A stretch of 64,000 bases of DNA from Carposina sasakii (taxonomy: Eukaryota > Arthropoda > Insecta > Lepidoptera > Carposinidae): assembly GCA_014607495.2 (NCBI GenBank), contig CP053152.1, positions 6,324,001 through 6,388,000 on the forward strand, in the 5' to 3' direction. Under the pieces are notes generated by a model. That model saw only the letters and a program-made list of their open reading frames with translations, was not told the origin of the DNA and did not search any database. Numbering within the stretch: the stretch's first letter is position 1; every line of letters begins with the position of its first letter. The position numbers and the translations under genes are program-made. Of the stretch, positions 1-64,000 are shown piece after piece.

Positions 1-445
1 TCTTGTTATTTATAGACATTGTGTCCAGTGAAGTATTTTACATTCGATTTGGTTGGATAATGGTACGATTCGTGTGTTATATGGAGAATTCAAGATATCG
101 TACTGTCCACGCCCACTAATAAAGTGATCATGCTAGCCTGCTCGCACCTATGCGTATTTGTAGAGATAAAAAGAGATGAAAGTCTCCTCGTGTAACTACT
201 GTTGGCTTATAAAGCCGTAGTTCTAGGATTCCGACCTAAATGGTAAAATGGAACCCTTATTTTAAAATGTGCAGTTATATTTAACTATGTTTTTGTTATA
301 TGAACCTTCAAATTATATTTAATTTTAGTTTTTTCTTTCTTTTACAAATTACTCCATTTTATAGCTCACCGCATCACTGCTTGCACACTTACACGGAATA
401 TATTGCTTTTAGGGCAGACTCTTTAATGGGAAGATAATCTAACTG
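1..445. other. AT-rich intergenic DNA, nothing recognised
   Basis: No ORF of note, repeat or RNA-like fold was recognised here. Confidence 0.5.
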
Positions 446-567
446 TCGGTCACCAAGCCGCCTCCCAGCGTGGTGACTATGGGCAAATACCCCCCATGGC
501 AGTCTTATGGCGTGCCTTGGGGGAGGCCTACGTCCAGCAGTGGACTGCAATAGGCTGATGATGATGA
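446..567 (+). mobile_element. RTE-like LINE 3'-end fragment
   Basis: This GC-richer block contains GGTGACTATGGGCAAATAC and ends in GGCTGATGATGATGA. The same block recurs at 50310-50600 (minus), 57183-57475 (plus) and 58812-59022 (minus), always ending at the same GATGATGA tail. A shared 3' end with variable 5' truncation is typical of LINE copies. The RTE assignment is from memory of lepidopteran repeats. Confidence 0.65.
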
Positions 568-2556
568 ATCTAACTGATGGTGGTGTCTCTTTCTAAAGTT
601 TGATCAAGATAGAGGTAGTTTCAACTGATAGTATGATTTGATTATTATTTTCCTGTGGAAAGCCACTTTCTTTGTATGATACTTTTTGACAACTTTGCGT
701 TTCCCTGTTATTTGTTTCTTTAGAAATTAATAACATTACTGCTAGACTTTTCAGTGAGTATATTGTAAGTTCTGTAATAGGTCTTTGCTTATTATTTGTC
801 GCTATTTATACAGACTCATGATTGCCAGAATGTATTTATTTTATTGTTATCCACGTTAATGAAAGCCAATTACTTGTCATTGACCATTTATTACCTATTT
901 ATAATTATTAATATGAAACGGCATATTTATGTAAAGACCTATTTCTCCTGTGTCACCTTTTGATTCAAATAAAGTTAATGATATTACAAAAATGATACTA
1001 CAAAATTAAAGATAATGAACCAAATCAGACAATTTCCTCAATAGAATAGCAACAGAAATGGTCTACGAATTAATTTAAATATCTAATGGTCCTTAATTTT
1101 TTTTCTTACAATTTTGGTTTGATTCATAATGTCTTATAGGTAAATTTACTTTTACTATCAGCACTTTCTGAATATTAAAGAGACAATCTTAATGTTATAA
1201 TAGATTTGTATTTAATGAGGTACCACAATGAAATACAGGCTCGCTCATGGTTTTAATACATGGCACAATGTTATCTAATGTTATTTTTTATGACAAACAA
1301 CAAAAGAGAAAGTATAAAAATTAAAAACTAAAATGCATCTTCGCATCACAGAATTTATAAATTTGAATAGAAATATAGCCATTTGTATCTGGTGTTACTA
1401 TTTGGTAGTAAAAATTTTGAACTTGACAATTTAGCTACATATTTTATAAATAAACTTAATAAATTCAACAATAAATTCAGTGCAGCGAAGTGAGATCGTA
1501 TGTACCTACCTTTGTTTTGACTCTAAGCTCTTGTGCCAATGTTTATTAAAGGGGCAGTTTTGTTGGAATTTCCATACAAAATAAACAGCTTAAGGAAGCT
1601 AATATAAACATAGGTTTAAGTATCACATATAGTATACATTCAGGTGAGATGGATGTCAGAATAGACTAGTCACAAAATAGAATTGAATTTATTAATAGAA
1701 TGGAAATGCTCGCAAGGCGGTCCCGATTGGTATGATTGATTACGTAGCCGACTGACGACTTTTAATACTATAGATCAAAATGAATCTCGATTTTTTGCAT
1801 CCAAATTAAAATTTTCTTTCTAAACTATTGAACACAAAATCTGAGATATGCAATCTCTCGAGATCGGTCATTGAATTGGTTGTGACTTGTGAGTGAGCGG
1901 CACGTGTTGTGCACACTACTACGTACCTATATAAAGCACATGTAAAATGCGACGTTTTCATCAACAAGTCGCTTTCATTTCGTGGCAGTTACGTTTAATT
2001 ATTAACTTTTATGTAAGAAATCATGTATGCATTAAGTCACATGTCGGCCTTACAGTTGAAGTGTATGATGAGTCAACATTAAACACATATTTCATTCAAC
2101 TACACAAAAATTTTTTTGTATAACCTAAGGTACTACAGTTAGAGAGAATCAACTATGCTACTAATTCTTTGTATAGCCAGAAGTGCTTAATTTAGAAAGA
2201 GATAGTGTTATTAGCTGCCTCTTTCTAATAGTGGTACACATTGATATTGGCTTTCGATTACGTATGTTGAGTGTTGACTCTACTTTTACCTACAACTTCG
2301 TGGTATGATTCCTAGTGGTTACATCTGACAGATCGTGTAAATAGCAGCGTCTTCAAATGTTGCCCTGTGTAGCACAAGTGTATTGGCATAAGGATAAAAT
2401 CCCGTAGGATTGTGTAGGATGAAAGTATTTTGTATTATACTCTTTAAAGCATTATTATTGCATTTTTATTATATTAATTAACCTTAGTTGCCTAGTAATC
2501 CTGGATGAGACGCCATGAGTAGGTATTCAGTACAGGGATTCCGCTAGAGCTACGCA
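568..2556. other. AT-rich intergenic DNA with a decayed MITE trace
   Basis: About 565-640 (TCTAACTGATGG ... CAACTGATAG) resembles the hairpin MITE at 20502-20638 and related pieces at 6020-6120 and 54741-54905. Nothing else was recognised: short ORFs only, A/T runs, and the GTAGGTACCTAC-type motifs common in Lepidoptera. Confidence 0.4.
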
Positions 2557-2635
2557 GAAAATATTTTAGTGCACAAGGTTTGTGCGCTCCCTATTCCCTC
2601 AATCTCATAGTCCTATGGGACAGAAATGCGACACG

Positions 2636-2822
2636 CCCCCTTATTACCTAACTAACAAAAGCAAAGCGATAGCGAAAATTGTACAAAAATCGCTGATTGC
2701 TTGTCAAATTAGTATTACGTAAAATGAATTTCAAAGGAACTTTGACATATCTAGGCGAATATTATACAATTTTCGCTATCGCTTTGCTTCGGCTTTGCTA
2801 TTGATTTTACGTAATCAGGGGG
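2636..2822. mobile_element. MITE nested in SINE-1
   Basis: The termini are imperfect inverted repeats: CCCCCTTATTACCTAA on the left and the complement of CCCCCTGATTACGTAA on the right. A second, stronger internal inverted repeat (AAGCAAAGCGATAGCGAAAA) lies near 2658-2685 and 2764-2790. It coincides with a gap in the surrounding SINE. A diverged relative of its right half lies at about 22908-22990. Confidence 0.65.
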
Positions 2823-2871
2823 CCGACTGGATCAGGCACAGGACCAACGGCTTTACGTGGCACGAGATAAA

Positions 2872-3022
2872 GCGCCATTCATTTATTACGTAAGTTAGTT
2901 TTTAAGCCCCCTCCCCCTTACGTAAGAACTATTAAGACTCATGACTCCCTCCTATACCCTTTTCAGTAAAAACAAGACATAGTCGAACCCACTAAATCGT
3001 CTTACGTAATAAATTAATAGCG
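2872..3022. mobile_element. Second MITE nested in SINE-1
   Basis: About 23 bp of terminal inverted repeat: GCGCCATTCATTTATTACG on the left against the complement of GCGCTATTAATTTATTACG on the right, both continuing into TAAG. It fills the second gap in SINE-1, so it inserted after the SINE. Superfamily not assigned. Confidence 0.6.
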
Positions 3023-3327
3023 CCTCAGTGTAAAATTTTCAACATTAAAATTAATTCAGAACTGGGATTGAACTTACAGGCATGTTATCAATTATTCTAA
3101 GGTGGCTATTCAACACTTCCGTTAGGTAGGTATACCTACGTTATGCTCGTACATACAGAGGTAGGTATCTAAATTAATAACGATAAGAAAATAATTTAAT
3201 TAAACTGCATTATGTAATTATCTAAACGAGTACACAGTGTACAGTAATCACATGATGCTTTTAACCATAACTTATTTAGTATCTTAGATAAGAAGTATTA
3301 CTTATAATAATGGTTAGATACCTATAG

Positions 3328-4362
3328 TTACATACTTATTAGTACATCACAATCTTCTGATGTAGTGATCCTATACAACAGTTTTCTTTTATTTATTTCT
3401 ATTGCATTCTCCTTTACTGTAACCATTGGAAAACCGGTACAAGACCATGCATTCTTTTTATGTTGAATACTCCTAAAATGCTTAGCAATAAATCTCCGTT
3501 TTACGGATTTTTTACATATTTTACACTCTACTATCTCGCTCCCTTTGATGACAGATGGTCGTCGTGATGATGTAGTCGGATCAATATTGGAAGGCGGTTG
3601 TGCAGGAGTTGTTGGTGCACTACGTGAAGATGCAGAAGTTGTTTCTTCACTCCGAGTGGTTGGCTGTGCTGAATTAGTTTGTTCACTTCGTATATTTGGT
3701 CGTGCAGAAGTAGTTGCTTTATTGCGTGTAGGTGGTCGTGCAGAGGTAGTTGCTTTATTGCGTGTCGTTGGTTGTATTGACGTAGTTGAATCATCGCGGT
3801 AAAGTGGTAGTGCAAAAGTAGTTGGTTCACTGAATGCTGGTGGTTGCGCTGAGGTAGTTGATTTACAGCATGCATGTGGTTGTTCAGAAGTAATTGGTTC
3901 ACTGCGCGCTGCTGGTGTTGCCGATTTTTTTGATTCACTACGTCTAGGTAACTGTGCTGAAGTAGTTGGTTCTATGACATGTGATCCTGCTTTAATGCAG
4001 ATAGATGGTCGTGCTTTAGTCGGTTCAATTCGGGCAAGTATTTGTGCTGAACTAGTTGGTCCAAAGCAGGTAGGTGATTGAGCTGGAGTAGGTAGTCCAC
4101 TCCTTGCAGGTGATTGTGCTGATACAACTGGCTCTTCGAGAACAGATGGATTTTGTGATCTATTGGTTATTGGTACTGAAGAGATTGATCGTATATTAAG
4201 ACATGTGAATACTGATGGCTCGACATCAAATAAGTGACGCTTTTTCGCCGAGTTACCCTGAAGATTATCTTCTATGCCGTGTTTTAAGCTTCTATCGATT
4301 TGTGGTGATCCTCTGGAAAAAAGGAAGAAACTTAAGTATGCGTTAGATATCTTTTGAAACAT
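3328..4362 (-). CDS. Repeat-rich C2H2-finger protein, probable 3' exon
   Basis: This ORF encodes 344 residues. Residues about 80-270 are Ser/Thr/Pro-rich imperfect repeats with a 12-residue period (consensus near TRNKATTSARPP), i.e. 36-bp tandem repeats. Residues 280-301 form a zinc-finger-like pattern, C280-x2-C283-x11-H295-x5-H301. A basic stretch (EINKRKLLYRI) and the C-terminus ISM follow. The nominal first 17 residues are probably intron: the minus strand reads CTTCCTTTTTTCCAG just before position 4312, a consensus 3' splice site. From 4312 the frame joins exactly to the ORF at 4940-5268, predicting complement(join(3328..4312,4940..5268)), 437 residues. A GTATGT just at the stop (TAAGTATGTAAC) could be another donor, so the gene may continue left. 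The family is not recognised. The finger suggests nucleic-acid or protein binding, as inference only. A captured mobile or viral ORF is an alternative. Confidence 0.5.
   Translation of the reverse strand: MFQKISNAYLSFFLFSRGSPQIDRSLKHGIEDNLQGNSAKKRHLFDVEPSVFTCLNIRSISSVPITNRSQNPSVLEEPVVSAQSPARSGLPTPAQSPTCFGPTSSAQILARIEPTKARPSICIKAGSHVIEPTTSAQLPRRSESKKSATPAARSEPITSEQPHACCKSTTSAQPPAFSEPTTFALPLYRDDSTTSIQPTTRNKATTSARPPTRNKATTSARPNIRSEQTNSAQPTTRSEETTSASSRSAPTTPAQPPSNIDPTTSSRRPSVIKGSEIVECKICKKSVKRRFIAKHFRSIQHKKNAWSCTGFPMVTVKENAIEINKRKLLYRITTSEDCDVLISM
3600..4130 (-). repeat. 36-bp imperfect tandem repeat inside the C2H2 ORF
   Basis: Near-identical units such as GCAGAAGTAGTTGCTTTATT at about 3704 and GCAGAGGTAGTTGCTTTATT at about 3740 lie 36 bp apart, and weaker units extend both ways. 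The period is a multiple of three and the frame stays open throughout, so the array encodes 12-residue repeats. Units are clean in the middle and degenerate toward the edges. Confidence 0.75.
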
Positions 4363-4413
4363 ATGTGACGAAAATATAGGGTGTAGGTACGTCTATTATA
4401 ATAATATTACTTA

Positions 4414-4690
4414 GGTAATAGCCCAGTGGTTAAGACGTGCACCTTCCAAGCGGAAGGCGTAAGTTCGATCCCAGTCACGGGCCTGTACCAATGAAATTAT
4501 TTCAATTGCAAAATTGTCACTTAGCTCGTGCCTCGAAAGCACGTAAAACCGTTGGTCCTGCGCCTGATCTCTCTCTGGTCGTGTCGGCTTTCCGTCCCAT
4601 CGGACTATGAGAGTAACGGAATATAGAGTTCATCTGTGTTTGCGCACACACTTGTGCACTATAATATCTCCTGCGTACCTGGCATTTTGA
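4414..4690 (+). mobile_element. SINE-1 copy (tRNA-derived head)
   Basis: The head carries A-box-like TAGCCCAGTGGTTAAGACG and B-box-like GTTCGATCCC. The body (CCGTTGGTCCTGCGCCTGAT, then GTCCCATCGGACTATGAGAG) matches the copy at 55843-56172. It lies in the predicted intron 4313-4939 of the minus-strand gene, antisense to it. Confidence 0.75.
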
Positions 4691-4734
4691 CAGGCTAAAT
4701 GTCGATAAATCGGTTTGTCATATAGTGTTTCGCA

Positions 4735-4840
4735 GTTCATGCTACTTGGGCTGGCCCCTCTATCCTAAATGTGGATGTAGTATCTCCTTCATGATACTGA
4801 AGATATAGCTACCTCTTTTTATGAACACAGCCATGTGTAT
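4735..4840 (-). mobile_element. Rep-3 fragment
   Basis: Contains ATCTCCTTCATGATACTG and GAACACAGCCATGTGTATAT, matching the reverse of the Rep-3 family seen at 32758-32860, 47150-47260 and 52545-52640. Rep-3 is a short interspersed repeat, possibly RTE-related. It also lies within the predicted intron. Confidence 0.55.
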
Positions 4841-4935
4841 ATGTAAGTAGGTAAGTAGGTACTGTTTCGTTATTAATATTGTGTGTGCAATAATCTGAAT
4901 AGGTACCCAACTTTTTAACAAGATGACAATTTCAC

Positions 4936-5268
4936 TTACTCATGATTTTCATATTCCTCAACCAGATTGTATAACATTTCATCGAAATATGGATCGAAAA
5001 AAATATCATTTCGGTCCTTGTGCACTACACATTCTGCTTTTTCCACTGCCATACATATTTCAACCAATTCTTCGTCAAAATAGTCACAATTAATCTCATT
5101 TATATCACAAGTCACATCACTTGCGCTACACTCAGAGACCTTAGAGTCCGACATTATCATTACAAAATTTAGCTTGTAACTGCTAATATTTATGGTTCTG
5201 GTTTTATTCAGGTAAATTAGGTGAACCTCTTTATCTAAGTAATCCATTACTGTTACCTTATTTTGCAT
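4936..5268 (-). CDS. Acidic N-terminal ORF, probable first exon of the C2H2 gene
   Basis: The ORF has 110 codons, starting at the first ATG after an in-frame stop. The product is acidic, especially its last 50 residues (motifs CDYFDEELVEIC and DPYFDEMLYNLVEEYE). No signal peptide or membrane segment is evident. The ORF closes at a TAA that is itself part of a strong donor, GA|GTAAGTG, with the exon ending at 4940 and leaving two bases. The acceptor before 4312 supplies the third base and continues in frame, so the stop is probably intronic. A minus-strand TATAAATTAG at about 5316-5325 lies 50 bp upstream of the ATG and could be a core promoter. The family is not recognised. It might instead be a chance ORF, but the matched splice phase argues for a real exon. 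Confidence 0.45.
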   Translation of the reverse strand: MQNKVTVMDYLDKEVHLIYLNKTRTINISSYKLNFVMIMSDSKVSECSASDVTCDINEINCDYFDEELVEICMAVEKAECVVHKDRNDIFFDPYFDEMLYNLVEEYENHE

Positions 5269-5315
5269 TATTAGTCGAGATTTAATTATCCCTTAGTAAT
5301 AACGATTATCATTAA

Positions 5316-5325
5316 CTAATTTATA
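5316..5325 (-). promoter_or_regulatory. Candidate TATA box for the minus-strand C2H2 gene
   Basis: The minus strand reads TATAAATTAG about 50 bp upstream of the ATG at 5268, leaving room for a transcription start near 5290. In AT-rich DNA a chance match is quite possible. Confidence 0.25.
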
Positions 5326-5380
5326 CTACATTACCTAATGGTTGACTCATTCATCGTGTATTTTAAATTTATCCCTCTAA

Positions 5381-5553
5381 AGGTGGGTTCCCACGGTGCG
5401 TGATTTCACGGACGGACGCGGATGCGCCTACGGCTACGGACGGACGCGCACCACGGACGCATCTGTATTACCACGGACGCTCCGTTTCAAACGATCCGTG
5501 GTGCGGGCTGGTGCGCGTCCGTCTGTAATATCACGCACCGTGGGAACCCACCT
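5381..5553. mobile_element. PIF/Harbinger-type foldback MITE
   Basis: The arms are long, GC-rich and nearly perfect inverted repeats of about 40 bp, starting AGGTGGGTTCCCACGGTGCG on both strands. The 3-bp direct repeat TAA flanks the element (5378-5380 and 5554-5556), as expected for PIF/Harbinger. Composition contrasts sharply with the AT-rich surroundings. No coding capacity. Confidence 0.75.
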
Positions 5554-5692
5554 TAAGGCTTAGTTATGAGGTAACGAAAGCTCGAATACACCGTTATCTA
5601 GATACCTATGTACCTACATTTGACACGGTCTGCGCAGATTTTGAGTTTGCTCACATGTACTGCACTTTTTGTTCATGTCGTGTCATGGCTTA

Positions 5693-5952
5693 TACAGGGT
5701 GTAACAAAAAGGGTATGTTAAGCGAAAAGCTATGTAAATAGCTCACTATAGAGAACCTATCCACAAAATTTCACATCCGAAATCTCATGTTTATTTTTCC
5801 CGATTGTATGGAGAATTTTTAAATATCTCAGGAATTTTCATACAATCTTGAAAATTAAAAATGTGATTTCGAGTCTCAAATTTTGGGAATAGGTTCTCTA
5901 TAGTGGGCTATTTATACAGCTTTTCGCTTAACCCTTTCTGTTACACCCTGTA
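5693..5952. mobile_element. MITE-A copy 1, Tc1/mariner-type
   Basis: An almost full-length palindrome whose ends read TACAGGGTGTAACA and its complement, flanked by TA on each side. Internal motifs such as TATGTTAAGCGAAAAGC recur in inverted form. Related copies lie at 15600-15863, 35407-35587 and 53505-53700. Confidence 0.8.
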
Positions 5953-5999
5953 TAGAGAAATGTCATCGTCGTCTATCATCGCCATCACGCCAACTGGCT

Positions 6000-6130
6000 T
6001 ATTGTTTCCCTATTTAGCACCGATCACTCCAATGGTTAGGTAGCTTATCTGAAGGATAGCGAAAGTCGATGCTGTCTCTATTTTGATTCTACTTTTAGAG
6101 AAAGATAACAATAACTTTATCCTTTTTTAA
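6000..6130. repeat. Decayed hairpin-MITE fragment
   Basis: CCAATGGTTAGGTAGCTTAT, then GATGCTGTCTCTATTTTGAT and TTTTAGAGAAAGA, resembles parts of the elements at 20502-20638 and 54741-54905. Ends are not definable. Confidence 0.35.
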
Positions 6131-6243
6131 TATGCTTAGGGTGTCTTTATAATGTCAAATCTAGGTAGACCGCATGGAAGTATAGCCTTCGTATCATCGA
6201 CATCTCTGATCATCTATTTGTTTATCTATATTTATAATAAAAA

Positions 6244-6480
6244 CTAGCGGACCCGACAGACGTTGTCCTGTCCCACGCCTTAAATGCAAACTTTCTGAAA
6301 TAAACTGTAACAATATGGGCCGTTATAAAAATGCTAATTGACCAAATTGTGAATCTAAACCATTTTCGAACCCCCTTGAACACACACTAAAAAATCATCA
6401 AAATCGGTTTAGCCGTTTTAGAAGAACTTCAATTACAAACACACGAACAGAAGATTTAATGAATTATATAAATATAAAGG
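6244..6480 (-). mobile_element. Non-autonomous Helitron-like element
   Basis: Read on the minus strand the 3' end is GACGTCTGTC-hairpin-like sequence followed by GGGTCCGCTAG and then T, the CTAG|T terminus of Helitrons. The body has AAAATCGGTTTAGCCG and ACAAACACACGAACAGAAG, common to many lepidopteran Helitron derivatives. No coding capacity. Confidence 0.55.
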
Positions 6481-6614
6481 AAATATTTCCGAGATATAAC
6501 AACCATATACCGGGCGTAACTGAAACTAAAGTATCCTTGTGAGTAATTGACACAGCGACTACAGCTACAGCGCAGTCTGCCAGATCCTATGTAAAAGGTT
6601 CTTTAACGTCAACA

Positions 6615-6915
6615 ACAATGCAAATCTTCTGTTAGTGTGTTTGTGATTGAACTCCTTTTAAACGGCTGGACCGATTGTAATGAAATTTTTTGTGTGTGTT
6701 CAAGTGGGTTCGAGAATTGTTTGGATTTACAATTCGGTCAACGACATTTTGTTTTTCTGCAGTCCACGCGGACGGAGTTCAAAAACATTATTCAGTTGAC
6801 CGAATTGTGAATCAAAACCATCCTCGAACCCACTTGAACACACACACAAAAAATTTCATCAAAATCTGTCCAGCCCTTTAGAGGGAAATCCATTACAAAC
6901 ACACGAACAGAAGGT
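6615..6915. repeat. Two Helitron-like bodies in inverted orientation
   Basis: The left half (plus) runs from TTCTGTTAGTGTGTTTG through TGTTCAAGTGGGTTCGAG to the hairpin CCACGCGGACGGAGT. The right half is the reverse complement of the same body, starting from the distal AACACACGAACAGAAGG. Together they form an imperfect inverted repeat of about 300 bp with no CTAG terminus between them. Confidence 0.6.
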
Positions 6916-6916
6916 T

Positions 6917-7115
6917 TTTATACTGGGTGTAAAAAGACAACTTTGTTCTTTTAATACCTCGTATTTTTTGTAACATCACGATCATTTTTTTCAATGGAAG
7001 CACCCCTGGAAAACCACGGGTTTCCAAGATATTGAGGTCCAAAGTTACATGAATATCGCATTTTTAAAAAATAAATCCACCTGGAATGAGTTAAAAAACA
7101 TTTTTTTAAAGACAC
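6917..7115 (+). mobile_element. Decayed, truncated MITE-B copy
   Basis: ACGATCATTTTTTTCAATGG, then GAAGCACCCCTGG and CCAAGATATTGAGGTCCAAAG, follows the order of the MITE-B body seen at 14588-14970. The 3' half is missing. Confidence 0.5.
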
Positions 7116-7119
7116 CATA

Positions 7120-7280
7120 TTAATATTTGTGCACGCTAATCTTAGAAACGGCTGAATCGATTTCGATGTAGTTTTCAGTAATATATTGGGACAGGTCCCA
7201 GTTAACATTTTTATCCCGGATAATTTAGACATTTTGTTTTTTCTGTAGTCCACGCGGACAGAGTCGCGAGCGTCCACTAG
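7120..7280 (+). mobile_element. Helitron-like fragment ending CTAG
   Basis: GCTAATCTTAGAAACGGCTG is followed by TTATCCCGGATAATTTAGAC and the hairpin CCACGCGGACAGAGTCGCG, ending at CTAG (7277-7280) before T. The same family is at 24748-24960, 33237-33428, 34588-34800 and 54505-54725. Confidence 0.6.
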
Positions 7281-9000
7281 TATGTTAATATTAGTCTTAA
7301 CTAATTATTAGATAACATTAAGGTCTAGGAGCGCACCTTGCCTGGATAGGACACTAAACAATCTTAGTATTCCGACTCACTCAGTCTAGATAAATAGTAA
7401 TACTTGCTTACTTGTGTTACATTTCTTTCTTCCCTTGGCATCATTTGTCACAGAGAGAGATAAGTGCGTGCTTGCCAAAGGGTTTAGGTAGGTATTCTGG
7501 CTCCAAGCATTATTCCTTTATCTTACATGAATAATGGCTTTTCTCCATACCTATCTACAACGACTAATAACATAGTTACTCTTTCCTAATTTCTTTTTTT
7601 ACGTACGAAATTTCAACTGTCCTAGCTATGACGGTTCGTGATCGTGAATCTGTGTATTTGTCTCATGAGATACAGCAGTGATAGACAGACGGACATCGCA
7701 GTCTTAGTAATAGGGTCCCATTTTTGCCCTATTGGCACGGAATCCTAAAAACACGACTTCAGAACTCTACATTGCGCGTGCTCCAACACTTCATTGACAG
7801 CTTTTTTAAAAACAGTGTAAGTAATACTTAGAAGTGGTGAAGTGAAGTGGTTGAGGGACTCCTCAACAGAAGTTTGTATTTATGCGACCAACCTCCGCCC
7901 TCTTATGACGACCCTTATAAGTGCTTTACTTGTACCTACGTATTCCTATATTTTTGTATCGATTTTAGGGTTTTGTTGTAGGTTTTAATAAAATATTCCA
8001 TATTTAGTAGTCTATTCAATTTGTCATCTTTACGAATAAACAAAATATTTCTACGAGTATACACATAAAATGGTTTGTCCGAATGACAAAGTTGCGAACG
8101 TCCACTAGTTTGTTATATCTATAGGCAAATTTTGTTTTAGAATGTTGAGTAATGGTTTTAAAAATAATCAAATACAAGATAGTTCAAGTATGCACTTATC
8201 TAGTATTAGACAATAGTTGACTAGCTTGCAAAATCTATTATAGCCCATTCTTTTTATACAAAACTGTTATCGTCAGTCTTAAGGTCAGTCTTTTTACGAT
8301 TTATCGGAATTTTATAATTGTAAACATGAACTCTAATAATGAATAACTTAGGAATAATTTATTGAATATTATATAATGTATATGACTATTGTACGTCCGA
8401 AATGGACAAACTGTTGGATCAAAAATTAAATATGTATCAATCAACAAATGTATGTACCCAGTTATGACAATAAAAATCTATCTATCTATCTAAGGGCAGG
8501 TACTAGTAACGAATGTGCGTATTGTGTATTCATTGATGAGTATTTGGAAATATGGGTACCTAAGAGAATGTGTACAACGAGTTAGAAAATGTTATCTCGA
8601 TGGAGTCATCGGCCATATCACACCAAATAATGATGAGGTAGGTAGTCCATTAGAAGAAAGATGCAGACGTCACGAATGCATGTTGAGTCAAATAGTCAGA
8701 GTACCTACGCAACACACAATGGCGGCGAATTACTTCACAACCCCGCGAGTATTAAGTTTATGTTAATACCTATGTAAAAATATAGTAATTGATTTATAAG
8801 TGTACTATTTTGGTAAGTGTGCAAGAAGCTTACATGCTGTAAGGTTACAAAAAGCTCATCACATACGCTAATTAATTAACCGCGAATTTAGTTAGTAATG
8901 AAATACTCGAACCAGCGAATCCTTACTACATACTATTCTGGCTTAGTGAATGTTTCGTTTTTACTCTTTCATGCAAAAACTTCCTCTCGAGTTGACAGCA
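7281..9000. other. AT-rich intergenic DNA
   Basis: Only a Helitron 3'-end remnant (TTGCGAACGTCCACTAG, ending 8108) and a short CTAT microsatellite near 8475-8490 are seen. The 83-residue ORF at 8515-8766 resembles nothing I recognise. Confidence 0.4.
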
Positions 9001-9009
9001 TCAGAATAA

Positions 9010-9205
9010 CACATAATCTTACAAGTATATAAAATTTTCGTGTCACAATGTTACTTACCATACACTCCTCCGAAACGACTTGACAGATTTTTATGAATTT
9101 TATATGCATATTCAGTAGATCTGAGAATCGGGTACTATCTATTTTTTATACCCCTGCGACGCAATAAGCGACATTCACACGTGCGGAGCCGCGGGCAACG
9201 GCTAG
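9010..9205 (+). mobile_element. Non-autonomous Helitron-like element
   Basis: It starts around TATAAAATTTTCGTGTCAC, contains CTCCTCCGAAACGACTTGAC, and ends GCCGCGGGCAACGGCTAG at 9205 followed by T. This 3' end matches the coding-containing Helitron at 12203-13025 (GCGGGCAACAGCTAG). Confidence 0.55.
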
Positions 9206-9664
9206 TATGTGTATATTTTACGTATACGATGTCACAGACTTCTGCTAGATTGTTGTAACTACCGATAAAATAAATGCAGCGGAACCACACAAGCCATTGC
9301 CCATGGTGCGCTTGACTGACAAGTTTAAGTTCAAGTAAAAAATCTTATACGGATTTTATTGTGATTTTTTTTCCCGCGAACGGTATAAGAGCCTGATCGT
9401 TAAGGCTTTCTCCGTAATCAAAACTTTTTGTAATAAGGCAACGATTCGACTTAAGGAGTAATTGTCAAGTGGGCGGTTAAGCTAGACTCTTTAGTAGGTA
9501 TTTTGTTGCCATAGAAATGTTCATTAGGTAAGTATGTAAAGATGTTAAGATTACCTTGCTTTTTATTCAGAAGTCATATCATTGAAGTTTTCGTTATAAT
9601 GTCATTGACATCCTGTATGTACCTACATTATGCATTTAAGTGTTAAAGTGACATTATAATTTTT

Positions 9665-9865
9665 TATTACAAATTACAAACATATATAAAGATGAATTGC
9701 TGTTCGTTAGTCTCGCCAAAACTCGAGAACGACTGAACCGATTTGGCTAATTTTAGTCTTGAAATGTTCATGGAAGTCCAGTGAAGGTTTAAACGGTGAT
9801 AAAATAGGAAAAAAAATGATTAATACGTTGAGTATGTACCGAAGCAGGCGAGGGCGGGCCACTAG
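9665..9865 (+). mobile_element. Non-autonomous Helitron-like element
   Basis: Body CTCGAGAACGACTGAACCGA and 3' end GGGCGGGCCACTAG at 9865 before T. A second member with the same body (CTCGAGAACAGCTGAACCGA) lies at 35882-36093. Confidence 0.5.
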
Positions 9866-10438
9866 TTACAAATATATGATACTCATCTCCGAGAAGATAC
9901 CTAAGTACTTATTAAATATTTTGTTGTGAAAATGAAATAGGAAACATAAAGTTTGTGTTGTAAAAGCTACATATAAAGTATGCAACGAAATCTCAGTTTA
10001 TTGGATCATAAACAGGGCGCTCTTGTTTAGACTATAAAATAAACATAGAAAACTATCTAGTTTTAGAGCAATAAACTTTTAAATGGTATTTTATAGACAT
10101 CATTATCCATCCGGGAATGGTTCAATGGGACAATTACGAAAAGGAAATAAAATACAATGGAATTCTCTTTAGTGATAGTCCAGTTAACGTAGAAAAGTTT
10201 TTCCTGGGTCCACTCCTGATAACATCCAAGGTGGACCACGGGCAAAGGACCAAACATACGAGTATACTGATTGCGACGTCGTAAACATACAATTTAAATA
10301 GTATGTATCTCGTAGCAAAGGAGCTATATTGTTCTAGGTACCTCACATAATTCATATGCACCACTATGAAAGAAATAATTATTGTATTAGAAACTGGTAC
10401 TGTGGTAAACTTAATGCTGTATCCAATGCAATTTATTA

Positions 10439-10810
10439 TACAGGTGATTTTTGGTGAATGTATTTCCAAATAAATGAATCTCCTCATTATCACGATCATT
10501 TTTCTTCTTGGAAGCATACCTGGGAAGTGTCAGGTTCCCAAGATATTAGGGTTCAAAGTTGAGTAAATAGACTGCGTTTTTCTGCATAAATGCACATAGA
10601 CGCGCGTAGCAAGATTTATTCACGAAAAATAATTAATATCTGTCTATGAAAAAACTAGCATAAACACTGGACACTATAAATTTCGGCCGATCGAGTAATT
10701 TTTTTTTTAATTTACATAATTGCCCAGCAGTTTTTTGGCATAAACTCACTTTATTTGATGTATAGAGTACGTACCCTTCGTTAAGTGTGGCAACGAAAAA
10801 ACACCCTGTA
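10439..10810 (+). mobile_element. MITE-B copy
   Basis: Starts TACAGGTGATTTTTGG and ends GGCAACGAAAAAACACCCTGTA. It has the MITE-B body order: GATCATTTTT, GGAAGCATACCTGGGAAGTG, CAAGATATTAGGG, ACTGCGTTTTTCTGCATAAA, ACTTTATTTGATG. A TA precedes it. About 20 bp near the left end differ from other copies. Confidence 0.75.
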
Positions 10811-11232
10811 TTTGCTATGAAACGTAAGTTGCGATCAATGGTGTGTTTTAGATGTAGTACCTACCTACCTATGACCAGATTTTTCTGACCTTCTATATGT
10901 TAAACAGAAAAACAACTCTAATTACTACAGTATTTACACACAGAACATAATGTTAATAACCAAACCTATCTGCAGAAGATTTTCATGTTATTACTGCATT
11001 TTCTTTCCAATTTACCGCATCGTTTACATGGTCTCGAGGTTTTAGCTCATTAGTGGCATGTGATGCTGTACCACGTACTGAAGATTTATAACACGATGTC
11101 ACGTAATATATAAGATACGTACATTTCGTGTACCTGTATTTTATGCTACATTTACCGATATATTGACCGGTGGGTTGTAACTGCCAAATCTAAAATATAA
11201 TGATTTGCTTTTATTTTTATTCTGTATTCATA

Positions 11233-11835
11233 TACAGGATGTTTGTGACAGCCAGGCAAATATTGATATAGTGACTTCAGACCATGATTTTGAGATGAAA
11301 TCCAGTGAAAATTTTCCAAAATTTTCCGACTTATTTTTCATTTTTTTAGGAAAAAAATTGTGTGGTTCATTTAAGTAGGCCTTAAATAATGACTTGAAAA
11401 CAAAATTTTAACTAATGGATGATTAAAAAAAAAGCTGATCTCAAGAAAGTTCAATTAACTGATCAATCCCAAAGGAGAGTTACCACTAAAGATGGGCCGA
11501 CTAGACGCCGACTAGTCGGGAAAGCCGATTATTCGGCACCATTTGTAGTCGGCGACTATTCGGCAAAATAAGCCGATTATAATCGGCGCATAACAAATGA
11601 AATAAAACAAATAATCTATACCACAAGTGATCCAAAAAACAGCAATGTGCACACAATAATCAATAAGTCCATTTAACTAGTCACAGGATCGCCCGATACA
11701 ATTGGCGCGGAAAGCAAACATTGCGTATAATCAAATTAAAAATTAATTTCCTGCGAGTAATATTGTCGTATAACTCAAAACAATGGCACTTGTTCAGTAT
11801 CTCAGTATTTGCCTGGCTGACACACACACCCTGTA
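11233..11835. mobile_element. Tc1/mariner-type MITE with nested insertion
   Basis: The terminal inverted repeats read TACAGGATGTTTGTGACAGC at the left and the complement of TACAGGGTGTGTGTGTCAGC at the right, both continuing into CAGGCAAATA. TA lies on the left. The centre is occupied by an unrelated block (about 11488-11780). Confidence 0.65.
11488..11780. mobile_element. Nested repeat with CCGACTAGTCGG palindromes
   Basis: GGGCCGACTAGACGCCGACT is followed by repeated CCGATTATTCGGC-type units at 11491-11590, then AT-rich sequence. The clustered short palindromes recall subterminal repeats of hAT elements, but I cannot define its right end or a target duplication. Confidence 0.35.
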
Positions 11836-12252
11836 TGTAATAACAAAATTATTATTTAAAAAATGTGACAAGCTCATTTCTAATTAATTTGCAGTATAAA
11901 TGTAAATTATCAATATTTAGAGAACTGAACAAAATAGTTTATCTGCAGGCAAATTAATTTGATTGAATAGGTAGCGCAGGCGCTTCGCTTTTACGAACGT
12001 AGTAGGTTCGTAGCACTTGCTACGAACATTGCGTTCGCGCTTTACCCACACACATCATAATATCATTGTGTTTAATCTAATTCTCATAAAAAAACGTGTA
12101 AATTGACGCAAAAAAAAACAACACAACACGTTCGGTCTATTCCACTTTGATCACACAGGTGATATAAGACCACACGTTGGTCCGAACTAATTTTATTCTT
12201 AACTAGCTGTTGCCCGCGACTTCGTCCGCGTCAACAAACAGAATAAAATATT

Positions 12253-12468
12253 TTAAAGTACTTCTGCGTAAATTATATTTTTTGTTTTATTTTCTTGTGG
12301 CAGAAGAACATACTGATTTTCTCCGCAACCCGATCTTGACAACGCGACATATAATTGGCCGTGTGAAAAGCAGTCTTGACGTAAGACAATTCCAACGTGT
12401 TTAAACGTTTGCCCCTGTGATTTATTAATTGTTACAGCAAAAGATAACTTAACAGGGAATTGAATTCT
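12253..12468 (-). pseudogene. Helitron Rep/helicase C-terminal fragment
   Basis: About 71 codons stay open on the minus strand and end at a natural-looking stop (12253-12255). The reading contains TINKSQGQT and [12 protein letters not shown], matching the last helicase motifs (V and VI) of the Pif1-like domain in Helitron RepHel proteins. In that family these motifs contact DNA and couple ATP hydrolysis to unwinding. The Rep nuclease and all upstream helicase motifs are absent, so this is a remnant. Its position just inside the 3' terminus agrees with Helitron gene order. Confidence 0.8.
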
Positions 12469-12477
12469 TTTAAAATG

Positions 12478-12700
12478 TTGAATAACTTTTCCTAAGACGG
12501 TATTTTCATATCTCTCAAAATTTAGCTGGGCTGTTAAGGGTTCTGCATCAGGTTATCTAGACCTTCAATTTTATTACGTTATTAGAAAGTGCTTATCATG
12601 CTGAGCAACTTTTCCTAAGACGGTATTTTCATATCTCTCAAAGTTTAGCTGGGCTGCTAAGGGTTCTGCATCAGGCAGTCTAGACCTTCAATTTTTTTCT
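12478..12700 (-). repeat. 123-bp tandem duplication inside the Helitron
   Basis: The block AACTTTTCCTAAGACGGTAT ... GCATCAGG ... TAGACCTTCAATTTT occurs twice, starting near 12484 and 12607. A third, single copy is in the Helitron half at 16223-16646. Confidence 0.8.
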
Positions 12701-13025
12701 TTCATATCATTTCTACGTCATTTTATTCTTTCATACATATTTTTTGGATAACTTGAACCGTTTACGCAGCGCACGCAACGGAAGTCTCCAAAGTTAAATA
12801 ATTTTCCCCGTTTTTTCCACATTTTCCTCTTATTCTTCGTCCCTATTGGTCGCACTGTGATGATATATAGCCTAAAGCCTTCCTCGATAAATGGACTATC
12901 CAACACAAAAAGAATTTTTTAATTCGACCCAGTAGTTCCGGAGATTAGCGCGTTCAATCAAACAAACAAACAAACAAACTCTTCAGCTTTATAATATTAT
13001 ATTAGTATTAGTATATTAGTATAGA

Positions 13026-14215
13026 TTACAACGAATTTTTATTAAATACCTAAAGTGGCTAAAGAAAAATATTGTACTAAATTATTGAATAAACGGTAAT
13101 CCTATTATGTAGTACCACGTAGTACTTACCTCAGATTTTATGAAAGTTCCGCGACATTTTTTGGAACATATCTTTTATTTATATTTTTTTACCTATTTAG
13201 GTGTACTTACCTACTCTCGCACAATAAAATAAGCGACTGTAATTTGATGTAAACGCTTCCATTTGTCATAAAATAGGTCTTCAAGAACATTTTGTACTTT
13301 TTGGGCTAACCAATAAAAATAGATTCCAGTTATTGTATTATTGAAAGCTTTGATTATAGCGTTATATAATAATAATATATATTATTATATAAATTCCTGA
13401 GCTGACAAAATCTTATTATTGGATGTTAGGTCTCCGTTAAATAAATTGGTAAACAACATATTTCACTTTGATCACAAGATATCTTACGATTGCCTACGAT
13501 GACCCGTAAAGTCAGTATTTTCTATTTACTTGCTTACATTTTAAGGACTGTTTGGACCTGTTTTGATTACACTTTTTACTACGCTTGCTGCTTTATTAAA
13601 AATGTTAACTGTTGTACTACGAATTTTTCGCTTCACCAAATGCGGTCGACGCAGCCAATTTGAATGAAAAATAAAAATACAAACAAGTAAAGCATCCTGT
13701 ATGCGAGCATATTGCTGCCCGTCATTGAAACAAAAGTGGCAGAGGTTACTGAAAATAACCAGAAAACATCAAGTAAAAAGGTGTAATAAAAAATGTTAGT
13801 TATGTTGTGTAGATATTTCTAGCACAATGTAATTGGTTCAAAGTGGAACCACTCCCCCAGGAGCCGCTCTCTATCACGCAAACGATGTTACAACATTGCC
13901 AGATATTTCCTCTGAGACTGAACAGGAAAATATAAACCTCGTTTAAAATATTAACCACAAAGTATTTCTATTATTAAGATAGAAACTTTTTATGAAGAGC
14001 TCGTTGTTATTAGAATTCCTATTTGCGAAGGCCATTGCGCTGTCGCCGTCTTCTGGATGATATTACCCTTAAGTATTTACCAAGTTCATTTGAGAAGATA
14101 AAAAACATAGCTGTTGTGTTTTGTCTTATTTTAGCAAGCGGTATTTTTGCTTTTCCACTGATGCCTCGTCTTAAAATTTTCAACGTTGCTCCTTTATATT
14201 AAATCCAGCTTATAG
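13026..14215. other. AT-rich intergenic DNA
   Basis: Contains an AT palindrome at about 13363-13393 (arms TTATATAATAAT and ATTATTATATAA) but no other recognised feature. Confidence 0.4.
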
Positions 14216-14385
14216 GAGGTCCGGTGAAAGAATAATATGAACACTGGCGTCCGTGGGGCCAGTGTAGGAGGTCCAGTGAAATAATAATATGAACACGTGA
14301 CCGAATCTACAAACAGATACGAGTCTGCTCGAATCTGTTTGTAGCTTCGGTCACGTGTTCATATTATTTTTTCACCGGACCTCAT
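14216..14385. repeat. Foldback repeat with extra half-copy
   Basis: AGGTCCAGTGAAATAATAAT ... AACACGTGACCGAATCTAC reappears as its reverse complement (ending CACCGGACCT at about 14382), giving arms of about 50 bp around a short loop. A partial direct copy (GAGGTCCGGTGAAAGAATAA) sits just upstream at 14216-14267. Confidence 0.7.
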
Positions 14386-14587
14386 ACAAGCTTATATTAT
14401 AAATGCGAAGATATGATTATAATCATACATACAAATAATTATTTGTTTGTTACCACTTCACGCTTTATTTGCTTAACTAATTTTTTTAAAGTTTTGCGTA
14501 CATAAACAAATCAGCTGTTGATTCTTTTTACCTACCTGTATCGTGTCAAAAGCTAATCACTAATTTTGAAAACACCTTATACTCGTA

Positions 14588-14970
14588 TACAGGTGAATTT
14601 TGTTCGTCAACGTTCCCGAAAACTACGGAATCTCCTCATCATCACGATCATTTTTTTCCATGGAAGCATACCTGGGAAGTGTCTGGTTCCCAAGATATTA
14701 GGGTCCAAAGTTGAGTAAATAGACTGCGTTTTTCTGCATAAATGCACATAGACGCACGTAGCAAGATTTTTTCACGAGAAATAATTAATGTCTGTCTATG
14801 ATAAAACTATTATAAACACTGGACACTATAAATTACGCGCGATCAAGTAATGAATTTTTTTTTTGAAAAAATGTACATCGTTTCCCAGCATTTTTTTGGT
14901 ATAAACTTACTTTATTTGATGAATAGAGTACGCACCCTTCGTTAAGGGTGGCAACGAAAAAACACCTGTA
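14588..14970 (+). mobile_element. MITE-B copy, first of tandem pair
   Basis: Complete from TACAGGTGAATTTTG to GGCAACGAAAAAACACCTGTA, preceded by TA, 383 bp. Body motifs are as in the other MITE-B copies. No coding capacity. Confidence 0.8.
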
Positions 14971-15312
14971 TACAGGATGTTTTTTGGTCGTCAACGTTCC
15001 TGAATACTACGGAATCTTCTCATTATTACGATAATTTTTCTCCATGGAAGCATATCTGGGAAGTGTCTGGTTCCCCAGATATGAAGGTCCAAAATTGAGT
15101 AAATAGACGCGAAAAGCAAGATTTTCACGAGAAATAAATATCTGATAAATATCTGTCTATGATAAATATATAGATAACATAAATACTGGACACTATACAT
15201 TTCGCCCGATCAAGTACATCGTTTTCCAGCATTTTTTTGGGATAATCTTACTTTATTTGTTGTATAGAGTACGTAACCTTCGGTTAGGGTGGCAACGAAA
15301 AAACATTCTGTA
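14971..15312 (+). mobile_element. MITE-B copy, second of tandem pair
   Basis: Starts TACAGGATGTTTTTTGG directly after the last base of the previous copy and ends ACATTCTGTA followed by TA. It is about 40 bp shorter because of internal deletions. Confidence 0.8.
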
Positions 15313-15409
15313 TATAAGGTGTTTTCAAAATTAGTGATTTGCTTTTGACACGATACAGGTAGGTAAAAAGAATCAACAGCTGATTATCCTGTATATCCTA
15401 GATATAGCT

Positions 15410-15447
15410 AAATATATTCTGAGGGCGAAGTCGCGGGCAACAGCTAG
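15410..15447 (+). mobile_element. Helitron 3' end
   Basis: GGGCGAAGTCGCGGGCAACA followed by GCTAG and T: the hairpin plus CTAG terminus only, with no identifiable body to the left. Confidence 0.5.
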
Positions 15448-15599
15448 TCTTTAATAAGTAATCTAGTAGGTACATATAGGAAACAAATGTTACACGGATT
15501 AGGTAGGTACATACATGCTAACCTACCTAAAAGATAGGTAACTGCAAACCTACTCTCATTCCTATATGGCGGAAGTGACTCCAAGTTCTTTCTCAAATA

Positions 15600-15863
15600 T
15601 ACAGGATGTAACAAAAAGGGTATGTTAAGCGAAAAGCTACGTAAATAGCCCACTGTAGAGAACTTATCCACAAAATTTGAGACATGAAATTACATGTTTA
15701 TTTTTCACGATAGTATGGAGAATTTTTAAATATCTCAGGAATTTTCATACAATCTTGAAAAATAAACATGAGATTTCGAGTCTCATATTTTGTGGATAGG
15801 TTCTCTACAGTGGGCTATTTACATAGCTTTTCGCTTAACATACCCTTTTTGTTACATCCTGTA
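15600..15863. mobile_element. MITE-A copy 2
   Basis: A 264-bp near-perfect palindrome beginning TACAGGATGTAACAAAAAGG and ending with its complement, flanked by TA on both sides. Confidence 0.8.
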
Positions 15864-15949
15864 TAGTCGTTTGTAAACTACTCTAACGTAACAATATTCA
15901 CTATACTTATTTTAATGGTTTATCAACGTCAGGTATAAACAATAGTGGA

Positions 15950-16163
15950 CGCCCGCGACTTCGTCCGCGTGGACTGCAGAAAAATAAAAATGTTGAAATC
16001 ACCTGGGAAAATATTTTTTACCGGTTTAATTAATAAAAACAAAAATCCAGGGTGTCAGCTAACTCCATACAAAATTTAATTTAAATCGCTCCAACCGTTT
16101 TTACGCGGAAGAGTAACAAACATCCATCCATACTCACAAACTTTCGCGTTTATATATTATCGA
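15950..16163 (-). mobile_element. Helitron-like fragment
   Basis: On the minus strand it ends CACGCGGACGAAGTCGCGGG followed by CGTCCACTAT, a CTAG terminus with a substitution. The body includes GGAGTTAGCTGACACCCTGG. Confidence 0.5.
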
Positions 16164-16222
16164 TTCCCATTCGGGTGAAGAATTTTTTCCATTTTCTTTA
16201 TTAATAATTTTATATTATATTA

Positions 16223-16646
16223 TTAGAAAGTGCTTATCATGCTGAGCAACTTTTCCTAAGACGGTATTTTCATATCTCTCAAAGTTTAGCTGGGCTGCTA
16301 AGGGTTCTGCATCAGGCAGTCTAGACCTTCAATTTTTTTCTTTCATATAATTTCTACGTCATTTTATTCTTTCATACATATTTTTTGGATAACTTGAACC
16401 GTTTACGCAGCGCACGCAACGGAAGTCTCCAAAGTTGAATAATTTTCCCCGTTTTTTCCACATTTTCCTCTTATTCTTCGTCCATATTGGTCGCACTGTG
16501 ATGATATATAGCCTAAAGCCTTCCTCGATAAATGGACTATCCAACACAAAAAGAATTTTTTAATTCGACCCAGTAGTTCCGGAGATTAGCTCAATCAAAC
16601 AAACAAACAAACAAACTCTTCAGCTTTATAATATTATTAGTATAGA
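16223..16646 (-). mobile_element. 5' half of a Helitron derivative
   Basis: Nearly identical to 12595-13025: same AACTTTTCCTAAGACGG block, same 62-codon ORF (16359-16547 against 12718-12906, one residue different), and same 5' end with TTTG repeats and TATTATAAAGCTGAAGAG. The left side is joined to the SINE-like tail TCGGGTGAAGAATTTTTTCC (16164-16222), which recurs at 27168-27225. Confidence 0.7.
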
Positions 16647-16902
16647 TAAAGGTATTGCGCCTATACTATTACGCTAAACTAAGCTTAACATTGCTTTTTA
16701 TTAAATAAACTAATCAGAAAATTACACGTTATTTCAGGGTTCTTTTAAATTGTGATGGGTCGATAATACTATGGCAATGTAGAGTGGGTGTAAGCGGAGG
16801 AGAGATAATAAAAACATAACAAAGAGTCTGAAAAAAGTTTCGTGAAACCTTTCTATTTAAAATTCGAAGTATTGAAATGTTGGTTTTTTGTTATTCTTCG
16901 TT

Positions 16903-19360
16903 TTCAAATTCAAATTCAAATTCAAAATCATTTATTCAACATGAAAGCATTAACACTTGTTTGTTGATTGTCTAATTATATGTTACTTTCTATGTTCGCA
17001 TCCCAAAAATGAAACCGCTACCAAACAAAAAAGGAGGTGAATTTAAACAACCCAAAAATAAATAAATCGCAAAGCTTTTGCTTTGGCAACGGTCACCATC
17101 CCAAGGTGCGATTTGTTACGGTCTGTCAGGCATAAGTTAGCGATTCGGGGCTAATAGCCACCAACGTGGAGAATAAGAGTTAAGGTCGCCTAAAGATGAA
17201 ATCCAGAAGAGCTGCTACACAGTTCTCCTTTATGGCAAAACAAACATTAGGTCTGACACACCGCATGATTATACTATTACTGTTACACTATCTCAGTGAA
17301 GTGTCACTGCTTGAAAGAAGAAATAGCAAGAAAACTCCCAGCGACACAGTCAAAACTAAGTAACATATTAACAAAAGAATCTTACATTGGATAAGATATC
17401 AGATAGTAACACTTAACTCATTTAGTGTGTATAAATTCAATTATCATAACATAATTAATTTAAATTCATATAAATTACATACCCACTTACACAAAGTAAG
17501 TACAGGTCCATGTCAAATTTAAATTGTATAAATAAAAATAAAATGTGTACACAGAGTACAAGTCAATGTCAAATAAGTATCTACTAAACTATAAAATATA
17601 AAAAAGATATATATTTGTGTACAATAGTACAAGTCGACGGTAAAATGTGAATAGAAGAGCTAACGTGTCATTCAGAACTTAAATATATAATACCTATAGC
17701 TGGTAATAACATTAGAATGAAGAAGTCACGCATGATACACTATAGCGCTTCTGGTCACATTCACCAACACATATTAACTATACCTACTAAGCTAAATATA
17801 AAAGTAAAACATAGATTGCGTAACTTGGGGATGCTAGAACAATTCACTTCCATGGCTCGCTATCATTTAAATATTCTAATACTGTATAATATTCTTTCAT
17901 GCAAAGTTTTTTCTTCACAATATTTTTAAATTTACAGATAGGTAGCCCTTTGAGTGTATCTGGAAGCTTGTTGTAGAAAAGTATACATTGACCCATGAAT
18001 GATTTACTGACTTTGCGGAGACGGGACACATGAGCAACAAGTCTGTTCTTACCTCTTGTATTTATTTTGTGCACATCAGACATTTTATTAAATTTATCTA
18101 AATTCTTATGAACGTATAATAAATTTTCATAAATATAATTCGAAGCTAAAGTCATTATATTCAATTCTTTAAATTTCTCACGTAATGTGACCCTGGACCC
18201 TAAGTTTAGAATTGCACGGACAGCTCTTTTTTGTAAGATAAATATTGACTCCCAATCAGCTGCGCTTCCCCATAATAAAATACCGTATGTCATTATACTA
18301 TGGAAATAGCTAAAATAAACAATTCTAGCAGTCTCGACATCTGTCAGTAGACGAATTCTCTTAACTGCATAGGCTGCAGAACTGAGTTTCTTACTTAGTT
18401 TTTCAATGTGAGGACCCCATTGTAATTTGGCATCCAAAGTTATGCCCAAGAAAACAGTCGAATCCACTTGATCCAGTCTCTCGTCGCCTATGTAAACATC
18501 AGATCTAACTTGTTTCACGTTGGGAGTAGAAAATTTTATTAATTTCGTTTTCCTACTATTAAGAACAAGATTATTATTACTAAACCAATATAACACTTTA
18601 GAGAGAGCACTGTTCACCACGTCATATACGATGAGCTGCCTCTTTACTTTAAAAAGTAAGGAGGTGTCATCTGCAAACAATACTATTTCATGCTCATTAC
18701 CTACAAAGTATGGCAAATCATTTATATAAATACGGAAAAGAAACGGACCAAGGATTGAACCTTGTGGGACACCTATTGTGACGCGCGATCCCGGTGATCG
18801 TTTTCCGTTCACATCTACCTTCTGAATCCTATCGTTCAAATAGGACATCAGAAGATAGAGGGCCCCACCCCGTATACCATAATGTTCTAATTTTCGAATT
18901 AAAATTTCATGGTGGACACAATCAAACGCTTTTGACAAGTCACAGAACACTCCCAGTGCGTCATGTGACTCCTCCCAAGCGTCGACAATGTGTCTTAACA
19001 ACTCAACTCCCGCGTCGATAGTAGACCGCCCCTTGGTGAAGCCATACTGCTTATTGCTAAAAAGGTTGTTATTATCGAAGTGCCTGGACAATTGTTCTAA
19101 AATTAGTTTTTCAAAGATTTTACTGATTGTTGGGAGTACTGATATCGGGCGAAAATTACCTGGATCAGAAGATTCTCCTGACTTGAACAACGGAATAACT
19201 TTACTATGTTTCATTAAATCAGGAAAGACTCCTTTGTCTATACAATTATTAAAAACGCTTGCTAGCGGAGTACTTATTACATCTATTATTGAACCTAACG
19301 TTTTCACCGATAGGCCCCATAGGTCAGCGGTTTTTTTGGAGTAGATGGATTTTAAATTCG
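16903..19360 (-). mobile_element. 5'-truncated Zenon/CR1-like LINE
   Basis: The 3' end (left) is AATAAATGATTTTGAATTTG with repeated ATTTGA units, a tail typical of lepidopteran CR1/Zenon elements. About 0.9 kb of 3' UTR precedes the RT ORF at 17844-19307. Coding similarity continues upstream of the ORF's first ATG to about 19350 and then stops, so the endonuclease and ORF1 are lost through 5' truncation. Confidence 0.8.
17844..19307 (-). CDS. Non-LTR reverse transcriptase, N-terminally truncated
   Basis: 487 residues. RT landmarks appear in the expected order: NFRPISVLPTISKIFEK (51-67), the palm motif FCDLSKAFDCVHH (121-133, first catalytic Asp), GVPQGSILGPFLF (179-191), and the catalytic FADD box (211-214). 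The C-terminal region after residue 330 (SYFHSIMTYGILLWGSA) is the usual thumb and tail of CR1/Jockey-type RTs. In such elements RT copies the element's own RNA at a nicked target (target-primed reverse transcription). The ORF is uninterrupted, but the apurinic-type endonuclease that should precede it is absent. The nominal ATG is internal; similarity begins about 15 codons upstream. Probably a recent dead-on-arrival insertion. Confidence 0.85.
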   Translation of the reverse strand: MKTLGSIIDVISTPLASVFNNCIDKGVFPDLMKHSKVIPLFKSGESSDPGNFRPISVLPTISKIFEKLILEQLSRHFDNNNLFSNKQYGFTKGRSTIDAGVELLRHIVDAWEESHDALGVFCDLSKAFDCVHHEILIRKLEHYGIRGGALYLLMSYLNDRIQKVDVNGKRSPGSRVTIGVPQGSILGPFLFRIYINDLPYFVGNEHEIVLFADDTSLLFKVKRQLIVYDVVNSALSKVLYWFSNNNLVLNSRKTKLIKFSTPNVKQVRSDVYIGDERLDQVDSTVFLGITLDAKLQWGPHIEKLSKKLSSAAYAVKRIRLLTDVETARIVYFSYFHSIMTYGILLWGSAADWESIFILQKRAVRAILNLGSRVTLREKFKELNIMTLASNYIYENLLYVHKNLDKFNKMSDVHKINTRGKNRLVAHVSRLRKVSKSFMGQCILFYNKLPDTLKGLPICKFKNIVKKKLCMKEYYTVLEYLNDSEPWK

Positions 19361-20500
19361 TATTGTAAACAGTGCAGACTTTTCTAATATAATATATAAA
19401 GGCGATGAGTTAACTGAAATTGATATTTCTTTCACTAATATTTTGTGACGCATTAGGTATTTTTCATATATCTACCTAGGTGATTATAACCGAATAATCC
19501 CAGGTATTAGTTAGGTAGGTATAAACCTAGCGTGGAAGCTAATTCCACACAGTCGATCAAGTTAGTCTTAGACTAGACTGTTAATAATACCTTTACAAAG
19601 TTAAATGCGCCTTTGTTCACTAATCCCGAATGGGGATCGAATATTTACGATCCAGTAGACATCCTCGGAGTGCTAGATATTTTAGTACATATTTACCTGT
19701 TTACCTACCTACGAAGAAAAATTCAGATATGTGCTATTTATGTAGGTAGGTGTAGGTTTAGCTACGTGCCTAAAACACAATTTTATATTAAAATTGTTGA
19801 GTATTCAGAATTTACTAATATGAGATCGTTATAAAAACACTGAATTTTAGAAATATAATACAAAAATATAAGTACCCACCCAACTACCCTACCAGTGCCT
19901 CTCTCACGACTTGATTAATTTAATAATTCCTCTCAATTTCAAATACAACCAGCCGTTTAGGATAGGTTATAAATAAAATATAAATATAAACATACATACA
20001 TACACTCTATAAACATATCCTTCCTTCGCAGTCGGGTAATAAGAATTATTTAAGTACGTTTCCGGAAAATTGATGTTTTCCGGATGTTTCTAAAATCTAA
20101 TCTGGTCTACGTGACTGGCGGAACTGTACGCCGACTGTAATCACCTGACTACGCTGACAGGACCTAAATTGACTTCACTTTAACAGTTTCTTACAAGACT
20201 TGATTGTAAATAACACATAATTGGTGACAAACAAATAATAAAATTGCCATAGCGAAGTTTTCGACACAATTTGATGAAGCGCGTCAAATTTTTACTAAAC
20301 CTGTTGCATTTATACCTAGTAGAGTCACTAATGAGTGGTATACTGGGTAATCAACGCAAAAATGTTAGGCCTCATCTAGTAAAATGCAAGCGATTTACCA
20401 ACATGTGATCAACCAAATGGTACATAATTTATCTATAGTGTGTTTTGCCCACTTGCTCTAAAGTAGGTACCTATATGTAATTATGTATTTTATTTTATTT
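19361..20500. other. AT-rich intergenic DNA
   Basis: No repeat or gene recognised. The 73-residue ORF at 19613-19834 has no recognisable features. Confidence 0.4.
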
Positions 20501-20501
20501 T

Positions 20502-20638
20502 GGGCCGATTTCCCCAAACGTCAGATAGTCTATCAGAAAAATAAAGTTGATGCTGTCCTTCTCTAAAACTTGATCACGATAGAGACAGCATCACGTTATT
20601 CCTCTGATAGGTTATCTGACGTTTGGGAAAATCGGCCC
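20502..20638. mobile_element. Hairpin MITE
   Basis: Terminal inverted repeats of about 35 bp: GGGCCGATTTCCCCAAACGT on the left and the complement of GGGCCGATTTTCCCAAACGT on the right, continuing into CAGATA. A second internal inverted repeat (GATGCTGTC) follows. A clear target duplication is not seen. Confidence 0.7.
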
Positions 20639-20661
20639 TTATTGAATCGCCCTTCCTACCA

Positions 20662-21193
20662 AGGTCAGCCATAGACGTACTGCTTAGAGCAGTTGAGACC
20701 AACCACGGCATGAGAACAGTCGTGTTGCGGTTGATGGCGACTATTGTCTGAATGCTTCAAGCAGTCCTTGTGCGGTTGTTGTGAAGTCGTGTCCGACCGC
20801 AACACGGACTGCTTTGCGGCTCTCAGTTGCAACATGGATTCAGACAAGGAGACACTACTTCTTGTGCTATTATTACGCCAGCGAAGGCGTAGAAAACGCC
20901 GTAAAACGTGGATACGTGGATTGCGGGGCGTGGAGAAGAGGAAGCGGCAAGCAGTCGGAACGGATCGCTTCAAGCGGTTCGTGTACGGCGGGTCGAGCAA
21001 CTATTTGTAGCCGGCAGCACGGCAAAATTCAACGGGACACCGACTGCATTTTTAGCTGCGACTGCCAACGAACAGCTTGAGCGGTCCGTGTATTGAGAAT
21101 GTCAATTTTGTATTGAAACTGCATAGCTACCAACAGCGACCGCATGATGCTGTTGGTGACGACCGCTCCAAGTAGTCCGTCTATGGCCGGCCT
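20662..21193 (+). mobile_element. Non-autonomous PIF/Harbinger-like element
   Basis: The ends are long imperfect inverted repeats, AGGTCAGCCATAGACGTACT against the complement of AGGCCGGCCATAGACGGACT, continuing about 60 bp. It is GC-rich against an AT-rich background. A small ORF inside resembles the Arg-rich start of Harbinger nuclease proteins. The target duplication is not clear. Confidence 0.55.
20834..21010 (+). pseudogene. Harbinger-like N-terminal ORF remnant
   Basis: 58 codons starting MDSDKETLLL, then an Arg/Lys run (RQRRRRKRRKTW). Harbinger-family nucleases of insects commonly begin with an acidic Met-Asp stretch, a leucine run and a poly-Arg segment before the catalytic domain. 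Here nothing catalytic follows and the ORF closes at TAG (21008-21010). A longer in-frame reading starts at 20744. Probably the residue of an internally deleted element; the short low-complexity match makes this uncertain. Confidence 0.35.
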
Positions 21194-21261
21194 AAGTTAG
21201 TTACAAAACTGTAGCGTCCATACGATTTTTTTATTTGCTTTAAACTAAGTTTTCTTCTTTG

Positions 21262-21512
21262 CTGCTCTGGGAGTGAAAAAAAAGTATAATACTACAGCTG
21301 CTTTTCTTCCCGGGCATACTGTACAATTCAGTAGAGGGACAAGAGGGTTTTGGTGTTTTGTAGGCTATGGGCTGACCACCTGTCACTACTAACCGAACTT
21401 GTAGATCTCAACTATATCCTCAAAATTAGTCGGAATGGCACCATGTGGTTCTATCGGCCCTTGATGCTCTGCCCGTAAGGGATAAAGGCGTGATTATATG
21501 TATGTATTAAAC
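21262..21512 (+). mobile_element. SINE-2 copy
   Basis: Runs from CTGGGAGTGAAAAAAAAGTA through CTGACCACCTGTCACTACTA and CACCATGTGGTTCTATCGG to GGGATAAAGGCGTGATTAT with an ATGT tail. Other copies: 29022-29272 (minus), 41098-41360 and 53853-54112. The last 45 bp match the 3' end of the LINE at 25362-26377. Confidence 0.75.
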
Positions 21513-21919
21513 TAAGTTAATAATTAAAAATTTCATCACTGGGCCTTACCTGTTCTATCTAGCAAAAACCATTCTTGGTGCCTACTGCGTTTGATCTACT
21601 AAACCCATTGATCCAGAAAAGCTCCGGAAGTTGTGCATAAAAACTCATTAGCATAAGGTCATTTATGTTATTTTATAAGTGCTATTAGGAATCTCCTGTT
21701 GGCAACATTCATTTATGCGGCTGGGATCATAACTAACAATACAGAAAAGGTTAAGTTCATTGTATGAAGGTATTATACTTGCTTTATAATACCAACAAAC
21801 AGCTCTAAAAATTTCTAACGGTTTTTTTTAGATTACAGGTTTCTACGGCACCTTATATTGAACGTCGTCATCGGCATCGCTTTTCCGCCACGCCCAGAGT
21901 ATACCTTCCGTACCGTATA

Positions 21920-22298
21920 TACAGGATTTTTTTTTGTCGCCACCATTAACGAAGGGTACGTACTTTATACATCAAATAAAGTAAGTTTATGCCAAAAAAA
22001 ATGCTGAGAATTTCTTTTTTATTTTTTATTTTAATTACTTGAACTGGCGAAATTTATAGTGCCTAGTGTTTATGCTAGTTGTTTTATAGACAGATATTAT
22101 TTATTTCTCGTGAAAAAAATCTTGCTACGCGCGTCTATGTGCATTTATGCAGAAAAACGCAGTCTATTTACTCAACTTTGGACCCTAATATTTGGGAAAC
22201 CAGACACTTCCCAGGTATGCTTCCATGGAGAAAAATGATCGTGATAATGAGGAGATTCCGTAGTTTTCGGGAATGTTGACGACCTAAAATCACCTGTA
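21920..22298 (-). mobile_element. MITE-B copy
   Basis: Complete element in reverse orientation, from TACAGGATTTTTTTTTGTCG to AAAATCACCTGTA, flanked by TA on both sides (21918-21919, 22299-22300). Confidence 0.8.
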
Positions 22299-22300
22299 TA

Positions 22301-24745
22301 GTAAAATGTACAGGTATCTAATTATCGGCGTCCGTAAATAATGGTCTGTATAAATAGACAACAGAGAAGCTACGCATTTAAATAGAATCCGACTGAAGTT
22401 TTCATCAACTAAGTTGGGGAATTAGGGTTGTAGGGGAGACTAAGGAGGGTTGTGACAGATGAGAGTTGTGAAAAGTCAATTTTTCAGAACCTATGACTAT
22501 TAGCAAGTAGGTAAAAATGCACGATTGTACATTTTGAGACGCGCCATTTGACAAAGTACGCGCCAAAGGTGCAGGACACGTGGTTGCGTGAGTATAACAT
22601 CTGCATGGGAAAAAACTAAAAAGTAAATTTTTCATTATTTATTATTTTCATGTTTGTTATTTACAAGAAATAATATCATAATTTTTGCGGTACATTGTTA
22701 TGGTAAACGTCGCTGTGGGTAGGTATCATCAGAAAGGGGCTCATTCACCCCTAGTGGTGTTCGTTACAAATCACTAACACGTGACCGTATACGACGTGCG
22801 TCTAGCCTAGCCGGTTGAAGTCATGATCTTTTTTTAATAGTTCACAGTACTAACAATATGTGATTCACTAGAATTACAGTTGCATCTTTCTCCGTAGGCT
22901 GATCACGTATTCTGCAAAAGCAAAGCAGTAGCAATGTGTTAGCGAAAATTATACAGATATCGCATTGAAATGTCAAATTTTATAATCGTACAGATCTAAA
23001 TATTGTACATTATAATATCGCATGTTTGCTATATATTAATACGGACAGCCATGGACATGTAGGTGAGATACAAGCAGTGATCGTTTATATGTAACAACAG
23101 TCTAGACAGTCTAAAGTAGTCTGTAATCAGGTAATCCAGTGTGATAAGTTTCTCTTATTTCACATCCTTCAATATCCTCCTCTACGACGTGACCACAAAA
23201 TTAAATTTAAACAAAGCGATAATAAAAATAAATTTTAACATTTTAAAAGTTAAATTACAACAAGTTTAAAGTACCTACAAGTATCTATGCACTTTTCGTT
23301 CCTATGATAAATCTTAGACAGTTGTCGTTCTATTTGCGAAAATAGATTTTAAAATATGCGCTGAATCCGATGTTCTTTTAGGCATTTCTGTCATGACTAT
23401 TTTGGTACAACTAAACTATATTTAGAAAATATTATGATATTTTGTCTATAAGTATTCAAAACATACAAATAACTCGCAATGATGGATGGCATTGTAAGAA
23501 GTTGTCCTGTGCTTAGGTATCATTTACCAAATATCGCCAGCGCATCGAGAGATCAAAAGATCAAATGATCCTAAAACACATTGTGAGTAATCATGTTCGC
23601 TTTGTAAAAATACCTCTCTTTAAACGTATTCATCGCGAATCTTTCTTCCTTCTATAAAGATAAAAATATTTGTAAGTATTCAATAATCGTTACAATTACG
23701 TCGTCTATGGCGTACCTACCTACGCAGGTAAAACCGGCAGACCTTAATATCTATTTACATTGTTCAGAACTCAAATAAAGTTAGCATAAAATCGCGCAAA
23801 CAATAATGTTTTCAAAATCATATGAGGTAACAAACAAAAGCAATAAAAAGCTCCATTACATGATTGCGGTACGTGCGTGTTTGTTTGTGCCGATCGCGAC
23901 TGGGCCACGTACGTACCCACGACGCGCGACGTGAATAATATAAACGATGTTTTTTCTCTCATATCAGAAAACAGATTTACATAGTAATTACATTATCACA
24001 GAGTCGCTTTTTTATCGCTTATTTTAAGTAAACTTGGGAACCTAAGTTGACATACTTTCTGGTATATCCATTACCTAGTCATTATCTAAAGGTACAGTGG
24101 TTTTTTTTAACCATAATTTTAGGGCGTATTCCTTGAAGGAAAGCCAACACAACATACAACAAACAATGTTGTCTGTGTTTTTTAGACTGCTAAGCATGAC
24201 GACTGTGTCTGATTTAACTTGCAAGACAGGTGAAACTAAAAAAAAGCTTATAATATAATAATGATTCGGTGGGCGTGAGCTGCTCTATTTTGAAATAATT
24301 GTATAAAAATTACAAAACAACATCGTCCGACTAACATCTCAAAAACATATTATGGAGACGTTTTTTTCTGTAAGGAATCGAATATAGGTACCTAGTATCT
24401 ATGTGCGTAGGGTACAGTTAATCTCTTTAGGTTATGTACGACAGATTATGAAAATCAATAAATTTTTCTCCATTGCCACAATCTGGCGATATTTCATTCT
24501 TTACGGACCTAGTTACAATACACAGACTAATTGTTATTTAAGTTATATGAAATGGACGTAAGTTCATAATACGTCGGTAATATAAGTGGGTAGGTACCTA
24601 CAATTTACTAATCTTATCCCGCCCCATACTGGGTACACGTGTTCAGCTATTACTCTGGAGATTCAAACTTTAGCAAGTGCCATCTATTATAAAACGTTAC
24701 TTATAACCGTTGCACACTATCACCCCTTTCTTAATCTTTATGAAA
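22301..24745. other. AT-rich intergenic DNA
   Basis: Only a relative of the 2636-2822 MITE (about 22908-22990, motif TTAGCGAAAATTATACAGAT) was recognised. No gene seen. Confidence 0.4.
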
Positions 24746-24747
24746 AA

Positions 24748-24960
24748 CTAGTGGACGCCCGCGACTCCGTCCGCGTGGACTACAGAAAAAACAAAATATC
24801 GAATTTTCCCGGGATAAAAAGCCTATATGTTAAGTGGGACCTGTCACAATATATTCCTGAAATCTGCATCGAAATCGGTTCAGCCGTTTCTGAGATTAGC
24901 GTGCACAAACGCACAGACAAACCGACAAACAGACAAAAAATCCAAAAATCATCGTTTTGG
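24748..24960 (-). mobile_element. Non-autonomous Helitron-like element
   Basis: On the minus strand the 3' end is CCACGCGGACGGAGTCGCGG then GCGTCCACTAG|T. The body includes TTATCCCGGGAAAATTCG and GCTAATCTCAGAAACGGCTG. It shares both with the copies at 33237-33428 and 34588-34800. Confidence 0.6.
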
Positions 24961-25154
24961 GTTCTATTGCGTTGATAAAGGTCTCCTATAATATTTTTTC
25001 CTCATATATCTTCCATGTACAGACAGCGATCCGTTACATTTTTATTATTATGTGTCGGTAGGCTCAGTTGTAATGATAGTTCTTTGTAAATATCATAGAT
25101 GGCGCCATAGCTACGGTTGGTAATGTAGCTATTTGTCGTTGACAGTTGTCATTG

Positions 25155-25168
25155 GTTGCTATGGCAAA
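25155..25168 (+). promoter_or_regulatory. Candidate X-box-like (RFX) site beside a CCAAT-like motif
   Basis: GTTGCTATGGCAAA is close to the RFX consensus GTTNCCATGGNAAC and is immediately preceded by ATTGG (inverted CCAAT). An ATG at 25238 starts 11 hydrophobic codons (MHTLNVVFLFT) ending exactly at CAG|GTAAGA. This may be a promoter and first exon, but no downstream exon could be identified. Confidence 0.2.
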
Positions 25169-25361
25169 ACTAACTGTTTATATTGAAATATTTTAATTTG
25201 GTTATTGTATTATAAAAAAGAATTGTTTTAATTTAAAATGCATACTTTAAATGTCGTTTTTCTATTTACAGGTAAGATATTCTTATATTTTACATTAATA
25301 TCATAGCATAGTCGTAACTTTCAGTACATATTATTGTAATATCTTTAGTTATGTACCTTGT

Positions 25362-26377
25362 AAGAGAATAAACGGGTCCTACACAGACTGGTTTACCATC
25401 GAAAAGGGTGTTAGACTGGGATGTGTAGCGTCACCGTGGCTATTCAGTCTATAAATGGACAGTTGTTTGCAAGGTTTGAAAGACGATGTTTGTGGTCTAA
25501 GAATGAATGAGTTACTTGTCAAATGCCTTCTCTATGCCGATGACATGGTTTTGCTTGCGTTTTCGGAGGAGGAGTTGCAGGAGATGGTAACAAAAATGCA
25601 TGGATCATTTGAAAGTAAAGGGATGAAGATGAATGTAAGTAAGACGAAAGTGATGGTTTTTGAAAAGGATGAGGTAATGGCGAATTGCAAAATAATGATT
25701 GGCAAAGAAAGATTGGAGCAAGTGACTGAGTTCGTGTATCTGGGGACTTTGTTTACAAGAGATGGTAAGCATGACAAAGATATTGCAAGGAGAGTGAATG
25801 CTGGAAATCGGGTGAATGGGGCACTTAATTCTTTTATGAGTAGCCAGAAAGTGTCGCAAGCGGCACGTCTGGCTGTTCATGGAGGTGTTTTGGTGCCGAC
25901 TCTTATGTATGGAAGTGAAAGTATGGCAGAAACCAAAACATCAAAGTCAAGTGAATGCAGTGGAAATGAGAGCATTGAGAAGTATGTGTGGAGTCAATTT
26001 GAAAGATAGGATATGAAATGAGGTGATCAGAAAGAAGTGTGGTATAAATGAGGACGTGGTGACTAAGATTGAGAAAGGTATGTTGAGGTGGTTTGTGCAT
26101 GTGGAGAGGATGAGTGAAAGTACACTGACAAAGAAAGTGTATAAGGGAAGAGTGGATGGAAGGGTTGGAAGGGGAAGACCTCGCCGGACTTTCACCGATC
26201 AAATTGGTGAAATTCTAAATAAAGGTCAGGTCAAGAGTACCCTAAACCGACGAGCGTGCATGAAGAATATAATGAAAGTAGATGAAGCGAAAGAGGTGTG
26301 TCAGGATCGTAGCAAATGGAGATCCGTGATCTCTGCCTACCCCTCCGGGAAAGAGGCGTGATTATTATGTATGTATG
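25362..26377 (+). mobile_element. 5'-truncated LINE (Daphne/Dong-like) with target duplications
   Basis: The 3' end after the last codons (AYPSGKEA) is GGCGTGATTATTATG followed by ATGT repeats. TATGTACCTTGT occurs at 25350-25361 and 26378-26389 as a 12-bp target duplication overlapping the tail. Truncation lies inside the RT. A short fragment of the same family is at 57795-57920. Confidence 0.8.
25372..26361 (+). pseudogene. Broken RT C-terminal region of the LINE
   Basis: Two open segments in different frames. The first, 25455-26009, carries the catalytic box LLYADDMVLLA and the downstream FVYLGTLFTRDGK and ALNSFM segments. The second, 26023-26361, reads MLRWFVHVERM, GRVGRGRPRRTF and ends KWRSVISAYPSGKEA. 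Upstream of 25455 the reading (FTIEKGVRLGCVASP) is open to a TAA just before the nominal ATG, so there is one nonsense codon plus at least one frameshift near 26005-26020. The ADD box and the GRGRPR tail are usual in TATG-tailed lepidopteran LINEs. Non-functional. Confidence 0.8.
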
Positions 26378-26389
26378 TATGTACCTTGT

Positions 26390-26745
26390 TATTTTAATAA
26401 ATCTCTATTTACAGAGCAACAAAATTTGAGTTTATTTTAATTTATACAAATCCAATTATATTAAGAAATTGTCTTATATATGTATAGATGTTCTTTAATT
26501 TACTAAGTATACCTACCTAGACTTCGTCCGCGTATAAGAAAATTTCGTATAAGTTAAGCAATACCTTCACATTTATCCGGTTTATTAGTAGCGCCTATAG
26601 AATAGTGATATTATATGAGTAGGTATAATAATCTGTTGGTACCTAAGCCTAGACGTAGACCCTTTCATAGTTTTTTGTTTAATTTTTTTTATTGTAAATT
26701 ATGTGAAAGTTTCTTGCAATAAATCTTTATATATATAAATTTTCT
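26390..26745. other. AT-rich DNA following the LINE
   Basis: Starts with ATAAATCTCTATTTACAG, a possible splice acceptor on the plus strand, opposite the donor at 25272. No open exon follows it. Confidence 0.3.
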
Positions 26746-26749
26746 GTAC

Positions 26750-26917
26750 ATGTGTTTGTAATTGAACTCCATCTAAATATTTTAATTATTAGAGAATAAT
26801 TTAGATGAAATTTTTTGTGTGTTCAAGTGGGTTCGAGAATGGTTTAGATTTACAATTCGGTCAACTAGAACTAGTTTTTCTGCAATCCACGCGGACGGAG
26901 TCGCGGGCGTCCAATAG
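26750..26917 (+). mobile_element. Helitron-like fragment
   Basis: Body TGTTCAAGTGGGTTCGAGAA as at 6615-6915, and 3' end CCACGCGGACGGAGTCGCGG then GCGTCCAATAGT, a mutated CTAG|T terminus. Confidence 0.5.
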
Positions 26918-27108
26918 TAATGCCATAAGAAACTAGACCGACCGCGACGCGACATGATGTTGCTACGGGCCCGGAATGCATCGAGATGCTACGAAATTCG
27001 TAGTTCATTCGTAGCATCGATACATAGACATAACAATACAATTATGTAATGTAAAAAAAAATAAGGTAATAAAAAAAAAGAGAGTAAAATTCGTCATCTG
27101 AGTAATTA

Positions 27109-27228
27109 ACCCGGTAGCTGAGTGGTAAGAACGCTGGCACGGAATGCAGAGGTCGTGGGTTCGAGTCCCACTCGGGTGAGGAATTTTTTCCATTTCTTTA
27201 TTAATAATTTTATAATGAAATTATTAGT
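27109..27228 (+). mobile_element. tRNA-derived SINE head and tail
   Basis: CCGGTAGCTGAGTGGTAAG (A-box-like) and GGGTTCGAGTCCCACTCGGG (B-box plus T arm) look tRNA-like. The acceptor and T arms pair, but the anticodon arm does not fold well, and the sequence runs into GAGGAATTTTTTCC, which recurs at 16164-16222. A SINE is therefore preferred over a functional tRNA gene. Confidence 0.55.
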
Positions 27229-29020
27229 AGCAGTAGTGTTGTTAGAAGTCCGGTACATTCACTTAAATTAGGTACGTGACTCTATGTTTCAAAACATCAT
27301 TTAATTATACTTAGTTCTGAAAAGAAAGTTTAAAAAATATTTTTCATTCTAAAACACGTATGATTACATAAATTATATGACTTGTTTATTTAGTTGGCAT
27401 TTGTAATCGAGTGACATCAATTTTAGGTAATAACAACCCTCAATTACCTGTCAAACAAGAACATTATTTAGACGCATTTGATATTGCCTATAAATTGCCT
27501 ATATTTGGACCGAGCGGGACTAGCATAATGGATAATATGGCCACAATTTTTCAGCGCCGTGTGTGCCCACTGTTAATTTGTCGGGCTGATAAATCTCTAT
27601 TATAAAGGTTCACGTACGGTAGCGACCTATTTTCACGAATATAAATGTATAACCAATTTGGCGAGTCTCCTGTCAACCTCTGTCTGCGGCTGGACAAATA
27701 CGCGACTGTTATTGTCTTTGTGACCGAACCTTTGTTTGGTGTCCAATTTTGAATTTCGGTGGTGATTTCGCGAAAAATTTACCAAGAAAGAGTAATCAAA
27801 ATATTTTGGCTATTTTAGTTTATAAGTCCAAATAAAGTATAGACTAGATATTTACTCAAAGCTCTTAAATCGTTATGTGGCAATGATTTTACAATGAAAA
27901 AAAAAAAAACTTTCTTAGCAGGGATCTACTTGGTTTTGAAATAAAGGGATACTATACGACATATAGGATACTAAGTTTAGCACATTTGGTTGCGATCCTG
28001 GCAAAGTCGAAGATGCCTACTTGATCATTATAACGCAGAACAGAGGTCACAATTAATCGAAAACTTGCTTTTACTTCCCTAATTTACTATTAAATTGTCA
28101 AATACTGCAAACTCTGTCTTTCCCAAAATTCTCGGTGTTGATTGACACGTGTTTCGGAACTTTTAGAAAGGATGAAAAGACGAAGGAAACATATTGTGTG
28201 TTAATCAATACGGTTTGGAGCATAATACCGAGTATGATATCCTATAGGTATATTGAACAACAAAAATATTTTGTCTATGCCAAACAATACCATCTTGAAT
28301 TACGTGCTCTTTACCTATAGGTAAAGGTAACTACATTATAAAAGAGAGGTACCCTGCCTATATTTATACTCCCTTCTATGTATTTTACATAATTTACATT
28401 TGCTCTACCTATAAAGTTTGATATAATAGGGTGTATGTATGTGTACATATGTACATTTCTTACCTGAAACAAAAAATGAGCTTTCCAGTATTTTTTATGA
28501 AAAGGTTCTTTTTAGTGGACCATTTTATAGAATTTAGCTTACCCACCCTTTTTTTTACATCCTTTACAGGTACATATCTATGCAATAAAATGAAATGATG
28601 AAAACTATGTTATCGTTATTTAATTATACTTTTCTAAAATAAACTCTATATATATCCTTGATTCTCCTCTTCTTCCCGTCGAGAGAAATTTAAAACTAAG
28701 CTTTTAAATTGAGTAAGGTAAGTAGGTATCTAGTTATACAACATAAATAAAACCTGAGAGCAAGCAAAACTCCTAAGGAGGTTACATAATGTTCAAAGGA
28801 GTTCGAATCATGGAAGGTTCGAATACGTACATAAAAATAACTAAAGTAAATACTTATAAGTTTTAGGCCCTCCTTTTATCAAAGTTGGTATTTGATATTT
28901 CCTTGGAATTTATTTAAATCCTATATTAATCCTAGACTAACTAATTAGTGCAGATAGAATTTTATTACGTTGTGTTTTTGAATTTATTTGCTATTTTAAA
29001 ATAAAAAATAAATAATTTTT
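27229..29020. other. AT-rich intergenic DNA
   Basis: Short ORFs only (27411-27605, 28135-28320), with no motif recognised. No repeat family member identified. Confidence 0.4.
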
Positions 29021-29021
29021 T

Positions 29022-29272
29022 TTTCTTTATCCCTTACGGGGTAGGCAGAGCACCAAAGGTCCATAGAACCACATGGTGCCACTTCTGACCAATTTTGAGG
29101 GTAAAGTTGAGATGTACAAGTTCGGTTAGTAGTGACAGGTGGTCAGCCCATCGCCTACAAAACACCAAGACCCTCTTGTCCCTCTACTGACTTGTATAGT
29201 ATGCCCGGGAAGAGAAGCAGCTGTAGTATTATACGTTTTTTTTCACTTCCAAAGCAGCATAGAAGCAATATA
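29022..29272 (-). mobile_element. SINE-2 copy
   Basis: Reverse orientation: starts at the tail CTTTATCCCTTACGGGGTAG and ends near CACTTCCAAAGCAGC. Same order of motifs as 41098-41360. The ATGT tail itself is missing. Confidence 0.75.
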
Positions 29273-29596
29273 TATATCTCAGTTATAGATTTATATTATT
29301 GAAACATAATTTTCGTAGACTAATTTAAAATATAAATTGGATAAAAAAAACTGTGTAAGAACCTTAAGTTTACTTTATATACTGTTATTTTAATGCAACA
29401 TACACAACATCGCAACGAGAATACAAGAAGTGCTAACCCTTCAGACGGGCTATTCCCGTTATTTCCCGTTCTCGGGAATTTCGGAAGATCTTTTCTTAGT
29501 CGACCTATGCGTCATAAAACAAAACCACAGTCTAAATATCACGTTTCAGCTTTAGTAGTTTTGCCTAGACGTTAATGAATCAGTCAGACGTGTAGT

Positions 29597-29850
29597 GTAC
29601 TATCAACCAAGGCGCCGCTGACACGATTCTAAAAATTTTTCGTTTGCAAGCTACGATAGTTCCTTGTCATACTCTTTACTGCTGCATACCAATCTGTTCA
29701 TTGTATCAATTTTTTTTTTAAAGTTACATAAAATGAGCCTTTATATCTATTGTAATGTTTTTCTGACTTTCTATTAAAGGATGGTTTACTAACGCGCTGC
29801 AAACTAAATGAAACCTTAAGGCATGTCAGTGGCGCCTTGGTTGATAGTAC
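29597..29850. mobile_element. MITE with 28-bp inverted termini
   Basis: GTACTATCAACCAAGGCGCC on the left (29597-29624) is repeated as its reverse complement on the right (29823-29850), with the interior AT-rich and non-coding. Flanking target duplication not resolved; superfamily unknown. Confidence 0.65.
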
Positions 29851-31355
29851 CTAGGTTCTTAACTAAGGTAAGGGCACTTAGGGCTGTCTAAATAGGTAGA
29901 AAAGCATAGCTCGATATATCAATTCATCATAACTATGTTTGTCGATAAAATATGTTCACATGGGGAAGTAATAAAAATTTTCGAGAGCCCTAGCTCGTGT
30001 TTATTGCCTCTAGGAAATGTAAATACTTGATCGTGACAGTATACAGCGGCGTACAGCATTATGATTGCATGATAGACTTGAAAAGCTAGAAGCGGCGCGT
30101 CCTGCCTAAACTTTAGTATATGAGTGACATGAGCTTAACAGAATCTTACTGAATTTTGATGTTATGGGGATTGGAAGTATAAGCATGTATATCAACTTAC
30201 ACACTTGATAGTCATAGGTACAAGCTTGTGTTTTCTTATGTTATTTCGTTCGGTATTCTGTACACGTCCAAGCCGCTCGGCTTGAGATGTTTTGTAACAA
30301 ACTCAATTGTTATCGTGCCAGAAATTCTATCGAAATTTCCGGCGTAGTAATAAATTCATTCAATCGTGTGTCAAAGTTTATGTAATAAGAGTGTTGAAGA
30401 TCTCTACAGAATACTCTTTAGAATATAACTCTCAAGAGAATGTGGTGTGAGACGGAACAGTATGTAATAGACATGAGTTTGATGCACTTTTGGTCTTTGG
30501 TTACGATAGCTGTTTCTACAATCTACCTGTATTCTATTGGCAAGATGGAATATTATTTACAGTTTGGTTTAAAGCGATTTTACATATGTAAAAGTCCTAG
30601 TTTAAGATCGAAGTATGCTTGGATGGGGATGGTAGAGTCATCTTAGACGGATTTTTTTCGTAGCCCGCATGTTTTACCACTGACACATGTGTAGACTGAA
30701 CCCGCTCTGCCTCATGTATCTATAAATTTCTTATAGATCTTATTGATTATTGGTTATTGTGTAATTGACCATAAAACTTTAATAATGTTATACAAGTATT
30801 ATGTATCAATACTATAGTATATCTAAATAAACAAGGCTTTGTTCACGTCCCAACTAATGCGAATATAAGTTAATTTGTTATTACGTCTTTTTCACGCATT
30901 ATTTACATAATCAATCTTCTTGAAATTTTGCAATCATATATTCAGAGTACGGAGAAGGACATAGGCTACATTTCGTTATCCACGCGGGCAAAGTCGGTGA
31001 ACTGCTATAATAGTTATACATAAAAAGAAATCGCAATTTTCCATTCACAGATGCGAAATTACCTTTACTTACATACATACAGATTATACAGAACACGGTG
31101 CAATACACTAGAACAGATAGACTCCTGCTAGACATGGTAGGTATTTCAATACAAAATTCTTCACATCCACCCCCGGCTTCCAGGACATAATATTCGTAGA
31201 GTTCACCGGCTAGACAGGAGTTTCGATGGAGCAGATAGTAGGTATGTTCTGATTCGATTTCGTTTGACAGTCCTGTCGTGGTAGTGCAATGTGCTGGAGA
31301 ATTAGATTAAAAATCGACCGCGCAGTATGCATTGTTCCTTAGAGGGACATTCAAT
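29851..31355. other. AT-rich intergenic DNA
   Basis: No repeat family or gene recognised. The ORFs at 30440-30646 and 30911-31135 are short and featureless. Confidence 0.4.
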
Positions 31356-31358
31356 ACA

Positions 31359-31732
31359 TACAGGGTGGTTTTTGGTCGTCAACGTTTTCGAAAACTACGG
31401 AATCTCCTCATCATCATGATCATTTTTCTCCATGGAAGCATACCTGGGAAGTGTCTGGTTTCCAAAATATTCGGTTCCAAATAGACTGCGTTTTTCTGCA
31501 TAAATGCACATTGACGCGTGTAGCAAGATTTTTTCACGAGAAATAATTAATATCTGTCTATGAAAAAACTAGCATAAACACTGGACACTATTAAATTCGC
31601 CCGATCAAGAAATAAAATAAATAAATAAAAAAAAATTACATCGTTTCTCAGCATTTTTTTGGCATAAACTTACTTTATTTGATGTATAGAGTACGTACCC
31701 TTCGTTAAGGGTGGCAACGAAAAAACCCCATA
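31359..31732 (+). mobile_element. MITE-B copy
   Basis: Begins TACAGGGTGGTTTTTGG and ends GGCAACGAAAAAACCCCATA beside a TA microsatellite that has replaced the exact right end. Confidence 0.75.
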
Positions 31733-31741
31733 TATATATAT

Positions 31742-31910
31742 AGACATGGCTATTTTTTCTAAATGGGGTTGCCCAAAACTGTAGGGCCATAAAAGCGGTT
31801 CCACAGCTACTTTTAGCATAGCAGGGAGGGACAGATGAAAATGATCATTGAGAAGTTGCTAGCTGATCGCCTGAGAGGATGCCTGTGACTTTACGATATG
31901 CACGATGATA
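31742..31910 (+). mobile_element. Rep-3 copy
   Basis: CATGGCTATTTTTTCTAAAT, AGCAGGGAGGGACAGATG and GTTGCTAGCTGATCGCCTGA follow the order seen at 32758-33230. Confidence 0.55.
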
Positions 31911-32757
31911 ATATGCGGTCTATTAAAACTATAAGAGCAATAGAGCGAGAAAGTAAAGCTTTGTTTACGAGGTAGCATATAGCAGTTTGATGGTCGAAGC
32001 ATAGTGGAGTGAAATAAGTAGTTTACATAAAGTTCGATGTTTTAGGCAGTTTCTAAAGCAAAATTTAATCTCCTCCGTGACTTCACGAATGATATCTTTG
32101 TCCTTTCAATCGATTTGTTCATTGCAAGATTATCTATATATTTCGTTACGATACAAATAACAATACCTACCCTTAGACTAAGGACCTACACAATATAAGT
32201 GCTGTTACAGGATTTATAAGTTTTGTATGATAGGGAAACCGAAAATAATGAGAAATGGAGCATTTGACAGCAATTTTAGAGACCTTCATAATTTGATCAA
32301 CTTCGATGATAAAAACAAATGACATCGCGTTCATCAACTTTTTCCTCACTATCGATGAGGAAAAAGCTGATGAACGCTTCGTAGAAGAACGAAATGATAG
32401 AGGTGTATTTAATAAATAGGTCCATTGATTAAGGTAAGCTACCGGTTTTATTTTATCATGTTTGAAGTTGGCTTGCATGCTCACGCGATTATTGAGGTTA
32501 AAATTTATTAGTCCTAAAGAGTTTCGTTCGTCTATTGTGAAGTATGTATCGTTATATCAAAAGGCGACGTAAAAACGTAAAAAATATGAACTTAGGACGA
32601 ACGTGAGAAGATAATTTATTTATTTAGGCAGGTTTAATTATTAGATGTGGGTAAGTACTTATTCACTCCAAAGCCGAACGTCCACCGCCATATAAACTAA
32701 GTTAGTTTAGTAAGCCTACCTCACATAGTTCACAGAAAGTTTTAACATTTATACATA
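31911..32757. other. Intergenic DNA with one compact hairpin
   Basis: Apart from the hairpin at 32327-32377 nothing was recognised. The minus ORF 32173-32484 spans the hairpin and has no recognisable domain. Confidence 0.4.
32327..32377. repeat. Compact hairpin with 22-nt arms
   Basis: Arms 32327-32348 (GCGTTCATCAACTTTTTCCT...) and 32356-32377 pair over 22 nt with a single mismatch around a 7-nt loop (CTATCGA). No flanking pairing extends the stem, so it is shorter than a usual microRNA precursor. It is not obviously the centre of a larger palindrome. Confidence 0.6.
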
Positions 32758-33230
32758 TTCACATGGCTGTGTTCCAAAATAGGGTAACTAGTGCTACAGG
32801 ATCATGAAGGAGATGCTTACAGCCACGTTTGACATAGCGGGGTCAGATGTTAATGATCAGCAGAGGTCGGAATTAGGTAGAGTCATTTATGTACTTGCAT
32901 CGAAATGTTGATATTAATGTGGACAAATAAATAATAATAAAACCCTCAGAGATAGACAAATAAAACAAAGATAATTAACATAAAATTTCTGCTCTTTAAA
33001 ATTAATACCGGAATTTGAGGCATATCCACTTTATTCTTTCGCTGATGAAATCAGTGCAAGTACATAAATGACTCTACCTAATTCCGACCTCTGGTGATCA
33101 GTGAAAAGCTGCTAGCTCAACGCCCAAAGGAATACTCTTGAGTTCCTTGGTCGACTCTTACACCATGCACGGAAGGAGATGCAGCTGATAACCCCGCATC
33201 AACACATCTATCTATTCATACAATAAAATT
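32758..33230 (+). mobile_element. Rep-3 copy interrupted by a hAT MITE
   Basis: The left part (CACATGGCTGTGTTCC ... ACATAGCGGGGTCAGATG) and right part (GAAAAGCTGCTAGCTCAACG ... CGACTCTTACACCATGCA ... GGAGATGCAGCTGATAA) together follow the order of other Rep-3 copies. They are separated by the element at 32861-33093. Confidence 0.7.
32861..33093. mobile_element. hAT-type MITE with 8-bp target duplication
   Basis: Termini CAGAGGTCGGAATTAGGTAG and its exact complement form inverted repeats of about 38 bp. CAGAG is the canonical hAT start. Flanks ATGATCAG (32853-32860) and GTGATCAG (33094-33101) are an 8-bp duplication with one difference. Non-coding, 233 bp. Confidence 0.85.
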
Positions 33231-33236
33231 GTAACG

Positions 33237-33428
33237 GATCGATGTTTGTGCACGCTAATCTCAGAAACGGCTGGACCGACTTCGATGCAGTTTTCAGGAA
33301 TATATTGTGATTGGTCCCACTTAACATATAGGCTACTTTTTATCCCGGGAAAATGTTTTTATCCCGGATAATTTCGACATTTTGTTTTTTCTGCAGTCCA
33401 CGCGGTAGGAGTCGCGGGCGTCCACTAG
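33237..33428 (+). mobile_element. Non-autonomous Helitron-like element
   Basis: GTGCACGCTAATCTCAGAAA, TTTTATCCCGGGAAAATG and the hairpin TCCACGCGGTAGGAGTCGCG end at CTAG (33425-33428) before T. Confidence 0.6.
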
Positions 33429-33682
33429 TGTATGAATATGTAAGCAGTCTAGGGCATGATAGTTATTCATGTATTATATTCACATGTGCATAGTTTTCGG
33501 TGGACGAACACTCGGTTCGATCGGCTTCAAATGAATTCAAATCGGTTTATAACTTCATATACTTTTGATAAATACATAGGTACAGAGAGATTAGTATAAC
33601 ATGGTTGTGAAATGAAATATCTATAAAATGCGTATTTCACGGGTATTAAGAAACACAGTTCATCTATTTTAGTTATTATATT

Positions 33683-33903
33683 GACGGCCGATTGGTGTAG
33701 TTGGAAGTGGCCCTGCTCGCTACGCCATAGGTCATGGGTTCGAATCCCGGTAGGTGCAAACATTGATATGATAAATATTGATGTTTGTTTCCGAGTCATG
33801 TATGTTTCTATGTATCTATGTATTAATATACGCGTTGCTTACGTGGGACTAAGTTAATGTGTTGTGAAGTATGTGAATGATATGCTTATATAAATTTGCG
33901 AGA
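33683..33903 (+). mobile_element. tRNA-derived SINE
   Basis: GGCCGATTGGTGTAGTTGG (A-box-like) and GGTCATGGGTTCGAATCCCG (B-box) resemble a tRNA. The sequence then runs into a TGTTTGTTTCCGAGTCATGT body, unlike a tRNA gene. The clover-leaf is degenerate, so no functional tRNA is claimed. Confidence 0.55.
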
Positions 33904-34585
33904 CCGTCGTTTAGTTATCCGTCGTAATATAAAATCAATGATATGAGGAGGTTTCTATGAACACGATGGAGATAATCCTGCTCTAAGAGATCAATCCCCG
34001 TGTACGCATCAACTAGTACTCACGAAAAACGCTCCCCTATATCACGTAAAAATTGGGTAATGCCATATAGAGTTAGATAAAACTCTTTGTTGTTAGTACT
34101 ACATTTTTTTTATGCTAGGGCGAGCTTAATGCCTTCAATGACATTCTCTACCAGTGAGTTACTTGAGAACATTATTAATAGGTAGCACGACATAAACAGA
34201 TTACGTATGAAAAAGGAAAAATAAAGAAAATTATACTTACATACATAGGTACAGAAATTTATCCACATTGGTATATTTGAAAAATAAAATCCTCTTGGTA
34301 TTTCGAGAAAAATAGATAGACTAAAGAATTGGGAACTAACATTATTGACTTTAAATTTGGGGCTGGAAATGACAAAAATAATTCCTATTTAATATCTTGG
34401 CTATAAAACCCAAGCCCTGAACAACTACTCATCAGCATTTCCATAATGGCCGCTTTGTAAAAAAATAAAGGAAACCCATAAATATTTATTATCCTGTCAA
34501 CGGCAGAAGTTGTGCGAAATTTCTTATCGAGCTATTGCTGGTGACTAGTTTTCATGAACTGTAATGTAAATGTGAAATTAGTATC
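33904..34585. other. AT-rich intergenic DNA
   Basis: Nothing recognised. Confidence 0.4.
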
Positions 34586-34587
34586 TA

Positions 34588-34800
34588 CTAGTGGACGCCC
34601 GCGACTCCGTCCGCGTGGACTGCAGAAAAAACAAAATATCGAAATTATCCGGGATAAAAACATTTTCCCGGGATAAAAAGTAGCCTATTTGTTAAATGGG
34701 ATCTGTCACAATAGGTATGTTCCTGAAAACTGCATTGAAATCGGTCAAGTCGTTGCTGAGATTAGCGTGAACAAAGATAGATCCGTTATAATTTTTTTAT
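34588..34800 (-). mobile_element. Non-autonomous Helitron-like element
   Basis: On the minus strand it ends CCACGCGGACGGAGTCGCGG then GCGTCCACTAG|T, with the TTTATCCCGGGAAAATG body and GATCTATCTTTG near the 5' end. Same family as 24748-24960. Confidence 0.6.
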
Positions 34801-34824
34801 ATAATGTAACACATATAATATAAC

Positions 34825-34935
34825 ACGGGTGTGTTCCCAAACTGGGGTCGCCTGCATTGCAGGGTCCTGAGGAAAATCCTGCACCCATTTTTATAATAGC
34901 GGTGCCAGGTGAAACATTTTGGGGGCAGTTACAAG
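34825..34935 (+). mobile_element. Rep-3 fragment
   Basis: GTGTGTTCCCAAACTGGGGT, GCAGGGTCCTGAGGAAAATC and TATAATAGCGGTGCCAGGTG parallel the 5' half of Rep-3. Confidence 0.5.
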
Positions 34936-35400
34936 TTGCAAATTTTATCTACCTTAATAAATTATTACAGAATCGTGTGGTAGATTTGAATAGTTCTTGC
35001 AAATTGTATATCGATAGTGATTTTTTTATCACACATACCTAATAGTTGGCGCACACTGTATAAAAGAAATGCGATACAACTTTTTTATTACTTTTCTTGC
35101 TCTGTTTTCTTAATATAATGCATTTCCCGTAAACACCTTAGTCTCTCAAAGCCTTTGCAAAGTGGGCGTATACACTAGGCTGATGATCACCTTGCTTATT
35201 GGTATCCATCAACAAATTAAGGGCAATTATTGCCCACGATAATGTGTTTACAGTGTATCTCGAACTGTTGCTGACCGTACCAAGATCCTCTTTCTATTAG
35301 GTTGCGTAGTCACGCGTGTGACAAACTCTGACAACAGAGTAAAATGAAACAAAGAGGCGCTGAGAACCCGTCACTCAATCACTATTATGTTGTACACCAA
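34936..35400. other. AT-rich intergenic DNA
   Basis: Nothing recognised. Confidence 0.4.
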
Positions 35401-35406
35401 TGGGTA

Positions 35407-35587
35407 TACAGGGTGTAGCAGAAGGGGTATGTTAAGCGAAATGCTATGAAAATCCTGTCCACAAAATTTGAGACTTAAAATAATATGATTATTTTTTAAG
35501 ATTGTATGGGCATTCCCGGTTTGTTAAGAATTTCTTTGTGAATTGTATTTTAGCTTAACATATCTACTCATTTCGTTACATTCCGTA
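35407..35587. mobile_element. MITE-A copy 3, internally deleted
   Basis: Ends TACAGGGTGTAGCAG and ATTCCGTA with TA on both sides. The palindrome is partly eroded. Confidence 0.7.
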
Positions 35588-35881
35588 TATCTAATTTATA
35601 TGTATACCTGCTCAGCTACAGAGAATGACTTGATGGTCAAAATACTGTCAAACACATAGAACTTTAATTAGTTGAAAGCAACTTCTCAGAAATACATTTC
35701 TGATTTGTTTGACCCCAAAATCATATATAAAGGCCTATAAATGTTTGATTGGTTGTTAATAAATGGACGGAAATACATTTAACCTAGCATGTGCTTTCGA
35801 TATTTTTTGGCAGTTAATTTCTGGTTCCGATCTTATTTCTACGGTTGCATAGTGCAGGCTAGTTGCTAAGTCATTCTTCTC

Positions 35882-36093
35882 TAATATAAAAATGAATCGC
35901 TAAATATGTTGCTAAACGCAGATCTCGAGAACAGCTGAACCGATTTCGCTAATTCTTTTTTAGAATATTCCTTGATGTACGAGGATGGTTCTTACGGAGA
36001 TAAATTTAAAAAATCCTTTTCTATAGCGTCCGCCGACGACTTTGTCCACGTGACAGGGCATTATACCCATGCAAAGCCGGGGCTGATCCCTAG
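35882..36093 (+). mobile_element. Non-autonomous Helitron-like element
   Basis: CTCGAGAACAGCTGAACCGA body; the 3' end AAGCCGGGGCTGATCCCTAG is followed by T. Same family as 9665-9865. Confidence 0.55.
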
Positions 36094-39000
36094 TTTTAAA
36101 TAAAAATATGTATTGACTGAATGCATTTAGAACTAGGGACTAGCTAACAAAACCTGGATCAAAAGTTTTACAGACAATTTCAATAACCGATACCGGGAGA
36201 TTTTTTGCATATTTCAGATAAAATTTTCCATTATTTTCATACAAAATTTCAAATTTGGGTTCTTTATGATGTCTGGAATTTAAATTGGCTGTTAGTTCTT
36301 CCTAGTATTTCCGGAGCAATCTTGAAGGTTTTAGCTTGGTATGCTGTGACACCTTTACCTTGGTCGTTTTTTCAGGGGAGCTGGTTAATTAGTAGTTTTG
36401 GTCTAAATCTGGAACAAATTAATTCTTGAAAATGGGCATCGTCCTTTTGAATGAAATAAAACCACAACTTTGTTGACATAATAACAAATTATTCTAAATA
36501 ATTAAAATAATAAATTATTATCTAAAAAAATTTACAGAATATAGTTTTAGATTTCTTTTGTCCAGCAGCCTTCTATTGAAACGTGCGTGTCTAGATAAAG
36601 GTTTTTCTAATAGATCTACCTAACGTTTTAGCCAAGTTTAGTCTAGTGTCGGCTGGCCTAGGACTCGAGTAGATTAAGGGTAAAAAATTATAAATGTATT
36701 CCTTTTTCTTCAATAAACAAAATAACTATGTAAATGTTCTTAATTTTACAGGCTCATGGTAATTTATCGATTTTTTAAGTGTTATTATTGGAAGTAGGTC
36801 AGTTTAACCAATCTCATGTTTCCTGGACACACAAAAAAGTAATTGAGTGGAAAAATTACGTGTTTTGCATGTGTATTTTCAATGGTAATAAAATGACGTT
36901 TGTTGATTGTTTGCATTAGTTTAGGCTTGTCGGCATACATCACCATTCATTAGGCTTAACTACTAACAAAAATATTAAGTTTCATAAGAAGGCTAGTTTG
37001 TTCTTTTAAGTATCAATTCTAATAAATTGTCAAAAGTGCTCGGTTCTTATGGTGCTATCCTTGACCTCGCTATAACGTGATAAAATATATAATGGACTAA
37101 ATCTACTAAATTCCAGGCTTCGTGGGGCACGGCCATTAGAGTCCTTGCTAATGGAGAGACGGTGTAAAAAGCACCCTTTTTTATTAAAACATCTACAAAA
37201 ATTCCTTTATCCTCAGTAGATTATGTTTTACGTGCAAAGAAACCTATGTTTCATTGTTTACGGATGTAAAGTTATTTTTATAGAAGTGGTATAATGTAGG
37301 TACATAAATCGGACCCAGACCTCGTGGAGAGTTTGAATATTGCTCGGAATTGATATTGGTTATCGACCCACGCATAGAAACCTACATTCTGTTTGCTATA
37401 CTTGTAGGTATAGCTATACTTATTGCGAATTTAGTAAGTACTAGTGAACATTTACTTCTTTTCCATTTAGACGAGACCAAGAAAACAAATAGAAGGTGGC
37501 CTGTCGTCTTTATTGAGAAAGTAGATGTAGATGATAGACTAGAGTGGAAGTCAAATATACCTACTTACGTGAATATTATTCATTCATACCGCGTAGGCCA
37601 CATTGACGACTGCCATTTTACTTTGATTATTGCATCTGTTATGGGTAATGCTAGTAAACCTAGGTTTACCCAAGGTCTCTGTTATGGGTTATCCTAGACA
37701 CACCCTAACTGAGGTTTACCCAATTTTCTGGCTTTACCCGTGACAAATCACATCTACCCACTCTTTGTCTTTCCTTTGTGGACGAGTCCGTAGTAAGTCA
37801 CCGCGATAAATGACTACAAATGATTTCAAATCGTTGTTTATAGACTGTCTTGCCTGATTGTCTTTGTTTAAATAAACCATTATCTTATTTATTGAATGCA
37901 TTTATCCCCGTCTTCAATATAACCCATAGGCTATGCATAGATGAGGCTGTTATAAAAATGAAATAACAACATTGTGAAATGAAGGTGCTGTAAAATAAAT
38001 TATATCTCAGTTTAAGTTCGTTGCCACATTTATGCCTACAGATAGGTAGATACCTAGGCTTAAGTTAATTTATTCAGAGCAGAGCCACAGCTACAACCAC
38101 AATTTACGACTAAATACTTCAAATATAAAAAAATACTTATAAAAGAAATACTTATATGGGTGAATTTCCCAGGTACGTTTTTAGCGCGGCGTGGATGAAA
38201 ATCGTAGTGGAAAGTGCAAAATGCACATTTATTAATTTTATTTCATCAAGTTCAGACAGTGATCTAGACTAACGTTTAAAACTTAAGACCAAAATCTATT
38301 TGTTTACGCATTAAAAAAAATATCAAAGGCTCTAAATCTAATTGCGGTGCTATGTCCCCACTTCATTTGCAAAAATAAATTTGGCTATTTCAATTTTCGG
38401 GTGAATTAATTTAACAGAATACAGACATATTTAAAAAATACATTAAATGACACTATTATTTACACCATGAGCAGTAATTTAACTTAACCCGGTAGTACCT
38501 GTAACAGCTTTTAAAAATGTCCCGCGGAAAAAGTCAATAACGCTGGCGCATTTTGAACATTACACTATTTCATCATAATGAATGAGATAGATGCTAAGCT
38601 ATCTTTCCCCGCACTGCTCTGTCAAGCCATCGTATACCAAGTACAAGGATGTTTGATACACTGAACAGTTTTTCCGCCAAAAACGTAAGTATAACCTGCG
38701 GTAGCGCAGGAATACAAATTTATCATATAACGGTGTCATGTGTATTTAAAAAACTAAAAGGCTATTTAAAAAGAAATTTTACAGATGATTAAAGATTAGA
38801 TGTATCGACGTAATTGCAAATTAATTATTACAATTAAAATAATAGTGTCCGTTATAATTTGAAATTTGTTACTTAATTCTAAGTACGGTGTCGCAACTCC
38901 AGTGGCTCCGGTGGCAAAAAAGAGGACCACCGTAATTTAATAATGTCACCGTAATTGATATTTTGTCTTTTTGTATACAGAATGACTGGAAAACGGGTAT

Positions 39001-39330
39001 TATTTCTATTGAGATGTAAAAGTACAGCCCATTTTCTACCTTCATGGGTAGGAAGACCCATTAAAAAAATTACGGCTTCAGGGTTATTCCCCATTTTGTA
39101 ATGTTTTTAAAATCACCTTATTATTAAATGGAAATGCATAAAAAACTAAAATACGTGTATATTTCAGTAATTCAACTAGATAAATAAATAATCATTGGAG
39201 ACAAAACAAGAGACATCAACTTGGCATTGTCAAAGTACAATTACCAAAAGGTTTATAATTTTTTTTCCTGATTCTTTCCTATTCATTCAAAATAATGATT
39301 TCACGTAATTCGCATACTTAATTAAACTAA
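36094..39330. other. AT-rich intergenic DNA
   Basis: The longest ORF (37350-37697, 115 codons, one hydrophobic stretch near its start) shows no recognised domain and no splice or promoter support. No repeat family member recognised. Confidence 0.4.
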
Positions 39331-39334
39331 ATTC

Positions 39335-40268
39335 AAAAGGTATAATTATGAAAAAGCTTACCAACAGCTGACTAATAAGAATTTTAAAAGTGCTATCCTA
39401 TGGCGCGACAACCTTTTTTAACAAGTAACCTAAGCTTGTAGTCAAATTTAAAAAATACAAAGGTGATGAACTGACATTATAATATATATATTATAGCATA
39501 GGAATCTTACTGCTATCCAAAGGCCTTTTCATGATGCAGTTCAACTCGAATCGAGCTCATACTGCCACCTCCATCTCGTCTTACTCCTACCCCAGGCAGC
39601 CGCTCTGTAGCATCCAGCCAGTTGCACTGTTCGTCTATCTTTCAGTGTCTAAACGACTAACATGGCCGGCACTTTTACTGTCCAGTTCCTTTTTGGTAGG
39701 CGATTAGCATACCTAATGGTGTTCCTGATGCAGTCTGAGCACTGTAGGTCAATCGATAGACAGCATAAGTACACATATCGACAAGTAGACGTTATAACAT
39801 CATAGGAAGGGAACCGTTCCTAAATGAACTAAGTTCTTCCAGGCACTTAAGATTCATCTCTCAATATTAATAGCTGACCAATAAGAATGTAATATTTTTC
39901 TGAGTCCTGACTGTTCTCAGAAAAAATATCTATATATTGAATGTTCTACTGGCCTAGTAGGTGTACTCATGCACATAATTATTATCTACTTCAATCCCAC
40001 ATTTTGTGATATTGATTATGACTTCAGTTCAACCTCAAGGAAACCACCCAAAATTGCTACTATAAATGAACAGTTACGAATAAACCCGAATAACTTTGCG
40101 ATAACCCCGAGTAGCTTAAACAAGTACGCCTGATGATAACAGAAGAGTTTTACATTCTACTTGCCTCAATATAACACTCCTATAGACTGTAGCGCCACGG
40201 AATGTATTTTTCGAAACCTATATTGGTCAGCTGCTGGTAAGCTTTCTCATAATAAGTTATACCTTTTT
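39335..40268. mobile_element. Long element with ~75-bp inverted termini
   Basis: Left arm 39335-39410 (AAAAGGTATAATTATG, AAGCTTACCAACAGCTGAC, CTATGGCGCGACA) matches the reverse complement of 40193-40268 with scattered differences. A subterminal copy of TAGCTGACCAATAAGAAT lies near 39869. The interior has no recognisable ORF. Superfamily not assigned. Confidence 0.55.
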
Positions 40269-41095
40269 AAGTAGCTTATTAAATAAGGAATTTAGTTTGA
40301 TAAAGGGTACGCATGACTTGTAGGGGCTTAATTGGCAAAAACATTTAACAAATTTTGCTTGACCATTCCATGTTGATAGATTTTTGGGAGGTCAAAGTAT
40401 AAAATGTGATTTATTTCTTATATGCCATTCTACTCCTCTAAAAGGAGATTTTAAAAAAATTATAAAATGTCATATCTCCGACACCGTGAATTTCCGGATG
40501 GGTTGTTCCTTATATATAAAGGTAGCTAACGAGGCTAGGCTAGATAAATACGGCTAGGTTCCTGAAATGGTGTAGTCAGAACTGCGAGATCTTAAAGGAG
40601 ATACCATGGCCACTACGTTTTATGCTAAGAAAAAAGTCACTAGGAAGCATTTTAAAGTATGTAATAAAATATTTCCCTAACTGTTAACGTGTTCCTTAAA
40701 TTTGTTATCATAGTTTCTAAGCTATAATCATGATGATAAACATTATTACCAACTAATAAACGAAAAATCTAAAGTTTTCAAGTTCTTATAAAATAAATAA
40801 ATTGGTAATTCGTATGATGTTCTCCTGTATTTATAATTCCGCTGGTTGTAATAAATTTCAGTGGAGAGATTAACTATTTCGGTGGTTTGATAATAATATC
40901 GGTGGCGATTGAAATTTTTAAATGCAGATATCTCAAGAAATAATACGTTTTTAAAAATATGTACCATATGACTGAATATTATATATTTTTAGCTATTACT
41001 TCGAATACAAAAAAGTTATAGAAAGTGGATATAAAATTTCGCCAGCGTAATTAGTCAAAAATCGAGGTTATTGAAATTCATCCATATAAATAACA
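40269..41095. other. AT-rich intergenic DNA
   Basis: Nothing recognised. The minus ORF 40746-40967 is AT-driven and featureless. Confidence 0.4.
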
Positions 41096-41097
41096 CA

Positions 41098-41360
41098 ATT
41101 GTGCTGGTCTGGGAGTAGAAAAAAAGTATAATACTGCAGCTGCTTTTCTTCCCGGGCATACTGTACAAGTCAGTAGAGAGACAAGAGGGTCTTGGTGTTT
41201 TGTAGGCGATGGGCTGACCACCTGTCACTACTAACCGAACTTGTACATCTCAACTATACCCTCAAAATTGGTCAGAAGTGGCACCATGTGGTTCTATCGG
41301 CCCTTGGTGCTCTGCCTACCCCGTAAGGGATAAAGGCGTGATTATATGTATGTATGTTAA
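41098..41360 (+). mobile_element. SINE-2 copy with complete tail
   Basis: The best-preserved copy: CTGGGAGTAGAAAAAAAGTA through CTTCCCGGGCATACTGTACA to GCTCTGCCTACCCCGTAAGG, GATAAAGGCGTGATTAT and ATGTATGTATGT. Confidence 0.8.
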
Positions 41361-41364
41361 CATA

Positions 41365-41465
41365 CCTACATGAATACAAATGGGGTAGCTAGAACAGCAG
41401 GATAACGAAGGAGAACCATCAGTCTTATTATTACGCCAATTTACGTGAAAACTTTGATCAAAGTT
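41365..41465 (+). mobile_element. Rep-3 fragment
   Basis: AATGGGGTAGCTAGAACAGC and GATAACGAAGGAGAACC match the start of Rep-3. It directly follows the SINE-2 tail. Confidence 0.45.
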
Positions 41466-43130
41466 ATTAGTAAATTGAATACCAAGCGAATAATCCTCGT
41501 TGATTACCTTTATATCTTATTTTATCTTTCGGCAGATTTTCTAAGGGTGCCGACATCGGGTAAACGCCCAGTGCCATGACGTAAATAAGCGTCAGCGCCA
41601 CCTCTAGTAAGCCTAAAAGACGCAAATACGTAGTCGCCGGCACTGAATGTGTTGGAGACCGATGTTTTGAAATTCGCACGCCACTAAGTCCCTCCAATCG
41701 TATTGTCACTGGACTCGCACAGTATAGTCCTGGCTTTGAATCGAAATGTCCTAGTGTTTCTTCTTCAAATCCTGGTTTTCAAAGTTTTCGGATGGCAACC
41801 CTAATATATTAGGACCATGAGATTTAGATCTTGGGAAATATACATTTCCTCGCCTGGGTTTTAATATTTGTATATAATTTTTTAAATTCTATGTTGTAGT
41901 TACAGAAAGTTTATATAATATAAGTTATAAATAAATACAGTAAGGCTTTACATATGAAGGGCCTAACTCCAATACACGTCTATTTGAATTAAAATTTGTA
42001 TTTGAACGATACCATGTTTGTTTATGCGCCTACTACCATGTTCTTCGAACAAAAAACAGATATTCCGCCCACCACGCCCTGCTATTCAATAATGGATATT
42101 TGCATCCATATACCACATAAAAACGGAATAGGTGGTGTAGGCTACATAATCAACAAACAACGGTTTTTACGGCATTTACCTTCAATTAAGTTTTACGGCA
42201 TACCGGATCCTGTATAGACATGCCATGATGGCCTGCGAAATGCGATGAAACTGTATGAAAGCGTATGACAAGATGTTAAAATTACATTGACACTAGCGCC
42301 AATGTCAGTGGCCATAATAACGTGCCTCCTGTAGTTATAAAACGTGTAAGTACGGCTGTTTCGAGATCGAAGCATCCCTTGTTTACATGCCGAGTCAGGG
42401 ATAATGGGATTAAATCATATTAAGTTGACCGTCTTTTATATAAAACAAGTCCATACTTTGCTAAAACAGCCCAAATTATTCTGAATTCTCATAACATTAT
42501 ATGAAAATTAATTACAAATAATGAAATCATTACCTACATACCAGTATTTACATTTATTTACTACATACGTATAAAATTTTATTATGCTCTTTATTTAGAG
42601 CTTTTATTTACAGTATGCATGCAAGAGTAAGTAACAAGAGTAATTAGGTGGATAATCTTGCATTGGGCACGCGGAATATAATAAATAATAATAATTAAAG
42701 ATATTATGGCATTATTTCGAAATTCATTTGGATGGGTGGGTGTGAAATAAACAAATATATAACAGTGAAATCAGTAGTCAGGACTTACGTATTTTACCTA
42801 CCCAAATCCAATGAATATGGACATTATTAATCGTATATATATTTAGTAATAAATAACATAATATAATATGGACATTCGTCAAACATCTCAAATACCATGT
42901 CCATAGAAGTCCATTTTAGGTTACCTACCTCAAAGCTTTGTACATTCTAAATACTGGCGTTTTAAAGTGCCGGAGCAAATTAACTACAAGTTTTATTGTT
43001 CTGAATGAATAATGATTAAAGGTAACTAAATCGCATCGGATTTTCTCGCTAAATTCAATACCATAGTCAAGTCAAAATTACATAAGTTTATGTCAAAATA
43101 TTTTAAATTTTTACCAAACTTTAGTCTTCG
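41466..43130. other. AT-rich intergenic DNA
   Basis: Two small ORFs (41467-41709 minus; 41996-42217 plus) have no recognised motifs. No repeat family identified. Confidence 0.4.
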
Positions 43131-43134
43131 GGTC

Positions 43135-43660
43135 TTTGCTTTGGGTGTTCTCTCAGGCGATAAGCTAGCAACTTGTCACTGATTATACAGGTATTTTTTC
43201 GTTGCCACCCTTAACGAAGGGCACATACTCTATACATCAAATAAAGTAAGTTTATGCAAAAAAAAATGTTGGGAAAAAATTTTTTTTTGATTTTTTTTTA
43301 TTACTTGATCGTGCGAAATTTATAGTGTCTAGTGTTTATGTTAGTTTTTTTATAGACAGATAAAAATTATTTCTCGTGAAAAAATCTTGCTACGCGCGTC
43401 TATGTGGATTTATGCAGGAAAACGCAGTCTATTTACTCAACTTTGGACCCTAATATTTTGGAAACCAGATACTTCCCAGGTATGCTTCCATGGAGAAAAA
43501 TGATCGTGATGATCAGGAGATTCCGTAGTTTTCGGGAACGTTGACGACCAAAAATCACCCTGTATACATCTGTCCCCGCTATACTAAACGGAGCTGTGGC
43601 ATCTCCTTTGTTCTAGATACCCTATTTATGTAACAAAGCCTTGTGTATATGTACAATTCC
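43135..43660 (-). mobile_element. Rep-3 copy interrupted by MITE-B
   Basis: GGCGATAAGCTAGCAACTTG on the left and CATCTGTCCCCGCTATACTA ... TAACAAAGCCTTGTGTATAT on the right are consecutive in Rep-3 (reverse orientation). They are separated only by the MITE-B at 43186-43564. Confidence 0.7.
43186..43564 (-). mobile_element. MITE-B copy nested in Rep-3
   Basis: Complete reverse copy from TACAGGTATTTTTTCGTTGC to AAAAATCACCCTGTA, flanked by TA at 43184-43185 and 43565-43566. Confidence 0.8.
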
Positions 43661-44155
43661 ACATTTCTATCTCAATCTCAAGTATTGCAATTTAGATAAT
43701 GCTTATTAAATGGTTGGGGCTCCAAAACCTTTCAGTCTCCGATCCAGTTGGTCCGTCGACGTAACTTTTCTCTCAAAGTGAAACCAACAAGATTCCGATA
43801 ACTTCAAATAAGTAACTAACATTTAATTAACAAGTTCCTTTCGATGTTGATTCTACTGTCAGTTAGTGTTGTGGAAAGGACGACTTCTGGTCCTGCCCCC
43901 TGTTTCTCATAAATTTTCCACTTCTAACTTTCTCCCAACATATACCTACCTGATTAGTCAAGTGTAAAGTACCTAAATATTGCTTATAAATATTGCTTCC
44001 GCGCTTATACAACGGTTTCATTTCGGTTGCGATTTTGCACAATTTTTCAGAATTAGGCGGCTATCTTCATATACTTATCTTTATATACCAATTTTCTTTT
44101 ATACCAATTTCGATGTAGTAAAGTAAGTAGGTAAGTGGTTCGACAATATTTTGTA
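43661..44155. other. AT-rich intergenic DNA
   Basis: Nothing recognised. Confidence 0.4.
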
Positions 44156-44159
44156 CTAA

Positions 44160-44290
44160 GGGGTCATCCATATATTACGTCACACGATATTCAAGATTTT
44201 TTTCAAAATATATTGAAGTATTTTTTGGGTATATGCCCCAATAGGACAGTGGTCTCATAATAGATCAATGAGATTTAAAAAAATACCTTA
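44160..44290. repeat. Possible DNA-transposon end fragment
   Basis: GGGGTCATCCATATATTACG followed by TCACACGATATTC is a sequence I recall as dispersed in insect genomes at DNA-transposon ends. No matching second end is seen here. Confidence 0.3.
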
Positions 44291-44604
44291 GAACAATTTT
44301 CTTTACACAGTCTTTATACCTATATTCCGCGTGTATTGTATCAGTGTATTGTCAGCAATCGGCTGATAAGAATGAATCGAGGGCGAAATGATTCTGAAAG
44401 GTAAAATTTCTGAAACGAAATATACTTTTAGCGCGAACCCTTTCAAGGTACTTTTACCTTTGAATTACTGAACATACTTTTATAATAGTACCGTTAGATT
44501 TTCTATTCCCCTATTGCTTTGCCAATGCTATCGCGTCACCATTGTAGCCTATGTGTTAATCCAGGTGTCAGCTAACTTCATACCAAATTTTATTAAAATC
44601 GCTC

Positions 44605-45006
44605 TACATAGATAAACAATAAACATAGATAAACTGGAAACATTACAAATTAGATTTTTAAAACTTTTAGTACCCAACAAAATAAAAAATAACATAGAAG
44701 ATTATCGTAAGCTTTTTAAAATCTGTAAAATTCTTCCGGTTAGTTTGAAGCATAAATACATGTTAATAATAAATAACTGTAGCAAGCAAGAGCATAGCCT
44801 CACACAGTTGAGCCACAGTCATGTTACGAGTCATATCAGCAGGCAAATTTGAGGTACCCAGAGTAACTAACTACTTTGGTGACAGAACCCTAAAAAAACA
44901 CATACCTTATATACTTAACAGTTTGCCTGAGGATATCCGTATCGAACAAGATTATAATAAGTTTAAAAATAAAATAAAAAGGTACTTACTGGATACCATA
45001 CCATAG
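44605..45006 (+). pseudogene. LINE reverse-transcriptase C-terminal remnant
   Basis: One frame reads KLETLQIRFLKLLVPNKIKN and then KLFKICKILPVSLKHKYM. After a frameshift near 44815 another frame (44821-45006) continues VPRVTNYFGDRTLKKHIPYI and LNSLPEDI. This is the post-catalytic tail seen in insect CR1/Jockey-group RTs, with the catalytic core missing. An AATAAATAATAAA tail near 45140 may be the element's 3' end. Dead copy, 5'-truncated and frameshifted. Confidence 0.6.
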
Positions 45007-45159
45007 GGACTCACTAAGGTAACGATGCAAAGTAAATAATTATGTACTTATATAATATGTTAAAAAGAGACTACACTCCTGCAGACAAACTGTTGAAACA
45101 GTTTTGCAGGGCATAGACTAATATTTGTACTATACCTCTTTATAATAAATAAATAATAA

Positions 45160-46190
45160 ATTGTCACAGCCTACGTTCAAAGCACACATAAGGTTCAGTT
45201 ATATTTTCAGAATATACCTACATGAAGTTACGACATTGAACATGAAAGTATTTTTTGAATGTAAACCATATTTATCTGAATGTCGCATGATAAAAAGCAC
45301 GCAAAATGCTAGATTCATCATAATTTATGCAGAAGGTATATTGACGACGAAATTGTCGAAATTTCAACATCTGTGATGCTATTCACAAAATAAGCAATCC
45401 GCCCCCACATGTGAGAGTTCGTGTGTGGTGTTTTGTGTTTGTGAATATTTAAAAGCGAACTTTGTTAGCAGATTTTATACATTACACATTCTGCATGCCC
45501 AACCATATGGAAGAAAATTAGATTGTGTCCAGAAGTCGCGTTCAATCAAGCCAACAACAATGACGAAAATAACGCTTGAAAACTTTTTTAAACTTAAGTA
45601 TGTAAAATGGATATGACATGTTAAAAGGCTATTTGATTTTGTCCATTACGAGATAGGTAGATACTTAGGAATATCAGTCCGTTAGGTATATATATTCAAA
45701 ATAGGAAACTTAATACCTACGAGTATAGGTTATGTACTGAAGTAGGTTCCATGCAGCCTACACAGATTAGTTTCTCAGAGACTAGGTTATGTTTTATTTC
45801 ATATCCTTCAACGAGAATGAATAAGTCCATCATAGTGCTTTGTTGTGGTAATAAAATCCCCTGATGAAGGCGCCAGTGTCTATTCAACTCAGAAAATGTT
45901 GCGTTTATTTTAGTACCTCGAAAAATCCATTGCACTTCGTTATTAAAACAAGAAGCGTCTTTTTCCCTAGATGTCAAGCGTCATTGGTATAACAACCTTA
46001 AACCATTCCAGATGCGTAACTTCCCATTACCGTAATTGCTTTAGAAATCTAAAGCCTTGAATTGGAAAAACGTTGCTATTCAACGTTATTCGAGCAAAAG
46101 TCTAAATGGGAAAAGGTTTTGTGATTTTTAGCATTTACGCTTACGTAACTGACATACAGTACGCGCGGTGGATCTGTACATGCGACATGT
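45160..46190. other. AT-rich DNA with unassigned small ORFs
   Basis: The ORFs 45161-45376, 45425-45616 (plus) and 45717-45977 (minus, 86 codons) carry no motif I recognise. Confidence 0.4.
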
Positions 46191-46199
46191 GACTGTACA

Positions 46200-46610
46200 T
46201 GTGCTTTTGTTGATTTACACATGTAGCTAGATGAACCAACATCTATTTTATTGATAGTGTTCAAACACATCAAAGGGCCTATATAAAATGAAAAGACTAC
46301 CTTTTGGCGTTAAAGCATGCCCGGGTATTTTCCAGAGATTGATAGCATCAGTGTTGGCAGGTATTCCAGGTATTGCAGTATTGTTGGATGATATGATTGT
46401 AACTGGTCGAAGTATAGACGAACAAAATACTAGACTGAGCATGAGGTATTAGAAAAGTTGCTTAAGGCAGGCCTAAAAGTAAATAAAGAAAAGTGTAAAT
46501 TTGCAGAAAATTCAGTAAATTTTTTGGGTTTTGTCATTGATGAATTTTGAATTCACCCTAGTGAAGAGAAAATTCATGCTGTAGAGAAAACACCACCACC
46601 CAAAAATTAA
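46200..46610 (+). pseudogene. Ty3/gypsy reverse-transcriptase fragment
   Basis: Readable RT pieces in order: LDEPTSILLI, TSKGLYKMKRLPFGVKACPG, the catalytic region VLLDDMIVTG (Leu instead of the usual Tyr before DD), then in another frame LKAGLKVNKEKCKFAENSV, NFLGFVIDEF, a stop, and IHPSEEKIHAVEK. At least two frameshifts and two in-frame stops are present. There are no LTRs, protease or integrase nearby. An old fragment unrelated to the young element at 59821-64000. Confidence 0.75.
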
Positions 46611-47145
46611 GAGACAATAATACTATAATAGAAAATAAAGTGTAGTGATTTTAAGAGACAATAATAATATAGACCTATCTAAGGGGGAAGGCATATTGGT
46701 TAGTTGAGGGTAGTTTTGGAAAGTGTAGTCTAGATTCCAAAGTGTGTACCAGTGCATGAGCTCTCCAAAACTGAGGACTATTTGTGAGTATTTAATACTA
46801 GGTATTAATAATTTAGCCATTCTGGATAAGAATGACACAGCCAAAGCAAAACCGTTTAGGATGTAAATACGACGCAGTGGGTGCAATGAGTCACTCATAA
46901 TTCTATAGACACACATGCAAATCTCGTCTCGCCTCGCAGTCTCATTTTGTCAGTCACCGCGTCCCATTGTTCTTTTTCAATATTGAATTGTGTATAGCCT
47001 GTACTGATGCTAGAATACATCAGCTGCATGTCCTTTCATACATGTCGTATGTAAGAGTAGACTAAGACTATTTGGGGGTGGTATATATTCCAATCATTGT
47101 GAGAAACTTCGATATCGCGTTCTAGGACTTGCATTCGACTGTGGT
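46611..47145. other. AT-rich intergenic DNA
   Basis: Nothing recognised. Confidence 0.4.
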
Positions 47146-47149
47146 TTTC

Positions 47150-47260
47150 TCTTGTATCCAATAGATGGCTCCGCATTACATCCGGTTTATTGGGACAGTA
47201 GGATCTCATTTGCGACCTTGCAGTTCTAACTACCCTGTTTTTGGGAACACAGATTCAGAT
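47150..47260 (-). mobile_element. Rep-3 fragment
   Basis: GGATCTCATTTGCGACCTTG, then CTAACTACCCTGTTTTTGGG and AACACAG, matches Rep-3 in reverse orientation. The outer parts have diverged. Confidence 0.45.
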
Positions 47261-48800
47261 AATTTATTTTCAGAAATATGGGTACATAATAAAGATAACA
47301 TCATCCTGCGTATTTTGTCATTAATTGGCATGCAAATGTTAGTGGGTTAATATAGATATTGTTACACACAGCCGTGTGCGGTCCTTTGTTGTTTTTGAGT
47401 TATTTAATATATCATATGAATGTATAAATTTTGTTTATAGGTAGATAACCAACTGGGTTTGTTAGTCTCCGGGCTCTCTCGAGTCTGACAACTGATGATC
47501 ACTATTATAAACAATTACAGTGAGATACCAGATAATTAATCATCTGTTAGAATCACAGCTCTATTTTGACTGATGAGGAGGAGTCTGTTGGTGTGTCTAC
47601 TAAATTTTAAATTAATATATTTTTCATACCACATCTGGAAAGCTTAATTAATATCTGCCTGAACAGCGAGAACTCATAAGTAAGCTAAGTGTGATTAGTC
47701 TACTTTCGTCTTCGTGAAAATTTCATGTGTGTCTGGAAAGCGCGGAACGTAATTCCAATTAAATTATTCTCGAGCCTAGACACTGGATCCGGATGATTGA
47801 TTAACTTGAAAAAGTTTTTAGCAAAGATTTACTTTAAGAATTCTAACTTACTTAAGCCTTTAAATAGCTTGTTATTCGTAATTAAAAGTCCCACGCTCAA
47901 TAGTAATTTATAGACACCCACACTTTGCTTTTAACATCTTTGGTCATAGTATAGACAATTGATGTACCCAAATGCTTTCTCGCTTTGATACAAAATATCT
48001 AGTACTTCCGCTGGTATATAAAACTTGATAAATATCAAGGAAATGAGTATATTGGCATCATAGAAGCAACACTCATGCATTATTGTAATTTTTTTTTTAA
48101 ACGAAGCATACATTTCGAAGTTAACCTCCTAATCCTCATCTGAGTCCTAATCATAACAAACCAAAGAATATACTTACTCTCTAACGAGTAACAAACTAAC
48201 CTAAACAGAACTGTCTCATATAACCTATAATCATCCTATAATAGTATTAATACTAAAAAGTTCATTTCTGATGCTTTGTGGGCACCGTTGCTATAAAGGT
48301 AGCACTTATTTGCACTTTTCTTTGTCTTGTTCTGTCCAACTTCAGGCGACGGAAGTTACATTAAAGGAGCAAGTAGTACTGCTCTTATGGCAGTAGGTGT
48401 TTGCACTTCTGATCACGTTCACGATTCGTCACTGCACAAGTGAGTGTGGTTAGGTTAGTGTTGGAAACTTTGCCACTAGGTAGCAATTTTACAAAATATT
48501 TTTATTATGTAAAGATTCGCAATACATAAAATAACCTTACAGTTTAGATTCCGCAGAAAATATGAAACTTTTATAAAAGCTCGTATGGATATTGCATAAC
48601 AAATGGTAATATTATTATGCGCTACAAGAGTTCTACTATTAATATCTTCATTTATACTCGCGACTTCAAGAAATTAGTAGGTAATACCATGTTATAACCT
48701 CCTGTTCAGGATTTAGCAGTAAAAAGAAAGTAACGATGGTAATTCTTGTAAATCCGTATTTAATTGTAAAATTAATAAAGCATTTATTTTCTGAAAATAT
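47261..48800. other. AT-rich intergenic DNA
   Basis: No gene or repeat family recognised. Confidence 0.4.
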
Positions 48801-48804
48801 TTCT

Positions 48805-49030
48805 GTTTATTTTTAACCCCCGCAAAAATATAAGTTTGACGTGTCTCTCTCTCTGTGTGTATGTGTCTGTCTGTGGCATCGTAGCTCCCAAACGGATGAT
48901 CCGATTTTAATGCGGGTTTTTTGTTTGAAAGGTATATCAGTCGAGAGTATTCTTAGCTATGTTTGGTGGAAATCGGTTCAGGTTTTCAAGGTCATCAGGT
49001 CGTTTGTTAGGTGTGATAGGAATGTTATAC
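48805..49030 (+). repeat. Dispersed-repeat-like block
   Basis: A TC/TG-rich run (48842-48875) is followed by GCTCCCAAACGGATGATCCG, TTTGAAAGGTATATCAGTCG and GAAATCGGTTCAGG. This style of degenerate sequence is widespread in Lepidoptera. Ends are not definable. Confidence 0.4.
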
Positions 49031-49096
49031 GCTCAGTTTGCTTGCAAGCATATGTGGGATCTGACATTTGAAACACTAATGTCTTCTGGAACCACT

Positions 49097-49404
49097 GAGC
49101 TGGTCTGCTGTTAGGGCTCGAAGATAGGAGACGTAACCCTGGACTGACTTTTAGTAAACCCATCGAGTTTGGGCTCGTTGGATTTGTCTTAACTAGTTCT
49201 CTTTATGTTTCTAATTGACGAGGACCTGATGCTGGAAATCTGTAACCTCTGAGCTGGTCTGATGATAGGGCTCGAAGGTAGGAGACGTAACCCTGGTCTA
49301 CCTTTTAGTAAACCCATCGAGTTTGGGCTCGTTGAATTTGTCTTGACTGGTTCTCTTCATGTTTCTAATTGACGAGGACCTGATGCTGGAAATGGGATGG
49401 GCGG
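49097..49404. repeat. Direct repeat of 154-bp unit, two copies
   Basis: GAGCTGGTCTG ... GGGCTCGAAG ... TAAACCCATCGAGTTTGGGC ... GACGAGGACCTGATGCTGG occurs from 49097 and again from 49251 with about 10 differences. The first copy may be a fragment of a dispersed repeat; no coding role seen. Confidence 0.75.
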
Positions 49405-49674
49405 ATGAAACCCTGGAATGCCGGAAGGAAACGGATAAACTGATTTATATTTTTGCTGAAAATCTAGAATGACCAAAGTTTAATCTTTATTGTTTCTTAA
49501 TCTCTGCAATTCTCCCAGAGCCAGTTTGTCATGAGGATTGTTAAACAGCTTCCTTTGGTCGAGATCGCATATAGCGACCCCATCTAAACTTTTTAGGCGG
49601 CGAAAAATAAAAGAAATTAAATGAAAGAATGAAAAATTAGTCCTTCAAAAAGCATGAAATAAAAAATTTAATTA

Positions 49675-51430
49675 TAAATTTTAAAAAACCCCCGACCCAA
49701 AAAAGTACGCAATTATTATGACAAAAGGTTTAAAATGCTAAGTTTATATATGCGTGATTATACCAATTGTGTAGGGGACCTTCCTTTCATAACCATGTAT
49801 AGATAGTTTGTGTGATTTATGTGTACTTTATGAACGGCGCCAGTTTTAAAAACATTTAAAACGCTACGCATACGACGACGTTCGTTATCGTAATACTCCC
49901 ACCACCATAGCGGTTAGATTTTATTTTATTTTTATTTTATTTATAAAATTAGACAGCCAACTTAATACATAACAGTTCCGTTAAGATACAAGTTGGACAG
50001 GAGCACACGATTATCATGTGACTGTCAAATGCGCGAAAATGAGGGCTTCTTATTAGAGCTTTGTCTACGCCCAAGCGCGCACTGGCGGCGGCGGCGGCCA
50101 GTTTATAATAGCGGCGCCAAGTTGCTAACTCATTGCCTAAAAACGCCTCTGAGTTCCGTAGACGACTCTCACGATATACATGGAAGGATATGCAGCTGAG
50201 GTATTCTAAAGCCCCGTTGATCCCCTTCTCATTACAAACTCGATTGAATCAGACTAAATGACTCATTTAAAATGCTGTTTACACGGGTTACTACTATGTA
50301 GATACGTCATCGTCATAGTCGTCATCAGCCTATTGCAGTCTACTGCTGGTCCTACGTGGAGGCCTACGTGCCTCCCCCAGGGCACGCCACAAGGCTATGC
50401 ACTGCCATGGGGGGTTTGCTCATAGTCCCCACGCTTGGCAGGCGGGTTTGTAACCGCAGTTTGTATTTTGAACTATGTTATCAACACAGAAGGCGCTGCT
50501 GCTCGCTTCCCGGAAACCCTTAATCGCCTCGTACGATACCCACGGGCAGACATGGGGTGATATGAATTCTACTCTGCCGGCACCACGAGGCACTAGATAC
50601 GTAAGCTCTATTCAGACTTAGCTATAATTATTATTATTTAGGACTATTTGTCTACTATAGGTATAGCAAATTAGTAGCGTGAGCTTAGAATAATTTAAAA
50701 TAGTCAAAGTTGTGCTAGCCTGTAGGTAATTGTGATACATAATAATTATCTTGTAGTCCTGATCATCTTGTATCTTAACGGAACTGTTATGTATTATGTT
50801 GGCTTTCTTATTTAATATAAAAATAAACCGACTGATGTAATCTCAATGTCTAAAACAATTTAAAAAACCCCCGATCCAAAAAAAGTACGCAATTATTATG
50901 ACAAAAGGTTTCAAATGCTAAACCCTATAAAAAGCAAAAAATAACTTTTAACACTACGTAAGTACCAACTAAAGCATGGCAGACTATCTACTCGGGACTT
51001 TGTGCCACCTTTATGTCTGAGGCATAACCGCTAATTTTGAACTGCAAATGGTTATCTTGGCCTGCTGTTGACCGTACGTATGAAATTTTTCATTAAATTT
51101 TGTCTATGGAACTCAGAGGCGTTTTTAGGCAATGAGTTAGCAACTTGGCGCCGCTATTATAAACTGGCCGCCGCCGCCGCCAGTGCGCGCTTGGGCGTAG
51201 ACAAAGCTCTAATAAGAAGCCCTCATTTTCGCGCATTTGACAGTCACATGACAATCGTGTGCTCCTGTCCAACTTGTATCTTAACGTCGTCGTATGCGTA
51301 GCGTTTTAAATGTTTTTAAAACTGGCGCCGTTCATAAAGTACACATAAATCACACAAACTATCTATACATGGTTATGAAAGGAAGGTCCCCTACACAATT
51401 AGTATAATCACGCATATATAAACTTAGTTT
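49675..51430. repeat. Large imperfect inverted repeat
   Basis: Left arm 49739-49882 pairs with 51283-51426, and 49981-50165 pairs with about 51108-51287. Both carry the GC-rich core CACTGGCGGCGGCGGCGGCC. The left arm has a further ~100-bp insert at its GTTAA, part of which (CATAACAGTTCCGTTAAGAT) pairs with 50780-50810. ACCCCCGACCCAAAAAAGT (about 49686) also recurs in direct orientation near 50870. An RTE fragment sits between the arms. Confidence 0.75.
50310..50600 (-). mobile_element. RTE-like LINE 3' fragment
   Basis: Reverse orientation: CATCAGCCTATTGCAGTCTA at the left (element 3' end) through CCATGGGGGGTTTGCTCATA to TTAATCGCCTCGTACGATAC and CTCTGCCGGCACCACG. It matches 57183-57475. Confidence 0.7.
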
Positions 51431-52540
51431 CAGCCATGTATAAATTAGTATATCTCATTTTAGCAGAAAGTACCTAATTCACTGCACGTGATCAAACCAC
51501 TTTAACTACCGGAAACTTATTACATAACTTAATGTATCCAGTCCTTAGTAATTAAAATTGGTTGAGATAAACTCGAAGTACGTGATTATAAATTCAGAAG
51601 TGGTAGTTACCCCAACCCTTCTAAAAGTTTTAGAGAGGTTCGTTGGCAAGCTCACAAAACCTAGGTATTCTCAAATCTTAACCATGAGCACTGAAAACAA
51701 GTAAAGTAAGTAAATAAGCAATGAATTGATCAATTTTAAGCTTTGATGAAGAATACTGTAACGTATTAATTTTTAAGGAAATCTTATTTTTCTTTACTAC
51801 AATATACGTAAGTACCTAATTAGGTTAGGCTTACGTAATTAGGTTTTGTCTCTGTTGGAAAAACCATCAATAGACCTATAATTTGGTCTGCAAAGAGCGA
51901 TTGTATTTTATAGGGAATTTTATTAAAATTATAATACGATTTTCAATTTCTGCTTTACATTATTTTTATTATACGGTTTCGAAAAAGGTTTTGTTTTAAA
52001 TTTTAATTGTTACCTATTGGTGTTATTAAATAATCACGTCTAAACTTAGAGCAAAATGTATCAAATATCTGTCAAATTTGCACAATGATTAGCTTTAACA
52101 ATGTTTCATTTTTTTTTAATTACGCGGTATGTCATTGTCCTTAAGGGCTCAACTAAACTTGGGGCATTTCTATGATTTCGGGTCGGCAAAAATTCCCGAA
52201 GATGGACATGGCGGGATTATCTTGATGTATTAATCAACTAAAAGGTCTGGGGCAGTATAAATTCTACAATGGAGCCTACAGGAAGAGAAATTATTTAGCA
52301 GTGGGAGAATATTAGCCATTCACGAAATAAAAAAATCTTATGTTATTTTAAGAAGTTACATATTTAATACTTCCCTATCTATGTAAAAAAATCAAGGAGA
52401 ATAAATACCGGAAAATACCTAAGAGTGTACAGTGTATATTATTTATATTATATTTGCCTTTTAGCAAAATTTTACTTTAGTAAGCTCGAGTTTTGGCTCA
52501 TAGGGGAGGAAGCCGGTTTTTGGTTAAAAAAAAAAAAAAT
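51431..52540. other. AT-rich intergenic DNA
   Basis: Nothing recognised. Confidence 0.4.
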
Positions 52541-52544
52541 TAAG

Positions 52545-52640
52545 CAAAACGTAGCTGTGGGATCTCCTTCACGATTCTGCAGCTCTAGCTACCCCATTTT
52601 GGTAATACATATGTGTTTAAATTATAAGTATCTAGACAAT
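52545..52640 (-). mobile_element. Rep-3 fragment
   Basis: GTAGCTGTGGGATCTCCTTC, then CTGCAGCTCTAGCTACCCCA and TTTTGGTAATACAT, is Rep-3 in reverse. Confidence 0.55.
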
Positions 52641-53500
52641 ATACACCTTTTGTATTAAAAGAACCGATTTAAAAACACATACATATACCTACTTACCACT
52701 TTCAAAGGTTCTAAATCAAAACCGTATACGAGTTACCACCTACTTGGAAAGCGCCACCACAGTACGATATAAATTGTGATAGTAAATCACGGCTGAGACA
52801 CGAGGTAGTCTTAAAGTTAGAGGCTTTAAAACTTATGAACGTATTCACCGGGGAGAATATGAAAGATGGGGACATTGGGGTCAGTGAAGTGGTATATGGA
52901 AAAATAATACTCTACTACGAATAAGTATTATCTTTTGTACTAGACTCGCACTAAATGTTATGAAATAGAACCGGGAACATCTTATTTCTTAATGAGTAAA
53001 AACTTAGTTCTGTTCTTACCTTGATAATCTCATACTTGTAAGATAATTTTAGTCACGATCCGTTTTGCAGCTTTATTAAGGTAGGTACACATGAATGGAT
53101 ATAATAATTTCAATTACTATCGTATGGATATTGCTAATGGGGTAATTGTTTAGTATAACAATGCACTTAGAATGTTGTTTCAGCAGATTCTAAAGCGAAA
53201 GCCACCGAAAATGTATTATTCCTTGGGATATTTCTGATTATTACGAAATTATACATAATATTAATGTAAGTACCTATGAATGATAAAATAATCAGAGAAG
53301 ATTATCATAATCTAAAAACAGCAATGTATCGCACAAAACAGCGCAGTTCATCGCGAGCGCTGTCATTATTAACGCGAAATGCGTTATACAATACGGGGTT
53401 ATGAAATTAAAAATGTATTTCTGGGAAGTAAAACCACGCCTTTTATATGTGTTTTTATATAATGCTTTTAACTTTTTGCCTGGCTGGCTTCATATCCTAT
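52641..53500. other. AT-rich intergenic DNA
   Basis: Nothing recognised. Confidence 0.4.
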
Positions 53501-53504
53501 AAAA

Positions 53505-53700
53505 ATATAATAGAGGTAGCTATGTATCGGAAACTTATCGTAAAATGTTTATTTTTCAAGATAGTACGAGCACTTCGTAGAAATTTCAGCCGGAATCTCT
53601 CTTGATCTCGAAATTTTCGAGCCTTTAATTTTGTAAGCATGTTCTCTACACACTGACTTAGCATACCGCTTAATGTACCCCTTCTGTAACACCTTGTATA
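53505..53700. mobile_element. Decayed MITE-A copy
   Basis: The right end CTTCTGTAACACCTTGTA and inner CTTATCGTAAAATGTTTATT, ACTTAGCATACCGCTTAA correspond to MITE-A. The left end is nearly unrecognisable. Confidence 0.5.
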
Positions 53701-53852
53701 GAAGCACCTCCTGATTGATTCAATAATGTGGTATGTCTGCTAGATTAATGAACATAGTGCATGGTCAATAATAATTAGTCAGTATCTGAAGTGTATTAGC
53801 AAAGGGTTATCTAATATGCCTATATAAGTATATACATAAAAGGAGAACTTCT

Positions 53853-54112
53853 ATGCTGATCTGGGAGTGAAAAAAAAAGATATAATACTACAACTGCTTC
53901 TCTTCTCGGTCATGCTGTACAAGTCAGTAGAGGGACAAGGGTGCTTGGTGTTTTATAGGCGATGGGCTGACCGCCTGTCACTACTAACCGAACTTGTACA
54001 TCTGAACTATACTCTCAAAATTGGTCAGAACCGGTCATGCGGTTCTATCGGGGTAGGCAGAGCACCAACTGCCTACCCCGTATGGGATTAGGCGTGATTA
54101 CTTATATGTATA
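53853..54112 (+). mobile_element. SINE-2 copy with rearranged 3' end
   Basis: CTGGGAGTGAAAAAAAAAGA through GACCGCCTGTCACTACTAAC. Near the 3' end GGGGTAGGCAGAGCACCAAC is followed by its own near-complement CTGCCTACCCCGTATGGG, so the tail is locally inverted and duplicated. Confidence 0.65.
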
Positions 54113-54504
54113 AAAGGAATATTTTGACAATAGCTTCGTTTTGTGACGTCCACGAAGAAGGGGTTTGAAAATATTAGGCATGGCTAGAAATAAATTTTCC
54201 CATGGACTCCTTTCAAAAAAATTTTTTTTTTATTTCTCTGTGTTGGCAAAGTAACACAAAGCTGTATCTTTTAAATGGTTTTTTATATTTTTACTCTCCA
54301 TGTCTCTAAGGAAATACAACATCTAGAATAAGTAATTTGCATTATGAAGATTGCGACTAAGCGGAGTGTTTTGCTATCAAAGTTAGTATTTTCTGTCTAC
54401 AGAGTTTCATTGGCTTTTTAACTACATACATAGTCCACGTTTTTAGACTTAGGTAAAAAACAATGGATTCAATTCTACTCATCAACGAAACCTTTTTATC
54501 ACAC

Positions 54505-54725
54505 TAATACGTAAAAATAACTCGTACGGGCGAAAGTTTGTGTGTGAGTGTGTATGTTTGTTACTTATTCACGTCTAAACGGCTGGAGTGATTTGAATAA
54601 AATTTAGTATGGAGTTAGTTAAAACTCTGGATTAACACATAGGCTACTTTTTATCCCGAGAAAATATTTTTATCCTGGATAATTTCGACATTTCGTTTTT
54701 TCTGCAGTCCACGCGGACGGAGTTG
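54505..54725 (+). mobile_element. Helitron-like element lacking its CTAG end
   Basis: GGGCGAAAGTTTGTGTGTG, AAACGGCTGGAGTGATTTG, GGATTAACACATAGGCTACT and CCACGCGGACGGAGTTGG; the sequence diverges just before the usual CTAG. Confidence 0.5.
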
Positions 54726-54740
54726 GAAATAATTCTAATA

Positions 54741-54905
54741 AAGGCCTACTTTTTCCAATGGTCATATAGCCTATCTGAAGGATAAAATGTATACTGTTGC
54801 ACATAAGTATATGCAAATGTATGCTTTATCTTAATAAACTTTTAAAGAACGACAGCATCAAATTTATTCATCAGTTAGAACTATCTGCCCATTGAAAAAT
54901 TAGCC
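54741..54905. repeat. Imperfect inverted-repeat MITE remnant
   Basis: TACTTTTTCCAATGGTCATA near the left pairs imperfectly with CTGCCCATTGAAAAATTAGC near the right. GACAGCATCAAATTTATTC recalls the hairpin MITE at 20502-20638. Confidence 0.4.
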
Positions 54906-55840
54906 CTAAATATGCATAAAAGTATTTGTTTAAACTTTGGAACATCTACACGGTTTATAAAATATATGAAAAATACTCGTACAAGAAGAACACCGCCTGT
55001 ATTCGACAATTTTATTTCATAGTCAAATGATTAAATTAGTTTAGTTTCTTAAAGACAATACGATATAATCTCGTGGGTTTATGAAAAAGAACTTGAAATC
55101 TAAAATTAAATTGGATAGGTACCTAACAGATTTAAATAAAGAGTTCAATGAAAGTTTGATATAAAACGAAAAATAGGAATCTAACTGTGAACCAACAAAT
55201 TAATGAAAACAGAAATAACAAAAGCATTTTAATTTTCATCAATACAGCTTGCCATTAAAAAAAGTAAGAGCCATATTTTATGATACAGATACCGTTCAGG
55301 CGGATAACTTTTTAATTAAAACGATTTGATTATCTGATACCAAATCCGTATCTGCTGGGCATTAATTTAAAAGGAGAACCACGAAATAAAATTATTCGAG
55401 TCTTGCTACAGTAGCAATTTTGAGGGCTTTTCTTTTTTTCAGACAATCAGCAATGTTATAAATTTATAATAGAGAATATATAATAGTAGATATTTCTTTC
55501 AAATTCCATTTCGTAAAGGAATACTAAGTTTGTTTTATTATTTCATTATCTTCATGGAAAAGTCCGCAGATATAGGGTAAACGTGAGACTCCATGGTTCG
55601 TTATGTACTGTCTGAAGAACTCGTTGAGGTTTTCTTTATTGCGTATTTTAATTATAATACCCATTATGTGATAAAACTGGTTCAAATACACTTAACAAAA
55701 TGAACTTTATTAATATTTATAATAATTAAAACAGCTTTAACGTTAAGCTAATTTAACGAAATTTGGGCACTGCTTTTATATAGTTTTTATCACAGGTATT
55801 CACTTGATAAATGGTATACTATTCAATATACTTATAGTAT
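54906..55840. other. AT-rich intergenic DNA
   Basis: Nothing recognised. Confidence 0.4.
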
Positions 55841-55842
55841 AT

Positions 55843-56172
55843 AGCGGTGATAGCCCAGGGATTAAAACGTGCACCTACCAAGCGGGAGGCGTAAGTTCGA
55901 TGCCAGTCACGGGCCTGTACCAATGAATTTATTTAATGTACAGATTTTAATGTTGCAAAATTATCACTTAGCTCATGCCTCGGAAAGCACGTAAAACCGT
56001 TGGCCCTGCGCCTGATCTCTGTCCGGTCGTGTCGGCTTTCCGTCCCATCGGATTATGAGAGTAACGGAATAGAGAGCGCATCTGTGTTTGCGCACACACT
56101 TGTGCACTATAATATGTCCTGCGTACCTGGCCAATCTCCGTAGAGATTGGTTGCCTTGGCCGAAATACGGTC
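55843..56172 (+). mobile_element. SINE-1 copy
   Basis: tRNA-like head (AGCGGTGATAGCCCAGG; GTAAGTTCGATGCCAGTCAC) followed by the body CCGTTGGCCCTGCGCCTGAT, GTCCCATCGGATTATGAGAG and GCGTACCTGGCCAATCTCCG. The longest copy in the window. Confidence 0.75.
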
Positions 56173-56410
56173 GGAGTTCATCAGTATATATTATTAAGTA
56201 GTATATTATTAAGTAAATACCTGTAATTGTGGGGTAGCACACATTGCATCACAATTAAAAATAAAGTACCAAAAAATGTCCATAAAGTTTTTTTGACAGG
56301 TACAGAAAAGGGATCTGATATAACAAAGGTTAATTCCCAACACGCCTCGAAATCCCGACGAAATATAGCCAAGTGTTCAACTTGCGTCTGTTGTCACAAC
56401 ATACTTATTA

Positions 56411-56632
56411 TACAGGGTGATTTTTGGTCGTCAACGTTCCCGAAAACTATGGAATCTCCTCATCATAACGATCATTTTTCTTCATGGAAGCATACCTGGG
56501 AAGTGTCTGATTTCCAAAATATTAGGGTCCAAAATTGAGTAAATAGACTGCGTTTTTCTGCATAAACGCGTGTAGCAAGGTTTTTTCAGGACAAATTATT
56601 AATATTTGTCTATGAAAAAACTAGCAAAACTA
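56411..56632 (+). mobile_element. MITE-B copy, 3' half missing
   Basis: Starts TACAGGGTGATTTTTGGTCG after TA and follows the family to TGTCTATGAAAAAACTAGCA, where it breaks off beside Rep-3 sequence. Confidence 0.7.
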
Positions 56633-56639
56633 GAAAAAA

Positions 56640-56885
56640 AAGCAGGCGTTCATACTTCCATCAAGGTGTATGTAGCTGGAAATATTCTTGGGACGTAACT
56701 AGGACTGTCTTGTTCATAACTAACTCGATTGTGGATATTTATAGAATTTTTGAATGACCAGTGACAAGTTGCTAGCATATCGCCTAAGAGAATGCCCGAG
56801 TTTCTTAGTCGACTCTTACGACATGCGGTAGGAGATACAGCTGATGTATTCTAGTGAAGCCCTGCATCAGCATATAAAACAACTG
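56640..56885 (+). mobile_element. Rep-3 copy, 3' part
   Basis: GACAAGTTGCTAGCATATCG, CCTAAGAGAATGCCCGAGTT, CGACTCTTACGACATGC and GGAGATACAGCTGATGTATT match 33098-33210. Confidence 0.6.
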
Positions 56886-57182
56886 TAGGTACCTAATAAC
56901 TTTGACCTTGTATATTTTAACCCTTATTAAATATGAATGTAAAGCTCCTTTACCTTTTAACGCTGAATTCTGTGCCTACAAGGGAAAACCCTTTTTATGC
57001 ATAAAACGATGAAGACCACAGAGACTTATCGTGACTTCCGGTCGGGTGGTCCTAGGAGTTCATTTGAAATCATTTAACATGGAAAGTCTTTATATATATG
57101 TAGGTATAGCTACTAAAGGTCTATAGAAATCTTTTTTTGTCTTCATAAAAGGTTAATTAGCTGGAAAGATAAGGATTTCGGG

Positions 57183-57475
57183 TTATAATTATATACGGTT
57201 ACTCTATAATGCCGCGTGGTGCCGGCAGAGTAGAATTCGTACCACTCCATGTTTGCCCGTGGGTATCGTACGAGGCGATTAAGGGTTTCCGGGAGGTGGA
57301 CAGCAGCGACTCCCGTGTTGACAAGATAGTCCAAAATACAAACTGCGGTCACCAACCCGCCTGCCCAGCGTGGTGACTATGGGCAAATACCCCCATGGCA
57401 GTCTTGTGGCGTGCCCTGGGGGAGGCCTACATCTAGACTGCTGGCAGTAGACTGCAATAGGCTGATGATGATTAT
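57183..57475 (+). mobile_element. RTE-like LINE 3' fragment
   Basis: The longest plus-strand copy: GTGGTGCCGGCAGAGTAGAA through GTGGGTATCGTACGAGGCGA and GCGTGGTGACTATGGGCAAA to ATAGGCTGATGATGATTATG. Confidence 0.7.
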
Positions 57476-57794
57476 GACTCTATTTCGATCGACCTTAAAT
57501 AATTCTCGTGGCTTCTTTAATAATTTTACATTTCATAACATATCATTATTATCATATTTTCAAATATAATTTGGAAGTTTGGACAGATTACCAACTTGGA
57601 TGAAACTCTACTGATACGTCTTTTTAGATGCACCTACGCCAAAGGTGTAAATTCTTTTGTAATAACACGAAACATTTATTGCCCCTTTTCTGTTTCAGCC
57701 ATTTCTATTAAGAATGAGGCAGATATAATATTTAGTATCTGTTTGAGTGTCGGAGCACATACACAGTAGGTATTTTATTATTATATTTATCTTT

Positions 57795-57920
57795 ATGGAT
57801 GAGGAATATCATGAAAGTAGAAGAAGCGAAAGAGTGTGCCAGGACCGTAGCAAGTGGAGATAATATCACATATTACGAGTATGTGATCTCTGCCTATCCT
57901 TCCGGGAAAGAGGCGTGATT
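57795..57920 (+). mobile_element. 3' fragment of the TATG-tailed LINE
   Basis: ATGAAAGTAGAAGAAGCGAA, AGGACCGTAGCAAGTGGAGA, GTGATCTCTGCCTATCCTTC and GGGAAAGAGGCGTGATT match the end of the LINE at 26270-26365. About 20 bp containing ATCACATA-N7-TATGTGAT interrupts it at 57861-57883. Confidence 0.65.
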
Positions 57921-57929
57921 TTATGTAGG

Positions 57930-58805
57930 CATGTATATATTTATATTTATTTTATTTCAGGAGCAACACTAAACTAGACGTACCAAAGTAGTATCTTTGT
58001 TCTCGAGCTAGTTCAGGTTAAAGTCTCGGGTCAAAGAGATAGACATACATTGATATCCTTTTAAGTGAAAATGGACATGATTAGTATAGGTTGTAAGCTC
58101 TCTTTTGTAACACAACACCCTTCTACACGATCGAATTGTCTGTCATTCATTCTATCCGACTATGTGGTTGGTTAGGTCAAAATATCCTCTGCGATACCTA
58201 TTATATTATATCTTGATTAATTCAATCCAGTGAAAGGTATAATATCTATAGCAAATTCTTTTGTATCCATGGAGGCGAATCTTGCTTTATGATCTCTTGT
58301 GTAAGATCTTTTACTTTTACTTTTACTTTTATTACAAACGAGAAACTTTCTTACCCGTACATGTTAAAATATGCAAAGAAATGTGTCTTTTTTTTACTAA
58401 TGAAGCCTAGCAAAGGAGCATAGTTTATTATATTCAATGGTGCAAACTTATCTAACATCTTTTTATTCGGCAGGTAGGGATTTTTACTCTCAGGAGAGTG
58501 AAGTTTTCAATGCAGTTCCTACATTTTCATGATTACTTACGGGTACGTCGATAACGCAGTCGACCGAATGTCTGGTAGTGTAATAGTTGATTAGATTACC
58601 TACTCATGGAATTCTACCTTGAGCAAGATTCGCACAAATATATTCAGTGTTTGGGAGGATTACGAAAACACAATATTTATACGGAATCTATTTGCTATCA
58701 ATATTACACTGGGACTGTTTGCGCTAGTATTATTTTGGTGATGCGTACCGAATATGAAATGCCGAATTATTTGAATTCAATTGAGAGGATACTTTACACT
58801 TTATA
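57930..58805. other. AT-rich intergenic DNA
   Basis: Nothing recognised beyond a short CTTTTA repeat near 58310-58330. Confidence 0.4.
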
Positions 58806-58811
58806 TCTCTG

Positions 58812-59022
58812 ATTCATCATCATCATCAGCCTATTGCAGTCCACTGCTAGACGTAGGCCTGCCCCAGGGCACGCCACAAGACTGCCATGGGGGGTATTTG
58901 CCCATAGACACCACGCTGGGCAGGCGGGTTGGTGACCGCAGTTTGTATTTTGGACTATGTTGTCAACACGGGAGGCGCTGCTGACCACCTCCCGCCCCCC
59001 ACGGGCAGACATGAGGAATATC
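58812..59022 (-). mobile_element. RTE-like LINE 3' fragment
   Basis: Reverse orientation, from CATCATCATCAGCCTATTGC through CCATGGGGGGTATTTGCCCA to CCCCCACGGGCAGACATG. Confidence 0.7.
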
Positions 59023-59820
59023 TCTGATTAATGAGCTTTAATGCTTGGGTGTGAATTATTCCAGTCACGAAGAGGAGTAAGAATCGAAAACAAATTAAAA
59101 CTGATGCTTTAGTTGAACCCATGCGTAATAGATTCAATTTAACTTTAATAGAAGTTAATTAAAAATTCCCTAGTTCATAGATTTCCAGTCAGCTGTTCAC
59201 GTCTGGCTTTATGTTTGCATAAAAGTTACTTCGCTCTTTCTCCGTGGAGAATAGAACGGGCAGTGGTACAATGAGCTACAAACTTCAGTATTTTAACTAA
59301 AATCTTTATACGTAGATAAACCGCTTTATTCCCTAGAAAACTAAATGTAAGATCTAGAGTGATGGCTAAGTTTGATGTAATTCAGATAAATGAACTCAGC
59401 TTAATTCCAGAAATTGTAGATAGGTAGTACTCGTAATTAAACTTTACTCATACTACTTTCAGAAACTCAATTTTCTTCAGTAGTATATATTACACATGGT
59501 TGAGTAGTTTTCACGTGTCATATAAAAAATCTCACTCTTAAAACATATTGATCAGCGAAGTTGGATAGTCTCCAAAGCCTTGATCATAAAACGGAATTGG
59601 CTATTATCGGCTTTTGATGCGAAGTATTCGAAGCTTCCCCAAATCGGATATGTACATAATATTAGCGAGATCGTAATAAAAATATCGAGAGGTAAAACAG
59701 CAGATTTTCAAGAATCAGTAATTAATTATACAATAATACAGGACCGATGACTTAAAGAGGACGGCTGGTCGTGACTGGATGGCAAAAACGGGAAATCGAG
59801 CCATGTGGCATATATCCATA
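59023..59820. other. AT-rich intergenic DNA
   Basis: Nothing recognised; the left flank of the LTR element. The bases before the LTR are CCATA (59816-59820), half of any target duplication. Confidence 0.4.
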
Positions 59821-60103
59821 TGACGTAGATGGGTCGAATGGCGTGCCGTTAGGTGTGTCCGACATCTTCCAAAATCCGAAATAAAGAATGCGGCGTGTAG
59901 TAAACAAGCTTAATTAGGAATCACAAACACTTTCACTGTATCTACGCACAAGATTACTAGGATTCTAGCGGATAACGTAGAAACGTGGTAAGTACAAGAC
60001 AGAGGCTGATTAGCACCCGTGCTTCGCTCGACAGACGCAACAAGCAAGCGACGAATACCCTCCGGCTCAATTCAAACGACCCGGTGGTCGTTGTAAATCT
60101 ACA
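59821..60103 (-). repeat. 3' LTR
   Basis: 283 bp. On the minus strand it begins TGTAGATTTACAACGACC and ends CCCATCTACGTCA, with TG...CA ends and short inverted termini (TGTAGAT/ATCTACGTCA). Positions 59821-60061 are identical to 63760-64000. The LTR contains the gag start codon and its first codons (MSDTPNGTPFDPST). Confidence 0.85.
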
Positions 60104-60594
60104 GTGGCGCCCTCTCAGTACTCTGTCTTGTCTTTACCCAAGTGACAGCTGTCCTCAAGTCAGTGATAGCTGTCGACTTGACGTTTCTAACTTCAACGAT
60201 TGAAAATAGATGGCGTTGGAGATCCGACTGTAGGATATGACATCTTGATCTCCGACACGGCCATTTTGACAACTCACGCGTCCTCGCGTGGGGTTTCTGG
60301 AAAGAAAGAGGATTTTGCAAAGTAACATGTCTCACGCTCGGTCTTTCTGACCATTGGGACAGTAAAAACTTCATTTAAACGTTACTAAACCTTTATTTCA
60401 AACGAACCAATATCATCATAATCAAAATTGAAAATCATTTTACTATACCAAATTGTTACAAATTTACTTGCATACTATTAAACAAAGAAATCGACTATAA
60501 TCGTCACACACAAGGTAAATAATTCCAAAACTAGGCTACAGTATACACAATCCATATAGAGTAACGTCAGTCAAGTAAGTCTAGTTGCTTCAAT
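60104..60594 (-). other. Non-coding 3' region of the LTR element
   Basis: No ORF on the element's coding strand. Immediately before the 3' LTR the minus strand reads ACTGAGAGGGCGCCAC, a short purine-rich stretch that could serve as polypurine tract. Confidence 0.45.
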
Positions 60595-60599
60595 CTAGC

Positions 60600-60800
60600 A
60601 ACTCTTGGAAACTTCCATCCAGCTTCCGTAAACCAGTCTAGTCACTTCCATCCAGTGACTCTTGGAAACTTCCATCCAGCTTCCGTATACCAGTCTAGTC
60701 ACTTCCATCCAGTGACTCTTGGAAACTTCCATCCAGCTTCCGTATACCAGTCTAGTCACTTCCATCCAGTGACTCTTGAATACCTCTATCCGGTATCCGT
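60600..60800 (-). repeat. 57-bp tandem repeat, about 3.5 units
   Basis: AAACTTCCATCCAGCTTCCG recurs at 60609, 60666 and 60723, exactly 57 bp apart, with a degenerate unit after it. Each unit also has the internal echo CACTTCCATCCAG. 57 is 19 codons, so a 72-codon minus-strand ORF (60595-60813) stays open, but it is probably non-coding. Confidence 0.85.
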
Positions 60801-60828
60801 AAACCACTCTCAATCAGTCAACTCAACA

Positions 60829-61626
60829 TTAATTAGAACATGACGGTCCATCCCCGTCAAGTTCGCACAGATTATCATCACGGTCACATGTCAGCATGTC
60901 ATTGGTAATGTCATTCGCAGGCATTCGCCTAAGTCTGTCATGTGCGTACTTATAGGTTCTATTGGAATTAAGGGCTTTAAGAACATAACGATTACCTTCA
61001 AGTACCTCCGATACCCTAAAAGGACCTCTATACTTCGGATCAATTAATCGAATTTCGAGTTCACCTGTAGTTACACGAGTTTTTGGCAAACCTGTTGTAA
61101 AATAACTGGAATATTCACCTAAAATAGTTAAAAGATCTGACTTTTTACAAGAGGGTATATCTGTGTCAACATTACTAAAGTCGTTACTGATACTAGAATC
61201 GGTTAAAACGTCACAATTTAAAACTGTCAAATTATTTTGTTTTGAAATGCTAAAATTATTTGTTGACAAGTTAATAACGAAGCCTTGACTCAATATTTCA
61301 CGACCTAGCATAATATCACTACGCATATACACATCGGGTAAAACATGTAATAAAAGTTCTAAACAATAATCATTAATTTCAACATTACACAGTATTTGCT
61401 GGGTGCTGAATACACTGGTTTGACCAATTCCCGTTAGAGAGACAGTTTTAGCAATTCTTTTACCATTGAAACTTGATGCAACGCTTTCTTTTATTAGTGA
61501 ACACTCAGCACCCGAATCAAAATGAAAATCATAAAATCTACCTTGATTATTAAGAGCGCCGGTCGGTGGTAAAGCGGTAAGTGCAACTATCTTTCGTGGA
61601 TTCGGACGAATTTGACCTCGGCGCAC
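60829..61626 (-). pseudogene. Chimeric ORF: RT edge, second protease, integrase C-terminus
   Basis: 265 codons. Residues 1-22 (RRGQIRPNPRKIVALTALPP) are the RT segment following the KCSFLK block. From about residue 24 it switches to a retroviral-type aspartic protease: FHFDSGAECSLIKES (catalytic Asp37-Ser-Gly) and DIMLGREIL (105-112). The protease-RT spacer follows, to EIRLIDP. At residue 198 it switches again to the integrase C-terminal domain, KYRGPFRVSEVL and YAHDRLRRMP. The protease is clearly related to but different from that in 62197-63846, so it comes from another member of the family. Its gag, the rest of RT, RNase H and the integrase catalytic core are absent. An in-frame TAA (about 61651) separates this ORF from the RT upstream. 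It probably arose by template switching between two element RNAs; no independent function is expected. Confidence 0.8.
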
Positions 61627-61650
61627 CTCGAAGCCTAGGTACTCTACTTT

Positions 61651-62079
61651 TTATTTCAGGAATGAGCACTTTTTAGGATTTAACGAAAATCCCTTCCCAG
61701 AAAGAACTTCTAATACTACCTTTAGTCTATCGAAAGCTTCGTCGATGTTACTGGCCACAACTAGCACGTCATCCATGTACACTACAACGTACTTGTTCAC
61801 GAGATCGCCTAGAGCATGTATGAGAGCACGTTGAAACACTGCAGGAGCATTTTTCAAACCGAAGGGCATAGTAAGGTACTCATACTGACCTTCAGTTGTC
61901 ACGAATGCTGTGCGCTCTATGGACTCCGACTCGATAGGGATCTGGTGAAATCCCGATGCTAAATCGAAAATTGTAAAAAAATGTCCTCCGTGCAACCTAG
62001 CAATCTGTTCAGATATGAGTGGTAAAGGAAAACGGTCAGCAACGGTGTTATCGTTCAACTCCCTATAATCGACACACAT
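61651..62079 (-). pseudogene. Ty3/gypsy RT palm fragment
   Basis: 142 codons from MCVDYRELN to KKCSFLK. RT motifs are in order: DYRELND, FPLPLISEQI, FFTIFDLASGFHQIPI (first catalytic Asp), YLTMPFGLKNAPAVFQ, and the catalytic VVVYMDDVLV box. In intact elements RT copies the RNA genome in the particle. Upstream RT coding (EINELL-type region to LLVKKK) continues in another frame to about 62200: a run of nine A on the coding strand (62097-62105) carries a frameshift. Downstream, a TAA ends it before VEYLGFEV. So it is broken at both sides, and the thumb, connection and RNase H are lost. Confidence 0.85.
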
Positions 62080-62196
62080 TCTATCTGAACCGTCTTTTTT
62101 TTTACCAAAAGTATCGGGCTTGCGAACGGTGAAGAACTAGGTCTAATTACCTTAGCATTAAGCAGCTCGTTGATCTTGCCCCTCACAATCTGACGT

Positions 62197-63846
62197 TCAT
62201 CTGGGGTCAGCCTGTATGGGCGACGATTTACCGTCTACGAGCCGTATCTGCATAGGTTCAGTGTCAGCAGGAGAAGTAGGTGTACCGGTAATGAAACTAA
62301 GCTTGAACCGTTCTAAAATCTCAATCAACCTAGGTCTGTATTCATTACTAACGTCAGTATCTACCAAGTCAAGGTCTATACCATTATTTGCAACTACATC
62401 ACATGATTCGACTATGTTAATTTTCTCGAAACGTACTTTATCTACCGACATATGTACAGTCAAACCGATAGCTAGAATTTCACGTCCGATCATAATGTTG
62501 TATCGCAAACAATGGTCAGGTAAAACATGAAGGAGTATCTCAAAGTTAATATTGTCAATGTCAATTGTCGTTAAAATTTGCATGGTCGAGGCTATAGAAG
62601 TTTGTCCTATACCAGTCATAGAAACATTGTCATAAATTCGCTTACCACTAAATTTCAAAGCAATCGATTCTTTAACTAAGGAACACTCTGAACCTGAGTC
62701 GTAAGTAAATGGGAATGACTCACCAGAGTGACGCAGAGAACCCGAAGGCGCATTCACAATGCACACGTCTACTCGCTTTTCCTTAGCTGGATCAGTTCCA
62801 GTGCCGCCGCCGGTACCGTTGTTCCCCTCCTTGATTTTCCTCTTCGGGCAGTCGGATGCATAGTGGCCTTGTTCCCGGCAGTTGAAGCAGGTGATGCGAT
62901 CGGTTCTCCCTGTAGGTTGGTTGGTCGAGTTATGGTCCCCGTGAAAGGAACTGTGTTTGGACCGGTCATCTTGCTTCTTCGAATTGGCTTTGTTGCGACA
63001 TTGAAGAGATTTGTGGCCTAGTTGTCCACAATTAAAGCACTTGATGGTCACAGCAGATCCATTAGGTCGGTTTCTTTTTAGGTCGGGTCCATCACGATAA
63101 ATACTTGATGAATAACTTCTCTTCAGGAACGAGACAGCCTTCAGTTCCTTTTGTAAATGGTTACGCGTCTTGATATCAGTCGTTATAGCAATCCTCTGAA
63201 CACGTGGCTCTTGTTTTGAAATATGAGCTAAGACAGTGGCTGTTGCTATCTGTTCTGTAGTCAGTCCATTCCACCTTGCCATTAAGGATGTTATGAGGGT
63301 AGCGGCGTATGAGGCCAGGCACTCGTTATCTCTCGGTTTCTTGTCGTGCATACTGATGAGAAAGGAAGCAGCAGTTTCAGGACAGTCATACCTTGCTACG
63401 AAAAGCTCCTTAAAATCGGCCCACGTCATATTAGGAAACGATATTGAAGACAGCCAAGATGATGCTTCGCCCTTGAGTGCGTGGCTTAACGCGATCATCA
63501 GAGAAGATCCATGGCGATGTCGATCTGTGATACACATGTCCGCGGTCGTTATCCAAGCTCGGGCGTCGATGTCTCTTTTCTCTGGGTCGAAATCAGGAAG
63601 GCGAATAGAGTCCGAAGATGCAGGTAGTTTTATTGCTTGCACCAACGCCAGAAAATTTTGATTTTGTTGCTCGAAGAGAAGACGCCATTTTTCTTCGCTC
63701 GAGTCACTATTTGAAGCACGTGTTTCATGTGGGTGATCCGGGTTGCATCCCACTTCTGATGACGTAGATGGGTCGAATGGCGTGCCGTTAGGTGTGTCCG
63801 ACATCTTCCAAAATCCGAAATAAAGAATGCGGCGTGTAGTAAACAA
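62197..63846 (-). CDS. Gag-protease polyprotein of the LTR element
   Basis: 549 codons open. The likely start is Met15 (MSDTPNG, at about 63804), which lies inside the LTR; the first 14 codons are probably 5' UTR. The capsid-like region (residues 80-240) has WLSSISFPNMTWADFKELF and a Glu/Arg-rich helical stretch. Two CCHC zinc knuckles follow, CFNCGQLGHKSLQC (270-283) and CFNCREQGHYASDC (320-333), typical of nucleocapsid RNA binding. An aspartic protease comes next: FTYDSGSECSLVKES (Asp383-Ser-Gly) and IMIGREIL. Gag and protease are in one frame without a shift site. The ORF ends just after the protease-RT spacer (MQIRLVDG), where a frameshift near 62235 breaks the run into RT. Gag and protease look intact, so this copy may still make particles. 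Confidence 0.85.
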   Translation of the reverse strand: MFTTRRILYFGFWKMSDTPNGTPFDPSTSSEVGCNPDHPHETRASNSDSSEEKWRLLFEQQNQNFLALVQAIKLPASSDSIRLPDFDPEKRDIDARAWITTADMCITDRHRHGSSLMIALSHALKGEASSWLSSISFPNMTWADFKELFVARYDCPETAASFLISMHDKKPRDNECLASYAATLITSLMARWNGLTTEQIATATVLAHISKQEPRVQRIAITTDIKTRNHLQKELKAVSFLKRSYSSSIYRDGPDLKRNRPNGSAVTIKCFNCGQLGHKSLQCRNKANSKKQDDRSKHSSFHGDHNSTNQPTGRTDRITCFNCREQGHYASDCPKRKIKEGNNGTGGGTGTDPAKEKRVDVCIVNAPSGSLRHSGESFPFTYDSGSECSLVKESIALKFSGKRIYDNVSMTGIGQTSIASTMQILTTIDIDNINFEILLHVLPDHCLRYNIMIGREILAIGLTVHMSVDKVRFEKINIVESCDVVANNGIDLDLVDTDVSNEYRPRLIEILERFKLSFITGTPTSPADTEPMQIRLVDGKSSPIQADPR

Positions 63847-64000
63847 GCTTAATTAGGAATCACAAACACTTTCACTGTATCTACGCACAAGATTACTAGG
63901 ATTCTAGCGGATAACGTAGAAACGTGGTAAGTACAAGACAGAGGCTGATTAGCACCCGTGCTTCGCTCGACAGACGCAACAAGCAAGCGACGAATACCCT
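63760..64000 (-). repeat. 5' LTR, truncated by the window end
   Basis: 241 bp identical to 59821-60061; 42 bp remain outside the window. Directly inside it the minus strand reads TCAGAAGTGGGATG, the position of a tRNA primer-binding site. It looks like a tRNA-Leu 3' region as I recall it, but this was not checked. Confidence 0.85.

What the first reader, a model, noticed from the sequence alone, without database searches (positions are those of the whole stretch)
59821..64000. Young LTR retrotransposon with a mosaic interior and two different proteases
Seen: LTRs identical over 241 bp, yet the interior runs gag-PR1, partial RT, PR2, integrase tail. PR2 (FHFDSGAECSLIKES) is diverged from PR1 (FTYDSGSECSLVKES), so it is not a simple tandem duplication but a piece of a second subfamily. 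The junctions fall after TALPP in RT and at DPKYRGPF in integrase. Established: retroviral and Ty3-type RTs switch templates between co-packaged RNAs. Inference: a recombinant genome formed by two switches was packaged, reverse-transcribed and integrated in trans.
Basis: partly seen in the sequence, partly recalled or inferred. Interest (0 to 1): 0.75.

Follow-up and report, generated by a model that had tools for sequence, protein, structure and literature searches.

The report
Hybrid retrotransposon that outnumbers its parent
An insect genome, probably of a moth or butterfly, carries hundreds of copies of a defective jumping element whose middle was replaced by the protease of a cousin element; the hybrid arrangement is found far more often than the parental one, a likely natural case of a parasite living off a parasite.

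Summary
The element (minus strand, 59821 to about 64196) is a Ty3-type LTR retrotransposon with identical 437-bp LTRs and a 4-bp target duplication. The order gag, PR1, RT, PR2, integrase tail is real. Trees put PR1, RT and (more weakly) the integrase tail with one full-length relative, P0067, and PR2 with another lineage (P0001/P0084). So the mosaic is A-B-A: a 178-aa foreign protease sits where RNase H and most of the integrase should be. It is not unique: 18 of 40 other fetched places have both junctions, and the genome holds 281 (junction 1) and 298 (junction 2) pattern matches, against 19 for the parental form of junction 1. Chimeric copies lie at separate sites, so the hybrid has retransposed, most likely in trans. 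A further deletion (134 matches) occurs with PR2 and, in one fetched copy, without it; chimeric and other copies differ beside PR2 but not in LTR, PR1 or gag, as expected if they recombine. Template switching is the best-supported origin but is inferred; the PR2 donor was not found (54 of 60 genome searches were unanswered). PR2 shows no sign of selection, with low power.

The parts
59821..60257 (-). 3' LTR (437 bp)
   Evidence: identical to the 5' copy over 437 bp, TG...CA ends, CATA target duplication
63760..64000 (-). 5' LTR, the part inside the window; continues to 64196 outside it; carries the gag start codon at 63804
63740..63759 (-). primer-binding-site-like stretch next to the 5' LTR, read as SEVGCNP within gag
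   Evidence: position; tRNA-Leu match recalled; SEVG in the first 70 residues of 69 of 106 eligible relatives, near-variants in 21, neither in 16
62770..63804 (-). gag with CCHC zinc knuckles (lineage A)
   Evidence: Pfam zf-CCHC 1.8e-10, 2 stretches; 75% identical to P0067
62227..62769 (-). PR1, first aspartic protease (lineage A)
   Evidence: 79% to P0067, sister of P0067 99/95; Pfam below cut-off
61569..62136 (-). reverse transcriptase piece (lineage A); frame broken upstream of it and by a stop at 61651
   Evidence: Pfam RVT_1 1.4e-29; 89% to P0067; pairing with P0084 rejected
61562..61571 (-). junction 1, RT to PR2 (LPP|TG)
   Evidence: 281 matches in the genome, parental form 19
61033..61566 (-). 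PR2, second aspartic protease (lineage B)
   Evidence: 69% to P0001, 63% to P0084; group of three 95/89; Pfam Asp_protease_2 E 0.0017, below cut-off
61037..61043 (-). junction 2, PR2 to integrase tail; TTGATCC common to the chimera and native A copies
   Evidence: 298 matches in the genome; native A sequence in fetched copies
60829..61041 (-). integrase C-terminal tail (lineage A)
   Evidence: sister of P0067 97/94
60578..60805 (-). 57-bp tandem repeats between the integrase tail and the 3' LTR

Best explanation
This is one copy of a non-autonomous LTR retrotransposon family that goes back to one A-B-A recombination. During reverse transcription the growing strand most likely left an A RNA inside the integrase tail, copied the protease part of a co-packaged B RNA, and returned to A near the end of RT, guided by short shared sequence. 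The product kept A's LTRs, leader, gag and 3' end, so A proteins could package, copy and insert it. It then amplified to some 281-298 junction-bearing copies and far outnumbers the parental arrangement at junction 1, while still exchanging sequence with it. Shown: A-B-A structure, the same junctions in many copies, separate insertions, loss of RNase H and integrase core. Inferred: that reverse transcriptase did the switching, and mobilisation in trans. Indicated by the pattern of variation: continued exchange between the classes.
For: A-B-A by trees; outside the protease no stretch in the 40 fetched places is closer to P0084 than to P0067. Both junctions in 18 of 40 fetched places, 8 without and 10 with a further deletion. 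281/298 matches against 19. Identical 4-bp flanks in 21 of 21 copies with both LTRs whole, 17 of them chimeric. LTR mismatches 0-4 per about 437 bp in those 17, none in 7. The extra deletion (134 matches) is found with PR2 (10 fetched copies) and in one copy, L050, without it, at the same breakpoint, while other copies with and without PR2 lack it. Chimeric and other copies do not differ in LTR (p 0.396), PR1 (0.337) or gag (0.099), are near the line in the 3' untranslated part (0.06) and integrase tail (0.047), and differ in the RT tail beside PR2 (0.001) (six regions, L035 left out). Two or more shared residues arise at 1.0% of random junctions between proxy proteins. 0 of 150 relatives with a protease match have two.
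Against: The B donor was not found in this genome. Shared bases at junction 1 cannot be fixed without it and may be only 2. Microhomology is also made by DNA end joining. No read data, so single-copy details such as frame breaks may be assembly errors, above all in homopolymers. Pairing of the integrase tail with P0084 is not formally rejected (p 0.106). The fourth combination of deletion and PR2 rests on one copy. PR2 diversity among chimeric copies (0.455%) is no lower than that of the RT tail (0.481%) or much lower than gag (0.524%), so it does not by itself mark a separate history. 6 of the 21 flank pairs are plain TA repeats, where a 4-bp match says little.
Confidence: 0.75

Rival explanations
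1. A B element inserted inside an A copy, and two deletions by end joining left only the B protease; that copy was then transcribed and amplified in trans.
For: Gives the same A-B-A order; deletions whose two sides overlap by several bases are frequent in this family.
Against: Needs an insertion plus two deletions, both keeping the reading frame, before amplification. In the 40 fetched places no stretch outside the protease is closer to P0084 than to P0067; only these 40 were looked at.
Confidence: 0.13
2. A DNA break in an A copy was repaired using a B copy as template (a patch by synthesis), and that copy was then amplified.
For: A patch of limited length with short shared sequence at both ends.
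Against: The signs of exchange between chimeric and other copies show that an exchange process is at work in this family anyway, which makes a separate repair event unnecessary; they do not exclude it.
Confidence: 0.08
3. Assembly artefact or chance resemblance.
For: None beyond the absence of read data.
Against: 281 and 298 junction matches, control 0; 4-bp target duplications in 21 of 21.
Confidence: 0.01

Closest known systems
Recombination among Onsen LTR retrotransposons in Arabidopsis (PMC5668417; abstract and discussion read)
   Same: Pairwise recombination of packaged RNAs during a burst; old members re-enter transposition.
   Different: There the exchange is within one family; here a protease from a clearly different lineage was patched in at unlike places and the product amplified to hundreds of copies.
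R2 and R2/R1 hybrid SIDEs of Drosophila (PMC3414825; abstract read)
   Same: Internally deleted or hybrid non-autonomous retrotransposons moved by the machinery of full-length elements; template jumps proposed.
   Different: Non-LTR elements; hybrids joined end to end, not an internal patch.
Mag-lineage Ty3/gypsy elements of the mosquito Culex (PMC3286476; passages and the Mag section read)
   Same: Insect gypsy elements whose primer site fits tRNA-Leu or tRNA-Ser.
   Different: The passages read mention no two-protease member; the window element was not tested against a Mag reference.

Membership tests
Ty3/gypsy LTR retrotransposon | LTRs with TG...CA ends and a short target duplication | tested here: met
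   437 bp, identical; 4-bp duplication in the window copy and in 21 of 21 other copies with both LTRs whole
Ty3/gypsy LTR retrotransposon | order PR-RT-RNase H-integrase in the full-length relative | tested here: met
   P0067: RT 572-732, RNase H 795-923 and 820-923, integrase zinc 1030-1086, core 1106-1198; its protease before RT by alignment
Ty3/gypsy LTR retrotransposon | the window copy itself encodes RNase H and integrase core | tested here: not met
   P0067 residues about 753-1325 have no counterpart between the junctions; hence a non-autonomous derivative
Mag lineage | primer site complementary to tRNA-Leu or tRNA-Ser | tested here: inconclusive
   TCAGAAGTGGGAT at 63747-63759 fits tRNA-Leu as recalled; no tRNA of this genome was fetched
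Mag lineage | RT groups with the Mag element | not tested
   no Mag reference was included in the trees
non-autonomous LTR family moved in trans | many separate insertions of an element lacking essential functions | tested here: met
non-autonomous LTR family moved in trans | dependence on a helper shown by experiment | not testable with these tools
   needs a mobilisation assay

The most novel reading that the evidence does not exclude
The chimera behaves like a defective interfering genome of a retrotransposon: its products (Gag-PR1, or an RT-PR2-integrase-tail frame that is open in 5 of the 8 chimeric copies without the further deletion) or its shorter RNA outcompete the helper, so that the family is now mostly parasite, and the extra protease gives it an edge.
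Probability: 0.12. Interest if true: 0.8.

Novelty: new variant of a known kind. Interest (0 to 1): 0.55.

Why it matters
It gives a countable natural case in an insect of a recombinant retrotransposon with a foreign protease patch that out-amplified its parent (281 against 19 matches at the same junction). Because every junction is a fixed marker, the family makes recombination rate, helper-parasite balance and the loss of autonomous elements testable by counting in other individuals and species.

Tried and rejected
Tried without result: RT piece against viral contigs (no relative). Nine paper searches (one search listed no paper) were judged by titles and the starts of abstracts, and I saw nothing in the listings that describes this element, a two-protease LTR family, or a gag start inside the LTR of this lineage; that is the only basis for calling it undescribed. 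Rejected: tandem duplication of PR1; PR2 and integrase tail coming as one piece (tail weakly); an LTR of 241 bp; and my own early guess of an LTR start near 60103 (searched as a candidate, corrected). Selection on PR2: 17 replacement and 4 silent changes in 18 copies, expected replacement fraction 0.751, p 0.81; a noncoding control gave 12 and 4, p 0.51; low power. The sample of 40 is biased: 40 other matches returned by a search that scored the best of 820 candidates by 3'-end similarity. It holds 17 copies with native A sequence on the integrase side, far more than 281:19 would suggest; the 19 also leaves out A copies that are deleted through that site. The 32 relatives in the trees were chosen by me from 76 full-length ones.

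Full report
What is there. The element lies on the minus strand. From its 5' end it has an LTR (63760-64196, partly outside the window), gag, a first protease PR1, a reverse transcriptase piece, a second protease PR2, the integrase C-terminal tail, 57-bp repeats and a 3' LTR (59821-60257). The two LTRs are identical over 437 bp and flanked by CATA on both sides. Pfam finds zinc knuckles and RT clearly but both proteases only below its curated cut-offs. The best named relatives of the gag-PR1 frame are Lepidoptera (Spodoptera exigua, 54%; Eumeta japonica); other named hits include bees, flies, a beetle and a bug, and also a weak fungal and a frog record. The genome holding the window has 399 Mb in 31 contigs and no name here, so 'moth or butterfly' is an inference.

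Two lineages. In trees with 32 relatives chosen from 76 full-length ones, PR1 is the sister of P0067 (99/95) and the integrase tail is the sister of P0067 (97/94; only 3 of 30 inner branches of that tree are firm). RT alone sits in a set of three (97/91) with P0067 and P0066 as its nearest rows, and pairing it with P0084 is rejected. PR2 lies with P0001 and P0084 (95/89). Holding PR1 and PR2 together costs 106.5 log-likelihood units. Identities agree: P0067 is 75% identical to gag, 79% to PR1, 89% to RT, 74% to the integrase tail, but 44% to PR2. So only PR2 is foreign. The residues of P0067 that have no counterpart in the window (about 753-1325) hold RNase H, the integrase zinc domain and the integrase core. 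Pairing the short tail with P0084 is not formally rejected (p 0.106).

Junctions. At junction 1 P0067 reads ..TALPPPNTV.. and P0084 ..DPPTGKL..; the window reads ..TALPPTGAL... At junction 2 P0084 reads ..RLVDP.. (other relatives ..RLIDP..) and P0067 ..KLDPKFRGP..; the window reads ..RLIDPKYRGP... Two or more shared residues occur at about 1.0% of random junctions between proxy proteins. Native A copies in the same genome give ..GCTTGATCCGAAG.. at junction 2 against ..AATTGATCCGAAG.. in the chimera, TTGATCC in common, and ..GCTTTACCGCCACCGAAC.. at junction 1 against ..GCTTTACCACCGACC... The B side is not known at the DNA level, so at junction 1 only two shared bases are likely.

The chimera is a family. 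Of 40 other places fetched, 18 have both junctions, 3 more (L027, L042, L055) have junction 2 with part of PR2, 17 have native A sequence on the integrase side, and 2 are short (L045, L061). Eight of the 18 lack, and ten carry, a further deletion joining PR1 to RT. Of the eight, L053 has an insertion and L035 is only about 93% like the window. Whole-genome pattern counts with up to 2 mismatches: junction 1 281, junction 2 298, native A at junction 1 19, the further deletion 134; the reversed control gave 0 each time. A 201-bp query across junction 1 matched over its full length at 99-100% in 40 of 40 scored places out of 327 candidates. On contigs C1 and C2, 16 of the 17 junction-1 places listed have a listed junction-2 match about 522 bases away (lists, read by eye). 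0 of 150 relatives with a protease match have a second one. Outside the protease, no stretch in the 40 places is closer to P0084 than to P0067; what follows the broken PR2 in L027 and L042 matches none of four proxy proteins.

It moved. All 21 fetched copies with two whole LTRs have identical 4-bp flanks; 17 of them are chimeric and lie on ten contigs. Six of the 21 flank pairs are plain TA repeats and say little. LTR mismatches in the 17 are 0 to 4 per about 437 bp, 22 in all, none in 7, gaps not counted. With a recalled lepidopteran rate near 3e-9 per site and generation this is of the order of half a million generations, a rough figure.

It seems to recombine. The further deletion occurs with PR2 in ten fetched copies and without PR2 in one, L050, with the same bases at the breakpoint; copies lacking it exist with and without PR2. 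Chimeric copies (17 plus the window; L035 left out as an outlier) and the others are not distinguishable in LTR (p 0.396), PR1 (0.337) and gag (0.099), lie near the line in the 3' untranslated part (0.06) and the integrase tail (0.047), and differ in the RT tail beside PR2 (0.001). With six tests only the last stands firmly. Diversity among chimeric copies is 0.455% in PR2, 0.481% in the RT tail, 0.524% in gag, 0.81% in the integrase tail, 0.946% in PR1 and 1.07-1.09% in LTR and 3' untranslated part. This fits exchange between co-packaged RNAs. In L055 a deletion joins PR2 to PR1, where the two alignments overlap by about 53 bases.

Function. PR2 shows no excess of silent changes (17 replacement, 4 silent, p 0.81); gag shows some in the other copies (p 0.009; 8 of 22 copies usable) and less in chimeric ones (p 0.098; 17 of 18). 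So gag may matter and PR2 looks like a passenger, with low power. In the window copy the frame is broken between PR1 and RT and by a stop at 61651. In 5 of the 8 chimeric copies without the further deletion RT-PR2-tail is one open frame. In three of these the gag-PR1 frame runs open up to a homopolymer run of varying length, and RT continues in another frame. This may partly be assembly error.

Verdict. What was missed is that the recombinant became a large family. Template switching with helper proteins is the best explanation and is inferred, not shown. Known parallels are Onsen recombination (PMC5668417, abstract and discussion) and R2/R1 hybrid elements (PMC3414825, abstract).

Noticed in passing
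63740-63804 (minus): Gag begins inside the LTR and the primer-site-like sequence is read as SEVG; SEVG lies within the first 70 residues in 69 of 106 eligible relatives, near-variants in 21, neither in 16, so the primer site seems to be coding across a wide insect lineage.
   Followed up: partly
60578-60805: 57-bp tandem repeats near the 3' LTR; the length of this part differs between copies by steps near 57.
   Followed up: no
about 62107: A homopolymer run between PR1 and RT differs in length between copies (8 to 12) and decides the frame; slippage or sequencing error.
   Followed up: partly
L048, L051, L057, L058: Four copies share another deletion joining PR1 to the RNase H-integrase side, a second amplified deletion form.
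   Followed up: no
L055: Deletion between PR2 and PR1 whose two alignments overlap by about 53 bases, perhaps an exchange between the two proteases.
   Followed up: no
P0008: A relative from an unnamed contig joins the start of RT directly to the integrase side: the same kind of deletion elsewhere.
   Followed up: no
17844-19409 (minus) and 25455-26009 (plus): Two other reverse transcriptase stretches in the window.
   Followed up: no
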